A DNA stretch of 55,985 bases from Bacteroidota bacterium. GTDB lineage: Bacteria > Bacteroidota > Bacteroidia > J057 > JAJTIE01. The notes beneath the pieces were generated by a model. The model saw only the letters and a list, made by a program, of their open reading frames with translations. It was not told where the DNA came from and did no database searches. The stretch is from positions 1-55,985 of the forward strand of contig JAHBTG010000012.1 in NCBI GenBank assembly GCA_019638695.1, given 5' to 3'. Positions 1-55,985 of this stretch are shown piece by piece (the stretch's first letter is position 1; every line of letters starts with the position of its first letter). Position numbers and translations under genes: made by a program.

Positions 1-204
1 AGGCAGGGCAGGAGGCCGCTCGCACGGCTCTGCCCTGCCCTGGGTATTGTGGGAGACCCCGAAACGAGTTCGGGGTAACGGGTAAACATCCCGGCATGAC
101 ACGGGAGATAGATAGCCGGGGAATGCTGAAACCAGTTCGGAGTGACAGGGACGCCCGGTATCCGGTATCGGCGTAAATTGGGGCGCCATAACCTTTTCAC
201 CCGT
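1..204. other. Intergenic region with REP-like hairpins
   Basis: No gene is visible here; the window opens inside an intergenic region. It holds a G/C-rich hairpin (AGGGCAG at 5-11 against CTGCCCT at 30-36), a perfect 7-bp palindrome CCCCGAA / TTCGGGG (57-75), and a decayed relative of the latter around 126-147. The 57-75 palindrome recurs exactly at 10544-10562, so this is a dispersed repeat, not a gene-specific site. Confidence 0.6.
57..75. repeat. Short palindromic repeat, CCCCGAA-ACGAG-TTCGGGG type
   Basis: A perfect 7-bp stem with the 5-base loop ACGAG. An identical 19-base copy lies at 10544-10562. Both are intergenic, as expected for REP-type elements. Confidence 0.7.
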
Positions 205-2106
205 ATGAAAATCTGCTTATTCCTGGTCTGCTGGTTGCTGGCAGCCTTTACCGGGGTGCTTTGGGCGCAAACGCCTGCGGTATCCGATTCTGCCTATATC
301 CGGGATAATTTCGTAAAGCATGAATACCGCATTCCTATGCGGGACGGCGTGCGTTTGCATACCATTGCCTATGTGCCCAGGGAGACGGGGCGCACCTGTC
401 CTATCATCCTGTATCGTACACCGTATCGCATAGCGCCCTATGGCGATACACTGGCCACGTCCTTGCGCACCCCTAACCCGCAGATGCTCCGTCAGGGATA
501 TATCTGGGTCTACCAGGATGTGCGGGGCATGTTTATGAGCGAAGGCCGGTTTGAAGATATGCGGCCCCACCTGGCCCAGAAGAAGCAGAAGACCGATACG
601 GATGAAAGCACAGATACCTATGATACCATAGAGTGGCTGCTCAAGACCCTTAAGGGCCGGCATAACGGCCGTGTGGGCCAGTGGGGGATCTCCTACCCCG
701 GTTTTTATTCCGCCGCCGGACTGATGAGCGCACACCCTGCACTGCGGGCGGTATCTCCTCAGGCGCCCATTGCAGACTGGTGGTATGATGACTTCCACCA
801 CCACGGTGCCCTGTTCCTGCCCCATTCCTTCGGCTTTATATCGGGTTTCGGCCTGCCGCGCAAAGGACTGACCACGGAGTGGCAGGCGCGCGACTGGCAA
901 TATGGCACCGAGGACGGATACGAATTTTACCTCCACCGTATGGGTCCTGTAGGCAACGCCAATACCCGTTTTATGAAGCACCGCGTCCCCTTCTGGGACA
1001 GCCTCTGTGCCCACCCCAATTACGACGGCTTCTGGCAGGCCCGCAATATTCTTCCGCATCTCAAAGGCTTGCATCCGCATACGGCTGTCCTCACAGTGGG
1101 TGGCTGGTATGATGCGGAGGACCTGTATGGCCCCCTCAAGATCTACCGGACGCTGGAGCGCCATAACCCCCGCAATGCCAATACGCTGGTCATGGGCCCG
1201 TGGGTGCATGGGGGCTGGCTGCGCACGGCCGGTGACCAACTGGGGCCGGTACATTTTGGGCAAAACACCAGCCAGTTTTACCAGGACAGCATTATCCAGC
1301 CATTCTTTGATTTTTACCTGAAAGATGAGGGGGCCATGACACTCCCCGAAGCCTGGATGTTTGAAACCGGCCGTAACCGCTGGCAGCGCTTGGACCAATG
1401 GCCCCCTGCGGGCATAGATACGCAGCGGGTCTGGCTCCAGCCGAAGGGACTGCTTGGCTGGGATCCCCCGCAAACAGGTACACCTTATACCGAGTTTATC
1501 AGTGACCCGGACAAGCCCGTGCCATTCCAGGAACGTATCAGCCTGAACATGGACCGTGCCTATATGGTGGATGACCAGCGTTTTGCCGCCCGCCGTCCTG
1601 ATGTGCTGGTCTTTCAGACAGATATCCTGCAGGAAGACCTCACCCTGGCCGGGCCCATCCTGGCGCACCTGCTGGTGAGTACCGACCACCAGGATGCAGA
1701 CTGGATCATCAAGCTGATAGATGTCTACCCCGATACCCATCCAGGGTATCCGCATAACCCTGCCGGGGTGGTGGAGGGTGGTATGCAGCAGATGGTGCGT
1801 TCAGAGGTTATCCGCGGGCGCTTTCGCCACAGTATGGAGCACCCTCAACCCTTTGTTTCCCACCAACCGGACAGTGTGCGCCTGGAACTGCAGGATGTAC
1901 TGCATACCTTTAAGAAAGGCCATCGCCTGATGATACAGGTGCAGAGCACGTGGTTTCCCATAGTAGACCGCAATCCCCAGCGGTGGGTAGACAACCTGTA
2001 TACCCTCACCGATCCTGGGGTCTTTGAGAAAGCCACCCACCGTGTATATCACGGCAAAACACAGCTTTCCTGGATAGATATCCCGGTATGGAACCCCCGT
2101 CCCTAG
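205..2106 (+). CDS. CocE/NonD-family secreted hydrolase (X-Pro dipeptidyl-peptidase S15 type)
   Basis: Predicted serine hydrolase of the CocE/NonD family, cleaving acyl, ester or peptide bonds in exported substrates. The ATG at 205 is preferred over an upstream in-frame ATG at 142 because it starts directly with a signal peptide (MKICLFLVCWLLAAFTGVLWA). The catalytic triad is readable: Ser163 in the nucleophile elbow GISYPG, Asp303 in GGWYDAE and His335 in GPWVHGG. The C-terminal part resembles the jelly-roll domain typical of the family, and 633 residues is normal family length. It probably acts in the periplasm or at the cell surface. It stands alone, convergent with the next gene. Substrate cannot be told from sequence; related families cover cephalosporin and glutaryl esterases. 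Confidence 0.9.
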   Translation: MKICLFLVCWLLAAFTGVLWAQTPAVSDSAYIRDNFVKHEYRIPMRDGVRLHTIAYVPRETGRTCPIILYRTPYRIAPYGDTLATSLRTPNPQMLRQGYIWVYQDVRGMFMSEGRFEDMRPHLAQKKQKTDTDESTDTYDTIEWLLKTLKGRHNGRVGQWGISYPGFYSAAGLMSAHPALRAVSPQAPIADWWYDDFHHHGALFLPHSFGFISGFGLPRKGLTTEWQARDWQYGTEDGYEFYLHRMGPVGNANTRFMKHRVPFWDSLCAHPNYDGFWQARNILPHLKGLHPHTAVLTVGGWYDAEDLYGPLKIYRTLERHNPRNANTLVMGPWVHGGWLRTAGDQLGPVHFGQNTSQFYQDSIIQPFFDFYLKDEGAMTLPEAWMFETGRNRWQRLDQWPPAGIDTQRVWLQPKGLLGWDPPQTGTPYTEFISDPDKPVPFQERISLNMDRAYMVDDQRFAARRPDVLVFQTDILQEDLTLAGPILAHLLVSTDHQDADWIIKLIDVYPDTHPGYPHNPAGVVEGGMQQMVRSEVIRGRFRHSMEHPQPFVSHQPDSVRLELQDVLHTFKKGHRLMIQVQSTWFPIVDRNPQRWVDNLYTLTDPGVFEKATHRVYHGKTQLSWIDIPVWNPRP

Positions 2107-2130
2107 TTCCGTAAGGATGGTAGCCCAAAA

Positions 2131-2171
2131 TACAAAAGGCCCCGGTGGAATCACTACCGGGGCCTTTTGTA
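2131..2171. terminator. Bidirectional rho-independent terminator
   Basis: A perfect 16-bp stem (2131-2146 against 2156-2171; arms end in TACAAAAGG and CCTTTTGTA) with a 9-base loop sits between two convergent genes. The A/T-rich outer ends supply a U-tract in either direction, so it can end both the CocE hydrolase transcript and that of the giant surface protein. Confidence 0.85.
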
Positions 2172-2190
2172 TAAACAGGAGTGCTGACCG

Positions 2191-5100
2191 TTAGCGGAGC
2201 AGGTGCACCATGCCGGTGTAGCGCTTGTTACCCAGCTCCGGCAGGTCTACCGTTACGTCATAGGTATACACGCCGGGATCCAGCACTACCCCGCTGGCCG
2301 AACGGCCGTCCCAGCCTTGCGGATCTTTGGTCTCAAATATCAGCTGATCCCAGCGGTCATAGACCCTGAAGTTGAGGATGCGGGCAGAACCATCTGCCGG
2401 CAACGGACGGAAGAAGTCGTTGATCCCGTCATTGTTGGGGGTGAAGGCGGAGGGGAAGCTGTATTCCGGCGGGGCTACCGTAATGTAGTTGGTCTTGATG
2501 ATCAGGTCACTGCAGTTGAGGTCCGTAGATACATACAGCGCTACCGTGTACGTACCAAAGGAAGCATAGCTGTGCGAGGGATTTGCATCGGTGGAGTTAT
2601 TGCTTTCTCCGCTGAGCGGGTCTCCGAAATCCCAGTAGTGACGGGTGACATCCGGCGGAGTATTGAGGTCGAAACTGGTGAAATTGATCGTGCGGTCGCC
2701 ATACACTACCACCCTGCGGTCTGCTGAGAAATCACCATTGGGGCCCGGGATAATGGTATAGGACTTCTGGTCAAAACTACCACAGCCAAACAGGTTCTTG
2801 CAAAACAGGCTGTAAGTGGAAGTGCCCAGCTGGGCGCTTTCTTCGGCCAGGAACAGGATATCATCGCTGCGGTAGTTAGGGTTGGAAGCATTGAGCGGTC
2901 CGGCTGCGCGCACATCTGCAAAAGCGCCCTGGAACCAGAACATCTCCTGGCAGTCATTGATATCTTGTGCCAGCAGGAATTGTTTCTCGTTGATACAATT
3001 ATCCCTGGCTACAATGGAAGGGCGGTTAACCGGGTAGATATTGACAAATACCGGGCTTTCTACCACGCAGCCGGTGTTGGTCTCTACCGTGACGGTGAAA
3101 GTAGTGGCGCTGGGCAGCATAGCCACCGTGGAAGCAGCGGTAGGATCCCCTCCCGCTGCCAGAATAGGCGCGGCAGGCGTCCACTGGATCGTAGACACAT
3201 TGAGATTGGTGCCGGTGAGAGAGAGCACCACGGTGCTGTCTACACATACCGTGTTATCCGAGCTTGACGCAATTACAGAACCATTGTTGCTTACAAATAC
3301 CGTAACTTCATCTGTGAAGAAACAACCCGAGCCGTCTCCTACAGATACGGTATAGGTAGTGTTGCCTGTGGGAGAAGCTATAGGATTGGCAATGGTATTG
3401 TCGCTGAGACCTGTAGCCGGCAGCCACAGGTATTCCGTGCCGCCGGTGGCCTGCAGGGTGGTAGAGCCGTTTACACAGATAGTGACGTCCGAACCGGCGT
3501 CTGCTACTATGTTATTGACAAATACGGTCTGCATGTAGTCTATAGAGTCGCAGGTGCCGTTCCCCACCCGCCATATCAGGGTAACCGTCTGGTCCTGGTC
3601 TGTGGGCCCGGAGATATAACGGGCGTTGGCTTCTATGGGGTTGGAAAACGTGCCACTGCCATCCGGGGTATACCAGCGTCCCCATCCGAATTGCCGGAAA
3701 GCCTGCAAAGGCTCCGTTTGCCCGCCGAAACAGATAGGCGCCGGCGCTACATCAAAGCCGCCAAACGACGGCCGGAATACATTGAGTATCTGGGAATAGG
3801 AAGCTTCCAGACAGGTATGGTTCTGCACCGTCCAGGTGATGGTAATGGGGGAGATGGCCCCGTCTCCGGCGCCGGCAGCATACGTGGCCTGGGGGTCATG
3901 AGGATCGGAGAAGAACCCGTTCCCGTTGGTACTCCAGGTACCGGTGCCATTGATCAGTCCGCCGTTGAGAGGAATCGTTGTCTGGCCTTCGCACACGGCA
4001 GGAATGATCGTGTTAAAAGACCCCTTGGACTGTCTGCGCACATAGATGGAGTCGCGGTACATCTGGCTGTTGCAGTTGCCGTTCGTCACCACCCACACGA
4101 CCTCTACCTTATGGCCCGTATCTGCCAGCAGGGGGATATACCGTGCGGTGGGAGATATAGAATTGGTAAAACCACCGTTACCGTCGGTCAGCCACAGTCC
4201 TGTACCCCAGGTGAGGTAAGCATCCAGCTGAGCCGTTTCTTCCACGCAGATGCTATCCGGCACATTGTTAATGCCGCCTTCTGAAGGATGATAGATAAAC
4301 AGGGGGCTGCTGGTACTGGAGGGTGGGCAGCCCGGTTTGGTAGCCGTCCATACCAGGTCTGCCAGCGAAGTTCCGCCGTCATTGCCGTCCAGTGCAGAAG
4401 GGGTAAAGAACGTCAGGAGATCGTTGACGTTTACAAAACTACCGTTGCCGGAGCTGGTAGACCAGTTCCCCAGGCCGGAAGTGGAAGTGGCAAATACACG
4501 CACCGGGTCTCCGGCACAAATGGGGGGCAACCCTACGGGTATGGTACCTGTGGGCGCTTCCTCTGTGTGAATATTTTGCTGAAGCACGCGTGGCGCCGCG
4601 CAGTTGTTGTTGGATATGGTCCATACCAGGGTTACGGTAGCGGCATCACCCGGCAAAGCATGATAATATGCATTGGGGCTATTGGGGGCCGGGTTGCCCA
4701 GGCCATCGCGGAAATGCACACCCACTTCACAGCCGATACAGCTCCAGGTGCCAATGGTACCCAGGCCGCTGGAGGCATTCAGCGGCCCCAAACGAGAGCC
4801 TTTGCACACGGAAGAAGGAGAGGGAGGATCGAAAGTCCCCGTGATGTATTGGTTCAGGATATAAAAATCCCGGTCGGCGGTAGCATCTGGGCATACCCCG
4901 TTGGCAACACTCCAGGTAAGTGTCATATCAAAATCCCAGTCTGCAGAACTGGAGACATAGCGGGCGTTTGCGTCTGTGGGGCTGGGGTCAAAATAACCCG
5001 AGCAGGAATAAAAGGTGCCGAAGGCGGACCAATAAGCACTGCAGCTCCAGCTACCCGTACCATTGCTGGCAGAAGCGCCCAGTGGTATGGTGGAAGCCCC

Positions 5101-7401
5101 GGCACAAATAGTGTCCAGCGGAGCGGAAGGCACAGAAGCAATCGGAGAGTTGACTACCGTAAGATCCCGGCTATAGGCTGCGGGCGGGCAGCTTCCGTTG
5201 ACTACGTTCCAGGTAAGGGTAATGATACGCCCGCCGTCACCGGCACCCGGGGTATACGTCACGTTCAGGGAAGTGGAATTGGGCAGGAATGTGCCCGATC
5301 CGCTGCTGGTCCAGAAGCCCGAGGTCCCGTTGCTGATGGTTGCCTGCAGCGGTGGGGTAGCGTCGCCCACACAGCGGTCCGGGAGGCTGGCGTTGACGAT
5401 GCTTCCCACAGGATTGGTGGTTACCAGCAGGCTTTGGTTATACACCGCGTTGGGACAGCCGCCCGCTAGGATGGTCCAGCGCAGGGTAATGGTGGTGCCT
5501 CCTGCAGAGGCATTGGGGGTGAAAGTGGCGTTGCCGTCATTGGGAGCGCTGAAAGTTCCAGCACCCACAGGGATTACGCTCCAGGTACCGGTGCCGGTGG
5601 TAGCTATAGCACCCAATGAAGGCGTGGCGTCGCCTACACAGGTAGCCGGCGGCGTATTGCTGAAGGAGCCGACAGGGCCTTGTTGCACCGTGAGGTTGCG
5701 GGTGTTGACATCGTCGGTACATCCCGTGGAGGATACTGTCCAGGTGAGGACGACAGTACTTACCTCATTGCCGGCAGATACGTAGCGGGCGTTCGGGTCT
5801 GTAGTGCTGGTAAAACCTCCGCTGCAACTGGTACAGCTCCATACGCCCACAGTGCCTGCTGGCAGGGTGGCGCCTAGCAGAGCCGTGCTCTGGCCGGAGC
5901 AGATGGCCGCAGGAGCGGGGAAATTGGGCGTGGTGGTGGAAGCCCCCACTTGCACCCGTACTACATTGGAATACAGTGTCTGGCAGGCGGTGGAGACCCG
6001 GGCCCTGTAATAGCGGTCGGCAGTCAGGTTGGGAGAAGTGTAACTGGTAGTGGTAGCGCCTGACCCACCCGTGGCGTTCCCCCAGCCGCTGCTGCCGTCG
6101 TTGCTTTGCTCCCACTGTATGTTGCCTGAGGAGCCGGCCAGCGTGAGGGTGGTACTGGTGCCCGAACAAATGGCTGACGGCGTGGCCACCGTGCCCGCTA
6201 CCGGTGCCGGCGCTACGGTGATAGTCACTTCATTGCTGTTGACAGAACAGCCGCCTCTGCTGACGACCGCGCGGTAAATGGTGGTTTGTGTAAGGGCTCC
6301 GGTGGCCAGTACCTGGCCGTTGGCACCGGGACCGGTTACGTTGTTGAAAGTGACGCCGGGAGGAACCCGCTGTTCCCACTGGATATTGCCTGCATAGGTA
6401 TCTACAAATACCACGGTAGACTGGCCGGAACAGATGGTGGCATCTGTCTGCGCCGTGCCCACTGTGGCATTGGGCGTTACGTTGATCTGGCGGATGCCGC
6501 TATAGGCAAGGCCGCAGGAAGGCTGTAGTACCAGCACACGGTACTGGAAGGAGTCCGTGAGCGCCGGTGTCACATTCAGCGTACTGTTCCCTGCATTGCC
6601 CAGGTTAGACCAGCTACCGGCAGCAGGCGCTTTACGTTCCCATCGTACCACCATGCCCACCTGGCCGCTTAACGTGAGGGTGAATATGCCGCTGGTAGCA
6701 CAATTCTCCGTGGCGCCCCCGGCCAGTATGCCGCCATCCACATCTGGGTTTACGGCTACTACGGAGATGGCAGAGTAGGCATTGCAGGTCCCGTTCTCTA
6801 TGTATACGCGGTAACGGGTAGTATCCGTAAGTCCGGCAGGCACGGTATATACCGTAAGTCCGGCGGTAGCTGCTATCGGTGTCCAGGCTCCCATGCCGGT
6901 CTGGCTTTCCCACCGAATGATGGGACCGGTATGCCCTGCCAGGGCGATCACCTGGCCGCCGGGTGTGGTGGTACAATGGGTGCCTCCGGAGGAGAGGGTG
7001 CCGCCCGCCACGTTTGCATCTATTGTGATGGTGGTGGAGACATTGGTAGTATCCGCTCCCCCGTTGACCAGCGCCCTGAAGTAGTAAGTCCCCGGGGCCA
7101 GACCGGTAACCGTATAGGTATTGCTGGCAGTGCTGCCCGGTGCGGCAGTGTACTGGTCCAGGTCATCCGTAGTAGTTGAATAGATCCACCCGGTGGCTGT
7201 GGCCGGGGGCCCCGGGGTATTCCCCAGGGTGATTACCTGCGAACCCGACTGGCAGATGGTGGCTGTAGCCGGGGTCAGTGTACAGTTGGTACATATGGGG
7301 GGGGCATCCTCTGCCTGTAGCGGATGGATGATTCCTTGCAGGACGAAAAACAGAACAGCAGCAAGTTGTAGACCGGGAATACGAAGCATTCGTACAATCA
7401 T
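2191..7401 (-). CDS. Giant secreted T9SS cargo with about 17 Ig-like repeats, PKD domain and gliding-motility C-terminal domain
   Basis: Exported surface or extracellular protein of about 1736 residues. It begins with a signal peptide (LQLAAVLFFVLQG core). I chose the ATG at 7401; a GTG at 7416 and an ATG at 7389 are alternatives. I count about 17 Ig/adhesin-like modules of 70-90 residues, each opening with a cysteine motif such as ICSGQST or CVGDATP; the central ones share GTGTWS and a closing LTW-V-NG-C strand. Near the C terminus lies a PKD domain (HYWDFGD; SHSYASFGTYTV), followed by a CHU_C/T9SS type B sorting domain (FTPNNDGINDFF, then VYTYDV). Known family biology says such proteins cross the outer membrane by T9SS and work in adhesion or gliding. 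No enzymatic domain was seen. Confidence 0.9.
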   Translation of the reverse strand: MIVRMLRIPGLQLAAVLFFVLQGIIHPLQAEDAPPICTNCTLTPATATICQSGSQVITLGNTPGPPATATGWIYSTTTDDLDQYTAAPGSTASNTYTVTGLAPGTYYFRALVNGGADTTNVSTTITIDANVAGGTLSSGGTHCTTTPGGQVIALAGHTGPIIRWESQTGMGAWTPIAATAGLTVYTVPAGLTDTTRYRVYIENGTCNAYSAISVVAVNPDVDGGILAGGATENCATSGIFTLTLSGQVGMVVRWERKAPAAGSWSNLGNAGNSTLNVTPALTDSFQYRVLVLQPSCGLAYSGIRQINVTPNATVGTAQTDATICSGQSTVVFVDTYAGNIQWEQRVPPGVTFNNVTGPGANGQVLATGALTQTTIYRAVVSRGGCSVNSNEVTITVAPAPVAGTVATPSAICSGTSTTLTLAGSSGNIQWEQSNDGSSGWGNATGGSGATTTSYTSPNLTADRYYRARVSTACQTLYSNVVRVQVGASTTTPNFPAPAAICSGQSTALLGATLPAGTVGVWSCTSCSGGFTSTTDPNARYVSAGNEVSTVVLTWTVSSTGCTDDVNTRNLTVQQGPVGSFSNTPPATCVGDATPSLGAIATTGTGTWSVIPVGAGTFSAPNDGNATFTPNASAGGTTITLRWTILAGGCPNAVYNQSLLVTTNPVGSIVNASLPDRCVGDATPPLQATISNGTSGFWTSSGSGTFLPNSTSLNVTYTPGAGDGGRIITLTWNVVNGSCPPAAYSRDLTVVNSPIASVPSAPLDTICAGASTIPLGASASNGTGSWSCSAYWSAFGTFYSCSGYFDPSPTDANARYVSSSADWDFDMTLTWSVANGVCPDATADRDFYILNQYITGTFDPPSPSSVCKGSRLGPLNASSGLGTIGTWSCIGCEVGVHFRDGLGNPAPNSPNAYYHALPGDAATVTLVWTISNNNCAAPRVLQQNIHTEEAPTGTIPVGLPPICAGDPVRVFATSTSGLGNWSTSSGNGSFVNVNDLLTFFTPSALDGNDGGTSLADLVWTATKPGCPPSSTSSPLFIYHPSEGGINNVPDSICVEETAQLDAYLTWGTGLWLTDGNGGFTNSISPTARYIPLLADTGHKVEVVWVVTNGNCNSQMYRDSIYVRRQSKGSFNTIIPAVCEGQTTIPLNGGLINGTGTWSTNGNGFFSDPHDPQATYAAGAGDGAISPITITWTVQNHTCLEASYSQILNVFRPSFGGFDVAPAPICFGGQTEPLQAFRQFGWGRWYTPDGSGTFSNPIEANARYISGPTDQDQTVTLIWRVGNGTCDSIDYMQTVFVNNIVADAGSDVTICVNGSTTLQATGGTEYLWLPATGLSDNTIANPIASPTGNTTYTVSVGDGSGCFFTDEVTVFVSNNGSVIASSSDNTVCVDSTVVLSLTGTNLNVSTIQWTPAAPILAAGGDPTAASTVAMLPSATTFTVTVETNTGCVVESPVFVNIYPVNRPSIVARDNCINEKQFLLAQDINDCQEMFWFQGAFADVRAAGPLNASNPNYRSDDILFLAEESAQLGTSTYSLFCKNLFGCGSFDQKSYTIIPGPNGDFSADRRVVVYGDRTINFTSFDLNTPPDVTRHYWDFGDPLSGESNNSTDANPSHSYASFGTYTVALYVSTDLNCSDLIIKTNYITVAPPEYSFPSAFTPNNDGINDFFRPLPADGSARILNFRVYDRWDQLIFETKDPQGWDGRSASGVVLDPGVYTYDVTVDLPELGNKRYTGMVHLLR

Positions 7402-7710
7402 AGAAATTGGGCGCACCTTTACGAATAGTAAAGTTACGCTTTAATAGCAATACATGTTGAAAATAAGGCGAACAGCTGATTTTCTTGTACCAAAAGCACC
7501 GGAAAACCGGACTTACAGGGAAAAACAGGGATCTTCCGGCAAGGGGGTACACACCTGTCCATACCGGGGCGCACATCCCTTTTGTTGCTCCGGGCCCATA
7601 GCGTATTTACCCACAGCCTACCATTCAGACAAACGGATAAGCGGTTGGCAATCAGCAGCTGTCAGAGCAGGGAGCGTAGGCGTATTTACTGTATACTTAC
7701 ATCCTTAGCC
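7402..7710. other. Divergent intergenic region, no gene seen
   Basis: About 300 bases between the divergent giant surface protein and the patatin gene. An imperfect minus-strand -7 box, TAACTTTA, lies at 7429-7436, upstream of the surface-protein gene. Open reading frames here are short and lack family resemblance. I see no clear promoter for the patatin gene. Confidence 0.5.
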
Positions 7711-9957
7711 ATGCTCCGTCGTACCGCCCGCTTCTTCCTGGCTTTGCAATATGCACTGCCGTTGCAGCTGTTATTTACACAGGTGCGCACACACAAATTG
7801 GTGCTGCTCTCCTGGCTGTTTATCACGCTGGTAATCACGGGCAATGCACTGAGCGCGCTGGGCGCCAGCTACCTTTTCCTGGAGCCCGAATATCGCAACC
7901 ATGCGGATTTTGCCGCCATGTTTATCCTGGGTATCAGCTTTGGTATTTTTTCCCTGGCCTACCAGATGACCTGCTATATCCTGGACGGGTATCGTTTCTT
8001 TTTCCTGGGGCTCGAACGCAGGCCTTTTATGACCTTCAGTATCAATAACAGCGTGGTTCCCTCGCTCTTCTGGCTCATTTATATCTTCAGCTACCTGAGC
8101 TTTCACCTGCGCAACGATGAATTTTCCCTGTTGTCCATACTCTACCACCTGAGCGGAGCCTTGCTGGGCGGGGTGCTGGTCACCACCTTCAGCATCATCT
8201 ATTTTTCCCTGCGCAACAAGGATATTGTGCGCCTCTTCGGAGAGCGCATTGTGGAAGAGCTGCGCAATCCCCGGGTGATCATGCGCGAGGCGCGCCGCAC
8301 CATGGGGCAGCTGATCCGTGTAGACTGGTACCTGAGCAAACTGTTTCGCATAGAGCGTGTGCAGCCCAATATCCGGGGAGATCTGCGTTACCTGGTAAAA
8401 GTGCTGAACCAGAACCAGGCCAATGCCCTTATCCTCCAGGTCTTCCTTTTCCTGCTCCTGGCGGTCCTGGGCGTCTTCCAGGAGAATGCGTTCTTCCGCA
8501 TCCCGGCAGGTGCCAGCTTTATGCTGCTCTTTTCGTTTATCCTGATGATCATAGGTGCACTCACCTTCTGGCTGCGCAAGATGGGCCCGCTCACCATTCT
8601 CGTATTGCTCCTCCTGCTGGTATTTCTCAACCAGTTCCGGCCGTTTATCGGAGACAACTATGCTTTTGGGCTCAACTACAACCGGGCATTTGCCACCTAT
8701 GACCATACCAGCCTGGAAAAACTGACCACCCCTGCCCTGGTGGAGGAAGACAGCCTGCGCACCATAGCCACCCTCAACTACTGGCTGGCCCGCAATGCTA
8801 CCCCTGATAACCCCCGGCCTCCCGTCATCCTCTTGTGTGTAAGCGGCGGCGGCAACCGTTCTGCCCTGTGGACATTGCATGCCCTCCGCACCCTTCACCG
8901 TCAGACAGACGGGGAGATCAACCGGCGGCTTATGCTTGTGACAGGGGCTTCCGGCGGCATGATCGGCGCGGCCTACTGGCGCGAGATGTTAAGGCTTCAG
9001 ACACAAAAGAAGGCCGTTAACCTCATGGATACAAACCATCTGGTCAATGTGAGCAAAGACCTGCTCAATTCTCCCGTGCTTAACCTCACGGTGAATCTGC
9101 TCCTGCCCAACCTGGCGTGGGAGCTGGATGAACACCGCTATGAAAAAGACAGGGGGTATGCCTGGGAACATCAGCTGAAGGAGAACATTCCCGTCTTCCA
9201 GGGTTTGCGCCTGAGCGACTATGCCCTGGCAGAAAGCACTGCCGCAGTGCCTATGATGATCTTTTCGCCCACCATTGGTAACGACGGCCGTCATCTCTTC
9301 ATAAGCCCCCACCCCAAGAGCTACCTCATGCGCCCCCACCGGTTTAATGATTCGTATGTGAACGAGATCTCCGGGGTAGATTTCCAGCGCCTGTTTGCTT
9401 CCCAGGGTGCCCAGCATCTCAATTATACAACGGCCATTCGCATGAACGCCACGTTCCCCACCATCCTGCCCTATGTGGAGCTGCCCACGCAGCCCGCTAT
9501 CAGTGTGCTGGACGCCGGGGTGCTCGATAATTTCGGCATCAGCACGGCAGTGCGGTTCCTCTATATTTTCCGTCACTGGATGGCGCAGCATGCAGGCCAG
9601 GTGATCCTCATACAGGTGCGGGATACGCCCAGCATTGTACCACCGGAGCCTGTGGAGGGTAAGACCCTGCTGGGCAAGATCGGCATCCTCTTTGGCAGTC
9701 CGCTAAAGGGCTATAGCAAAGGCCGCGATTTTCTCAACCGGGAGGTACTGGCGCGTGTTGGCAGCTGGCTCAATATCCCCTTGCAGGTGGTTCAGTTGCA
9801 ATATATCCCCCATGATCGCTATAAGGGCGCGGCGCTGAGCTTCCACCTTACCGAACGGGAAAAGCAGGATATCCTCAAGGCGATCCATAACCCCGATAAT
9901 CAGCAGGCCATCCGCCTGATCAAACAGCTGCTGGCACAAAAAATGCCTGCCAGGTGA
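7711..9957 (+). CDS. Membrane-anchored patatin-like phospholipase
   Basis: Predicted lipid acyl hydrolase with a Ser-Asp dyad. The first half (residues about 25-330) contains about seven hydrophobic segments that look like membrane helices. The second half (about 370-660) is a patatin domain: oxyanion motif SGGGNR at residues 378-383, nucleophile Ser414 in TGASGG, and Asp601 in DAGVLDNFG, the family DG[GA] motif. The ATG at 7711 is chosen over an in-frame TTG at 7582 because homology-like, hydrophobic sequence begins there. The 748-residue length reflects the fused membrane region. It probably remodels membrane lipids from the cytoplasmic face, which is inference. It stands alone, followed by a terminator. 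Confidence 0.88.
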   Translation: MLRRTARFFLALQYALPLQLLFTQVRTHKLVLLSWLFITLVITGNALSALGASYLFLEPEYRNHADFAAMFILGISFGIFSLAYQMTCYILDGYRFFFLGLERRPFMTFSINNSVVPSLFWLIYIFSYLSFHLRNDEFSLLSILYHLSGALLGGVLVTTFSIIYFSLRNKDIVRLFGERIVEELRNPRVIMREARRTMGQLIRVDWYLSKLFRIERVQPNIRGDLRYLVKVLNQNQANALILQVFLFLLLAVLGVFQENAFFRIPAGASFMLLFSFILMIIGALTFWLRKMGPLTILVLLLLLVFLNQFRPFIGDNYAFGLNYNRAFATYDHTSLEKLTTPALVEEDSLRTIATLNYWLARNATPDNPRPPVILLCVSGGGNRSALWTLHALRTLHRQTDGEINRRLMLVTGASGGMIGAAYWREMLRLQTQKKAVNLMDTNHLVNVSKDLLNSPVLNLTVNLLLPNLAWELDEHRYEKDRGYAWEHQLKENIPVFQGLRLSDYALAESTAAVPMMIFSPTIGNDGRHLFISPHPKSYLMRPHRFNDSYVNEISGVDFQRLFASQGAQHLNYTTAIRMNATFPTILPYVELPTQPAISVLDAGVLDNFGISTAVRFLYIFRHWMAQHAGQVILIQVRDTPSIVPPEPVEGKTLLGKIGILFGSPLKGYSKGRDFLNREVLARVGSWLNIPLQVVQLQYIPHDRYKGAALSFHLTEREKQDILKAIHNPDNQQAIRLIKQLLAQKMPAR

Positions 9958-10022
9958 TGATTTGGTTTTGGCAGGGCTTCTGAGTATATTTGAAAGGATT
10001 CTGTATTCCCAACAGCCGACTG

Positions 10023-10048
10023 CCCCTGTTCTTCAGGGGTATTTTTTT
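10023..10048 (+). terminator. Rho-independent terminator after the patatin gene
   Basis: A 6-bp G/C stem (CCCCTG 10023-10028, loop TTCTT, CAGGGG 10034-10039) is followed by TATTTTTTT. It lies 65 bases after the patatin stop codon on the same strand. Confidence 0.7.
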
Positions 10049-10223
10049 GCGTGAGGATAAACCCTTTGTTCTTACGAAACGGCTTTAGGGGAACTCCGCC
10101 CTGCCAGATGTATTTGGGCATCCCCTCACACCCCCGGCCGTTTCCCAATGAGAAGGCACTGATATACCCATTTACACCGGATGATGTCTTTTCCCATCTT
10201 GGGATATACACCCCTGCAAAATC

Positions 10224-10357
10224 GGCCTAACAGCAAAAGGGGAAGAAGAGGGGCCTGTGTGCAGGCGAACAGCCCAAAACACTGTTTGAGCCCCTGCCAG
10301 GGGCGAGTTTGTTTTGGGCCGCCGGAGCACAAGTAACTCCCCTTTTGCTGTTCAGCC
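10224..10357. repeat. Composite hairpin element, copy A (134 bp)
   Basis: A long inverted repeat of nested stems. The outer stem AACAGCAAAAGGGGA (10229-10243) pairs perfectly with 10338-10352. The middle stems are TGTGC/GCACA (10258-10262 with 10327-10331) and GGCG/CGCC, then GCCCAAAAC/GTTTTGGGC (10272-10280 with 10311-10319), with a small G/C hairpin at the tip. A second copy at 27837-27972 has nearly the same core but different outer-stem bases that still pair. No protein is encoded. It could be a MITE-like or REP-like mobile unit, or a structured RNA. Confidence 0.75.
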
Positions 10358-10368
10358 TTGATTTTTGG

Positions 10369-10394
10369 GTACTTTTTTATCAAGAAAAAAGTAC
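10369..10394. repeat. AT-rich hairpin following composite element A
   Basis: A perfect 10-bp stem GTACTTTTTT / AAAAAAGTAC with the loop ATCAAG. The same 26-base hairpin lies at 27985-28010, again just after a composite hairpin element. Runs of T follow the stem on either strand, so it could also act as a terminator. Confidence 0.75.
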
Positions 10395-10436
10395 AAATAA
10401 AGAATTGGGCCGTACCCTATATACGCCAGCAGAGCG

Positions 10437-10462
10437 AGATCCTTCGCTGCGCTCAGGATGAC
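10437..10462. repeat. Dispersed repeat, AGATCCTTCGCTGCGCTCAGGATGAC type, copy A
   Basis: A 26-base sequence with an internal imperfect palindrome (ATCCT and AGGAT ends), repeated exactly at 28056-28081 in the second repeat island. It resembles widely dispersed bacterial intergenic repeats. Confidence 0.7.
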
Positions 10463-10487
10463 GCGGGGGGAGGGGCGCCGCCCACCC

Positions 10488-10515
10488 GTCATGCCGAATG
10501 TATTTCGGCATCTCC
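10488..10515. repeat. REP-like palindrome TGCCGAA-TGTAT-TTCGGCA
   Basis: A perfect 7-bp stem (10492-10498 with 10504-10510) flanked by GTCA and TCTCC. Decayed relatives occur at about 10101-10125, 27767-27789, 25098-25120 and 25722-25744, all intergenic. Confidence 0.7.
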
Positions 10516-10543
10516 GGTACAGTTCCGGATCCACAGCAGGAGG

Positions 10544-10562
10544 CCCCGAAACGAGTTCGGGG
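10544..10562. repeat. Short palindromic repeat, second copy of the 57-75 element
   Basis: Identical to 57-75: stem CCCCGAA / TTCGGGG, loop ACGAG. It closes the repeat island that fills most of the 713 bases between the patatin gene and the next gene; no coding sequence is visible in that interval. Confidence 0.7.
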
Positions 10563-10670
10563 CGACTGGTACCGCTAAACGATAGCGTGCCGGGCGGGCT
10601 CATACGGCCCCTTACCTTGCAGTAACTATTAAAGCTGCAAAACCTGTATCTTCGTTAGATGCTTTCCCCA

Positions 10671-11444
10671 ATGCGTTTCCCATTTCTAGGGCTGCTAATG
10701 GGCGGCCTGCTGTTTGGATGGGCGCCTCTGCGCGCACAGACCGTGGGCGGCCACCTGGCGATAGGTCCCGCCATGCAGCTGGGTACCCTGGCGCCCACTC
10801 CGGAGGCCGCTGCACTCTATCATAAACTCAATGTAACCCGGACGACCGGCGTAGCCTTTTTTGCGGGGGTTAATTTCACAGCCTTTTTGCCCAATGGCCT
10901 GTGGCTGCAGCCCGAGTTCAATTTCCATGTGTCTACCGACCAGACCCAGGTGAAGGCCAGCGGAGACCCCGCCAATAACCTCCCTGCCCATGCCACCTAT
11001 ACCCAGCTGAACAGCTATGCCGGCACTGAGTTTGCCATGAGCCTGCGCTGGCGGCCCTACTGGCGCAATGATGTGCTCCCTTATGCCATGATAGGTCCTT
11101 TCTACCAGATGAGCAGCGGCAGCGCCCGCACCATTGCTACTGCAGACGGACAGCAATTATCCATTCCCAAAGGCAACAACGGGCAGGTGCGTTACGGCAG
11201 GCTGGGTTTGCTGGCAGAAGGCGGCCTGCAATTTAGCGTTGTGCCTAAATTCTGGAGTATCCATGTGGGCGTGCGTGCACATTATGCCTTTGCCACCACC
11301 TTTATGGCTTCGCACGGCCCCAGCCTCGCCTGGGCTGGCAGCCTGGACCGCCAGCGAGATGTCTCTCCTGCCTTGCACCAGAATCTCCGCCAGCTATGGG
11401 TGGTGGGCCTCTTTGGGGTTAACAAACACTTTGGTTGTTATTAA
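10671..11444 (+). CDS. Outer-membrane beta-barrel-like protein
   Basis: Exported protein of 257 residues with a clear signal peptide (MRFPFLGLLMGGLLFGWAPLRA). The ATG at 10671 is used; an in-frame ATG at 10659 is possible. The mature part is rich in alternating polar/hydrophobic strands with aromatic ends and periodic glycines, and contains segments such as GVAFFAGVNFTAFLPNG and FAMSLRWRPYW, which fit the OmpW/porin-like barrels common in Bacteroidota. The closing segment LWVVGLFGVNKHF has the pattern of a final barrel strand, although the chain ends in GCY instead of an aromatic residue. Its stop codon overlaps that of the convergent glycosyltransferase by four bases. Role unknown; structural or channel function is inferred. 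Confidence 0.75.
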   Translation: MRFPFLGLLMGGLLFGWAPLRAQTVGGHLAIGPAMQLGTLAPTPEAAALYHKLNVTRTTGVAFFAGVNFTAFLPNGLWLQPEFNFHVSTDQTQVKASGDPANNLPAHATYTQLNSYAGTEFAMSLRWRPYWRNDVLPYAMIGPFYQMSSGSARTIATADGQQLSIPKGNNGQVRYGRLGLLAEGGLQFSVVPKFWSIHVGVRAHYAFATTFMASHGPSLAWAGSLDRQRDVSPALHQNLRQLWVVGLFGVNKHFGCY

Positions 11445-12427
11445 GACAGCAGGGCCTTGCTGGCGGCAGATACCCGTTCGGGGGTGAGGGCGTGCATGCA
11501 ACGAAAATGTCCCTTTGGGCAACGGTGGTGTCCCAGCTTGCTGCACGGGCGGCAGCCCAGTCCCTGCTCTTCCAGGATAACATGCGGCGCACGGTAAGGG
11601 CCCATGCCAAAACCCGGTACAGTATTACCCCATAAGGTAACGGCCGGCACCTGCAGGGCGGCGGCAATGTGCATCATACCGGTATCGGGCGTGATCAGGT
11701 GCGTGCACTGCTTGAGCAGGGCAGCGCTCTCCAACAGGTGGGTGGTGCCCACGGCGTTGAACACGGGGCCCTGATATCCCTCCAGCACCTGGGCCGCCAG
11801 CGATTGCTCGGACGGGCCGCCCAGCAGGATGCAGGGTTGTGAGTGGGTGTTCAGGTATTGGCGGTAATATGCAGGCAGCCAGCGTTTAGTGGTATAGCTG
11901 GCAGAAAGACAGAGGGCATAGGGCAGTGGCCCTTCTCCCAGCTGCTGCATTACCTGCGCTGCGGCCCATACATCCAGTTCCGCCGGGTAGGGAAATTCCA
12001 GTCCCTGGTCATCCGGCATGGCGCCCAGGGGAGCCGCTGCCAGCGCATAGCGGTCCACCACGTGCGGCACGGTGATCCGTGCCTTAAAAAGCGTCATCAG
12101 CAGTTTACGGCCATTCATCTTGGGAAAGACCGTGGCGGGTACTGCCAGCTCCGTGCGCAGCACGAAGCTCCGCCAGTTGCCGTGCAGGTCCACTATATGG
12201 TCAAATCTTTCTGCCCGCAAGGTTGCTATTGCCTGCCGCAGGCTGCCTTCGTACCGGTGTAGTCGGTCTATGTGCGGGTTATGTGCAATAGCCTCTGCAA
12301 AACGGGCCTTGGTCAGGTAATGGATCTCTGCCTGCGGGTGCGCCTGCCGCAATGCGCGCACTACCGGAGTGGTCAGCACAATATCGCCTATGGAGCTGAG
12401 GCGGATGATGAGCAGCTTGTTAATCAA
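11441..12427 (-). CDS. Glycosyltransferase family 9 (ADP-heptose:LPS heptosyltransferase-like)
   Basis: Predicted GT-B fold glycosyltransferase of family 9, which transfers heptose or a related sugar to lipid A-core acceptors at the inner face of the cytoplasmic membrane. The N terminus KLLIIRLSSIGDIVLTTP is the family's hallmark first strand and helix. The donor-side motif TPDTGMMHIAAAL and the following WGNT are also present. A cysteine pair before the C terminus (GCRPCS) with a further cysteine (RCP) suggests a metal site seen in some members. Length (328 residues) is normal. It is the third gene of the psd/lipoprotein/GT9 operon, 19 bases after the lipoprotein gene, so it probably serves envelope lipid or LPS assembly. 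Exact sugar unknown. Confidence 0.87.
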   Translation of the reverse strand: MINKLLIIRLSSIGDIVLTTPVVRALRQAHPQAEIHYLTKARFAEAIAHNPHIDRLHRYEGSLRQAIATLRAERFDHIVDLHGNWRSFVLRTELAVPATVFPKMNGRKLLMTLFKARITVPHVVDRYALAAAPLGAMPDDQGLEFPYPAELDVWAAAQVMQQLGEGPLPYALCLSASYTTKRWLPAYYRQYLNTHSQPCILLGGPSEQSLAAQVLEGYQGPVFNAVGTTHLLESAALLKQCTHLITPDTGMMHIAAALQVPAVTLWGNTVPGFGMGPYRAPHVILEEQGLGCRPCSKLGHHRCPKGHFRCMHALTPERVSAASKALLS

Positions 12428-12446
12428 GATAATCCTGCAGGTACGC

Positions 12447-13322
12447 CTACACCTCCGGTTCGTGTTTCAGGCCAAAGAAATAGCTGCTGGTGTCTGTGAG
12501 CACAGTCTGCGGGAAGATATTGTTCAGCACCAGCCCGCTTAGCTGGGCATCGCCATAAAAACGCAGGCGGTTCTTGAGTTTCAGCAGCTTCTGGTCGCCA
12601 ATCAGGTTGGCATTGGCAATAAAGATAGGTTTCCCGTAGCGTTGTGCCAGCGCTGCCAGCTGCGGGTTGCGTTCCTGTGCCAGCATTTTCTGGTTGTCTG
12701 CGTCCGAGTCGGGGTAATTGACGCCTATTTCATCACAGTGGTTCCAGGAGTGGAACCGCTCAATCTCCGGCAGGTGGGCCGCATAGGTGAGCCTGGCCCG
12801 GGTGTGCGGGCGCAGCCGGAGGAACAGGCTGTCCCATTCTACCCGGTAATGCGCTATGCGGTCAAAGCGATTACCGGCCACTACCCGTTCGGGCGCCAGT
12901 TCCTGTGGGATCTGCTCCAGGAACCGGATCAGTACCTGCCCGAATTGCCGGAACCAGGGTACCCGGCGGCTGTGGTCCCATTGCTGGAAAAGGGGGTGGA
13001 ACTGGTCATGGGTAAAGACCAGGGTAAGCGGCAGGGGTTTTTCCCGGAGGATGGGTACCAGCACCTCCCATTCCTGCAGGCTTTGCGGGGAGAGGCGGGG
13101 CAGCCCGGTGCTGTCGGGTTCCACCAGCAGTTCTATGGCCAGTCCGCGGCCGCCCAGCGCCTGTATAGCTGCCAGGTCTTTACGGAAAGTGTCGGGTGAA
13201 CTATTGCGGTTGAGGCGCAGGCCCAGCCATACGGGTACTTCCTGCCGCTCTATGGGGCCGCATTGCCACAGCAGTCCTGCCAGCAGCAGGCACACCAGCG
13301 TCAGCAGCCCCCGGGATTTCAT
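12447..13322 (-). CDS. Putative lipoprotein with TIM-barrel, glycosidase-like fold
   Basis: The ATG at 13322 overlaps the psd stop (ATGA), which implies translational coupling. The first 24 residues are a lipoprotein-type signal ending in LLWQC, a loose lipobox. The 291-residue product has a secondary-structure rhythm of a beta/alpha barrel: FRKDLAAIQALGGRGLAIEL near the start, LTLVFTHDQF, and near the end PIFIANANLIG. The phrase EIGVNYPDSD resembles glycoside hydrolase clan A substrate loops, but I cannot assign catalytic acids. I do not recognise a named family with certainty. Its position between psd and a glycosyltransferase suggests an envelope role. GH113-like or a non-catalytic barrel are both possible. 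Confidence 0.6.
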   Translation of the reverse strand: MKSRGLLTLVCLLLAGLLWQCGPIERQEVPVWLGLRLNRNSSPDTFRKDLAAIQALGGRGLAIELLVEPDSTGLPRLSPQSLQEWEVLVPILREKPLPLTLVFTHDQFHPLFQQWDHSRRVPWFRQFGQVLIRFLEQIPQELAPERVVAGNRFDRIAHYRVEWDSLFLRLRPHTRARLTYAAHLPEIERFHSWNHCDEIGVNYPDSDADNQKMLAQERNPQLAALAQRYGKPIFIANANLIGDQKLLKLKNRLRFYGDAQLSGLVLNNIFPQTVLTDTSSYFFGLKHEPEV

Positions 13323-13981
13323 GGGATCCGGGCGATAAGGGTTTCTGCCCCGCGTGTTTTCTGCCCCAGTTGCACGTGAACTGCCGCATCGGGCGGCAGC
13401 AAGAGGTCTACCCGGCTGCCCAGCTTGATAAACCCGAATTCCTGGCCCTGCACATAGCTCATGCCGGGTTTGGCATAACACACTACCCTGCGGGCCAGGA
13501 AACCGGCGATCTGTTTAATGCCTACGGATTTGCCCGTATGGGCGTCCTGCATCACCAGCCAGGTCTGTTCATTGAGTTCCGAACTTTTGGGATCGAATGC
13601 CATGAGGTATTTGCCGGGGCGGTATTCCTGGTGCAGCACCTGGCCGGCCACCGGGCTGCGGTTGACATGCACATTCAGTGGGTTCATAAAGATACTCACC
13701 TGTATGGCTTTGCCATGGAGCGGAGCCGGCGCATTCACTTCTTCGATGACCACCACCTTGCCGTCGCAGGGCGCAATGACAGCGCCCGGCTGGGGGGTGG
13801 TTTGCCGCGCGGGATTGCGGAAGAAATTGACCATGAGGCCGAACAGCGCCCAGCCGGGCAGCATCAGCAGATAGTGCAGGAGGCCCGGTTGGGCGGGCAG
13901 GGTCAGCAGTACTATCGTAGCGGCCACGGCTATACTGCCGGTGAGCAGCAGTGTGGCTTTGCCTTCTCGGTGAATGTGCAT
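13319..13981 (-). CDS. psd: Phosphatidylserine decarboxylase proenzyme
   Basis: Converts phosphatidylserine to phosphatidylethanolamine in the cytoplasmic membrane. The 220-residue protein has an N-terminal hydrophobic hairpin (residues about 10-50) and the short-form Psd core: IAPCDGKV, VSIFMNPLNVHVNRSP, and the self-cleavage motif FGFIKLGSRVD, where the Gly-Ser bond is cut and the serine becomes the pyruvoyl cofactor. The small size fits the archaetidylserine-decarboxylase-like subfamily found in Bacteroidota. It is the first gene of an operon with a lipoprotein (4-bp overlap) and a GT9 enzyme. A good promoter lies directly upstream (13986-14012), with only four bases between the -7 box and the start codon. 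Confidence 0.93.
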   Translation of the reverse strand: MHIHREGKATLLLTGSIAVAATIVLLTLPAQPGLLHYLLMLPGWALFGLMVNFFRNPARQTTPQPGAVIAPCDGKVVVIEEVNAPAPLHGKAIQVSIFMNPLNVHVNRSPVAGQVLHQEYRPGKYLMAFDPKSSELNEQTWLVMQDAHTGKSVGIKQIAGFLARRVVCYAKPGMSYVQGQEFGFIKLGSRVDLLLPPDAAVHVQLGQKTRGAETLIARIP

Positions 13982-13985
13982 GGGG

Positions 13986-14012
13986 CAAAGATAACGGGAT
14001 ACCCCATTGCAA
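13986..14012 (-). promoter_or_regulatory. Bacteroidota-type promoter of the psd operon
   Basis: On the minus strand the sequence reads TTG (14012-14010), 16 bases, TATCTTTG (13993-13986), then CCCC and the psd ATG. This matches the -33/-7 consensus TTG...TAnnTTTG; transcription would start at or next to the start codon. Confidence 0.65.
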
Positions 14013-14028
14013 GGGATGTGTGCCTGCC

Positions 14029-15018
14029 TTAGGGCCGGGTATTGCTCAGGTTAAAGCTGATGCCCACCCCCAGGTTCTGCAGATACTGCAGGGCCGGTCC
14101 CACGCGCTTGGGTACCTTCAGTCCTTCGGGTGTGGTCTCAGTCTCCAGGATAAAATCTACGTTGGGGTCGTAGATAAGGTGCAGGAGGAAATTGACGCTG
14201 ATGATCTTGGTCACTTTCAGGTCCACCTTGTTTCGCCAGTTGATGTAGAGGTTCTGGGGATTTTCCAGGTAGTTGGAGAATACCAGCAGGCGGCTCTCCA
14301 CGTTCAGGTTCTTGCCCAGTTGTTTCTGGAAGTTGACCCGCATGCTGGCGCCCAGTTCCACCCGTGCTACGGCGCCGCTGTCCAGCCCATAGGCGGTTTC
14401 GTCCACTCCCTTGTCCAGCACCACCACCTCACGTGCGGTAAGGGGGGCTATGCGTGCGCTCAGTCCGGCTTTTTTGTGGTCATAACTCAGGCCCACCCCC
14501 TGGTTGAGGTTGGCCGGGGCAAAAAAGTTGCTGGTATACCGAAGTCCTTCGGGATCTTCCACATAATTGAAGCCGGGGGTGAACTGGCTGATACCTTCGG
14601 CGAATACCGTAAAGGACCATTTTTCGTGGAAGCGGTACCCATATTTGGTGTTCAGCTCCCAATAGTCGGTGGCTTTGCGCACCGGCGATTCTTCGATCTT
14701 GGTGAGGCCATAGGAAGCATCCAGCAGCGAGAACCAGTAATGGCGGCCTTTCTCCCAGTTGGCTATCAGGCCCGTTACGGCATTGAGGTTCAGGGCGTTC
14801 TGAGCGCCGGCCTGCCAGTTGCTGTGCGAGCTCTGGCTGAAATTGATGCTGGTAATAGCGCCCAGGTGCCAGCCTTCCAGTGTATCCGCCACCAGTTCTA
14901 CGGCGGCTTTGTTCTTGTTCTTTTTATCGAATTCGATCTTTTCCAGGTTGCTTTCGTCCTGCGCCTGCACCTGCAAAGCGGTGAGCACAAGGCATACGAT
15001 AAATAGATAGGCGCGCAT
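14029..15018 (-). CDS. DUF3078 family outer-membrane protein
   Basis: Bacteroidota-specific DUF3078 protein of unknown function. The ATG at 15018 opens a signal peptide (MRAYLFIVCLVLTALQVQA) followed by an acidic/lysine-rich linker. The body (residues about 55-329) has the family's strand pattern with W..GAITSINFSQSSHSNW and WRNKVDLKVTKIISVNFLL, consistent with a barrel. It ends LGVGISFNLSNTRP, typical of this family. The gene is single, in the same direction as hisIE with a 109-base gap, and ends 44 bases from the psd promoter. A weak -7-like TATTTTG lies about 40 bases upstream. Confidence 0.8.
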   Translation of the reverse strand: MRAYLFIVCLVLTALQVQAQDESNLEKIEFDKKNKNKAAVELVADTLEGWHLGAITSINFSQSSHSNWQAGAQNALNLNAVTGLIANWEKGRHYWFSLLDASYGLTKIEESPVRKATDYWELNTKYGYRFHEKWSFTVFAEGISQFTPGFNYVEDPEGLRYTSNFFAPANLNQGVGLSYDHKKAGLSARIAPLTAREVVVLDKGVDETAYGLDSGAVARVELGASMRVNFQKQLGKNLNVESRLLVFSNYLENPQNLYINWRNKVDLKVTKIISVNFLLHLIYDPNVDFILETETTPEGLKVPKRVGPALQYLQNLGVGISFNLSNTRP

Positions 15019-15127
15019 GTTTATCCGGGTTAGGGTAGGAGATTGCAAGTCTAACAAAATACAGGAAAAAAGGTGCCAAAGCTTTTCCTGTATGGCAAAA
15101 GCAGGAAAAACAATTAGGTCGGAATAC

Positions 15128-15739
15128 TTACTTGTGCCGGGTTTCCAGCACGGCAATCACTTCGCTGAGGCGGATATGTTTGGCGGCCAGCAGGCAGAGG
15201 AAGCGATACAGCAGGTCTGCAGACTCGTTCAGGAACAGTTCCTTGTTATCGTCTTTGGCCTCTATGAGCACTTCCACCGCTTCTTCTCCAAACTTCTGAG
15301 CAATTTTGTTGAGGCCCAGGGCAAACATCTCGCTGGTATGGCTGCCTGCCTTGGGATGGTCCCGCCGGTCAATAAGAGTATCTTCCACCTGGTGCAGGAA
15401 GTGTGCATCCGGTGTATTGGCTTCGGACCAGCAGGTATCGGTGCCGGTGTGGCATACCGGGCCCAGGGGGTTTACCCGGATCAGCAGGGTATCGTTGTCG
15501 CAGTCCTTCTGTATGGAGACCACCCGGAGAAAATGTCCGCTGGTCTCTCCCTTGGTCCACAGGCGCCCCTTGCTGCGGCTGAAGAAGGTTACCTGGCCGG
15601 TTTGCAGGGTATGGGCATAAGCCTCGGTATTCATAAAACCCAGCATCAGCACCCGTGCGGTGTGTGCGTCCTGCACCACGGCCGGCAACAGGCCATCCAG
15701 TTTGGCAAAGTCCAGTTCGGTTGTGGCGGGAGCATTCAT
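15128..15739 (-). CDS. hisIE: Bifunctional phosphoribosyl-AMP cyclohydrolase / phosphoribosyl-ATP pyrophosphatase
   Basis: Catalyses steps 2 and 3 of histidine biosynthesis. Residues 1-105 are the HisI cyclohydrolase domain ([29 protein letters not shown] and the metal cysteines in [11 protein letters not shown]). Residues about 110-203 are the HisE pyrophosphohydrolase helix bundle ([25 protein letters not shown] and the [10 protein letters not shown] helix). The start ATG overlaps the hisF stop by ATGA, so translation is coupled. It is the last gene of hisH-hisA-hisF-hisIE. No frameshift or missing catalytic motif is seen. The remaining his genes (G, D, C, B) are not in this window. Confidence 0.96.
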
Positions 15740-16494
15740 CGTACAGGGATTTGATAAGTTTCTCGTAGCTGGGCTTTAAGTGCAGGTACGGGCAGGGTGC
15801 CAAAGTGGAAGATACTGGCAGCCAGCCCGGCATCGGCCCTGCCTTGGGCAAATACCCGGGCAAAATGCTCGGCAGTGCCGCCGCCGCCGCTGGCTATCAC
15901 CGGGATGGGTACCGCATCGGCTACCTGCCGGGTGATGTCCAGCGCAAAGCCGTTCTGAGTGCCGTCTGCATCCATGCTGGTGAGGAGGATCTCACCGGCT
16001 CCGCGCCGGGCACATTCCTGCGCCCAGGCCACGGTCTCCAATGCGGTGGCGGTGCGTCCGCCGTGGGTGTGCACATGGGCCTTGCCGTCCGGCAAAGTGC
16101 GGGTATCAATGGCCACTACCAGCGCCTGGCTGCCAAAGTTGGCTGCAATGTCATCTATGAGCTGAGGGTTCTTGACGGCCGCGGAGTTGATGCTCACCTT
16201 GTCGGCGCCGGCCTGCAGCAGGCGGCTGACCTGCTCCACGGTGCTGATGCCCCCCCCCACGGTAAAGGGAATGTTGAGCACGGCGGCTATGCGCGCTACC
16301 AGTTCCACAAAGGTCTCGCGCCCTTCTACGGTAGCGGTGATATCCAGGAACACCAGTTCATCCGCACCTTGTTGCGCATATTGCGCCGCCAGCTCCACCG
16401 GGTCGCCGGCATCGCGGATATTCACGAAGTTCACGCCCTTGACGGTGCGGCCGTCCCGGATGTCCAGGCAGGGGATGATGCGTTTAGTGAGCAT
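15736..16494 (-). CDS. hisF: Imidazole glycerol phosphate synthase, cyclase subunit
   Basis: Forms imidazole-glycerol phosphate and AICAR from PRFAR using ammonia supplied by HisH. The 252-residue TIM barrel shows both catalytic aspartates: one in [13 protein letters not shown] near the N terminus and one in ALVVAIDTR near residue 130. Phosphate-binding loops FTVGGGIS and IASGGGGT are intact. The gene overlaps hisA by 11 bases upstream and hisIE by 4 bases downstream, a tight operon that keeps the HisF and HisH subunits in step. Confidence 0.96.
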
Positions 16495-17203
16495 AGGCGG
16501 CCAGGTCTGCTAAAGTAAGTCTGCCTTCGTAATATGCTTTGCCCACAATGGCGCCGTGCAGGCCCATCTGGCTGAGCTGTTGCAGGTCTTCTGCGGTGGT
16601 CACTCCCCCGCTGGCGATGAGCTGTAACCCGGGAAAGGCGGTGAGCAGCTGTTCATACAGGCCAAAGCTGGGCCCTTGCAGCATACCGTCTTTGGCAATA
16701 TCCGTACTGATGACCAGCCGTATGCCTGCTTCATAGAAAGGCCGGATAAACGCGCCGATCTCCTGCGAGGTGGTCTCCTGCCAGCCTCCCACTGCAATCT
16801 TGCCGTCGCGGGCATCTGCACCCAGGATGATGCGTCCGGCTCCGTGTTTGGCCAGCCAGCGCAATACGGTATCGGGTTCCCTGGCGGCAATGCTGCCTGC
16901 GGTCACCATTTGTGCGCCCAGGTCAAAGGCCCGTTCCAGTTCAGTATCATTGGCCACACCCCCGCCAAAGTCTACCACCAGTGAAGTTCCACGGCAGATG
17001 GCGGCCAATACTTCGCCGTTGACGATGTGTTTGGCTTTGGCGCCGTCCAGGTCTACCAGGTGCAGGCGGCGCAGCCCCGCCGCTTCAAACCGGCGCGCCA
17101 TGGCCAGGGGGTCTTCGCCATACACGGTCTTGTCTGCATAGTCACCCATGCGCAGGCGCACACATTTGCCGTCTATCAGGTCTATGGCGGGGATGATTTG
17201 CAT
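16484..17203 (-). CDS. hisA: 1-(5-phosphoribosyl)-5-[(5-phosphoribosylamino)methylideneamino]imidazole-4-carboxamide isomerase
   Basis: ProFAR isomerase of histidine biosynthesis, an Amadori rearrangement enzyme with a TIM barrel (239 residues). The start at 17203 is fixed by the conserved N terminus [17 protein letters not shown], which carries the first catalytic Asp; the longer open frame upstream is non-homologous. The second catalytic Asp is in [14 protein letters not shown]. Phosphate loops DFGGGVA and IASGGVT are present. It lies 4 bases after hisH and overlaps hisF by 11 bases. Confidence 0.96.
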
Positions 17204-17207
17204 GGGT

Positions 17208-17792
17208 TTACAGGCGAAGGAAGTTGTGCAGCAGGCGTTCCCCGGCCTCACTGCTTTTTTCGGGGTGGAATTGCACTGCATGGAAGTTGTCCCGGTGCAA
17301 GGCAGCGCTGAAGGGTACTTGGTAGGTGCATTGGGCGGTGGTGTGGGCGGCATTCCGCTCGGCGTAGTAGCTGTGCACAAAATAAAAATAGGTGCCTGCC
17401 GGTATGCCCTCAAAGAGCGGCCCGCTGACGCTGTCCAGGGTATTCCATCCCATATGGGGGACCTTGTCTCCGGGGGGGAAGCGCCTGACCTGTACCGGGA
17501 CCAGGTTCAGGCAGGGGGTATCCCCCTCTTCCGTGTGGGTGCACATCAGTTGTAACCCCAGGCAGATGCCCAGGAACGGCTGGGTGAGGCCGGCCAACAG
17601 GGTATCCAGCCCCCGCTGACGCAGGTAGCGCATGGCGCTGGCGGCTTCGCCTTGCCCGGGAAAGATGATCTTGTCTGCGTTGCGCAGGGTATCGGCATCA
17701 TCGGTGAGTACCGGCTCTATGCCCAGCCGTCGCAGGGCGTGCGCCACAGAGGTGCTGTTGCCCGCGTTGTACTTGACAATGGCCACTTGCAT
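17208..17792 (-). CDS. hisH: Imidazole glycerol phosphate synthase, glutamine amidotransferase subunit
   Basis: Class I glutamine amidotransferase that feeds ammonia to HisF. The 194-residue sequence has the nucleophile cysteine in FLGICLGLQL, the oxyanion region FPGQGEA, and the His-Glu pair in AVQFHPEKSS. The start MQVAIVKYNAGN is the usual first strand. It is the promoter-proximal gene of the hisH-A-F-IE cluster. A -7 box TAACTTTG sits seven bases before the start codon, with bioB upstream on the same strand 90 bases away, so the cluster may have its own promoter. Confidence 0.95.
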   Translation of the reverse strand: MQVAIVKYNAGNSTSVAHALRRLGIEPVLTDDADTLRNADKIIFPGQGEAASAMRYLRQRGLDTLLAGLTQPFLGICLGLQLMCTHTEEGDTPCLNLVPVQVRRFPPGDKVPHMGWNTLDSVSGPLFEGIPAGTYFYFVHSYYAERNAAHTTAQCTYQVPFSAALHRDNFHAVQFHPEKSSEAGERLLHNFLRL

Positions 17793-17799
17793 AGGCCCG

Positions 17800-17807
17800 C
17801 AAAGTTA
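17800..17807 (-). promoter_or_regulatory. -7 box upstream of hisH
   Basis: TAACTTTG on the minus strand, an exact TAnnTTTG match, ends seven bases before the hisH ATG. No TTG is found at the expected -33 distance, so this is a partial promoter match. Confidence 0.45.
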
Positions 17808-17882
17808 CATGGTTTTTGGGTGGTGAGCTATTTTACATAGCGCCTTTCCCAAAGCCCGGGCAAAGGAGGCGCAGGAATGAGC

Positions 17883-18866
17883 TTATACCCCTACCGGCTG
17901 CTTCTCATCCTTGTAGGCGGGGCGGGGGTAGAGGCCCAGCTTGTCGAACATCTGCTGGTCGGCATTCACCTCCGGGTTGGGGGTAGTCAGCAGCTTGTCT
18001 CCGGCAAAGATGGAGTTGGCGCCCGCGAGGAAGCACAGGGCCTGCTCTTCGGTGTTCATCTGCACCCGGCCGGCGCTGAGGCGTATCTGGCTTTTGGGCA
18101 TGATGATGCGCGCGGTGGCGATCATGCGGATCATCTCCCAGCTGTCCACACGCGGCTGATGCTCCAGCGGGGTACCTGCTACGGGTACCAGTGCGTTTAC
18201 CGGTACGCTGTCCGGGTGCGGGTTCAGGTTGGAGAGCGTGTGGAGCATGCCTATGCGGTCTTCCACCGTTTCCCCCAGGCCGATAATGCCTCCGCTGCAC
18301 ACATGCACGCCGCTCTGGCGCACATGTTCCAGCGTCTTCAGGCGGTCATCATAGGTGCGGGTGGTGATGATTTCCCCGTAGTGCTCTTCGCTGGTGTCCA
18401 GGTTGTGGTTATAGGCGGTGAGGCCGGCTTCTGCCAGGGCATTGGCCTGTGCCTGGTCTACCATGCCCAGGGTGGCGCAGACTTCCAGGTCCAGGGCTTT
18501 TACCTCGCGCACCATGTCCAGCACTTTCTCAAAGTCGCGGTTGTTGCGCACCTCGCGCCAGGCGGCGCCCATACAGAAGCGGGTGCTGCCGCTTTCCTTG
18601 GCCTCGCGGGCCACGCGCACTACTTCTTCCACGTTCATCAGTTTGTGCACGTCCACATCGGTATGGTAGCGTGCAGCCTGGGGGCAGTAGGCACAATCCT
18701 CCGGGCATCCCCCGGTTTTGATGCTCAGCAGGGTGCACACCTGCACCTCATTGGGGTCGTTATTCTCCCGGTGGATGGTGGCGGCACGGTATACCAGGTC
18801 CAGCGCCGGGCTGTTATATAGGGCAAGAATCTCTTCGCGGGTCCAGTCGTGACGGGGTTCGGTCAT
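17883..18866 (-). CDS. bioB: Biotin synthase
   Basis: Radical SAM enzyme that inserts sulfur into dethiobiotin to make biotin. The [4Fe-4S] cluster motif C-x3-C-x2-C is in [12 protein letters not shown]. Other family motifs are present: [20 protein letters not shown], and [10 protein letters not shown] with the arginine that helps bind the [2Fe-2S] cluster. The start ATG at 18866 ([12 protein letters not shown]) gives 327 residues, typical length. No other bio genes adjoin it. A good promoter lies just upstream at 18889-18921. Its 3' end is 90 bases before hisH with no strong terminator between, so read-through into the his cluster is possible. Confidence 0.95.
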
Positions 18867-18888
18867 AGAATGAAGACTTTTAAGTAAA

Positions 18889-18921
18889 CAAAGATAATAA
18901 GAAGCCCCTATCTCCGCACAA
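18889..18921 (-). promoter_or_regulatory. Bacteroidota-type promoter of bioB
   Basis: Minus-strand TTG (18921-18919), 22 bases, then TATCTTTG (18896-18889), an exact match to TTG...TAnnTTTG. The bioB start codon is 22 bases downstream. No BirA-like palindrome was recognised. Confidence 0.6.
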
Positions 18922-18985
18922 GGGTTTATCCTGCCATGTGTGAAGCGCCGGGTCCGGCGCACGCCGGTGAGGGGGTAAGCCCCAT

Positions 18986-19015
18986 AAAAAAGCACCTCCT
19001 TTGCGGGAGGTGCTT
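18986..19015 (-). terminator. Rho-independent terminator of the S46 peptidase gene
   Basis: A perfect 10-bp stem (AAGCACCTCC 18990-18999 with 19006-19015) with a 6-base loop. On the minus strand it is followed by a run of T. It lies 35 bases after the S46 peptidase stop. Confidence 0.85.
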
Positions 19016-19049
19016 CAAGCTTTTGGTAGTTCAGGACCTGAATGGCGGA

Positions 19050-21230
19050 TTATCGCACCAGCTTCATCTCATCGATCAGATGGCCGGCATTCCCCAGCTT
19101 CTCTATGATGAAGAGCACATAGCGGATATCCACGTTGATGGTACGTTTGCGCGTGGTGTCAAACACCAGGTCGCCGCTCATGGCTTCCCAGTTGCCGTCA
19201 AATGCGCAGCCGATGATATTACCACTGGCATCCAGCACGGGGCTGCCGCTGTTGCCGCCGGTGATATCGGTATCGGTGAGGAAGCAGACAGGCAATGAGC
19301 CGTCAGGATTGGCCCAGCGGCCAAAGTCCTTTTTCTCCAGCAGCTCTATGAGGCGGGCGGGCACGTCGAACTCCAGGTCTTCGGGCTTGAATTTCTCCAG
19401 GATTCCCTGGTGAGTGGTGGCAAAGTCATAATGCACGGCGTCTGCAGGATCATAGTTCTTCACGGTGCCGTAGGTTACCCGCATGGTGAGGTTGGCATCC
19501 GGGTAGAACTTCTTGTTGGGCTGCATTTCGCGGAGGGCCTGTACATACTTGCGGTAGGGCACTTCGTTGGCGCTGTTGTGTTTCAGGTAGTTGCCATATT
19601 CGGCCCGCACCGCACCGATCATACCCTTGGAGAGGATGATGGCGGGGTCATTACTGATAAGCGCCCAGCTGGGTTTCTGCAGGAACGCCTTGAGGCGCTC
19701 TTTGGTAGCAAAAATGCTGGTGCTGTATACATAGTTGGCATAGGCCTTGAAATCGCCCTTGTATTTGGTCTCAATGGTCTTGAAGATCTCGGGATGCCGT
19801 TCCTTGGGGATGTCGCGGTAGAATGTCTCATAGAGGGTTGCCATCACGTCGCGGTCCAGCGGTGCATGGTAGTGCTCATAGACCTCATCCAGTTCGGCCA
19901 GCAGGGCATCTGCCGCCGCGCGCACTTCTGCAGGGTCTACCTTGCGCTTGTTCTTGCCGGTGCCGGGGTCCAGGGCATTGTATACGGGGAATCCTTTCTG
20001 GAAAGTGGTGAGTACGATCTGCGGGGCGAAGAGCGCCACATTCATATACATGAATACCCGCATATCTTCCAGTGAGGCATCTACATTCTGGTTGATGGTT
20101 GGGATCACGTCTCCATATTTGGCCTGGCGGGTGGCGTCTGCCTGCACCCACTGGGAAAACCTGGCTTCCTCAGCCTTGCGTTCGTCAGCCACATGGAGCT
20201 TTTGCACGCCCTGGCTCTGGCCGATAAAGTATTTCCAGCTGTTGGCCTCGGAAGCATACTTGCTGGCATAGGAGATCTTGAGAGCAGGATCATTGTCCAT
20301 ATATCCTTTCATTACCTCCAGTTTTTGGCCGAAGAGTTTGATGTAGATGGGGTTGATCTTGTCTACCTGCTGCTGGATATCATGGCCGGTCATATACCGG
20401 TTGGTGCTGCCGGGCCAGCCCATGATCATGGCATAGTCGCCGGACTTGATGCCGCCGACATTCACAGGCAAGAAGTGCTTCGGTTTGAAGGGTACGTTAT
20501 CCGTGCTGTAGGCGGCAGGCTTGTTGTCCTTGCCGGCGTATATACGGAAAATGGAGAAGTCCCCGGTGTGGCGGGGCCACATCCAGTTGTCGGTGTCGCC
20601 GCCGAACTTGCCTACATTCTCGGGAGGTGTGCCTACCAGGCGGATGTCGGTATATTCTTCATAGACAAAGAGGTAGTACTCGCTGCCGTTGAAGAAATCC
20701 TTGATCTCGACAATATAGTCCGTGCCCTCGCTGGCCTCATCCTGCAACTGGTTGATAGCTGCTCTGATTTTGGCGGTGCGCTCGCTCTCGGTCATGTCAT
20801 CTGCCACTTCGGCAAGCACTCTCTTGGTCACGTCGTCCATACGCACCAGGAACTTTACCTTCAGATCGGGGCAGTGAATTTCCTGCTGGCGGTTCATAGC
20901 CCAGAAGCCGTCGCGCAGGTAGTTATGCTCCGTGGTGCTGCGGCCGGCAATGTGCTGGTAGCCGCAGTGGTGGTTGGTGAGCAGCAGGCCGTCCGGGCTG
21001 ATGATCTCGGAGGTGCAGTATCCCGAGAACTGGGGAATGGCGTCTTTGAGCGAACCGTTGTTCACGCTATAGATCTGCTCTGCCGTGAGCTTGAGCCCCA
21101 GCGCACGCATTTCTTCGATGTTTTGCCCTATGAGCATGGGCAGCCACATGCCTTCGTCTGGCGGAGGTGTGGAGGCCCAGCCTTTGGTGGTGAGCACGGC
21201 CACCAGCAGGAATAGCTTCAGGTGTTTCAT
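19050..21230 (-). CDS. S46 family dipeptidyl-peptidase (DPP7/DPP11 type)
   Basis: Periplasmic serine exopeptidase that removes dipeptides from the N terminus of peptides, feeding amino-acid catabolism. A signal peptide (MKHLKLFLLVAVLTTKGWA) starts the 726-residue protein. The chymotrypsin-like triad is visible: His87/88 in LLTNHHCG, Asp224 in WPRHTGDF and Ser661 in GGNSGSP. The long helical S46 cap lies between about 280 and 560. The residue 18 after the catalytic serine, in AFDGNW, is Gly679; in the family this position is, as I recall, Gly in DPP7 (hydrophobic P1) and Arg in DPP11 (acidic P1), which points to DPP7-like specificity. Single gene with its own terminator. Confidence 0.93.
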   Translation of the reverse strand: MKHLKLFLLVAVLTTKGWASTPPPDEGMWLPMLIGQNIEEMRALGLKLTAEQIYSVNNGSLKDAIPQFSGYCTSEIISPDGLLLTNHHCGYQHIAGRSTTEHNYLRDGFWAMNRQQEIHCPDLKVKFLVRMDDVTKRVLAEVADDMTESERTAKIRAAINQLQDEASEGTDYIVEIKDFFNGSEYYLFVYEEYTDIRLVGTPPENVGKFGGDTDNWMWPRHTGDFSIFRIYAGKDNKPAAYSTDNVPFKPKHFLPVNVGGIKSGDYAMIMGWPGSTNRYMTGHDIQQQVDKINPIYIKLFGQKLEVMKGYMDNDPALKISYASKYASEANSWKYFIGQSQGVQKLHVADERKAEEARFSQWVQADATRQAKYGDVIPTINQNVDASLEDMRVFMYMNVALFAPQIVLTTFQKGFPVYNALDPGTGKNKRKVDPAEVRAAADALLAELDEVYEHYHAPLDRDVMATLYETFYRDIPKERHPEIFKTIETKYKGDFKAYANYVYSTSIFATKERLKAFLQKPSWALISNDPAIILSKGMIGAVRAEYGNYLKHNSANEVPYRKYVQALREMQPNKKFYPDANLTMRVTYGTVKNYDPADAVHYDFATTHQGILEKFKPEDLEFDVPARLIELLEKKDFGRWANPDGSLPVCFLTDTDITGGNSGSPVLDASGNIIGCAFDGNWEAMSGDLVFDTTRKRTINVDIRYVLFIIEKLGNAGHLIDEMKLVR

Positions 21231-21400
21231 GTGCGTAAGAAAAGTGAATAGAATTACTTTGAACTAGGGGCGAAAATAGGTAAAAGGATGTTCCCCGCTG
21301 CCAAGTGTGCGATAAACGGTCATTCCGGCCAGTATTTGCCCGTTCCCGGCAGGATAAGATTATGGCAGCAGGGGTTTCCTATTGCCTGCACAGGGAATCT

Positions 21401-23272
21401 CTAGTGATCCAGCCGGAGACCTATGAGGCAGGCGTCAGTGTGCACACGGGGGTCTTTCAGGCGCTCTTCCAGTTCGGGCACTATTTCATGGCGCTGGCTT
21501 TGCAGGTGGCGCCCTTTGAAAGCAATGAGACTTTGCAGCAGCGTGGTATCATTCACGGCAGCATACCCCTGGCTTTCTGGCAGATGCCCCAGCCCGTGAT
21601 TCCATAAATACAGCCGGTCCACATCTTCCAAAGGCAGGTTGCGGGTTTGCAGCTTGCGTTTGCCGGAACCTTTGGCGCCCAGCGGCATGGGTTCTCCTTT
21701 GAGCTCCACCTGTTTGCCGCCGCTGAACAAATGAAGGGGTATGCCATAGGCGGCATACTGGAGCTCCTCCATACCCTTGTCAATGACCAGAAGGGCGGTG
21801 TATAACGGGTTAGCCACCAGTATACGCACCCAGTCTTCATGCGCGCGCACTTCTGCTTCCAGGAAGTGCAGCAGTTCTGCGGCGGAACTGAGCGGGTGCA
21901 CGTTCAGTATCTGACGAAACATATGGGCCATCATAGCCATCAGGGTGTTGCTGGCCACGTCCGGACGCTCAGACTCAAAGAGCGCCAGCAGGTGGCGGTC
22001 TTCCCGGCTGTCCATCCATATCCAGGTATGAGGAATGGCGCCCGCGGGCACCTGCCACAGGAACGCATCCGGGAATGTCCTGAGCAGATCCGCTTCATTG
22101 GCAAACGCTACCTGCTGTATCTGTTGTATCTGCTTCAGCGCCGCGCTCAGGGTTTCGTTACGGTCTTTCAGGGCCTCTATTTCCAGTTGCTTCTGGTATA
22201 CCAGTTGTTCCGCTTCCAGGTTTTTGGTGCGTAGCAGGTCCATTTGCTGCTCTGTATCTGCTCCGCCGCCCACAGCGGAATCCTGGCTGAAACGCATGCG
22301 GGTTTGTACCCCGATGACCTCGCGTTGCAGGCGGTGATATTGTTTGTAGTGATGCAGTGCCTGTGCAGCTTCTCCCATTTGTTCATACACCCTGCTGAGC
22401 GCTTTGTGCGCCTGGTACTCATTCTCAGGGTTGCCTATTTGCAGGGCCAGGCTAAGGGCCAGTTCGCCATATTTCTGCGCTTCCTCGTAGCTGCCGGTGC
22501 CCGCGTGCATGTGGCACATGTCCGTGTAGATACTGGAGATGGCTTGCCGGTCTCCAATATCTTCCTGCAATCCCAGTGCCTCCCAGTAACACAACAAAGC
22601 CTTGCCGTCTTTGCCCAGCAGCTGGTTGATCAGGCCCATGCCTTGGAGGATGGGCGCCAGGGTGCCGGGATTGTCCGCTTTGCGGGCGGTAACCTCTGCC
22701 TGCTGGTACCATTCCAGGGCCTGCGGCAGGTCTCCTTTCTTTTCCCAGCAGTTTCCCAGGGTACTCAGGGAAATGGCGATGCCGTGCAGCTCCTGCAGGT
22801 CTATAAAAGCCTGATGGCTGATATGGGCGTATTTCAGCGCCGGGTCATATTGCCCCAGTTTGTAGTACACGGTGGCAATGTTCAGCTGGGTATTGGCCGC
22901 TACACGGTCCGGGGGACGGTCTGTCGCCATCTTAAGCGCCAGCAGATCCCATTCGAGCGCCAGCGCATAGTTGCCCATTTTCTGGTAACTGGCACCTATG
23001 TTGGAAGCCGTTTCTATGAGGCCGGCCGGGTCATTCAGCTTCTGGTAACGGGTGTAAGCTTCCTGCAGGTGGGCTATGGCTTCGCTGAAGTTGCAGAGGA
23101 TAATATGTCCGATCCCCAGGATGCGGTGTGCCCGGGCCAATAGGGCGGCATCTCCTCCGGCATTGGCAAGCTCCAGCGCCTGCCCTGCTAACGTGCAGGT
23201 TTGCTGCGGATTTTCATACCGCAGGGCAAAGGCCTGGTCTAGCAACTGGGCAATTTCTGCTGGGGTAGCCAT
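21401..23272 (-). CDS. TPR / coiled-coil protein with degenerate SpoIIE-type (PPM) phosphatase domain
   Basis: A 623-residue cytoplasmic protein, no signal peptide. Residues about 1-315 form seven or more tetratricopeptide repeats. A coiled coil follows (about 340-385), and the last 220 residues align without gaps in key segments to the SpoIIE domain encoded at 25763-27565. The metal-binding positions are lost: where active enzymes have GDSTGHGVPGAF this protein has FESERPDVASNT (about residue 430); SDGFID becomes NHGLGH (about 558); TDDIVI becomes TDACLI (about 612). The domain is therefore probably a non-catalytic binding module. TPR-SpoIIE proteins are common Bacteroidota signalling proteins; this loss of active-site residues is the odd feature. 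Partner unknown. Confidence 0.8.
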   Translation of the reverse strand: MATPAEIAQLLDQAFALRYENPQQTCTLAGQALELANAGGDAALLARAHRILGIGHIILCNFSEAIAHLQEAYTRYQKLNDPAGLIETASNIGASYQKMGNYALALEWDLLALKMATDRPPDRVAANTQLNIATVYYKLGQYDPALKYAHISHQAFIDLQELHGIAISLSTLGNCWEKKGDLPQALEWYQQAEVTARKADNPGTLAPILQGMGLINQLLGKDGKALLCYWEALGLQEDIGDRQAISSIYTDMCHMHAGTGSYEEAQKYGELALSLALQIGNPENEYQAHKALSRVYEQMGEAAQALHHYKQYHRLQREVIGVQTRMRFSQDSAVGGGADTEQQMDLLRTKNLEAEQLVYQKQLEIEALKDRNETLSAALKQIQQIQQVAFANEADLLRTFPDAFLWQVPAGAIPHTWIWMDSREDRHLLALFESERPDVASNTLMAMMAHMFRQILNVHPLSSAAELLHFLEAEVRAHEDWVRILVANPLYTALLVIDKGMEELQYAAYGIPLHLFSGGKQVELKGEPMPLGAKGSGKRKLQTRNLPLEDVDRLYLWNHGLGHLPESQGYAAVNDTTLLQSLIAFKGRHLQSQRHEIVPELEERLKDPRVHTDACLIGLRLDH

Positions 23273-23276
23273 CGCG

Positions 23277-23284
23277 CAAAGTTA
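23277..23284 (-). promoter_or_regulatory. -7 box upstream of the TPR-pseudophosphatase gene
   Basis: An exact TAACTTTG on the minus strand, separated from the start codon by only CGCG. No clear TTG at -33. If used, the mRNA would be leaderless or nearly so. Confidence 0.45.
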
Positions 23285-23373
23285 ACACACCATACGTGTT
23301 TTCCTTTGGGGCACGCGATAAGCTTGTATGAACAAACTACACAGGCCCGTCTCTTCCATACCAGGGATACAAA

Positions 23374-23404
23374 AAGCGAAGTGTAACGGCTGGGCGCTAC
23401 ACTT
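23374..23404 (-). terminator. Possible terminator of the small lipoprotein gene
   Basis: On the minus strand AAGTGTA (23404-23398) pairs with TACACTT (23385-23379) around a 12-base loop, followed by CGCTTTTTG. It lies about 20 bases after the lipoprotein stop codon. Confidence 0.55.
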
Positions 23405-23425
23405 TCTGGGATAGTTGACCGGGGA

Positions 23426-23827
23426 TTAATCCAGCAGGTGGTTCAGGCATTGCTTGGCCAGGTCTTGTACTACCTGGGGGTTCTTGGTTACGGCCATAGC
23501 CTTGTCCATCGTGGGATAGGCCGATTCGAATTTCTCCAGGGCGCACCGGCAGTAGCTGGTCATCTGGGCACTGCTCACAGATTTCAGCTCGGGAGATTTG
23601 GCGCCTTCACAGCTTTTCATAAAGCTGGTGCGGAAGCTCTTCCAGAAAGCGTCTTCCACTTCATTGCCTTTGGATGGGGCTGTTGTTTCGGGGCCTTCTT
23701 CTGTGGCGGCGGACCGTTCAGACGACTGGGTTTCTTCGGCCTTGGCCTTACTTTCGGCAGCTTCTTTTTTGTCGCAGGATATACCCAGGGCTGCTGTGAA
23801 CAGGCAGAGGAACAGGAGGTTTTTCAT
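23426..23827 (-). CDS. Small lipoprotein with conserved cysteines
   Basis: A 133-residue exported protein. The ATG at 23827 opens a lipoprotein signal (MKNLLFLCLFTAALGISC), with the lipidation cysteine followed by DKKE. A low-complexity linker rich in Glu, Ser, Ala and Thr (residues about 20-60) tethers a small helical domain (about 62-133) with four cysteines: SFMKSCEG, SYCRCALE and AKQCLNHLLD. The pattern suggests two disulfides in a helical bundle. Such small cysteine-bearing lipoproteins are common in Bacteroidota; I do not recognise a named family or function. It follows the Rieske gene by 62 bases on the same strand and may be co-transcribed. Confidence 0.7.
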   Translation of the reverse strand: MKNLLFLCLFTAALGISCDKKEAAESKAKAEETQSSERSAATEEGPETTAPSKGNEVEDAFWKSFRTSFMKSCEGAKSPELKSVSSAQMTSYCRCALEKFESAYPTMDKAMAVTKNPQVVQDLAKQCLNHLLD

Positions 23828-23889
23828 AGAGAAGAATTTAGTACTAGGAGATGCCGCCAAGATAGCAGGTTTTGGCGAATGGGCTCCGC

Positions 23890-24981
23890 TCAGGTGTTCA
23901 TAAACCGTGTGAGCAGGCGATGGAAATGGTGCACGCACTGCTCCCGTGCCGGACTATACCGCCCGCGGGAATAGATGCGGCTGCGCACGCCTTTCTGCAC
24001 GCATTCCACCACCTCCTCGTCTTCCCGTTCCACGCGGTCCAGCCCGGCGCCGGCGCCTTTGTCCATCAGCTCCTCGCGCCAGATATAGGTGAGGAAACTT
24101 ACCCGGGTATAATCGGCTGCCAGCGGCTTCACAATATTGATACTCAGGCCCCAGGGATAGAAGTTGAGCATCAGGTTGGGGAACAGCCAGAAGTAGTAGC
24201 CCCCGATACGTTGCCCGGCATCCGGGTGGTGTGCGGGTAGGTCAAATGCCAGTTCGGACCCTTTGGCTACGCCCACCTGCAGGTTGCAGTAGTCAAAGAG
24301 CTCGGTGCGGTACTGTTTGTAATCCAGCGCCTGGCTGAGGGCTGGGTGCACAAAGGGAATGTGAAAGCCCTCCAGGTAATTATCACAGTACAGCGCCCAG
24401 TTGGCGCGTACGAGGTAGTCCCTGCTGTGGTCTGCACTGTAGCGGAATGCCTGCAGGGGCAGCCAGCCCATACGTTCCTGCACGGGCGCCAGCCAGGTTT
24501 CCAGCGTGCAGGTGGGGTCTAATGCCGCAAACAGGAACGGCCCCCATTGCCCGAAGGGTACCCGGGCCAGGTGGTCCCGCTCCGAAGGGAAATCCTGTGC
24601 TTCGGCAAATTCTGGCATGCTGCTGAAGGTACCGTCCAGCCGCCATTTGCGGCCGTGGTAGCGGCACATGAGCTGGCGCAGGTTGCCGCTGTGTTCCGAC
24701 ACCAGGTTGCCCCTGTGGGTGCATACGTTGCTCAGGCAGTGCACCTGGTCTGCATCGTCCCGGGTGAGGAGCAGCGGCTCTTCCAATATACCCTCTACCA
24801 GGCGGTGGGGAGACACGTCCCCGGGGGTTTTGACCGCGCTGGTATCTGCCAGCCAGTGCCAGCTACGGGCAAAAACGGTCTCGCGCTGCAGGGCAAAGTA
24901 GCGGGGGTCGGTATAGAATTCGCCCGGCAGGGTTTGTGCCCGGGTGATATCCGGGTCTATGAGGCTGCGGAGGTCTTGCAT
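23890..24981 (-). CDS. Rieske-type oxygenase, alpha-subunit-like (choline monooxygenase / ring-hydroxylating family)
   Basis: A 363-residue non-heme iron oxygenase. The Rieske [2Fe-2S] ligands C-x-H and C-x2-H are in NVCTHRGN and LMCRYHGRKW (residues about 80-105). The catalytic domain has the mononuclear iron histidines in EGFHIPFVHP, preceded by the NWALYCDNYLE bridge-aspartate motif. The acidic C-terminal segment (VEREDEEVVECVQKG) matches the family's last iron-ligand region. The start at 24981 (MQDLRSLIDPDI) is chosen for homology. No ferredoxin or reductase gene adjoins, so the electron donor must be elsewhere. The substrate could be an aromatic compound or a quaternary amine; sequence alone does not say. 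Confidence 0.88.
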   Translation of the reverse strand: MQDLRSLIDPDITRAQTLPGEFYTDPRYFALQRETVFARSWHWLADTSAVKTPGDVSPHRLVEGILEEPLLLTRDDADQVHCLSNVCTHRGNLVSEHSGNLRQLMCRYHGRKWRLDGTFSSMPEFAEAQDFPSERDHLARVPFGQWGPFLFAALDPTCTLETWLAPVQERMGWLPLQAFRYSADHSRDYLVRANWALYCDNYLEGFHIPFVHPALSQALDYKQYRTELFDYCNLQVGVAKGSELAFDLPAHHPDAGQRIGGYYFWLFPNLMLNFYPWGLSINIVKPLAADYTRVSFLTYIWREELMDKGAGAGLDRVEREDEEVVECVQKGVRSRIYSRGRYSPAREQCVHHFHRLLTRFMNT

Positions 24982-25097
24982 ACAGTGAATATACCGGAGA
25001 AGCGGCAAAATCCCAAGGCAGTTGCCGGATACTTTTCCGGGGCCTTGCAGGGCCCTGTCCCGCCCCCGCCCACGGAGAGGGGCCGCAAGCATGGCCT

Positions 25098-25120
25098 GCC
25101 GACTTGTCTTGGTATACCGG
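25098..25120. repeat. Left arm of an inverted repeat pair flanking the XRE gene
   Basis: It contains CCGACTTGTCTTGG followed by TATACCGG. The reverse complement of 25722-25744 shares the 14-base core exactly, so the two arms enclose the 123-codon regulator gene. Both are related to the TGCCGAA...TTCGGCATCTCC repeat class. Confidence 0.55.
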
Positions 25121-25131
25121 GGGTAGCCGGA

Positions 25132-25503
25132 CTAGGATTTTTCGCCGTTCAACTTGCGATAGACCGCCAGGAGTTCTTCCTGTAAGGTTATTTTGTCTTC
25201 GTAGATCTTGCGTTCTTCTTCAGACAATCCGTGGTTGCTGATATGATTGTTTGTATGAATAATACCATATACATGGCCATTGATGTTGTTGAAGACGATC
25301 TTTTCGTCCATTGCCAGCAGATCGAGGGGATTGATCTCCAGCACACTGGCAATCTGTTCCAACCGGCCGAGCGTCAGATCTGTGGCTTCGTTCTCCAGCC
25401 TGCTATAGGCCGCCTGGCTGATGCCTATACGGTCGGCCACATATTCCTGGCTAAATCCGCGCACTTCCCGCAGTACCCTGATCTTGTTCCCGATGGCTTT
25501 CAT
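25132..25503 (-). CDS. XRE family transcriptional regulator
   Basis: A 123-residue cytoplasmic DNA-binding protein. The Cro/C1-type helix-turn-helix covers residues about 7-62 (KIRVLREVRGFSQEYVA, then IGISQAAYSRLENEA as recognition helix, then LGRLEQIASVLEINPLDLL). The C-terminal half (INGHVYGIIHTNNHI, then a helical EERKIYEDKITLQEELLAVYRKL) is probably a dimerisation coiled coil. The ATG at 25503 is used because the helix-turn-helix fold begins there. An exact -7 box TACTTTTG lies six bases upstream. No antitoxin partner or toxin gene adjoins. Flanking inverted repeats hint at a mobile or once-mobile cassette. Confidence 0.88.
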   Translation of the reverse strand: MKAIGNKIRVLREVRGFSQEYVADRIGISQAAYSRLENEATDLTLGRLEQIASVLEINPLDLLAMDEKIVFNNINGHVYGIIHTNNHISNHGLSEEERKIYEDKITLQEELLAVYRKLNGEKS

Positions 25504-25509
25504 ACCGCA

Positions 25510-25517
25510 CAAAAGTA
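25510..25517 (-). promoter_or_regulatory. -7 box upstream of the XRE regulator
   Basis: TACTTTTG on the minus strand matches TAnnTTTG and ends six bases before the start codon. No TTG at -33 was found. Confidence 0.4.
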
Positions 25518-25721
25518 TGTGAAAAATGATTGCCGTTGAACGGGATGCCGAGTGTCTGCTTGCTGTGCAAGCTATCCGGGTTTTTACGAGGGGCTGCAGA
25601 AGACCCTTGAGTACTCCCCGGGATGACTGCCGCAGGGGCTCGTTTCTCATAAGGATTTCCCTGGCCGCGCGTGCACACCCTGGCTGCTATTAATAAGCTC
25701 CCTGCCTTGCACGATGCTGCG

Positions 25722-25744
25722 CCGGAGATGCCAAGACAAGTCGG
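25722..25744. repeat. Right arm of the inverted repeat pair flanking the XRE gene
   Basis: It reads CCGGAGATGCCAAGACAAGT on the plus strand, then CGG; its reverse complement shares CCGACTTGTCTTGG with 25099-25112. Apart from this arm and the -7 box at 25510-25517, I see nothing functional in the 259 bases between the XRE gene and the next gene. Confidence 0.55.
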
Positions 25745-25762
25745 TATGACGGGGAGACGGCG

Positions 25763-27565
25763 TTACCGGGCTTTGATCACCATGATGACAATATCATCCG
25801 TCTGCCGGTTGAAGAAGCCCTTCCATTCATCAAGGGCGGTATTGAGTGCGGTTACCTGGTCTGTGGCCTCCAGTGGTGCCACCTGCTGCAACAGCTCGCG
25901 GAAGGCCTTTCTGCCAAACTTGCGGGCCGGGGCGGCGGGGCCCCCGAACTGGTCTATAAATCCGTCGGAGAACAGGTAGAGCGTGTCTCCGCTGTTCAGC
26001 TCCAGTTGCTGGTTCTTGAAGATGACATCCGGGTGCAGCGTGCCGCCTATGGGCCGCCGGTCTGCGGGAATCTCCGTGACATCCCCCGTGGCGGACACTA
26101 TGTGTGCATACCGCATGGCGGCGGCGTAGTTTACAGTGTTGGTGCCTTCATTAATGGTGACCAGGCTCATCTCTATACTGTCCTGTATGGTGTCCTGGTC
26201 CGTAGAGTGCTGATCCAGTGTGTACCGCATTTCCTGGTCCAGTTCGTCCAGGATGCTGGCGGGGTCTGTCATCCCGCGCTCGTCCACCAGTTTGTGCAGC
26301 GTAGTGATGCCAATGATGCTCAGGAACGCCCCGGGCACGCCGTGGCCGGTACTGTCTCCCACCGCTACTACGGTCTTGTTCTTCCATTTGCCCACCCAGT
26401 AGAAGTCTCCGCTCACCTGGTCCAGCGGGCGGAAGAGGACTCCCACATCCAGTCCGGCGGGGGTTAGCTCCCGCAGTTGTTCCGGCCGGGGCATAATGGC
26501 CCGCTGGATGCGGCGGCTGTAAATAATGCTGTCCTGCAGCTCATCGTTCTTGTCTTTGAGCTGGTGTTCTATCATTTCCTTGGCGGCCTCCAGGTCGGCA
26601 TAGAGCTTTTCCTGCTGTGCGCGGGCTTCGAGCAAGTGCTGTTCCTGTTCTTTCTGCCGGGTGATGTCAAAGCGCACAGAGATGTATTTGACCGGGTAGC
26701 CTTTGGGCCCCAGCACAGGGGTGACAGTGGCCACCACCCAGTAGATAGAGCCATCTTTGGCCTTGTTGGCCACTTCGCCCTGGAAGAACCTGCCTTCTGA
26801 TATGGTCTTCCACATGTCCACGAATACTTGGTCCGGCTGCAGGCCGCTTTTGAGGATGCGGTGGTTCTGGCCCATCAGTTCCTCTCTGCTGTACCTGGCA
26901 ATGTGGCAGAAGGTATCGTTGGCAAAAGTGATATTGCCCGCCAGGTTGGTTTCGCTGACGATGGCGGCATTGTTCAGGGCATTGACCTGGCCCATCAGTT
27001 CCACCTGGGTGGTGCCCAGCTCTTCATTGGTGGCGCTCAGTTCTTCCAGTGTCTGGCGCAACTCTTCCTCGTGGCTGTGCAGCTCCTCCACATGCTGGTG
27101 CAGCTCTTCTTCCAGGGCTTTCTGCCGGGTGATGTCAAAGCGCACGGCAATGTATTTCACCGGTTTGCCGGTGAGCTCGTCCAGTATGGGCGTGAGGGTG
27201 GCCGCCACCCAGTAGTAAGAGCCGTCCTTGGCTTTGTTCTTGATCTCGCCCTGCCAGAGGTTTCCTGTGGATATGGTGTGCCATAGCCGGGTAAACAATT
27301 CATCGGGCTGGTGCCCGCTCTTGAGGATGCGGTGGTTCTGGCCGATGAGTTCCTCCCAGCGGTAGCGGCTGATCTCTACGAACTTGTCATTGGCAAAGGT
27401 GATATTGCCCTGCAGGTCCGTCTCGCTCACCAGGGCGCTGTTGTGCAAGGCGCTCATCTGCGCCATCAGTTCAAATTTGACGGCTTCTGCATTCTCTCTT
27501 TCGGCAAGTGCAACGGTGTCTTCGCCAGATTTTTTGAACCAGGAAGTGAATTTTTTGAGATCCAT
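25763..27565 (-). CDS. PAS-PAS-SpoIIE (PP2C/PPM) serine phosphatase
   Basis: A 600-residue cytoplasmic signalling phosphatase. Two PAS domains lie at about 35-155 and 195-310; both carry the phrase GQNHRILKSG and end in RFDITRQK, so they arose by internal duplication. A coiled coil separates each module. The SpoIIE/RsbU-type catalytic domain occupies about 355-600, with the metal aspartates in VAVGDSTGHGVPGAF, LFSDGFID and TDDIVIMV intact. Family biology: it dephosphorylates serine or threonine on STAS or similar partners after PAS sensing. No STAS or anti-sigma gene is adjacent. The PAS modules and their linkers resemble those of the large sensor at 52185-55985. Confidence 0.92.
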   Translation of the reverse strand: MDLKKFTSWFKKSGEDTVALAERENAEAVKFELMAQMSALHNSALVSETDLQGNITFANDKFVEISRYRWEELIGQNHRILKSGHQPDELFTRLWHTISTGNLWQGEIKNKAKDGSYYWVAATLTPILDELTGKPVKYIAVRFDITRQKALEEELHQHVEELHSHEEELRQTLEELSATNEELGTTQVELMGQVNALNNAAIVSETNLAGNITFANDTFCHIARYSREELMGQNHRILKSGLQPDQVFVDMWKTISEGRFFQGEVANKAKDGSIYWVVATVTPVLGPKGYPVKYISVRFDITRQKEQEQHLLEARAQQEKLYADLEAAKEMIEHQLKDKNDELQDSIIYSRRIQRAIMPRPEQLRELTPAGLDVGVLFRPLDQVSGDFYWVGKWKNKTVVAVGDSTGHGVPGAFLSIIGITTLHKLVDERGMTDPASILDELDQEMRYTLDQHSTDQDTIQDSIEMSLVTINEGTNTVNYAAAMRYAHIVSATGDVTEIPADRRPIGGTLHPDVIFKNQQLELNSGDTLYLFSDGFIDQFGGPAAPARKFGRKAFRELLQQVAPLEATDQVTALNTALDEWKGFFNRQTDDIVIMVIKAR

Positions 27566-27766
27566 GTAGTTTCTGCTCTTGGGGATGATGACAAGTGTTG
27601 CCTTACTTCCTGTATCAACATAGATAGCTTCTTAGTACATATAGTATATTGAATGAGTGATGGGGCAAATATGGAAGAGTCGTCGTCGCCGGAATATGAT
27701 TTAAATCACCTTTGCCGCTTTTAATGCGGTACAGGTATGCCGATTTATACCTCTGTGATTTGAACG

Positions 27767-27789
27767 GTGCCGAACTGGTTTCGGCATTC
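27767..27789. repeat. Decayed REP-like palindrome
   Basis: CCGAACTGGTTTCGGCATTC resembles the TGCCGAA-TTCGGCA palindrome at 10488-10515, with a changed loop. It opens the second repeat island, a 739-base non-coding gap (27566-28304). Confidence 0.5.
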
Positions 27790-27836
27790 CCCGGCACATG
27801 GCACCGTGCGCACCGCACACCCCTGCGGGAAAGAAC

Positions 27837-27972
27837 GGCCTAAGCGAAAAGGGCGAAATCGCGGGAGCGGCCGGAGGCGAACCGCCCAAAACACTGTTTG
27901 AGCCCCTGCTAAGGGGGCGAGTTTGTTTTGGGCCGCCGCAAGGTCGTACACGCCGCCCTTTTCAGTTCAGCC
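27837..27972. repeat. Composite hairpin element, copy B (136 bp)
   Basis: The same architecture as 10224-10357: GGCCTAA left end and GTTCAGCC right end, core GCCCAAAAC/GTTTTGGGC (27884-27892 with 27925-27933) and GGCG/CGCC next to it. The outer stem here is AAAAGGGCG/CGCCCTTTT (27847-27855 with 27954-27962), where copy A has AAAAGGGGA/TCCCCTTTT. The middle stem is GCGGCC/GGTCGT (27867-27872 with 27942-27947), where A has TGTGC/GCACA. Both arms changed together, so pairing appears conserved. Confidence 0.75.
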
Positions 27973-27984
27973 TTGATTTTTTGC

Positions 27985-28010
27985 GTACTTTTTTATCAAG
28001 AAAAAAGTAC
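27985..28010. repeat. AT-rich hairpin following composite element B
   Basis: Identical to 10369-10394: stem GTACTTTTTT / AAAAAAGTAC, loop ATCAAG. It lies 12 bases after element B, as its twin lies 11 bases after element A. Confidence 0.75.
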
Positions 28011-28055
28011 AAATACAGCATCGGGCCGTATCCTGTATGCGCCAGCAGAGGTAGG

Positions 28056-28081
28056 AGATCCTTCGCTGCGCTCAGGATGAC
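28056..28081. repeat. Dispersed repeat, copy B of the 10437-10462 sequence
   Basis: An exact 26-base copy of 10437-10462. The sequence between it and the AT hairpin (GGGCCGTA-CCT-TAT-CGCCAGCAGAG) is also largely shared between the two islands. Confidence 0.7.
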
Positions 28082-28128
28082 ACTGCGTGAGAACAGGACA
28101 AGTATTTTTACAGCAGAACCACCCCCTA

Positions 28129-28149
28129 CCCCTCCTTAGAAAGGAGGGG
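28129..28149. repeat. G/C-rich hairpin CCCCTCCTT-AGA-AAGGAGGGG
   Basis: A perfect 9-bp stem with a 3-base loop. It looks like the CCCCTCC...GGAGGGG repeat class scattered in many Bacteroidota genomes. No T-tract follows. Confidence 0.65.
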
Positions 28150-28214
28150 GGAGCCCCCTCCGAAAGGGCTGTATACTTGCCGCAAGTTTGGCCGGCCGCG
28201 GGGAATTTATGGGT

Positions 28215-28241
28215 GCTACAGGTCGTTAAATGACCTGTAGC
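28215..28241. promoter_or_regulatory. Perfect palindrome upstream of the DUF2480 gene
   Basis: GCTACAGGTC (28215-28224) and GACCTGTAGC (28232-28241) form a perfect 10-bp inverted repeat around GTTAAAT, 63 bases before the DUF2480 start codon. No T-tract follows, so it may be an operator or a 5'-UTR hairpin; no second copy was noticed. Confidence 0.5.
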
Positions 28242-28304
28242 GGTGCGCTTATGGAGTGGGGTATAACCTAAACAGTAGTTGCGCCGTATAAATCTTTAAC
28301 AAAA

Positions 28305-28838
28305 ATGGCCGTACAAGGAGATATTATAAACCGGGTTACCGGCAGTGGACTGGTAACGCTAAATCTGGAAGACTATGCCCCTTCTGCCCTGGTAGAAGCG
28401 CTGGATATAGCGCCTGTGCTGTTCCAGGGACTTATTCTGCGGGAGAAAGACTTTCGCGAATGGGTGAAGACCCACAACTGGCAGGCATACGCCGGCAAAC
28501 AGGTGGCCCTGCATTGCAGCGCAGACGCCATTATCCCTGCCTGGGCGTGGATGCTTGCAGGCTGCGAGCTGGCCGCTGTGGGCGCTGAGGTCGCGCTCTG
28601 CACACCTGCCGAACTGACCAACCGTTTGTGGACGCAGGCTATCCGGCAAAATCTCCCGGCGCAATCCTATGCCGGGCAGCGCATAGTGCTCAAGGGCTGC
28701 GGCACGGTGCCCCCGGAGGCCTACCTGGCTGCAGCGCATCTCCTGCGCCCGGTGGTCCTCAGTCTTATGTTTGGCGAGCCCTGCAGCACGGTGCCCATTT
28801 ACAAGCGGGCTAAAGCAGAGGTTATACCTCATTCATAA
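28305..28838 (+). CDS. DUF2480 family protein
   Basis: A 177-residue cytoplasmic protein of the Bacteroidota-restricted DUF2480 family, function unknown. The family signature is readable along its length: IINRVTGSGLVTLNLEDY at the start, LFQGLILREKDFREWV, the segment CSADAIIPAWAWML, the KGCGTVPPEAYL phrase, and the C-terminal LMFGEPCSTVPIYKR. Conserved cysteines in CSADAI, KGCG and EPCSTV suggest a metal or redox site, but this is inference. The gene is followed 59 bases later by the SPFH gene on the same strand. Confidence 0.85.
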   Translation: MAVQGDIINRVTGSGLVTLNLEDYAPSALVEALDIAPVLFQGLILREKDFREWVKTHNWQAYAGKQVALHCSADAIIPAWAWMLAGCELAAVGAEVALCTPAELTNRLWTQAIRQNLPAQSYAGQRIVLKGCGTVPPEAYLAAAHLLRPVVLSLMFGEPCSTVPIYKRAKAEVIPHS

Positions 28839-28897
28839 TTATCACTATCTTTATCCGATAATAATCCTTCCTGAAAACACTCCAATCCCCATTTCCC

Positions 28898-30004
28898 ATG
28901 TCACTATTTAAATGGATCAAAGGTCAGCTCATTGAGGTTATCGAGTGGGTTGACGATTCCCGGGACACCCTGGTATGGAAGTTCCCCGACGAGGACAAAG
29001 CCATCAAGAACGGTGCGCAGATGACCGTGCGCGACGGCCAGGCTGCTCTGTTTGTGAATGAAGGCCAGGCGGGTGATGTCTTCCTGGCGGGCCGCCATGA
29101 ACTGGTTACCCGCAACATCCCCATACTTACCTCGCTCAAAAGCTGGAAATACGGCTTCGACTCGCCCTTCAAGGCAGATGTGTACTTCTTCAGCATGGGC
29201 CTGTTCAAGGGCATGAAATGGGGCACTTCGCAGCCTATCATGATCAATGACCCGGCTTTCCGTTTTCCTATACAGATGCGCGCCTTCGGCACCTTTGATT
29301 TCCGCATCACAGATCCCGGCAAGTTCTTTACCGAGATCGTGCGCACCAACCCGCATGTGACCACGGATGAGATCCTGGAAGACTTCCGCAGCAGCGTGGT
29401 GACCCGTTTCAGCAGCGTGCTCAAAAAGAGCGGCAAAAGCCTGGGCGAGATCAACGCCAATGCGCAGGACATTGGTATGGACCTGCTGGAGCCGCTGAAG
29501 ACAGAGTTTGCCGAGAGCGGCCTGGAGATCGTGCGCTTCAATGTAGAGAACGTTTCTCTCCCCCCCGAAGTGCAGCAGCGTCTTAATGAGATGGACTTCA
29601 AAAAAATGGAGGCCATGGACCAGAACGAGATCGAGATGCAAAACCTCGTGGGCAAAGCCAACATCAGCCAGAACATCGGCGATATGCAGAAGTTCATGCA
29701 GTTCCAGATGGGTAGCGGCATGAACCCCGCCCAGAACAATCCCGGCCAGCCCGGCGCCACCGGCCCGGCCGGAGATATGATGCAGATGATGATGGGTATG
29801 AATATGGCCCAGCAGATGATGCAGAACCAGAACAACCCCCAGGCTCAGCAACCCCCAGCCCAGCAACCGGCTGCCGGAGGAGAGCAGATGTCCCAGGAGC
29901 AGATCATGGCCACCCTCAAACAGCTGGGCGACCTCAAAGCTGCCGGCATCCTCTCCGACGAGGAGTTTGAGGCCAAGAAGAAAGACCTGCTCAGCCGCCT
30001 GTAG
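28898..30004 (+). CDS. SPFH/band-7 domain protein with C-terminal SHOCT domain
   Basis: A 368-residue protein of the YdjI / virion-core-protein-like SPFH group. Residues about 25-245 form the SPFH domain (opening LFKWIKGQLIEVIEWVDDS, then VRDGQAALFVNEGQAGDVF and the AFGTFDFRITDPGKF segment). A Met/Gln/Pro-rich low-complexity linker (about 260-335) leads to a SHOCT zipper at the end (LGDLKAAGILSDEEFEAKK), a short helical oligomerisation motif. There is no signal peptide or transmembrane helix; the protein likely assembles on membranes from the cytoplasmic side. A near-consensus -7 box TATCTTTA lies at 28846-28853. A strong terminator follows. Confidence 0.88.
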   Translation: MSLFKWIKGQLIEVIEWVDDSRDTLVWKFPDEDKAIKNGAQMTVRDGQAALFVNEGQAGDVFLAGRHELVTRNIPILTSLKSWKYGFDSPFKADVYFFSMGLFKGMKWGTSQPIMINDPAFRFPIQMRAFGTFDFRITDPGKFFTEIVRTNPHVTTDEILEDFRSSVVTRFSSVLKKSGKSLGEINANAQDIGMDLLEPLKTEFAESGLEIVRFNVENVSLPPEVQQRLNEMDFKKMEAMDQNEIEMQNLVGKANISQNIGDMQKFMQFQMGSGMNPAQNNPGQPGATGPAGDMMQMMMGMNMAQQMMQNQNNPQAQQPPAQQPAAGGEQMSQEQIMATLKQLGDLKAAGILSDEEFEAKKKDLLSRL

Positions 30005-30030
30005 CCGGCTATTTCTTCATGAGAAAACCG

Positions 30031-30061
30031 AAAGGCACCCCAGAGTGGGGTGCCTTTTTTT
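30031..30061 (+). terminator. Rho-independent terminator after the SPFH gene
   Basis: A 12-bp stem (AAAGGCACCCCA 30031-30042 with 30046-30057), a 3-base loop and a T-tract ending at 30061; 27 bases after the SPFH stop. Confidence 0.9.
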
Positions 30062-30166
30062 ATGCGGGCGTGCGGCCTCATAAAATGGTAACAGGATATG
30101 ACGTCAGTCCTGCAGATTTTTTCACGACCTTTGCGCCCTGGACTTTTACAGCCCTGTATTCTTTGT

Positions 30167-31975
30167 ATGAGCGCTATCCGCAACATTGCCATCATTGCCC
30201 ACGTAGACCACGGCAAAACCACTCTTGTAGACAAACTATTGCACGCCGGCAACCTCTTTCGGGATAACCAGGAGGTAGGCGAGCTGATCATGGACTCCGG
30301 GGACCTGGAACGTGAGCGGGGTATTACCATCACCGCCAAGAACGTGGCCATCGAATACAAGGGCGTTAAGATCAATATCCTGGACACTCCCGGCCACGCC
30401 GATTTTGGCGGCGAGGTGGAACGCGTACTGCGCATGGCGGATGGCTGCCTGTTGCTGGTAGATGCGTTTGAAGGACCTATGCCCCAGACACGGTTTGTCA
30501 CCCAGAAAGCCATTGAGCTGGGACTCAACCCCATCGTGGTCATCAACAAGGTAGATAAGCCCAACTGCCGTCCCGACGAGGCCGTGGATGCCGTATTTGA
30601 CCTGCTTGTGGGTCTGGATGCCAGTGAGACACAGCTGGATTTCCCCGTCCTCTATGGCTCCGGCAGGAACGGCTGGTTTGGCTCGGACTGGAAGACCAAT
30701 ACCGGCACCATCGAACCCCTGCTGGAGATGATCCTGGAAAAAGTGCCCCAAGCGCCCCTGCGCGAAGGCCCCCTGCAATTGCAGGTCACTTCGCTGGATT
30801 ATTCTTCCTACGTGGGCCGCATAGCCATTGGCCGCATCTTCAGGGGAGAAGCCAAGGAAAGCCAGAATGTGGTGCTCCTCAAGCGTGACGGCACCCAGGT
30901 CAAGGGTAAGATCAAAGAAGTGCAGACCTTCACAGGGCTGGGCCGCAGAAAAGTGGAGAGCGCCCATTCCGGGGATATTGTGGCCCTGGTGGGTCTTGAA
31001 GGATTCGATATTGGCGATACCGTAGCAGATGCTTCTACGCCGGAAGCCCTGCCGCTGATCACGGTGGAGGAGCCCACCATGTCCATGCGCTTCACGGTGA
31101 ATAACAGCCCTTTCTTTGGCAAGGAAGGCAAGCTGGTCACCAGCCGCCACCTGCGCGACCGCCTGTTCAAGGAGACGGAGAAGAACCTGGCCCTGCGGGT
31201 GGAAGAGACCGAGAGCGCGGATAGTTTCCTGGTATTCGGCCGCGGGGTGCTTCACCTGGCCGTGCTGATCGAGACCATGCGGCGCGAAGGGTATGAGCTC
31301 CAGGTGGGCCAGCCCCAGGTGCTGTACAAAGAGATTAACGGTGTGCGCCATGAGCCTATCGAAAGCCTGGTAGTGGACGTGCCCGAGGACGTGGCCGGTA
31401 AGGTGATCGAACTGGCTACCCAGCGCAAAGGCGAGCTGGTGGTAATGCAGCCCAAAGGCGATCTGCAGCACCTGGAGTTCAACATTCCCAGCCGGGGCAT
31501 CATTGGCCTGCGTAGCGATGTGCTTACCGCTACTGCAGGTGAGGCTGTGATGGCCCACCGCTTCCTGGAGTATCAGCCTTATAAAGGCCCCATTCCCGGT
31601 CGCCCCGGCGGGGTGATGGTGAGCCAGGGCACGGGTAATGCCGTGGCCTATTCCATGTTCAAACTGCAGGACCGCGGCAAGTTTATCATAGAAGCCGGCA
31701 GCGATATTTATGGCGGACAGGTAGTGGGCGTTACCGCTCGTTCCGAAGAGCTGGTCATCAACCTGCAGAAGGCCAAGCAGCTGACTAACATCCGCGCTTC
31801 CGGATCGGATGACGCCATTATCCTGGAGCCCCCCCTGCGCCTCAGCCTGGAGCAGAGCCTGGAGTTCATCGAAGGAGACGAGTTCGTGGAGGTTACGCCC
31901 CAGAGCATCCGCATCCGCAAGATCTACCTGGACGAGAACGACCGTAAGCGGCATGCGAAGAAAATGAGTGTGTAG
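30167..31975 (+). CDS. typA: Ribosome-associated translational GTPase TypA/BipA
   Basis: EF-G-like GTPase that binds ribosomes and aids 50S assembly and stress growth. The 602-residue protein starts MSAIRNIAIIAHVDHGKTT (G1 in AHVDHGKTT), with switch I RERGITI, G3 DTPGHADF and G4 NKVDKP. The EF-Tu-like domain II, and the BipA-specific C-terminal domain with VMVSQGTGNAVAYSMFKLQD and YGGQVVG, are complete. The ATG at 30167 is used; an upstream in-frame ATG at 30098 gives a non-homologous extension. The 3' side opens into the alternating TTTAGTAA array. Confidence 0.96.
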   Translation: MSAIRNIAIIAHVDHGKTTLVDKLLHAGNLFRDNQEVGELIMDSGDLERERGITITAKNVAIEYKGVKINILDTPGHADFGGEVERVLRMADGCLLLVDAFEGPMPQTRFVTQKAIELGLNPIVVINKVDKPNCRPDEAVDAVFDLLVGLDASETQLDFPVLYGSGRNGWFGSDWKTNTGTIEPLLEMILEKVPQAPLREGPLQLQVTSLDYSSYVGRIAIGRIFRGEAKESQNVVLLKRDGTQVKGKIKEVQTFTGLGRRKVESAHSGDIVALVGLEGFDIGDTVADASTPEALPLITVEEPTMSMRFTVNNSPFFGKEGKLVTSRHLRDRLFKETEKNLALRVEETESADSFLVFGRGVLHLAVLIETMRREGYELQVGQPQVLYKEINGVRHEPIESLVVDVPEDVAGKVIELATQRKGELVVMQPKGDLQHLEFNIPSRGIIGLRSDVLTATAGEAVMAHRFLEYQPYKGPIPGRPGGVMVSQGTGNAVAYSMFKLQDRGKFIIEAGSDIYGGQVVGVTARSEELVINLQKAKQLTNIRASGSDDAIILEPPLRLSLEQSLEFIEGDEFVEVTPQSIRIRKIYLDENDRKRHAKKMSV

Positions 31976-32070
31976 TACCCCAGCACCCGGATATTTACTT
32001 CAGGTATTGGTTTGCAGGCACAGTTTTTGGCTTTTCTCGCTTTAGGGTCATTCGTTTTACATAAATGGAC

Positions 32071-32220
32071 TTTAGTAAATGTCCGGAGTCCATGGGCTTA
32101 CTAAAAATTAGGCCCCTTTACTTTAGTAAGATTGCCCGGGCCACTTTTTACTAAAGGTTGCATTAGTAAAATGGGGCAGGTCTGTGGTTTACTAAAATTT
32201 AGGCTGCCAGATTTTAGTAA
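32071..32220. repeat. Array of seven TTTAGTAA sites in alternating orientation
   Basis: Sites lie at 32071 (TTTAGTAA), 32098 (TTACTAAA), 32122 (TTTAGTAA), 32148 (TTACTAAA), 32163 (TTAGTAAA), 32189 (TTACTAAA) and 32213 (TTTAGTAA). Orientation alternates strictly, and most starts are 24-27 bases apart, with one gap of 15. GC-rich spacers separate them, including the palindrome GCCCGGGC at 32134-32141. Adjacent sites are inverted repeats and could pair (for example 32121-32129 with 32148-32156). The array fills the gap between convergent typA and the truncated acyl-CoA synthetase; no gene or standard terminator is seen there. Confidence 0.7.
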
Positions 32221-32237
32221 CGCCAGGATCTTTCTGT

Positions 32238-33653
32238 TTAATCCTCCAGGTACACCCAGCCGTCCTGCACCCGGCCGGGGATGTCCGTGGTTAACCAATC
32301 GGACTTGCTGCGGGCAGGCTGGGTCCACGCGCCGGGAGAGACTACCGGGCCCCGCACCTGCAATAGCGGGTCCTTACCACTGCGCACCTCAATGCTGCTG
32401 ATAGGCAGCCCTGCTGCACGGGGGTGGTGCGCCACATCCTTGTTTACGGCCACAATCCCAGTGGAGGCATGTACCCCGAAGCCGGTAACCAGCGGCAGGC
32501 GCAGCGCGTGGCAGAAATACTCCAGTTCTTCCGTGAGGCCCTGGCGGTCGCATACCAGCAGCCGCAGGTTGCGGAAATATTTGCGGCGCACCGCATTGAG
32601 AATATAGATGCGGGCCAGCCAGTAGCGAAAGGCCAGTCCGAAAGGCACCGGTACCCCGCTATGCTTGAGCTTTTGCACCTTGTGGGCTACCCGGAACGAG
32701 GCTTTGTAGTAACGCCGTTTGAACAGCTTGCCTTTGCGATAGCGTTTGAAGGCCTCCTTCCGCACGAGATAGAGTACCTCGGGCACCAGCACAATGACCT
32801 TGGGTTTACCTTTCTGCAACTCGCGGAAATAGCTTGAAGGACCCTTGCTGTAATGAATAGGCATGCCTTTGACAAGGGGGAGGTAGTAGGCGGCCAGGCG
32901 CTGCAGCAAGTAGGCATTGCTAAGCAGGCTTAATACGGCATCGGTGCTGCTGAGTTCGGGAAAGCGTTCATCCAGCGCTATCAGAGCGGCCATAAAGTTC
33001 CCGTGTGTCAGGGTAGTCCCTTCTTCTGGCAAGGTTCCGCGGCTGCGGGTGTCATAGACAATACTGGCCAGGTCAGCAGCCTTGCGCTCTGCCTTGCGCT
33101 GGCGCACGGCCTCCTGGTTCTCCCGCCACCATACCTTGCCATACTCCATGGCATAGGAGATCAGGGTAACCCGGTCGCTTTCCGTCAGCAGGTCCGGATT
33201 GCTGCTGCCGCACAGTACCATGTAATCATCGGCTAGGCTGTCCAGCCAGGGTTTGTATGTGAGGTAATCATGGTAACTGGGCACCAGGATGGCTTTGGGT
33301 TTTACCTGGCTTACGATGTGGGCCAGCTGCGCCTTGGTCGCCCGGTGTTCCACGGTTACATTGACACACCCGGCCAGTTGAATGGCCAGGTCGCAGATCA
33401 GGTAGTCTGCCCCGTTGAGGTCGAATAACAGCACGCGGTCGCCCGCCGCCAGGCCGCGGCTCATAAAGAAAGACGCCAGGCAATGGGCAAAGGCATTGAT
33501 CTCCTTACGTGTGACCACAGGGGTTTCTGTGGTAGGTCCGTCGAAGAGGAAAGGTGCATCCAGGTTATACTGCTTGCAGATCCTGTCCCATAGCTCCACC
33601 AGGGTAGCTGGGGAGGGGCTGGCAAGCGGGGGCGCAGTAGTTGCCTGGGACAT
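32238..33653 (-). CDS. Degenerate, C-terminally truncated AMP-binding (acyl-CoA synthetase-like) protein
   Basis: A 471-residue relative of long-chain acyl-CoA synthetases (FadD/FAA1 type). The N-terminal subdomain is recognisable (ITRKE-like VTRKEINAFA, AAGDRVLLFDLNGADYL, LTHGNFMAAL). The ATP-binding loop that normally reads SGTTGxPKG is altered here to TRSRGTLPEEG, and the YGxTE motif is replaced by GFGVHAST. The chain stops at DWLTTDIPGRVQDGWVYLED, just where the hinge and the small C-terminal domain with the catalytic lysine should begin (normal length about 590-600). It is probably not an active ligase. Its stop codon lies 17 bases from the TTTAGTAA array. The reading frame is otherwise clean, so it may still be a functional binding protein. 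Confidence 0.75.
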   Translation of the reverse strand: MSQATTAPPLASPSPATLVELWDRICKQYNLDAPFLFDGPTTETPVVTRKEINAFAHCLASFFMSRGLAAGDRVLLFDLNGADYLICDLAIQLAGCVNVTVEHRATKAQLAHIVSQVKPKAILVPSYHDYLTYKPWLDSLADDYMVLCGSSNPDLLTESDRVTLISYAMEYGKVWWRENQEAVRQRKAERKAADLASIVYDTRSRGTLPEEGTTLTHGNFMAALIALDERFPELSSTDAVLSLLSNAYLLQRLAAYYLPLVKGMPIHYSKGPSSYFRELQKGKPKVIVLVPEVLYLVRKEAFKRYRKGKLFKRRYYKASFRVAHKVQKLKHSGVPVPFGLAFRYWLARIYILNAVRRKYFRNLRLLVCDRQGLTEELEYFCHALRLPLVTGFGVHASTGIVAVNKDVAHHPRAAGLPISSIEVRSGKDPLLQVRGPVVSPGAWTQPARSKSDWLTTDIPGRVQDGWVYLED

Positions 33654-33689
33654 GTAAGGAGGTAAAATAGATAGCGGGTATAAAACTAC

Positions 33690-33697
33690 TAATTTTG
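33690..33697 (+). promoter_or_regulatory. -7 box upstream of the site-2 protease gene
   Basis: TAATTTTG matches TAnnTTTG and lies 16 bases before the ATG. The intergenic gap to the divergent acyl-CoA-synthetase-like gene is only 60 bases. No clear -33 TTG is present. Confidence 0.45.
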
Positions 33698-33713
33698 ACC
33701 CCTAACGTTTGGT

Positions 33714-34910
33714 ATGCAGCCCTCTCCAGAACCCGCTTTTTTTCCCACACTACCTCCGTCCCCGCGCCACCGTTTGGGGTTGCATATACTGTTGTTCCTG
33801 CTCACCGCTGTGACCACTACCCTGGCAGGCGCCGAACTGGCTACCGGCGGGTACTGGACGTGGGATGCTCATGAACCTGCCGCTCTCGGTTGGGAGCACC
33901 TGCCGGCTGGCCTCCCCTATATGGGCGCATTCCTCTGGTTCATTACCTTCCATGAGTTCGGGCATTGGTTGATGGCCCGCTGGCATGGAGTGCGCACCTC
34001 GTTGCCTTACTATATCCCGCTGTTTATCCCGGGCGGACTGGCCCTGAACATAGGCAGCCTGGGCGCTGTCATCCGCATCCGGCAGATGCCCCGCACCACC
34101 ATCCAGTTCTTTGACATAGGCATTGCCGGCCCCCTGGCCGGGTTATTACCGGCCTTGTTGCTGCTCATCATAGGGTTTCTCACCTTGCCCGACCAACCCG
34201 CCCATTTGCTGCCGCATACCCAGCAAACGCCTGTGACCGAAGGCGAAGCAGTGCTGGCGCCCCGCCTGGGCAAGAACCTGTTGTTTGTGGCACTGGAGTA
34301 CCTGCTGGCAGATCCTGTACGTATGCCCGATGCCTATAATATCTTCCATTATCCCCTGCTCTTTATGGGCTATCTTTCATTGTTCTTCACCGCGCTCAAC
34401 CTGCTGCCCATAGGACAGCTGGATGGCGGCCATGTAACCTATGGCCTACTGGGCGCCCGCCGGGCAGGGGTGGTTTCCCGGGTCACCATTCTGCTGCTGC
34501 TGACCTACGGCGGCCTGGGCGTGCTCGACTTTGCCGGCGGAGAGGTGAGCATTACAGGACTGCTCTACCTGGTGTTCGTGCTCTTCAGTTGCTGGAAGCT
34601 GATGGGCAGCCGTCGCCACTTGCTCTCCCTGGGCTTGGGCGTGCTGGTCATCCTGGCCCAGCAGGTATTACAGGGGATACCCGGTATTCCGCAGGAGAAT
34701 TACATCTGGCTGGTATATGCCTTTATGGCGCTTACGTTTATTCGCCCGGATCATCCCCGGGCTATGTGGGAATACCCGCTCAATCCTGCCCGGCGGCGGT
34801 TGGGCTGGGCCACCTTACTTATTTTTGTGCTCTGCTTTTCGCCTAATCCCATTTCCATAGACGTGTTACCTCCCGGTTCGGAGCTCTATTTCACCCACCT
34901 GTTCCCCTGA
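33714..34910 (+). CDS. Site-2 protease family (M50) intramembrane metalloprotease
   Basis: A 398-residue polytopic membrane protein. The zinc-binding HExxH is in TFHEFGHWLMARWHG (residues about 80-92) inside a membrane helix, and the third ligand Asp is in LLPIGQLDGGHV (about 240). Several more hydrophobic helices follow. No PDZ domain is visible, which places it nearer the plant EGY / bacterial M50 subgroup than RseP. Such enzymes cut transmembrane segments of regulatory proteins such as anti-sigma factors; no such substrate gene adjoins. Its stop overlaps the start of a 67-codon gene (TGATG), suggesting coupling. Confidence 0.9.
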   Translation: MQPSPEPAFFPTLPPSPRHRLGLHILLFLLTAVTTTLAGAELATGGYWTWDAHEPAALGWEHLPAGLPYMGAFLWFITFHEFGHWLMARWHGVRTSLPYYIPLFIPGGLALNIGSLGAVIRIRQMPRTTIQFFDIGIAGPLAGLLPALLLLIIGFLTLPDQPAHLLPHTQQTPVTEGEAVLAPRLGKNLLFVALEYLLADPVRMPDAYNIFHYPLLFMGYLSLFFTALNLLPIGQLDGGHVTYGLLGARRAGVVSRVTILLLLTYGGLGVLDFAGGEVSITGLLYLVFVLFSCWKLMGSRRHLLSLGLGVLVILAQQVLQGIPGIPQENYIWLVYAFMALTFIRPDHPRAMWEYPLNPARRRLGWATLLIFVLCFSPNPISIDVLPPGSELYFTHLFP

Positions 34911-35113
34911 TGGCTGCTACTCCTCCTGCCGACTTTGCCGCGTTTCTGTCTCAAAAAAAGATAGATGGCCAGGCGTTTGCCGCCCGTGCTTCCCAGGAGT
35001 ATAGCCGGGCAGCGCGCGAGTATGCAGTGCTGGGCCCTGTTGCTTTTGACCAGCGCAAGAAGTTCTACCTCAATGACTGGCGGCTGCGCTTTCCGGCGCC
35101 TGCCTTATCCTAA
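34910..35113 (+). CDS. Small hypothetical protein translationally coupled to the site-2 protease
   Basis: A 67-residue soluble protein, acid/base-rich and mostly helical (AFAARASQEYSRAAREY) ending in FYLNDWRLRFPAPALS. The start codon overlaps the protease stop codon (TGATG). I do not recognise a family with a named function, but short proteins with an FxxxKxDxxxF-like start and a C-terminal FYLNDWRL-like segment do occur beside other genes in Bacteroidota. The 3' end overlaps that of the convergent WG-repeat gene by four bases. Confidence 0.65.
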   Translation: MAATPPADFAAFLSQKKIDGQAFAARASQEYSRAAREYAVLGPVAFDQRKKFYLNDWRLRFPAPALS

Positions 35114-37869
35114 AGCTTGGCGGGATAAGAAACCCCTTTGACCTTCTGGTACCAGAAGTATTCTGCTGGCAGCACGCCAGTATTCTGGGCGCTGCCGCGG
35201 AAGTTGCCCCAGTATACCTGGCCCTTGGAACGGGTGGCGTAGCAGGTGAGGTTACCGTTCAGGTCCGCTACCAGCAGTTCCAGGAACCCGTCGCCATCCA
35301 CATCTGCCGCCGTGATAGATGCTTCTGCACCGGCGGGGAGGCCCACCTGGTGGAGCAGCTTGCCTGCCATATCCAGGACCAGCAGATACCCGTCTTCTGT
35401 GGGATAGACGGCCTGGTACTGGTTGTTTCCCAGTATATCTGCTATGCAGGCTGTGGCCGTGGTGCGGCCTGCCCGGCAGCCCAGGGTTTCTTCCGTGTGG
35501 GTATATTCCAGGCGCCTGACCCCTCCGTTTTCTTCTACAAAGCTGGTCAGATCATAGGGTACAAAAGATACCCCGTCTTCCAGGTTGCCCCACCAGCTGT
35601 GGCCGGCAAACAGTCCTTTCTGCGAAGGGATAATGATGGGAGAACTGAAGGTGCCGATAGGCGCACTGATATAGCCCAGGTGTTCCCCGGTTTTGGCATC
35701 CAGCCAGTGACAGGCGCCGTAACACTCGGAGAAAAAGAGCATCCAGCGGTTATCCCGCTGGAACAGCAACGGGCTGGCGTGCTGTTTGCTGTAGGTTTCA
35801 TAGTTCCATAGTTCCTTGCCTGTGGCGCCGTCTATGGCCCAGAAGTAATTCCCATACCAGTTGGAATTATTAGCCTCGTTCTGTCCTCCTATAAACACGT
35901 CCGGTATACCGTCTCCCGTGGCATCTGCAACGGCGGGGCTACCCATGAAGCCGCGGTGTTCTCCTGTGAGCAGCCGTTTCCAGATCTCCTTGCCGGTGCG
36001 CCCGTCCAGGGCAATGAGGCCGTGGTTCTCTACGGCAAAGAGGACATCCGGGAAGCCGTCCCGGGTAAGGTCTGCCAGTGCAGGGCAGCCTTCCACATCA
36101 TAAGGCGTAGTATAGCTCCAAACCAGCTTGCCTGCCACGGTATAGCATACCATGCGGGCATTGTCTGTGCCAAAGAACAGGAACTCCTTGTACTTGGCCA
36201 CGCCGTTCACGTCAGTATCTCCTTCTTTACTGGGAGTGATCACTTGTTCTGTCTGACCGGTGCGGGCATTGAGGATGTGTAGGCCATCCAGGGGGTCGGG
36301 TGCGGCATCCCGCGTCTGACCGTTGCTGCCCACAAAGATCTTCCCGTCTTCCACCAGTATATTGCTGCGGTAGTGCGTGAGGCCGATCTTGGTTTGCCAT
36401 TTGGGCGTGAACAGGCTTTGTACAGCGGGTATCGGGCTGTGCTTCAGCTCCGGGTAAGAGAGGTTGCCCGCTTCGGCGCCTTTGCGGTAACGCAGTGTCT
36501 GTCCGTCCGTGGCCAGCAGCATTTCATAGTCCTCAGGCAGGATAAGGCTGAGATCCTCCGCTTTGTAGAGCCCCCATTTATCCTTGCGCTCCGCTCTGAG
36601 CGTGCCCTGCGGCGCGTTATAATCCGTAATGTAGGTATACTCCAGGGGAAGCACAAAAATGCCTGTTTGTGCATTGACCACGCCTTGCAGGTTTTGGTCA
36701 TAGTCATGTACCATAAACAGGTGTGGGGCACTCATTTTGTAGATATGGCTGTATTGAGGCGGTACCGTTTCCTGCTGTGTGCCGGCGCTCCGGATGCCGT
36801 ATTTCCCGTTCTGCTGCACAATGTAAAAATCACCCGCAGCCTTCAGCTGGTCATACCTGCATGGGATGATCTCTCCTTTGCCTATTTCATACAGGCCGGT
36901 TTTGCCGTCATAGGCCACAAAGGAATAATTATTCTTCGGGGGTTGGATGAGGTGGTATTTCCCCGGGATAAGCTCCTCCAGGGTGGCGTAGCTGCGCAGT
37001 TCCTGCAGGCCGTTTAGGCGGGAGCACCGCAGGTAATGGGTGCCCACTACTTCCAGGTTGCTGTAGGTTTCCTTGTCGTTCGGTATCGGCAGCACCGGGG
37101 TGAAGGTCTCGAAATCCAGCAGGGCCGCGGTGTTTCCCTTACGGACCATCCAGTAGATCTTTGGGGCATCTTCTGCCAGGGTAAAGTCATCTGCCACTTC
37201 CTCCCAGTCGTTCGGTTCACGGGCGTAAGCGGTGCTGTTCAGCAGGTCATATTGCGGGGGCAGCAATATCTTGCCGGCCGTGTTGATAAGCCCATACTTC
37301 TGGGTCTTCAGGTCATTTACTATGAATATGCCCGGGTTATCATTCAGGTATATATCCTGCTTGATGTAGGCATAGGGTCCGGCTATTTGTTTGAGCTGGG
37401 GGGTGAGCAGGTAAAAACGGCCGGAATAATCCTCTGCTATCAGGAGGCTGTTCTCGTCATTTGCCGTGCTCAGTTCATTGTAAACAAACCCCAGGTTCTT
37501 CCCTTTTTTGGTAAACAGCCATACCCCTGTGTCAGGCTTGTCCGGATTGCTCTCCGGGGTTTTATCTTCTTTTCCGGTGGTTTCTTCCGCCTCATCTTCC
37601 TCTGTGAAGTCAAACCCGAAGTCATCTTCCACTTCTGTCTCAGACTCTTGACGGGCTTCATCCGGTGGGAATTTGAAGAGGGCAAAATGCTGGGGAAGCT
37701 CCAGTACCTTGTCAAAATCCGGGGGGACTACCCACTTGCCCCTGGCATCCTGAATACCATAGGTAGTCCGGGAGCCATCCGCATGAGTGCCTTCTGCGAT
37801 GCGGTATTTTTGTGCCCGTAGCGGGAACAGTATACACAGGCCGAGAAAAAGTACCAGGCAGGTTTTCAT
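35110..37869 (-). CDS. Exported WG-repeat and PQQ/FG-GAP beta-propeller protein
   Basis: A 919-residue secreted protein. The ATG at 37869 starts a signal peptide (MKTCLVLFLGLCILFPLRA); longer frames upstream are non-homologous. Residues about 20-480 contain WG (KWG) repeats such as YGIQDARGKWVVPPDFDKV and YGLINTAGKILLPPQYD, broken by a strongly acidic low-complexity stretch (about 67-105). Residues about 500-905 form a beta-propeller with PQQ-like and FG-GAP/VCBS strands: GCPALADLTRDGFPDVLFAV, ALDGRTGKEIWKRL, GSPAVADATGDGIPDVFIGG and AADVDGDGFLELLVAD. The DxDxDG-like loops may bind calcium. The role is unknown; surface binding is inferred. No T9SS tail was recognised. Confidence 0.85.
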   Translation of the reverse strand: MKTCLVLFLGLCILFPLRAQKYRIAEGTHADGSRTTYGIQDARGKWVVPPDFDKVLELPQHFALFKFPPDEARQESETEVEDDFGFDFTEEDEAEETTGKEDKTPESNPDKPDTGVWLFTKKGKNLGFVYNELSTANDENSLLIAEDYSGRFYLLTPQLKQIAGPYAYIKQDIYLNDNPGIFIVNDLKTQKYGLINTAGKILLPPQYDLLNSTAYAREPNDWEEVADDFTLAEDAPKIYWMVRKGNTAALLDFETFTPVLPIPNDKETYSNLEVVGTHYLRCSRLNGLQELRSYATLEELIPGKYHLIQPPKNNYSFVAYDGKTGLYEIGKGEIIPCRYDQLKAAGDFYIVQQNGKYGIRSAGTQQETVPPQYSHIYKMSAPHLFMVHDYDQNLQGVVNAQTGIFVLPLEYTYITDYNAPQGTLRAERKDKWGLYKAEDLSLILPEDYEMLLATDGQTLRYRKGAEAGNLSYPELKHSPIPAVQSLFTPKWQTKIGLTHYRSNILVEDGKIFVGSNGQTRDAAPDPLDGLHILNARTGQTEQVITPSKEGDTDVNGVAKYKEFLFFGTDNARMVCYTVAGKLVWSYTTPYDVEGCPALADLTRDGFPDVLFAVENHGLIALDGRTGKEIWKRLLTGEHRGFMGSPAVADATGDGIPDVFIGGQNEANNSNWYGNYFWAIDGATGKELWNYETYSKQHASPLLFQRDNRWMLFFSECYGACHWLDAKTGEHLGYISAPIGTFSSPIIIPSQKGLFAGHSWWGNLEDGVSFVPYDLTSFVEENGGVRRLEYTHTEETLGCRAGRTTATACIADILGNNQYQAVYPTEDGYLLVLDMAGKLLHQVGLPAGAEASITAADVDGDGFLELLVADLNGNLTCYATRSKGQVYWGNFRGSAQNTGVLPAEYFWYQKVKGVSYPAKL

Positions 37870-37934
37870 AGTAGTATCATTATCTGTGTCAAAAATACCG
37901 AAATCCCTTGCCTGATAGCATAGGGAGTATGAGC

Positions 37935-37942
37935 TATTTTTG
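37935..37942 (+). promoter_or_regulatory. -7 box upstream of the DUF952 gene
   Basis: TATTTTTG matches TAnnTTTG and ends eight bases before the ATG. A TTG at 37908-37910 is 24 bases away, slightly beyond the usual -33 spacing. Confidence 0.4.
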
Positions 37943-37950
37943 CAGGTATT

Positions 37951-38295
37951 ATGGGTTATCTCTACCACATCACCACCGAGGCCCTCTGGGAAGAAGCCCT
38001 CAATACAGGCACTTACCGAAACCCGGCGCAGGCGCAGGAGGGATTCCTCCACCTGAGTACCCGGGCGCAACTGGCGGCCTCCCTGGAGATGCACTTTGCT
38101 GCGCATACCGATGTCGTCATCCTGCGCCTGGTAGAGCGCCAGCTGGGCCAGTGGCTCAAGTGGGAGCCCGTGCCCGGCCGCCCGGAACCTATGCCGCATC
38201 TTTACCACCTGCTGAACCTGGAATGGGTGGACGATGTGGAACTCCTCAGCCGCCAGCCCGACGGCAACTGGGACTGGGAAGATTTTATGTGGTGA
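37951..38295 (+). CDS. DUF952 family protein
   Basis: A 114-residue cytoplasmic protein of the DUF952 family (ADP-ribosyltransferase-like fold by published structure comparisons, activity unproven). Family motifs: LYHITTEALWEEAL at the start, EGFLHLSTRAQL, and MPHLYHLLNLEWVDDV near the end, with the conserved His residues of YHIT, FLHLS and PHLYH. The gene stands between the divergent WG-repeat gene and aspartate kinase. Confidence 0.85.
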   Translation: MGYLYHITTEALWEEALNTGTYRNPAQAQEGFLHLSTRAQLAASLEMHFAAHTDVVILRLVERQLGQWLKWEPVPGRPEPMPHLYHLLNLEWVDDVELLSRQPDGNWDWEDFMW

Positions 38296-38410
38296 TTCCC
38301 AGATAACCGGCCCGGTTTTCTTTTTTACCACAAAAATCCGGGATGGTTTGGCAGATACCTGGGAATTGCATCGGCTTCTGTGCAATTTTGCAGCCCTGTT
38401 TGCTTAACTC

Positions 38411-39676
38411 ATGAAAGTATTCAAATTCGGAGGCGCTTCTGTGAAAGATGCCGAAGGCATTCGCAATGTGGCTTCCATCATCCGACAATATGCCCACAGC
38501 CCTCTGCTGGTGGTAGTGTCTGCCATGGACAAGACCACCAATGCCCTGGAAGAACTGGCCAACCTGGCCACCTGCAGCCAGAAGGCAGAGGCTCTCGCCC
38601 AGCTGGAGCGCATCCGCCGCTTTCACTACGGTATCGTGGAGCAGTTGTTTGCGGACCAGGCCGGGGAAGTGCAGGTGAGCCTCAGCGTATACCTTACCGA
38701 GCTGGAGCAGATCGTGCAGGGAATCCTGCTGCTGCGCGATTTTCCCGACCGCGTGTATGACCGCATTATGGCCTATGGCGAGCTGCTCAGCAGTGTTACC
38801 CTGCAGCGCTATCTCCAGTACCTGGGCATTGCCACTCAGTGGATAGACAGCCGCAACACCATAGCCACAGATGCCCAGTACAAGAGCGCCAATGTGCTGT
38901 GGGCCCAGACGCAGGAGAACATCCGCCAGCAGGTGGCCCCCTGGGTGCGCCATGCCGTGGTGGTGACGCAGGGCTTTATCGGCCGCACGGCAGAAGGCCA
39001 TACCACTACCCTGGGCCGGGAGGGCTCGGACTTTACCGCTTCCATCTATGCCCATTGCCTGGATGCCGAGGCCGTATCTATCTGGAAGGACGTGCCCGGC
39101 GTGATGAATGCCGACCCCAAGAAGTTCCCCGATGCCGTTATCCTCAGCAGGCTCAGCTATGAACAGGCCGTGGAGATGACCTTTTACGGGGCCTCGGTCA
39201 TTCACCCCAAGACCATCAAACCCCTGCGCAACAAGCAAATCCCCCTGCATGTCAAATGCTTCCTGGATGCGCAGGCGCCCGGTACCACCATCTCGGCTTT
39301 TGCCGAGCACGAGGTGGACCGCCTGCCCACCACTCTCGTCAAGAAACAGCAGGCCCTCATCCATATCCGCCCGCAGGACTTTTCCTTTATGGACGAAAAG
39401 ATGATGCGCAGGGTCTTCAATATCACCAGCAGCCTGGCATTGCAGATCAACCTTATCCAGAGCACGGCCATCAGCCTCACCCTCTGCGTAGACCACAAGG
39501 ACGGCCCGCTCAAGGAGGCTGTGAGCAAGCTGGAGGAGAACTTCAGCGTGCAGGCCACGCCCGGCCTGGCCCTCAAGACCATCCTCAACTGCGACATTAC
39601 CAAGCTGCACGCCCCCACAGACGCCATACTGGTACAGCGCGACGGCGGTAATATCTTTATGGTGATCGCGGCTTAA
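38411..39676 (+). CDS. lysC: Aspartate kinase (monofunctional)
   Basis: Phosphorylates aspartate, the first step to lysine, threonine, methionine and diaminopimelate. The 421-residue protein has the amino-acid kinase domain with the N-terminal MKVFKFGGASVKDAEGI, VVVSAMDKTTN, GRTAEGHTTTLGREGSDF, SIWKDVPGVMNADP and FYGASVIHPKTIKPL. Residues about 310-421 are two ACT-like regulatory modules, with feedback control expected. It lacks a fused homoserine dehydrogenase. A hairpin terminator follows. No other lysine genes adjoin. Confidence 0.93.
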   Translation: MKVFKFGGASVKDAEGIRNVASIIRQYAHSPLLVVVSAMDKTTNALEELANLATCSQKAEALAQLERIRRFHYGIVEQLFADQAGEVQVSLSVYLTELEQIVQGILLLRDFPDRVYDRIMAYGELLSSVTLQRYLQYLGIATQWIDSRNTIATDAQYKSANVLWAQTQENIRQQVAPWVRHAVVVTQGFIGRTAEGHTTTLGREGSDFTASIYAHCLDAEAVSIWKDVPGVMNADPKKFPDAVILSRLSYEQAVEMTFYGASVIHPKTIKPLRNKQIPLHVKCFLDAQAPGTTISAFAEHEVDRLPTTLVKKQQALIHIRPQDFSFMDEKMMRRVFNITSSLALQINLIQSTAISLTLCVDHKDGPLKEAVSKLEENFSVQATPGLALKTILNCDITKLHAPTDAILVQRDGGNIFMVIAA

Positions 39677-39681
39677 TTTTC

Positions 39682-39721
39682 CTGAAAAAGCAATTAAACT
39701 GGTTTATTGTTTATTTTTCAG
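39682..39721 (+). terminator. Hairpin after aspartate kinase, probable terminator
   Basis: CTGAAAAA (39682-39689) and TTTTTCAG (39714-39721) pair around an inner imperfect stem (CAATTAAAC with GTTTATTG). It starts five bases after the lysC stop codon. The T-tract lies inside the stem, so the assignment is moderate. Confidence 0.5.
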
Positions 39722-39740
39722 AAATTTAAATTCGCTAAAC

Positions 39741-40802
39741 ATGAAAAAACCTTTATTCCTCATCATTTTTTGTTTGCTGGCAGGGGTAGTACATGCGCAA
39801 TGCTTTCGCCTCATAGCCGGCAAAACGGATCAGACCGGCAATGACGATGGCACGGGCAGCGCTGCTACCCTGGATATTGAACGGGGCATGGCCTTCGATT
39901 CGCAGGGTAATCTGTATTTCAGGAATGCTGGAGCTGCCATCCGCAAGGTAACTCCTGAAGGGGTGGTGACTACGCTGGCGGGGGACTCGGATGGGAGTGG
40001 CAATGTAGATGGAGTGGGCGGTGATGCCCGTTTTGGCTGGATATCAGATGTGCTGATGGGCGGTAATGACACGCTCTATGTCACGGATGAAGGCAACCAT
40101 ACCATCCGCAAGGTAGCGCTTGACGGCACGGTAATTACCTGGCTGGGCTCCGGAACCGACGGAGATGCGGATGGTACGGGCACGGCTGCCAGTTTTAATA
40201 CACCTACAGGCATCACCCGGGACCCCGAAGGCAATTTCTATATCTGTGATTATTTTAACCACAGGATACGCAAAGTAACTCCCGCAGGGGTGGTGACCAC
40301 CCTGGCCGGTAGTACCGAGGGCTACCAGGATGGGGTGGGCGGCGATGCCCGGTTCAGCGAGGTTTTCTTTATTGTATATAATCCCGTGGATGGGTTTCTG
40401 TATACCACAGAGTGCGGCAACCCGGTGATCCGCAAGATCAACCGCAATACCGGCGAGGTAGTCACCTTTGCCGGCAATGCCGGGGAAAGCGGTGATACAG
40501 ACGGTGGGCCCGGTGTCGCTCGTATAGGTGGATGCCCCTATAACATAGCGGCGGACCAGTGGGGCAACCTGTACGTGTCAGATAATGATAACAATGCTGT
40601 GCGCAAGATAGACCTGGCGGGTAATGTGTCCACGGTGTTCAAAGGTACGGGGTCCGACGTCTTTGGCGGAAACCCGGATATGGAAACTCCCTGGGGCATA
40701 GCTGTGGATACCACACAAGATTCCCTGCGCCTGATCATCAATGTCAATATGCGTTATATAGCCGAATACCGCCAGGCGGCTACCGGGGAGTGGAGCACGT
40801 GA
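39741..40802 (+). CDS. NHL-repeat secreted protein, N-terminal part of a frameshifted T9SS cargo
   Basis: Signal peptide (MKKPLFLIIFCLLAGVVHA) followed by five to six NHL-type beta-propeller blades (phrases like GVGGDARFGWISDV, FYICDYFNHRIRKVTPAGVV and LYVSDNDNNAVRKID), 353 residues up to a TGA. The T9SS-targeting C-terminal domain is encoded just downstream in the -1 frame (40790-41197), so the natural protein was probably about 485 residues. The break coincides with a run of four G at 40784-40787; five G would restore one frame. Either the gene is a recent pseudogene or the sequence lacks one base. The expected role is an extracellular propeller at the cell surface. Confidence 0.8.
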   Translation: MKKPLFLIIFCLLAGVVHAQCFRLIAGKTDQTGNDDGTGSAATLDIERGMAFDSQGNLYFRNAGAAIRKVTPEGVVTTLAGDSDGSGNVDGVGGDARFGWISDVLMGGNDTLYVTDEGNHTIRKVALDGTVITWLGSGTDGDADGTGTAASFNTPTGITRDPEGNFYICDYFNHRIRKVTPAGVVTTLAGSTEGYQDGVGGDARFSEVFFIVYNPVDGFLYTTECGNPVIRKINRNTGEVVTFAGNAGESGDTDGGPGVARIGGCPYNIAADQWGNLYVSDNDNNAVRKIDLAGNVSTVFKGTGSDVFGGNPDMETPWGIAVDTTQDSLRLIINVNMRYIAEYRQAATGEWST

Positions 40803-41197
40803 GCCTCCTGGCCGCAGACCTCCCGTATAGCTGGCGGGACGAGAGTATTACCACTTTTGGCACCCACCACAAGACCGCTACCGCCGCCGACGGCTGCGAC
40901 AGTGTGCATACCCTGGTGCTCACCCAGGAGATCCCTGTGGCACAGCAACCTGCACTGGCACGACTGGGTGCCCGGTTATATCCCAACCCCGCAGGGCAGG
41001 CCGTCCGACTGCAAGTGGCTACTACCGCGCCGCATACGCTTGTACTGCGCGATACACAGGGCCGCACCGTCCTGGTTACCCGGCTCAGCGGCAGCCTGCA
41101 CTATGACCTGGGTACTGCAAGCCTGGTTCCTGGTCTCTATACCGTGGAATTGCGCAATGCAGAGGGCTTTGCTTACTCCCGGCTGGTGCGCCAGTAG
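40790..41197 (+). CDS. C-terminal part of the frameshifted NHL protein, with T9SS sorting domain
   Basis: A 135-codon frame opening on a GTG but with no start signal of its own. It encodes the end of a surface protein: an adhesin-like strand (PYSWRDESITTFGTHHKTATAADGCDSVHTLVL, cut here by the residue limit to its two ends PYSW and CDSVHTLVL) and a classical Por-type T9SS tail (LGARLYPNPAGQAV, then VPGLYTVELRNAEGFAYSRLV). It overlaps the previous frame by 13 bases and is in the -1 frame. It is best read as the 3' half of the gene that starts at 39741, not as an independent gene. Confidence 0.75.
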   Translation: MEHVSLLAADLPYSWRDESITTFGTHHKTATAADGCDSVHTLVLTQEIPVAQQPALARLGARLYPNPAGQAVRLQVATTAPHTLVLRDTQGRTVLVTRLSGSLHYDLGTASLVPGLYTVELRNAEGFAYSRLVRQ

Positions 41198-41382
41198 GTG
41201 CGGCAGCTGAAACCGGGGCTCCCAGTGAAAGGCCTCTGCGCCCGGCGGCTGGAGGATACACAGCAGTGCCATCAGCACACTGAACAGGCCAAAGAGCCAG
41301 GTTTTTCTTGTGTGTGCAGAAAGGCTGCCATATCGCATACCACAATACTACGGTATGCCTCCTATAGCTGCAAATCGGTCGC

Positions 41383-41414
41383 ACCGCAACGGTCGTATAG
41401 GTTACCGTTGCGGT
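41383..41414. repeat. Perfect hairpin between convergent genes
   Basis: ACCGCAACGGT (41383-41393) and ACCGTTGCGGT (41404-41414) form an 11-bp stem with a 10-base loop, between the T9SS cargo and lon. No T-tract follows on either strand; it could still end both transcripts. The rest of the 253-base gap shows no supported gene. Confidence 0.6.
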
Positions 41415-41450
41415 CGGGATCCGGATATATGGATCTTAAAGGTCAGGCCC

Positions 41451-43958
41451 CTACACCGCACTCACTACCACTGAGCTGCTCTGCCCAACGGCGGGTTTCT
41501 CCCCGGCAGGGATCTCCAGGGTCAGTGCGTTGCGCACAGGCTTGGTCTGCAGGGCCAGGGCCAGCACCTCGTCCATGCGCTCCACGTAGTGAAGGGTAAG
41601 GCCCTTGAGGTGGTCCGGCTTGATCTCCAGCACGTCCTTGCGGTTTTCCTTGCACAGGATCACATCCTGTATGCCGGCACGGGCGGCCGCCAGCAGTTTC
41701 TCTGGGATACCCCCCACCGGCAATACCTTGCCGCGCAGGGTGATTTCCCCCGTCATCGCCAGCTTGTCCTGCATAGGCCGCTGGGTGAGCGCAGAGGCGA
41801 TCGCTGTCAGCAGTGCGATCCCTGCGCTGGGGCCGTCCTTGGGCACCGCCCCGGCGGGGATATGGATATGCAGGTCCCAGTAGCGGAAAGCATCCGGGTG
41901 TATCTTGTAGGTATCGGCATGCGCACGCAGGTAGATATAGGCCAGGTGAGCGCTTTCCTTCATCACCTCTCCCAGTTGCCCGCTCAGGCTAAGCTTGCCG
42001 GTGCCGCGGCTGAGCGCCGATTCAATATAGAGGATCTCTCCGCCCACGGGTGTCCAGGCCAGTCCTATGGACACACCGGGTACCTCCACCTTCTGCCACT
42101 GGTCATGTTCAAAGCGGGGAGGACCCAGCAGGATCTCCACCCGTTCAGGCGTGAGTTTCCCCGGCTCCAGGCTGGCTTCTACCACCTTGCGGGCTACCTT
42201 GCGGGCCAGTGCGTTCACCTTCTGGTTCAGCTGCCGCACCCCGCTCTCGCGGGTGTAACCCTCTGCCAGGAACTGGGTGGTCCTGGGGTCCAGCGCAAAT
42301 TGTTCCTCGGTGAGGCCGTGGTCTTTGCGCGAAGCCGGGATCAGGTGCTGCTTGGCTATCTGCACCTTCTCGGGCAGCGTATAGCCATTGATCTCGATGA
42401 TCTCCATGCGGTCGCGCAGGGCGGGGTGCAGGGTATCCAGGCTGTTGGCCGTGGCGATGAACAGCACCTGGCTGAGGTCGTAGTCCAGCTCCAGGTAGTG
42501 GTCATTAAAGGTATTGTTTTGTTCGGGGTCCAATACCTCCAGCAAGGCATTGGCCGGGTCTCCGCGGAAATCGTGGCCCATCTTGTCCACCTCATCCAGG
42601 ATAAATACCGGGTTGTTGCTGCCCGCTTTTTTCAGGCCCTGCAGGATGCGGCCCGGCAATGCGCCGATATAAGTGCGCCGGTGGCCCCGGATCTCCGCCT
42701 CATCGCGCACGCCGCCCAGGCTCATGCGCACGAACTTGCGGCCCAATGCTTCGGCAATGCTTTTGCCCAGGCTCGTTTTGCCCACACCCGGCGGGCCGTA
42801 GAGGCACAGGATACCCGCCTTGCGGTCGGGCTTCAGTTGCAACACCGCCAGGTGCTCCAGTATGCGGTCTTTTACCTTCTCCAGTCCATAGTGGTGCGCG
42901 TTGAGCACCTTCTGCGCTTTCTTCTGGGAGAACGTGTCTTTGGTGGTCTCGTTCCAGGGCAGGTCCAGCAGCCAGTCTATGTAGTTGATGGCCACGGAAT
43001 AATCCGGACTGCCGGGCTGGCTGCGGTTGAGGCGCGCCATTTCCTTGTCAAAAGCCTCTCGCGCATGTTTGGGCCATTTCTTGGCATCTGCCCGCTGGCG
43101 AAAGCTGTCCAGCTCCTGCTCGGCGCTGTATTCGCCTAGCTCATCCTGGATGGCCTTGAGCTGCTGGCGCAGGATATAATCGCGCTGCTGCTTGTCCATA
43201 TCGCCGCGCACCTTGCTCTGGATCTCCTCCGTCAGCTCCAGCACCTGCACTTCATTGGTCAGGTTCTCCAGCACATACTGTGCCTTTTCTTCCAGGCGGG
43301 GTATGGCCAGTATCTTCTGTTTATCCGGAATGGGTAGGTTAAGGTGGCTGGCTGTGAAATGCACCAGGAATGCCAGGCTGTTGATGTTCTGGATAGTACC
43401 CACCGCCTCCGAGGGTACATTGGGCGAAAGCTCTATGGCACGGGTGGCTTCCCGTTTGAGGCTGATGATCAGCGCGCGGCTGACCTTCTCCGGGGGAAAG
43501 ACCTCATCATAGCGGTGTATACGGGCGCGGAAGTAAGGATCCGTCTGAGTGTACTCATCCACCTGGAAGCGGGTGCGCCCCTGGATGATGATCGTGACGC
43601 TGCCGTCCGGCATGCGGATCAGCCGCAGGATATTGGCCAGCGTGCCGGTATCGTACAGGTCGTCCGGTGTAGGGTCCTCCGTCTCGCTGTTGCGCTGGGT
43701 GATGACCCCTATCTGTTTGGCCTCCAGCTTGTTGGCAGCACGTACCAGTTGGATGGATTTGTCCCGTGCTACGGTAATGGGGATGACCACGCCGGGGAAC
43801 AGCACGGTATTGCGCAGGGGCAGGATAGGCAGTTCCTGCGGAATATCTTCGGCGTTCAGGTGTTTATCATCTCCTTCGAGCAGTTCCTGGAAATCAGATT
43901 CAAAAGAGCCTTCTCCTGGCAGGAGATGTAGTGCGGAAGCATCAGTATATTTTTGCAT
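41451..43958 (-). CDS. lon: ATP-dependent protease La (Lon)
   Basis: Cytoplasmic AAA+ serine protease that degrades misfolded and regulatory proteins. Length 835 residues. The N-terminal LON substrate domain begins at about 40 (LPILPLRNTVLFPGVVIP). The AAA+ module has Walker A in GPPGVGKTS and Walker B in VFILDEVDKM, with sensor regions intact. The proteolytic domain carries the dyad Ser711 (PKDGPSAG) and Lys754 (GGIPEK). The start at 43958 (MQKYTDASALH) gives the usual Bacteroidota N-terminal extension. It is followed by the hairpin at 41383-41414. Confidence 0.97.
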   Translation of the reverse strand: MQKYTDASALHLLPGEGSFESDFQELLEGDDKHLNAEDIPQELPILPLRNTVLFPGVVIPITVARDKSIQLVRAANKLEAKQIGVITQRNSETEDPTPDDLYDTGTLANILRLIRMPDGSVTIIIQGRTRFQVDEYTQTDPYFRARIHRYDEVFPPEKVSRALIISLKREATRAIELSPNVPSEAVGTIQNINSLAFLVHFTASHLNLPIPDKQKILAIPRLEEKAQYVLENLTNEVQVLELTEEIQSKVRGDMDKQQRDYILRQQLKAIQDELGEYSAEQELDSFRQRADAKKWPKHAREAFDKEMARLNRSQPGSPDYSVAINYIDWLLDLPWNETTKDTFSQKKAQKVLNAHHYGLEKVKDRILEHLAVLQLKPDRKAGILCLYGPPGVGKTSLGKSIAEALGRKFVRMSLGGVRDEAEIRGHRRTYIGALPGRILQGLKKAGSNNPVFILDEVDKMGHDFRGDPANALLEVLDPEQNNTFNDHYLELDYDLSQVLFIATANSLDTLHPALRDRMEIIEINGYTLPEKVQIAKQHLIPASRKDHGLTEEQFALDPRTTQFLAEGYTRESGVRQLNQKVNALARKVARKVVEASLEPGKLTPERVEILLGPPRFEHDQWQKVEVPGVSIGLAWTPVGGEILYIESALSRGTGKLSLSGQLGEVMKESAHLAYIYLRAHADTYKIHPDAFRYWDLHIHIPAGAVPKDGPSAGIALLTAIASALTQRPMQDKLAMTGEITLRGKVLPVGGIPEKLLAAARAGIQDVILCKENRKDVLEIKPDHLKGLTLHYVERMDEVLALALQTKPVRNALTLEIPAGEKPAVGQSSSVVVSAV

Positions 43959-44054
43959 GCAGAGGTAGTTTCAGGCTATGAGATACAAATACCGCCAAAC
44001 TGTCAGTTGGGGCGGATACACAAAGGATTCCCTCCACAGGGTCAAATACTGTGC

Positions 44055-44441
44055 CTATTCTTCATAGCCTTCCAGGGGCTCGTCCCCTTCGGGTGTGGTG
44101 TAGGTAATGCCGGAGAGTAGGTTCTCTACCCGGTCTGCCTGTTTGCGGGTTTCGTCCTCAAAGAACTGGATCTCCGGCACCTGCCGCACGACGTGGCGTA
44201 TGCGCTGGGCCAGCAGGTGACGTATCTGCCAGTTTTCCTGCGTTAGCAGGGAGAGCACCTGGGCGGTCTTTTCTTCGGGCAGCACGGTGAGATAGGCGCG
44301 TGCCAGGGCCAGGTCCGGGGTGGCCTTCACGTGGTTGAGCGTGATGATCGCCCCCAGTTCGGTCTCTACCTCCTGCTGGAGCAGCAGGCTGAGTTCCCGC
44401 TGAATGGTGCGGGCAAATTTTAGCTGGCGTGTACTTTCCAT
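44055..44441 (-). CDS. rbfA: 30S ribosome-binding factor RbfA
   Basis: A 128-residue KH-like protein that binds the 5' end of 16S rRNA in 30S maturation. The family features are the first helix (RQLKFARTIQRELSLLLQQE), the strand ITLNHVKATPDLALARAYLTV and RHVVRQVPEIQFFEDET near the end of the fold. The acidic C-terminal tail is common in the phylum. A -7 box (TATATTTG) lies at 44501-44508, so its transcription may be separate from the ABC transporter upstream. Confidence 0.92.
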   Translation of the reverse strand: MESTRQLKFARTIQRELSLLLQQEVETELGAIITLNHVKATPDLALARAYLTVLPEEKTAQVLSLLTQENWQIRHLLAQRIRHVVRQVPEIQFFEDETRKQADRVENLLSGITYTTPEGDEPLEGYEE

Positions 44442-44500
44442 GGGGTGGGCAGAATACGGAAAAAACTGTGGTGAGAAGCAGATTTTCCAGGAACAAGCTG

Positions 44501-44508
44501 CAAATATA
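44501..44508 (-). promoter_or_regulatory. -7 box upstream of rbfA
   Basis: TATATTTG on the minus strand matches TAnnTTTG, 59 bases before the rbfA ATG. A TTG at the -33 spacing was not found. Confidence 0.35.
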
Positions 44509-44573
44509 CAGCTAGGGTGTATACGCTTACCTGTACTCCGGGGTTTTGCCTGTCATTGTGGCAGTCAGGCGTG

Positions 44574-46439
44574 TCAGCCCTGTGACGCATCTCCCGGGGC
44601 CTCGCCATTGCCAAATTGCAGATGGTAGAGCCGTGCATACATGCCTTCCTGTGCCAGCAGCTGGGCGTGTGTGCCCACTTCCACCATATCCCCTTCTACA
44701 ATGACCACGATCTTGTCTGCATTGAGGATGGTAGAAAGCCGGTGGGCAATGATGATACTTGTCCGGTCGCGCGTTACCCGGTCCAGGGCTTCCTGCACCA
44801 GTTTTTCGCTTTCGCTGTCCAGCGCACTGGTAGCCTCATCCAGGATCAGGATATCCGGTTCATGGAGGATGGCGCGCGCAATGCACAGGCGCTGGCGCTG
44901 CCCTCCGCTGAGAGCCATCCCGCGTTCGCCCGCCATGGCCTCGTAGCCCCCTTCCAGTTGTGTAATGAACCCGTGCGCATTGGCAATGCGTGCGGCGGCC
45001 TCTATCTGTGCCTGCGGGATGTCCGGGCGGCCAAAGGCGATATTGTTGCGGATGGTGTCATTGAACAGGATAGCTTCCTGCGTGACGATACCCATGCGCT
45101 GGCGCAACTGGTGCGGGTCCAGCTGCCGGTAGTCTGTGCCGTCCAGCAGGATACGCCCCTCCGTAGGGTCATGGAAACGGGAAAGCAGGTCTACCAGGGT
45201 GCTTTTGCCGCCCCCGCTGGGGCCCACCAGCGCCACAGTTTCCCCTTTGCGAATGGTGAGGTCAATGCCCTTGAGCACGCGTTTGCTGTCCGGTGCATAC
45301 TGGTAACTTACCTTTTCCAGGAAGATCTCTTCCTGGAAAGTGGTTACGGGCTGCCCGCCATCCTGTTCGGTGCGTCCTGCATCCTGGTCCAGGATGCCGC
45401 GGATGCGCTCATAGGAGACCACCGCTTTCTGAATGCGTGAGACGGCGTTACTCACTGTTTTAAGCGGCGCAATGAATTGCGAGAAAATGACAATGAAACC
45501 GATGAATTCCTCGCTGCCCAGCGGGCTGTTGCCGCTCATAATGAGGCTGCCGCCATACAGGATGATAATGATCACTACGCCTACGCTGAGCACTTCATTG
45601 AGGGGGCTGGCCATGCCTTCGCGCCGGCGGAAACCCGTCATTGTGCGGGTGAAGCGGTGGTTGATGGCCTGGTAGCGGTTGCGCACAAACTGCTCCGCCG
45701 CAAACGCCTTGACAATGCGGATACCCCCCACAAATTCGTCCAGGTAACCCACCAGGGTGTCCAGGCTGCCCTGCCCGCTGCGGGCGCGGCGTTTCAGAGA
45801 TTTGGATATGCGGCTGATAACCAGCCCGGTGAGCGGCAGCACAATGAGCGTAAAGAGCGTGAGCTTCCAGCTGAGGAACAGCATGGTGCCCAGCAGGAAC
45901 AGCATCGTCAGCGGGTCGTTGATCAGGTTGATGATGGTGCCCAGCACAGCCTCCTGTACCACCTGCACGTCGTTGACTACCAGCGTCATCAGGTTGCCCC
46001 GGCGGTGACGGGTATAGAAAGACAGCGGCAGGTAGCTGAGGTGACGGAAAATATCGTTGCGCAGGATCTGCATAACTCCCAGCTCTATGGGCGCCATGAT
46101 CCACAGGCTGAGGTAGCGGAAGATACTCTTGAGGATGATCATACCCAGCAGCACTGCACAGAAGGCATAGAGCACCTGCATCTTGCCATACAGCTGTATG
46201 TTGTGCTGCACCTGCCAGCTCATCCAGTGCTGGGTGTATTCGCTGCTGAAGAAACTGCCGTCACCCGGGTGTGGCAGCGCTGCCGCCGTGTCGCTGGCAA
46301 ACAATATCTTGAGGAAAGGAATGGTCAGGGCCAGCGAAAAGACATTGAACACATTGTACAGCAGCATCAGCAGGAAGGCTGCTGCCAGGCGGGGCCGGAA
46401 CACCCGGCCGTGCCGCAGTATACGCAGGTAGGCTTTCAC
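44574..46439 (-). CDS. ABC transporter, MsbA-like permease/ATPase
   Basis: A 621-residue half transporter with a type I exporter membrane domain (six helices, residues about 15-335) and an ATPase domain (about 372-605). ATPase motifs: Walker A GPSGGGKST, Q-loop VTQEAILF, signature LSGGQRQR, Walker B ILILDEATSALD, H-loop IIAHRLS. It starts with GTG at 46439, overlapping the PseB-like gene stop by GTGA, which implies coupling. By family it flips lipid A, O-antigen-lipid or a similar amphipathic substrate; the link to a sugar dehydratase supports an envelope-glycan or lipid role. Exact substrate unknown. Confidence 0.92.
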   Translation of the reverse strand: MKAYLRILRHGRVFRPRLAAAFLLMLLYNVFNVFSLALTIPFLKILFASDTAAALPHPGDGSFFSSEYTQHWMSWQVQHNIQLYGKMQVLYAFCAVLLGMIILKSIFRYLSLWIMAPIELGVMQILRNDIFRHLSYLPLSFYTRHRRGNLMTLVVNDVQVVQEAVLGTIINLINDPLTMLFLLGTMLFLSWKLTLFTLIVLPLTGLVISRISKSLKRRARSGQGSLDTLVGYLDEFVGGIRIVKAFAAEQFVRNRYQAINHRFTRTMTGFRRREGMASPLNEVLSVGVVIIIILYGGSLIMSGNSPLGSEEFIGFIVIFSQFIAPLKTVSNAVSRIQKAVVSYERIRGILDQDAGRTEQDGGQPVTTFQEEIFLEKVSYQYAPDSKRVLKGIDLTIRKGETVALVGPSGGGKSTLVDLLSRFHDPTEGRILLDGTDYRQLDPHQLRQRMGIVTQEAILFNDTIRNNIAFGRPDIPQAQIEAAARIANAHGFITQLEGGYEAMAGERGMALSGGQRQRLCIARAILHEPDILILDEATSALDSESEKLVQEALDRVTRDRTSIIIAHRLSTILNADKIVVIVEGDMVEVGTHAQLLAQEGMYARLYHLQFGNGEAPGDASQG

Positions 46440-47443
46440 GCGAGCGTTTCGGGACGAATATGAGCGATCATTTCCCGCAGCTGGGGGATGCTGAGCCAGG
46501 CAGCCTGGTCATCGCTGCGGTAGGCAAAATCTGCCGGCACGCGCTGGCCTTTGAAGTGGGCCAGGTATGCCTCCGCATCCCACAAGGGCAGGCTGGGCAG
46601 GATGACAAAGTGCCGGGCAAACTCCAGTGTATACAGCGCGTCGGAGGTGGTGATGAGGTCTTCGTGCAGCTTCTCTCCCGGGCGTATGCCGGTGACCTCC
46701 AGGCGGCAATCCGGGCACACGGCCGCTGCCAGGTCTGCAATGCGGAAGGCAGGCAGTTTGGGAATGAAGAGCTCTCCTCCCCAGGCGTGCGCCAGGGCAT
46801 AGCGCATGGCTTCTATGCAGCGTTCCAGCGTAATGCCGAACCGTGTCATCTCCGGGTGAGTGATGGGCAACACGCCGCTGGCTTTTTTCTCCCAGAACAG
46901 GGGCAATACAGAACCCCGGCTGCCCAGGAAATTGCCATACCGCACCACACTGAAGCGGGTGCCGCCTTGCGGCGACAAATGATTGGCAGCAATAAACAGC
47001 TTGTCTGCACACAGCTTGCTGGCCCCGTAGAGGTTCACCGGGGCGGCAGCCTTGTCCGTGCTCAGGGCAATGACACGCTGCACCCCGGCTTCCAGCGCCG
47101 CTTCTATCAGGTTCTGGGCACCTCCCACGTTGGTACGCAGGCATTCCCAGGGGTTCATCTCGGCAATAGGTACGTGCTTGAGCGCTGCTGCATGCACCAC
47201 AAAATCTACGCCTTGCAATGCGCGCAGCAGGCTGCTCTTGTCCCGCACATCACCCAGGACAAAACGCAGGGCCGGGTAGCGCGCACTAGGGTACTCCTGC
47301 GCCATTTCATATTGTTTCTGCTCGTCCCGGCTGAAGATGATGAGCCGGCGAATGTCCGGGTAGTCCCTCAGCAGGGTATCTACAAAGGCACGGCCAAAGC
47401 TACCGGTGCCCCCGGTAATGAGCAGGCTGGTCTGTGAGAACAT
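46436..47443 (-). CDS. pseB: PseB-like UDP-N-acetylglucosamine 4,6-dehydratase
   Basis: Extended short-chain dehydrogenase that makes a 4-keto-6-deoxy sugar nucleotide for nonulosonic acids or surface glycans. The Rossmann motif is LLITGGTGSFG, with the PseB hallmark ALKHVPIAEMNPWE, the catalytic region STDKAAAPVNLYGASK and the RPGEKLHEDL motif. I start at the ATG at 47443 (335 residues) because an exact promoter (47447-47476) overlaps the alternative ATG at 47461. The gene overlaps the ABC transporter by four bases. The rest of a pseudaminic acid pathway is not present here, so the final sugar is open. Confidence 0.9.
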   Translation of the reverse strand: MFSQTSLLITGGTGSFGRAFVDTLLRDYPDIRRLIIFSRDEQKQYEMAQEYPSARYPALRFVLGDVRDKSSLLRALQGVDFVVHAAALKHVPIAEMNPWECLRTNVGGAQNLIEAALEAGVQRVIALSTDKAAAPVNLYGASKLCADKLFIAANHLSPQGGTRFSVVRYGNFLGSRGSVLPLFWEKKASGVLPITHPEMTRFGITLERCIEAMRYALAHAWGGELFIPKLPAFRIADLAAAVCPDCRLEVTGIRPGEKLHEDLITTSDALYTLEFARHFVILPSLPLWDAEAYLAHFKGQRVPADFAYRSDDQAAWLSIPQLREMIAHIRPETLA

Positions 47444-47446
47444 GCC

Positions 47447-47476
47447 CAAATTTACGGGCATTGGGCAGAAAACAAA
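47447..47476 (-). promoter_or_regulatory. Promoter of the pseB-ABC operon, apparently leaderless
   Basis: On the minus strand TTTG (47476-47473), 18 bases, TAAATTTG (47454-47447), then GGC and the ATG at 47443. It matches TTTG...TAnnTTTG exactly. With only three bases between box and ATG, the transcript would begin at the start codon. Confidence 0.7.
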
Positions 47477-47563
47477 TGCAGGCAGCTCATATCCGTTCCT
47501 TGCCCCGGCGGGCGGGCGTTAATTCCTGTTAAATACGGGTTGTCCGGCAGATACCGGGCACCC

Positions 47564-47590
47564 TTGGCCCTTGTATAAGGGTTATCTTTG
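47564..47590 (+). promoter_or_regulatory. Promoter of the two-component operon
   Basis: TTG (47564-47566), 16 bases, TATCTTTG (47583-47590), ten bases before the kinase ATG. The spacer contains CCCTT-GTAT-AAGGG (47568-47581), a short palindrome that could be an operator. Confidence 0.55.
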
Positions 47591-47600
47591 TTAGATAGTC

Positions 47601-49226
47601 ATGAAAAAATACGGGCTCACCGTTCTGCTGGTGCTGGCTTCCCTGGCCATGCTGGGCATTGTAGTGCTGCAAGCCCGCTGGCTGGAGGATAGCCTGCGCA
47701 CCCGTCATGCGCTGCGTAAGGAACGGGTGCGGGCTTCCGTGCAACGTGTGGCAGAGCAACTCCAGTATCAGGATGCGGCGGCCCTGCTCAAGGATAAGTT
47801 CCGCGGTATGGCAGATACCCTGCAAAGCCTGCAGGAAGCTATGCGTATCACAGACTACCAGATGGGCACGTTTGCAGATGCCAATAACAGCGGAAAAATA
47901 CCGCTTCCGTCAAAAACGCCTCGTAACAACCGTTACTACCTGCGCATACAGGAAAGTTACGATACGCTTATTTTTATGATGGATACCATCATCATGCGCA
48001 GGATGCTGCCCCGTATGTATGCCGATACCCTGGGCGCCGGAAAAGAGCGCGCCGCCAGGGACAGCCTGAACCCGAGGGCCAACCTGGCTCCGCTGGTAGA
48101 TCAGTACAGGGTGTTGCTGGATAGCAGCCGCAAATTGCTGGATCGTGTGTTTGTGCAGATGATCGCCTCCAACGACAGCCTGGAGCGCCACCTCGACAGC
48201 ACCCACCTCTATAACTTCCTGAGACATGAGCTGAGCCAGCACGGGCTGGAAGGCACGGCCTTTGGCTATAAACTTACCCAGCTTACAGAAAAAGGAGTGG
48301 CCCGCACTGTCTACATGCGCCTGGACCCGGAAGCCAGCTGGCAGGACTCTGTGCGGGTGCAGGTATTTACCCATAACCCCTTCTTTGGGCAGAGTGCGCT
48401 CACGGTCTATTACCCCAGGGACTATATAGAGATCCTGCAGGGCATGTGGGGAAACTTGGTGATGAGCCTTGTCCTGCTAATGGGTGTGGGCGCCGCTTTT
48501 TTGTATACCGTGCGTTCGCTGTTGCGGCAAAAGAAGCTGGCGCAGATGAAGACCGATTTCATCAATAATATGACGCATGAGCTTAAGACGCCTATAGCCA
48601 CCATCAGCCTGGCTACCGAAGTCCTGGAACAATCTGACGCAGCCGCCAGCCATCCCCAGATGCTGCGCTATACAGCCATGATACGCCAGGAGAGCCAGCG
48701 CCTGCATAACCAGGTCAACCGGGTGCTGCAGGCCGCAGAGTTTCAGCACAAGAAACCGCTGGAGCCGGAACCCCAGGACCTGGCTGTCCTGCTGCAACAG
48801 GCCGTGAGCGCCTTTACCCTGCAACTGGAGCAGCGGAATGCCGATTTTATACTGGATATACCCGCTCATCCTTTGCCACTGATGGCAGATAGCGTGCACC
48901 TGCCTCAGGCCGTGGCCAACCTCCTGGACAATGCCCTGAAGTATAGCCCCGGCAGGCCGTATATCCGCCTGCAGGTAACTGTGCAGGACGGTCAGGCCGT
49001 GATAACGGTAAGCGACCGCGGGCTGGGTATGGATGAGCTGGTGCAGAAGCGCATCTTCGAACCCTTCTACCGCGCCCAGACGGGTAACCGGCAGGACACC
49101 CGCGGCTATGGCCTGGGCCTCAGCTATGTCAAAGGTGTGATAGAAGGCCACCACGGCACCATCACCGTAGACAGCCAGCCCGGACAAGGCACTACCTTTA
49201 CCCTTATACTTCCCCTCACTCCATGA
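47601..49226 (+). CDS. Sensor histidine kinase
   Basis: A 541-residue inner-membrane kinase. Helix 1 (about 5-23) and helix 2 (about 283-305) enclose a 260-residue periplasmic sensor, mostly helical with no recognised ligand domain. The HisKA domain has the phospho-acceptor His326 in NNMTHELKTPIA. The ATPase shows the N box NLLDNALKYS, G1 DRGLGM and G2 GYGLGLSYVKG. It overlaps the response regulator gene by ATGA, so the two are made together. The layout resembles the RprX/PorY type of Bacteroidota kinases. Confidence 0.94.
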   Translation: MKKYGLTVLLVLASLAMLGIVVLQARWLEDSLRTRHALRKERVRASVQRVAEQLQYQDAAALLKDKFRGMADTLQSLQEAMRITDYQMGTFADANNSGKIPLPSKTPRNNRYYLRIQESYDTLIFMMDTIIMRRMLPRMYADTLGAGKERAARDSLNPRANLAPLVDQYRVLLDSSRKLLDRVFVQMIASNDSLERHLDSTHLYNFLRHELSQHGLEGTAFGYKLTQLTEKGVARTVYMRLDPEASWQDSVRVQVFTHNPFFGQSALTVYYPRDYIEILQGMWGNLVMSLVLLMGVGAAFLYTVRSLLRQKKLAQMKTDFINNMTHELKTPIATISLATEVLEQSDAAASHPQMLRYTAMIRQESQRLHNQVNRVLQAAEFQHKKPLEPEPQDLAVLLQQAVSAFTLQLEQRNADFILDIPAHPLPLMADSVHLPQAVANLLDNALKYSPGRPYIRLQVTVQDGQAVITVSDRGLGMDELVQKRIFEPFYRAQTGNRQDTRGYGLGLSYVKGVIEGHHGTITVDSQPGQGTTFTLILPLTP

Positions 49227-49918
49227 AAACACGTATTCTACTGGCAGAGGATGACCCCAACCTGGGGCAACTCGTCCATGAGTTCCTGCAGGCGAAAGGC
49301 TATGAGGTGACCCTGTGTACTGACGGTGAGGCCGCCGCCGAAGCGTTTATCCGGGGCGACTACCACCTGTGTGTACTCGATGTCATGATGCCCAAGCTAG
49401 ACGGCTTCTCCCTCATCAAGAAGCTGCAGGCGCATAACCCTAATATCCCGGTCATTTATACCACGGCGCTGGGCAAACTGCAGGATAAGACCAAAGGCTT
49501 TAAACTGGGCGCCGATGACTACCTGCCCAAACCTTTCAGTATCGAGGAACTCATCCTCAGGATAGAAGCTGTGCTTAAGCGGGTAAAGGAGGCTCCTGCT
49601 GTTATAAACAATACAGGATCAGAGGATTATCAACTGGGAAAATTAGTATTTAACTATACCCGACGCACCATCAGGGGCGGGCAGGAAGAGCGTAAGCTGT
49701 CCAGCAAGGAAAGCGAGCTGCTGCGCCTGCTATGCCGCCAGCCCGGTCGTTTGCTGGAACGTGAAGTGGCCCTGACGGCTGTGTGGGGCAAGAGCAATTA
49801 TTACACCAGCCGCAGCATGGATGTATACATTACCAAGCTGCGCAAGTACCTGCGCGAAGACCCCAATGTGGAGATTGTGAATGTGCATGGAGAGGGCTAC
49901 AAGCTCATGCTCCATTGA
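49223..49918 (+). CDS. OmpR/PhoB-family response regulator
   Basis: A 231-residue transcription regulator partnered with the histidine kinase. The receiver domain has acidic residues in LLAEDDPN, the phospho-acceptor Asp53 in CVLDVMMPKLDG, the Thr in YTTALG and the Lys in DDYLPKPFS. A winged-helix DNA-binding domain (about 135-231) carries LSSKESELLRLLCRQPGRLLEREV and MDVYITKLRKYL. It resembles RprY of Bacteroides. It is convergent with galE, with 14 bases between. Confidence 0.95.
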   Translation: MKTRILLAEDDPNLGQLVHEFLQAKGYEVTLCTDGEAAAEAFIRGDYHLCVLDVMMPKLDGFSLIKKLQAHNPNIPVIYTTALGKLQDKTKGFKLGADDYLPKPFSIEELILRIEAVLKRVKEAPAVINNTGSEDYQLGKLVFNYTRRTIRGGQEERKLSSKESELLRLLCRQPGRLLEREVALTAVWGKSNYYTSRSMDVYITKLRKYLREDPNVEIVNVHGEGYKLMLH

Positions 49919-49932
49919 TCATAGGGAGGGAG

Positions 49933-50982
49933 CTAGGGCCGGCTGGTCTCCGGTAGCTGTTGCTGCCAGGCCCAGGCATGCCGCAGCGCATCTGCCAGCG
50001 AAAACTGCGGCTGCCACCCAAGGAGCTGCGTGGCCAGCGTAGTATCGGCATATACCTGCGCCACATCTCCTGCTCTGCGGGGGCCTGTCTGGTGGGGTAC
50101 AGGGGCGCCGGTGGCCGCGGTGAAAGTGTCTATCAACTGGCGCACACTCACGCCTTCGCTGGCACCCAGATTAATGGCCTGGCAAATGCCGGGCTTGTGT
50201 GCCAGGTAATCCAGCGCCTGCACGTGGCCGCGAGCCAGGTCGCACACGTGGATATAATCCCGCACTGCCGTGCCGTCCGGGGTAGGGTAGTCCGTGCCAA
50301 AAACCGTGAGCGGAGGGATCCAGCCGGCCGCGGCCTGCGTAAGATAAGGTACCAGGTTATTGGGCCGCCCCAGGGGCAGTTCGCCCAGCAGGGCGCTGGG
50401 GTGCGCTCCTATGGGGTTGAAATAGCGCAGCAATACCGCAGCGCAGGAAGGATTTGCCCGCACAAAGTCCCCTATCATTTGTTCACACATCTGCTTGGTG
50501 TGCCCATAGGGAGAGCTGGCCGGCTGCATGGGTGCGCTTTCGGATACCGGTAATGCCTCCGGCTGCCCGTATACCGTGCAGGAAGACGAGAATACCAGCA
50601 GGGAGATGCCCAGTTCTTCCATCCAGCGCAGAACGCTGGTCATAGCCCCCAGGTTGTTATGGTAATATTCCAGGGGCCGCGCCATGCTTTCCCCCACGGC
50701 CTTGTAGGCCGCGAAGTGGATGATCCCGGCAAAGGGAATGGCCACATGTAAGGGCCGCAGCCGTTCGAGTACGGCATCCGTCTGGGTGCAGTCTGCCTCC
50801 AGGCAGGTAATGGACTGTCCTGTCAGGGTATGCAGCCGTTCCAGTACCGAGGGGCTGCTGTTTGCAAAATTGTCCAGCAGAAGCGGTTCATACCCCGCTT
50901 CTAGCAGGGCCACGACCGTATGAGAGCCGATATAACCGGCTCCGCCGGTTACCAGTATTCTGCCTTTGTGCGCAGTATTCAC
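49933..50982 (-). CDS. galE: UDP-glucose 4-epimerase
   Basis: Interconverts UDP-glucose and UDP-galactose (or the N-acetyl forms) for surface polysaccharides. The 349-residue extended SDR has the NAD motif LVTGGAGYIGSH, the catalytic SSSCTVYG and YGHTK pair, the substrate loop LRYFNPIGAH and the RRAGDVAQVYAD tail. The gene follows folD by 13 bases on the same strand, so the two are likely co-transcribed, although their pathways differ. Confidence 0.94.
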   Translation of the reverse strand: MNTAHKGRILVTGGAGYIGSHTVVALLEAGYEPLLLDNFANSSPSVLERLHTLTGQSITCLEADCTQTDAVLERLRPLHVAIPFAGIIHFAAYKAVGESMARPLEYYHNNLGAMTSVLRWMEELGISLLVFSSSCTVYGQPEALPVSESAPMQPASSPYGHTKQMCEQMIGDFVRANPSCAAVLLRYFNPIGAHPSALLGELPLGRPNNLVPYLTQAAAGWIPPLTVFGTDYPTPDGTAVRDYIHVCDLARGHVQALDYLAHKPGICQAINLGASEGVSVRQLIDTFTAATGAPVPHQTGPRRAGDVAQVYADTTLATQLLGWQPQFSLADALRHAWAWQQQLPETSRP

Positions 50983-50995
50983 TTACAGGCGAATA

Positions 50996-51886
50996 TTAGC
51001 TGATCACTTCTGATAATATCTTGTGCCAGTACACTTGCCAGGTGTTCATCAGCAGCATGGCGCGTGTCATGGGCCCCACGCCGCCGGGTACCGGTGTGTA
51101 GGCAGATGCTTTCTGGCCCACGTCTTCCAGCTGCACATCTCCCACCAGCCGGAAGCCTGTCTTGCGGCTGGCGTCCGGCACCCGGTGCATGCCCACATCA
51201 ATGACCACTGCTCCGGGTTTGACCATATCTGCCGAGATAAACTCCTGTTTGCCGGCAGCCACTATCAGGATATCTGCCTGCAGGCAGTACGCCTTGAGAT
51301 CGCGGGTATGGCTATGACACAGGGTGACGGTACAGTTCCCGGGTTCAGTATTGCGGCCCATGAGTATGGAAACGGGAGTGCCCACGATGTTGCTGCGGCC
51401 TATTACCACGCAATGTTTGCCCACGGTGGGGATCTGGTAGCGCCGCAGCAGCTCCATGATACCCGCAGGCGTGGCGGGCAGCACGGCGGATAATCCTTTG
51501 CTCATGCGCCCTATATTGATGGGATGGAAGCCGTCCACATCCTTGCCGGGTTGAATGGTCTCTATTACTTTACTTTCCTCAATATGCGCCGGTAAAGGCA
51601 GCTGCACGATGATGCCGTCAACGGCTTCATCCGCATTCAGCTCACCCAGCAGGTCCAGCAGCTCCTTCTCGGTAATATCGGCTGTCAGCCGGATATGGCG
51701 GCTCGTATAGCCCACTTCCTCACAGTCGCGCACCTTGTTATTGACATACACCTGGCTGGCCGGGTCTTCTCCCACCAGTATGGCTGCCAGGCAGGGCGGG
51801 CGCTTGCCTTTGGCCAGTTGCGCATCTACCCGTATCTTAAGTTCTTCGTAGATCTGCTTGCGCGTAAAATTACCGTCCAGTATCAT
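50996..51886 (-). CDS. folD: Bifunctional methylenetetrahydrofolate dehydrogenase/cyclohydrolase
   Basis: Interconverts methylene-, methenyl- and formyl-tetrahydrofolate. The 296-residue protein has the catalytic Tyr-x3-Lys in SQVYVNNK, the GIIVQLPLP and DVDGFHPINIGRM folate motifs, the NADP loop VIGRSNIVGTP and the C-terminal TPVPGGVGPMTRAML. The start MILDGNFTRKQIYEELK is standard. A -7 box (TAGTTTTG) lies four bases before the ATG, suggesting a near-leaderless message that continues into galE. Confidence 0.96.
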   Translation of the reverse strand: MILDGNFTRKQIYEELKIRVDAQLAKGKRPPCLAAILVGEDPASQVYVNNKVRDCEEVGYTSRHIRLTADITEKELLDLLGELNADEAVDGIIVQLPLPAHIEESKVIETIQPGKDVDGFHPINIGRMSKGLSAVLPATPAGIMELLRRYQIPTVGKHCVVIGRSNIVGTPVSILMGRNTEPGNCTVTLCHSHTRDLKAYCLQADILIVAAGKQEFISADMVKPGAVVIDVGMHRVPDASRKTGFRLVGDVQLEDVGQKASAYTPVPGGVGPMTRAMLLMNTWQVYWHKILSEVIS

Positions 51887-51890
51887 AATG

Positions 51891-51898
51891 CAAAACTA
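51891..51898 (-). promoter_or_regulatory. -7 box upstream of folD
   Basis: TAGTTTTG on the minus strand, an exact TAnnTTTG, then CATT and the ATG. No good -33 TTG is present. Confidence 0.4.
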
Positions 51899-52112
51899 CA
51901 CCTATTTTTGAGGGATATGGCGGGAACCTCTTCCGGGCTCGGCGTTTGCCGCCGGGTCAGCGCCAGTAACTGCCGGCAGGGTTCTGCGCCCGGGCATCTG
52001 GCCGCAGCCCGCTATGTGCGAAGCTATAATACACATCTGCCATATCGTTGAAAAAAGGGGTTGGTGTATAAAAAACATAGCCAAACCAGGGCTTCTTTAC
52101 GGTGTGTATGGC

Positions 52113-52141
52113 TTGCAGCCACAAAAATGCCACTAACTTTG
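52113..52141 (+). promoter_or_regulatory. Promoter of the large PAS/GAF sensor gene
   Basis: TTG (52113-52115), 18 bases, TAACTTTG (52134-52141): an exact Bacteroidota -33/-7 pair. The 5' UTR of about 37 bases contains a hairpin (GCATTTC 52145-52151 with GAAATGC 52161-52167). Confidence 0.7.
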
Positions 52142-52184
52142 AAAGCATTTCATACGCGCTGAAATGCGCCCAACCCTGGCTGGC

Positions 52185-55100
52185 ATGAAGGTTAGTAGAT
52201 ACCCTATACTCCTCTTAATACTGCTCCCCCTGTTTTCCCTGGGTCTGGGAGGCTGGTACTATGTGCAGCACAGTACAGGCTTTGGAACGGTGGAGAGCAC
52301 CCTGGAAGATGACCGCCAGTTGCTGCTGCAACTGACCAAACTGCGCCAGCAGGTGCAGGAACAGATGGGGTTCCTGGAGAGTGAGATCATCCGTGCGCAG
52401 CTGGGGAGCGAGCAGAAGTTCGAGAGCGTTTTCTCACCCCGCACCTTTTCCCAGCGCGGGATAAGGGCCCTCTTTGAGCAGGATAAGGATGGCTTGCAGG
52501 ACCAGCCCGCGTTTGCCAAGCTGCTGAAGAACCTGGAGCGCTTTGTGCAGCAGTATGGAGAGATTAAGTTCTTCGATATTGCAGACCCCAAGGAGCGCAT
52601 GCGCCGTATACTGGAAGGCTACCAGCAGGGCGCCGTGCCACTGGCGCAGGATATCTATACTCAGATAGAACAACTGACGCTTCGCAAGCGCGAAGCTATG
52701 GACAAACGCCAGGCCGGGCTTGCCGAAGAGCGCATACAACTGCTCCTCATCACAGCCGGGATTGTAGGGCTTAGCCTCATCTTCAGCATCCTGTGTATGG
52801 TGCTCATCAGCGCCCGCATCAACAAGCCCCTGCGCCAGATGCTGCACCGCCTGGAAGACCGTCAGAAGCTCCAGGGGGGCAACCATGAACTGGGTACCTT
52901 GGCCTCGCACATTAACCGCATCCATACGGAGATATCCGCTGCCGAGCAGGCCGTAGACCAGGCCGCCAAAGGCCACGTGGATTTTGTGCTCAAGGAAGAC
53001 GCCCTCAATGAGCGCCAGTTATCCAGCCTTACCGAGCTCCGGACACGCCTGCGCCAGATGCAGGCCGACATCCAGACCCGTGAGAAAGAAGCCGCCCTGC
53101 ATCGCGATAAAGCCAAAGCATTTGAGCAGCAACTGGAAGAAACCCGCACCCTGCTGCAAGGGCAGCTGAATGCCCAGCAGCAATCCCTGGCCATGCTGGC
53201 GTTTAAACCGGACGGCAGCCTGCTCGAAGCCAATGAAACCCTCACCGAGCTCACCGGGATCCCTCTCGCAGAAATGCTGGACAGCCCGCAGGACTATGCC
53301 ATTACAGACGGCCCGCTGGCTGCCATGTGGAGCACCGTTACCAGTGGCGCTTCCTGGCGCGGCACTTTGCGGTTAAAGAGCCGTAAACATAACGCCGGCT
53401 TGTTGCTGGCTGCTGCTGCGTGCAAGCTCTCTACCGGTTCGGGTGATACCTATGTGCTGCTGGGTACGGACATTACCCGCCTGGGCGATGAAAAGGAAAG
53501 TGCCGAGGCACGCCTGCACCAGGCTACCCAGGACCTGGATGCCCAGCGGCGCGCCTTCCAGGAAACCACCGGTAAGCTGGAGGCCAGTAATCAGGAGCTT
53601 GCTCAGCACCGTACTCAGCTGGAGGTGGCGCAACAGGAACTGGTCCAGCGGCAGCAGATTCTCCAGGAAGCCCAGGAGCAGCTCGAGCGCAAGAACCAGG
53701 AGTTGCAAAGCGCCAGCGCTGCGGTGGACAGCGCTGTGAATGAGGCCGAACAGAATAAGGTATTGCTGGAGAAAATGCAGGCGGAACTGGGCACTGCACA
53801 ACAGGAACTGGATAAGGCCAATGACCAGGTGAAACAGGCCGAGCTTACCCTGACCTCCTACAACCAGGAGCACGAGGCCATACGGGCCAATTTTGAACGC
53901 CAGAAGCTACTGGAAAACCGCCTGGTGCAGCAACAGTCTGCCCTCCAGGAACTTACCCGTAACAAAGACCTGAAAGAAGGCAATGTGCGGGAAGCGGTGC
54001 GTAGCGTGACGGAAGCTACCGCTTATGCCCTGGACCAGACCCGTGTGGGGCTCTGGCTGTTTATGGAGAATGGCACCCGCATGCGCTGTCTGGATCTGTT
54101 TGACCGCGAGGCTATGCAGCATGCGCCCGGGCCCGACCTGCTGGAGAAGGATGTGGCGCTTTTCTTCCAGACGATCAAAAAAGAACCCGTGCTGGCGCCG
54201 GAAGACCCGCGCGCCCATGCTTCCACGGCCAACCTGTCCAGCGTTTACCTGGAACCTTTTAAGGTGCAGGGTATATTGGCGGCGGCCGTGCGGCTGGGAG
54301 GCAATCACGTGGGTATGCTCATGGTGGAACGCACCGACACCCCGCGGCCCTGGGCGCTGGATGAGCAGAACTTCTTGGTAGCAGTGGCAGATGTCGTCAG
54401 CCTGGCGCTGGAGCAGGGCAACCGCCGCGCTATGGAAGAAGAGCTGCGCATGACCCTGGAAGAAAGCCAGGCGCTGGAAGAAGAACTGCGCCAGAATGCG
54501 GAGGAGATCGAAGCCACCAACGAGGAAATGCGCCGCACCCAGGTGGAACTGCGCGGGCAGATAGCCGCCCTGAACAATGCGGCCATAGTCTCGGAAGCTA
54601 ACCTCGATGGCCGCATTACCTATGCGAATGAGGCCTTTATGGCCACTTATCGCTATGACCAGAAAGAAGTGCTGGGCAAGAACTACAATATCCTCAACAG
54701 CGGAGAACACGCCGCTGACTTCTGGCAGGAGCTTTGGGGCCGCATTACCCAGGGGCTGGTCTTCCAGGGCGAGATCTGCAACAAAGCCAAGGACGGGGAA
54801 ATCATCTGGACCAATATGACCATCACCCCTGTACTAGGTATGGATGGCACTCCCTACAAGTACATCAGCGTAGCCTTTAACATTACCGAGCGCAAGCTGC
54901 AGGAGAAGCAGATCCAGAGCGCGCTGGATATTGCCCTGGAGCAGGAGGAAATGCTGCGCCGCTCCTCTAATGAAATGGAGTCTGCCAACGAGGAGATGCG
55001 CCGCACCCAGCTGGAGCTGGCCGGGCAGATCAACGCACTCAATAACAGCTCCCTGGTCTTTGAGACGGATATCGAAGGCAATATTACCTATGCCAATAAT

Positions 55101-55985
55101 GCCCTGCTCCAGGTATCGGGATACCAGCAGGAGCACCTGATAGGCCAGAGCTACCAGATCCTGCGCTCCGGCCGCCAGCCGGAGGGGCTCTACCAGGAGC
55201 AGTGGAAGAGCATTCTCAATGGCAAGATATGGCGTGCAGAACTGGAGAACAGGCGCCATGACGGCAGCTATTTCTGGGCCGTGACCACTAGTACCCCCGT
55301 GCTCAATGAGAATGGAGAACCCGTGAAGATCATTCACGTCTTGTTCGATATCTCTGAACAGAAGCAGCAGGAGTTCCGCCTCAAGCGCCAGCAAACGGCA
55401 CTCTCCAGGCTAAGCCAGCACCCTGCCGTGAAAGAAGGGAATGTAGAAGACGCTTTCCTGGAGGTTACCCGCGTGGCCCGCGAAACGCTGGATGTTACCC
55501 GTGTGTCTGTATGGCTATTTGATGAAACTCACCAAAACCTTGTCTGCCGCACCTACAACCAGGAAGATGCGCACCTCTATGCAGAGGGGGCACAACTGGC
55601 CGTGGAGCTCTATCCCACCTATATTCATTCCCTGGAGAACGAGCGCATTGTAGCTGCCAGCGATGCCCTCAACGACCACCGTACCCGCGAGCTGGCGCCC
55701 GGCTTGCTGCAGCCCTCCGATATCCGTTCCATTATGGACTGCGTCATTACCGTGGGGCTGGATATCGTGGGCGTACTCAGTATTGAAAGCAAAGGCGTCC
55801 AGCGCATGTGGACCCTGGATGAACAGGGTTTTGCCAGCAGCATTGCCGAAACCGTGGGGCTGGTGCTGGAACAAAAAGAGCGTCTCTTTACCGACCGCCT
55901 CAAGGACGCCTACGCCCAGCTGGAGATCAAGAACCGGGATATTGCCCGCCAGAAAACCGAACTCGAGGAAACAACCGCCTGGCTC
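52185..55985 (+). CDS. Large multi-domain PAS/GAF membrane sensor (3' end beyond the window)
   Basis: An open frame of 1267 codons running off the window, start ATG at 52185 with a promoter upstream. Order seen: membrane helix (residues about 6-27), a periplasmic helical region (28-185), a second helix (186-208), cytoplasmic coiled coil, a divergent PAS (about 334-440), a long coiled coil (440-590), GAF (about 590-745), PAS (about 790-902), PAS (about 946-1062), GAF (about 1072-1226), then another coiled coil. The linkers before the two typical PAS domains share NEEMRRTQ and the phrase ALNN, also seen in the PAS-SpoIIE protein at 25763-27565. The output domain is outside the window; a kinase or SpoIIE phosphatase is likely. 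Confidence 0.9.
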   Translation, partial: MKVSRYPILLLILLPLFSLGLGGWYYVQHSTGFGTVESTLEDDRQLLLQLTKLRQQVQEQMGFLESEIIRAQLGSEQKFESVFSPRTFSQRGIRALFEQDKDGLQDQPAFAKLLKNLERFVQQYGEIKFFDIADPKERMRRILEGYQQGAVPLAQDIYTQIEQLTLRKREAMDKRQAGLAEERIQLLLITAGIVGLSLIFSILCMVLISARINKPLRQMLHRLEDRQKLQGGNHELGTLASHINRIHTEISAAEQAVDQAAKGHVDFVLKEDALNERQLSSLTELRTRLRQMQADIQTREKEAALHRDKAKAFEQQLEETRTLLQGQLNAQQQSLAMLAFKPDGSLLEANETLTELTGIPLAEMLDSPQDYAITDGPLAAMWSTVTSGASWRGTLRLKSRKHNAGLLLAAAACKLSTGSGDTYVLLGTDITRLGDEKESAEARLHQATQDLDAQRRAFQETTGKLEASNQELAQHRTQLEVAQQELVQRQQILQEAQEQLERKNQELQSASAAVDSAVNEAEQNKVLLEKMQAELGTAQQELDKANDQVKQAELTLTSYNQEHEAIRANFERQKLLENRLVQQQSALQELTRNKDLKEGNVREAVRSVTEATAYALDQTRVGLWLFMENGTRMRCLDLFDREAMQHAPGPDLLEKDVALFFQTIKKEPVLAPEDPRAHASTANLSSVYLEPFKVQGILAAAVRLGGNHVGMLMVERTDTPRPWALDEQNFLVAVADVVSLALEQGNRRAMEEELRMTLEESQALEEELRQNAEEIEATNEEMRRTQVELRGQIAALNNAAIVSEANLDGRITYANEAFMATYRYDQKEVLGKNYNILNSGEHAADFWQELWGRITQGLVFQGEICNKAKDGEIIWTNMTITPVLGMDGTPYKYISVAFNITERKLQEKQIQSALDIALEQEEMLRRSSNEMESANEEMRRTQLELAGQINALNNSSLVFETDIEGNITYANNALLQVSGYQQEHLIGQSYQILRSGRQPEGLYQEQWKSILNGKIWRAELENRRHDGSYFWAVTTSTPVLNENGEPVKIIHVLFDISEQKQQEFRLKRQQTALSRLSQHPAVKEGNVEDAFLEVTRVARETLDVTRVSVWLFDETHQNLVCRTYNQEDAHLYAEGAQLAVELYPTYIHSLENERIVAASDALNDHRTRELAPGLLQPSDIRSIMDCVITVGLDIVGVLSIESKGVQRMWTLDEQGFASSIAETVGLVLEQKERLFTDRLKDAYAQLEIKNRDIARQKTELEETTAWL

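Follow-up and report, generated by a model that had tools for sequence, protein, structure and literature searches.

The closest described systems are the dispersed intergenic palindromes of the REP, BIME and REPIN kind, the bacterial MITEs (NEMIS, ERIC and RU-type) and, as an analogy of mechanism, the end hairpins of IS200/IS605, in which a folded single strand is read by structure. REP classes measure 20-40 bp and carry GTAG or CGTC tags; the GTAG classes are tied to RAYTs, and for the CGTC classes no transposase is known (PMC3733652). The CGTC-tagged REP super-family is reported from five phyla including Bacteroidetes, mostly as HH dimers whose stems have 8-9 bp and whose loops have 4-5 nt (PMC3733652). 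Genes of the Bacteroidetes RAYT subclass 2.6 have been reported with flanking 'atypical secondary structures' (PMC6006769). The long hairpin considered here appears not to be described in the open-access text of published REP surveys, an open-access literature search with its sequence motifs returned only unrelated papers, and no Rfam family matches it at gathering score, a relaxed threshold giving a chance match only.

The window in this study is the whole stretch of 55,985 nucleotides analysed, contig JAHBTG010000012.1 of a Bacteroidota bacterium, in which a sequence-only reading had placed two copies of a composite hairpin element. Both copies were confirmed at 10224-10357 and 27837-27972, and the differences between their stems had been quoted exactly. 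Their similarity extends beyond these positions, by ~40 bp with a tail hairpin and by a further ~60-90 bp downstream. Each unit is an imperfect hairpin of ~135 nt with sequence-free stems and a fixed apical motif, followed by a pyrimidine-rich tail hairpin of ~26 nt. When folded as RNA, the window copies gave z = -6.1 and -4.1, and none of 200 shuffles folded equally well. The parts are given below, with scores from the full model (R1) and the apex model (R2).

10155..10178, + strand: GGCACTGATATACCCATTTACACC, the terminal inverted repeat that marks the left end of the MITE subfamily, at copy 1
10224..10357, + strand: copy 1, long imperfect hairpin with subfamily B stems ACAGCAAAAGGGG/CCCCTTTTGCTGT; R1 model 134 bits; ends GGCCTAAC ... 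TTCAGCC
10272..10319, + strand: P2 helix of copy 1 (10272-10281 paired to 10310-10319), with CTGTTTGA-GCCCCTGCCAGGGGC-GAGTT inside it as the conserved core
10282-10310, + strand: core motif of copy 1, with a homologous core in other phyla; R2 model match 10272-10320
10369..10394, + strand: tail hairpin of copy 1, GTACTTTTTT-ATCAAG-AAAAAAGTAC; the complement of its loop, CTTGAT, comes before it
10436..10464, + strand: short flanking palindrome GAGATCCTTCGCTGCGCTCAGGATGACGC by copy 1, reverse complement GCGTCATCCTGAGCGCAGCGAAGGATCTC, with a GCGNAGC apex
27837..27972, + strand: copy 2, long imperfect hairpin with subfamily A stems GAAAAGGGCG/CGCCCTTTTC; R1 model 144 bits
27884..27934, + strand: P2 helix of copy 2 with the conserved core CTGTTTGA-GCCCCTGCTAAGGGGGC-GAGTT; core motif 27894-27924
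27985..28010, + strand: tail hairpin of copy 2, GTACTTTTTT-ATCAAG-AAAAAAGTAC
28055..28083, + strand: short flanking palindrome GAGATCCTTCGCTGCGCTCAGGATGACAC by copy 2

Copy 1 is located after the terminator-like end of an ORF, and copy 2 lies between divergent genes, that of a PAS-PAS-SpoIIE protein to its left and a DUF2480 gene to its right. The product of the former (25763-27565, - strand) combines two PAS domains with a SpoIIE phosphatase domain, and long internal direct repeats occur in the DNA coding for its PAS region. Another short palindromic family, of the CCCCGAAACGAGTTCGGGG / CCGAACTGGTTTCGG type, was seen in the window at 52-84, 119-151, 10539-10571 and 27770-27795; its members are intergenic and scattered, and sometimes adjoin the hairpin element.

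The shared ends and core of the supposed two-copy element held good, but the count of two did not, since the genome from which the window comes (G000; 146 contigs, 2.94 Mb, 96% complete) has 26 full-length copies by the R1 model, on both strands, together with contig-end fragments. Many of its contigs end within a copy, as repeats behave in short-read assemblies. All 25 classable copies are intergenic, in all combinations of neighbouring gene directions and with no preferred orientation; some, window copy 2 among them, sit in divergent promoter regions. Such mixed orientation is a poor fit to a cis-acting leader or terminator, and on this ground that role was rejected.

Two main stem types were distinguished, subfamily A with GAAAAGGGCG/CGCCCTTTTC and subfamily B with ACAGCAAAAGGGG/CCCCTTTTGCTGT. 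The apical stem is exchanged in L060-L063 and L066 and the innermost stem in L060, L061 and L066, on both arms every time. The innermost stem, GCCCAAAAC/GTTTTGGGC, had been described as fixed; this is correct for the two window copies and fails elsewhere, 7 of its 10 pairs covarying and the stem reading GTCAACC/GGTTGAC in L060 and L061. Across the 26-copy alignment, which was fitted to the covariance model, 97.2% of stem cells are paired against 87.5 +/- 0.5 in shuffled controls, two-sided changes occur in 24 of 47 stem pairs against 11.2 +/- 1.6 (reached in 0 of 500 shuffles), and covariation scores 0.276 where shuffling gives 0.105 +/- 0.008, although part of this stems from a few subfamilies, so that independent events are fewer than the cell counts. 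A 19-copy MAFFT alignment made with no model gave a like picture (98.0% of stem cells paired against 92.8 +/- 0.5 shuffled). Among the stem pairs of this genome G-U exceeds A-C, 22 to 9 (p = 0.03, the cells not being independent).

Further copies with unpaired stems had been named beforehand as evidence that would count against selection on folding. One was found, L064, a recombinant chimera that joins the 5' half of one type to the 3' half of another and has P2 unpaired; the pattern is not overturned by one copy in 26. In two further copies, L003 (G000:C46 near 21250) and L024 (G000:C83 near 15500), the tail loop ATCAAG is exactly inverted to CTTGAT with its arms unchanged, which is an inversion or template-switch footprint.

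The constant part of the element consists of CTGTTTGA, a stem and GAGTTT, usually capped by a GNA mini-hairpin GCGNAGC, in place of which the apex in G000 has a longer GC stem. Around the GC stem, CTGTTTGA//GAGTTT forms an apical asymmetric loop with would-be tandem G-A pairs at its sides. The layout common to the various genomes begins with a foot, GGCCTNAG-like or other, and basal stems that vary, continues through a 5' bulge and a P2 of ~10 bp to the asymmetric loop of the core, and is closed by a GNA-looped GC stem. A T-rich tail hairpin, for example GTTACTTTTGG-ATCAAG-CCAAAAGTAAC, is present in Bacteroidota and Proteobacteria and absent from the Firmicutes examples, and tail variants with different stems occur in other genomes.

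A phylum-wide scan of GTDB representatives with the pattern CTGTTTGAGCGNNGCGAGTTTG matched at least 118 stretches, against a chance expectation, estimated from composition, of less than one. The matches listed came from Bacteroidota, beta-, gamma- and delta-proteobacteria, Nitrospirota, Clostridia, Gastranaerophilales and CPR, and two of them fall in viral contigs. The pattern is silent on the flanks, and pairing there is thus an independent test. Among the 62 non-redundant loci in the matches listed, 27 have the eight nearest positions paired without exception, compared with 0.6% when arms were swapped between loci; the arms around the core are unrelated between genomes yet complementary. Forty-two loci aligned across phyla, picked by their best-pairing register, which inflates the share of paired cells (register was chosen in this way for the swap control too), gave a covariation score of 0.727 against 0.164 +/- 0.022, with all eight P2 pairs varying two-sidedly and ~5 G-U among ~285 paired cells. 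Mismatches in the 62 loci (7 G-U against 4 A-C) show no strand bias. The two core positions left open in the pattern read NA in all 62, that is, a GNA loop on G-C pairs, and the asymmetric loop and the 5' bulge near P2 are likewise retained across phyla. A GNA loop on two G-C pairs is extraordinarily stable in DNA, GCGAAGC having a Tm of 78 C (PMC4686876). The proposal of selection on folding is supported, the stems covarying within G000 and those of the homologous core also from phylum to phylum.

Detection depended on the part of the element used. The full model R1 found no match in 59 relatives, whose copies escape it because the stems diverge too fast, and an earlier pattern with the P2 sequence fixed matched, phylum-wide, the own genome only. 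The apex model R2 does detect the copies of relatives, with counts of 25 in G000, 21 in G464, 8-10 in other Bacteroidia, 43-60 in three Ralstonia genomes and 63 in Hungatella effluvii.

Like the GTAG-tagged, RAYT-mobilised REP, BIME and REPIN elements, the family is made up of dispersed intergenic palindromes with frequent inverted pairs and with conserved mismatches in the stems. It differs from them in being a ~135-nt hairpin with a tail rather than a unit of 20-40 bp, in having a conserved apex rather than a tag, in a core conserved across phyla and in a host genome (G000) without a RAYT. Where those elements have a hairpin of 20-40 bp footed by a GTAG/GTGG tag, here the feet GGCCTAA...TTCAGCC enclose a hairpin of 134-136 nt. 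From the CGTC REPs the long hairpin is a separate and much larger object, without the CGTC tag, the 8-9 bp stem or the 4-5 nt loop. It is the short palindromes beside it that resemble them: those next to type-A copies begin GTCAT or CGTCAT, and in five type-A copies short palindromes GTCATCCTGAGCGNAGCGAAGGATCT flank both sides in inverted orientation, sharing the GCGNAGC apex. These flanking palindromes may well be CGTC-type REPs. The GTCATCCTGAGCGNAGCGAAGGATCT palindromes, on the reverse strand, adjoin both window copies (10436-10464 and 28055-28083), and the variant on the left is identical to that on the right in L052 and L061. We place the long hairpin with the REP, BIME and MITE kind; it lacks the defining features of the published REP classes.

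Subfamily B is a MITE of ~310 bp with the hairpin inside it and with some imperfect target duplications. Its noncoding copies L226, L227, L236 and L237 measure 309-321 bp and are bounded by 23-bp terminal inverted repeats, GGyAnTGATATAC..., and by 8-bp target duplications of which TAAAAAAT is perfect, AACCaGTT/AACCtGTT and AACCTgGA/AACCTaGA agree at 7 of 8 positions and one case at 6 of 8. A related copy, L235 (G000:C69:25681), is bounded by the same kind of repeats around another centre; its 8-bp duplication, CTCAGGAG, is perfect, and in place of the hairpin apex it carries an unrelated palindrome, GCCAGATCC...GGATCTGGC. The resemblance to NEMIS, ERIC and RU-type MITEs lies in the size, the terminal repeats, the target duplications, the transcribable hairpin and the non-autonomous nature of subfamily B. 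The difference is that the hairpin core occurs free of these repeats in most copies (type A, window copy 2 included) and in other phyla, and that the cognate transposase was not located. Window copy 1 has kept the left end of the MITE (10155-10178) and lacks the right repeat because its right part is type A. An autonomous parent was sought through the terminal repeat at C146:5818 (L238), with unrelated ORFs as the result and the contig ending before any transposase; the repeat there heads an AT-rich stretch that runs to the contig end and contains low-GC ORFs, one of them for a coiled coil. The stretch may belong to a larger element with matching ends. The IS200/IS605 analogy is limited by the absence of an HUH Y1 enzyme from G000 and by the 8-bp target duplications of subfamily B. 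Duplications of this length are not known from IS200/IS605 transposition.

Signs of mobility were also met outside the window's own genome. Among the best matches listed, 16 of 17 close neighbours in Ralstonia and Polaromonas stand head-to-head, 214-700 bp apart, against ~0.1 expected per genome, and both Pseudoxanthomonas pairs are tail-to-tail, so that the frequent inverted pairing typical of REPs is found in these three genera; inverted pairs are not the rule in G000. At one Ralstonia site the full pair is present in G657, while G668, G672 and G670 are without it between the same genes, G670 retaining only the apparent outer ends; at a second site G657 is occupied and G672 lacks the full pair. 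These are rearranged intergenic regions, with segments replaced or deleted, rather than clean empty sites with duplicated targets, and they show turnover without showing insertion itself. Long tandem arrays of (CAAACAGC)n and (GTATCC)n were seen in the spacer of the head-to-head Polaromonas pairs L281 and L283 (G656:C5), and GTTGCC arrays adjoin Pseudoxanthomonas copies (L137).

The search for a moving enzyme was carried out in 12 genomes for RAYT/Y1. The Y1 transposase domain PF01797 (E<=0.001) had no match in G000 (25-26 copies of the element) or in G238 (99% complete, ~10 copies), and no recognisable element adjoins any of 14 Y1 loci examined in other genomes; RAYT/Y1 was accordingly rejected as the driver. 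Of the earlier suggestion of a REP-type transposase substrate, the strict Y1/RAYT sense finds no support, and what survives is the REP/BIME-like organisation, dispersed, intergenic and partly in inverted pairs. An IS1595-type DDE enzyme, considered for the MITE subfamily on account of the 8-bp duplications, was dropped when none was found in G000, a genome only 96% complete in which the absence of an enzyme is not final. No neighbouring gene recurs, none of the 213 families among 122 neighbouring proteins being found in more than three, as would be expected if movement occurs in trans.

That the hairpins form a dispersed, folded family of mobile type is well supported. Our preferred reading, at a probability of about 0.58, is that of a non-autonomous BIME/MITE-like mobile palindrome, probably read as folded single-stranded DNA by an enzyme acting in trans. 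The recognised form would be a folded single strand or an extruded cruciform of DNA, for instance at the replication fork. The enzyme, encoded elsewhere and not a RAYT in G000, would read the geometry of apex and junction rather than stem sequence, so that the stems could drift wherever a change in one arm is matched in the other, pairing alone constraining them; template switching between the arms would help to preserve their complementarity. Both this enzyme and DNA, rather than RNA, as the active form are what we infer, the latter from the nearly G-U-free covariation between phyla, the want of strand bias and the DNA-type cap. The explanation as a whole is weakened by the failure of the searches to bring up an enzyme, by the want of clean empty sites in Ralstonia and by the longer GC stem that takes the place of the GCGNAGC apex in G000. 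Counting against DNA are the G-U excess in G000, which also fits RNA or one preferred DNA strand, and the hairpin and following T-run of the + strand, which resemble a terminator.

It is these same features, with the strong RNA folding of the window copies, the stem covariation, the conserved asymmetric internal loops and the tail hairpin behind the T-run, that speak for a structured RNA from the + strand, whether mobile itself, a small RNA or a 3' end of terminator type. The sequence-only reading had offered such an RNA, which is not favoured and seems rather unlikely to us given the failure to match Rfam, the mixed orientation to genes with some copies in divergent promoter regions, the almost purely Watson-Crick covariation across phyla with its lack of strand bias, and a conserved GNA triloop of DNA type. 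Watson-Crick-only covariation would be expected equally if template switching corrected the arms of palindromes mutually, with no selection or recognition, and the chimera L064 and the exact loop inversions in L003 and L024 fit such a process, which very probably does act on the arms and could be the source of much of the covariation. As a complete account, pure mutation bias is nevertheless improbable: it leaves dispersal, copy number, terminal repeats and target duplications unexplained, and it would erase the bulges and the asymmetric loop CTGTTTGA//GAGTTT, yet these persist across phyla, which is the reason for proposing recognition of the apex.

The terminal repeats and 8-bp duplications of subfamily B could make the whole an ordinary DDE-transposase MITE family with an incidental central palindrome, a view that is hard to reconcile with the lack of such repeats in most copies (type A, window copy 2 again), with phyla in which the core is conserved and the repeats were not seen, with conservation that is greatest in the interior and with the absence of an IS1595 DDE enzyme from G000; it is very improbable. 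Movement as a REP/REPIN by a Y1 (RAYT) HUH transposase is scarcely probable at all, despite the palindromic, intergenic, dispersed and pairwise inverted habit and the structures reported beside subclass 2.6 genes (PMC6006769), as PF01797 proteins are missing from G000 and G238 and Y1 loci elsewhere have no adjoining element.

Beyond the mobile palindrome read as folded DNA in trans, a broader proposal may be put forward tentatively, as something short of an even chance: that the elements represent a distinct class of mobile DNA spread over many phyla, with the apex (asymmetric CTGTTTGA//GAGTTT and GCGNAGC) read as folded single-stranded DNA, with free stems and with an enzyme not yet described. 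If this is true, a sizeable and little-noticed part of the intergenic DNA of several phyla would be one homologous mobile family defined by structure, and the question of which enzyme reads and moves a GNA-capped DNA hairpin could be tested in culturable relatives from Ralstonia, Parabacteroides or Hungatella. It would also mean that stem covariation, the usual proof of a functional RNA, can arise in mobile DNA.
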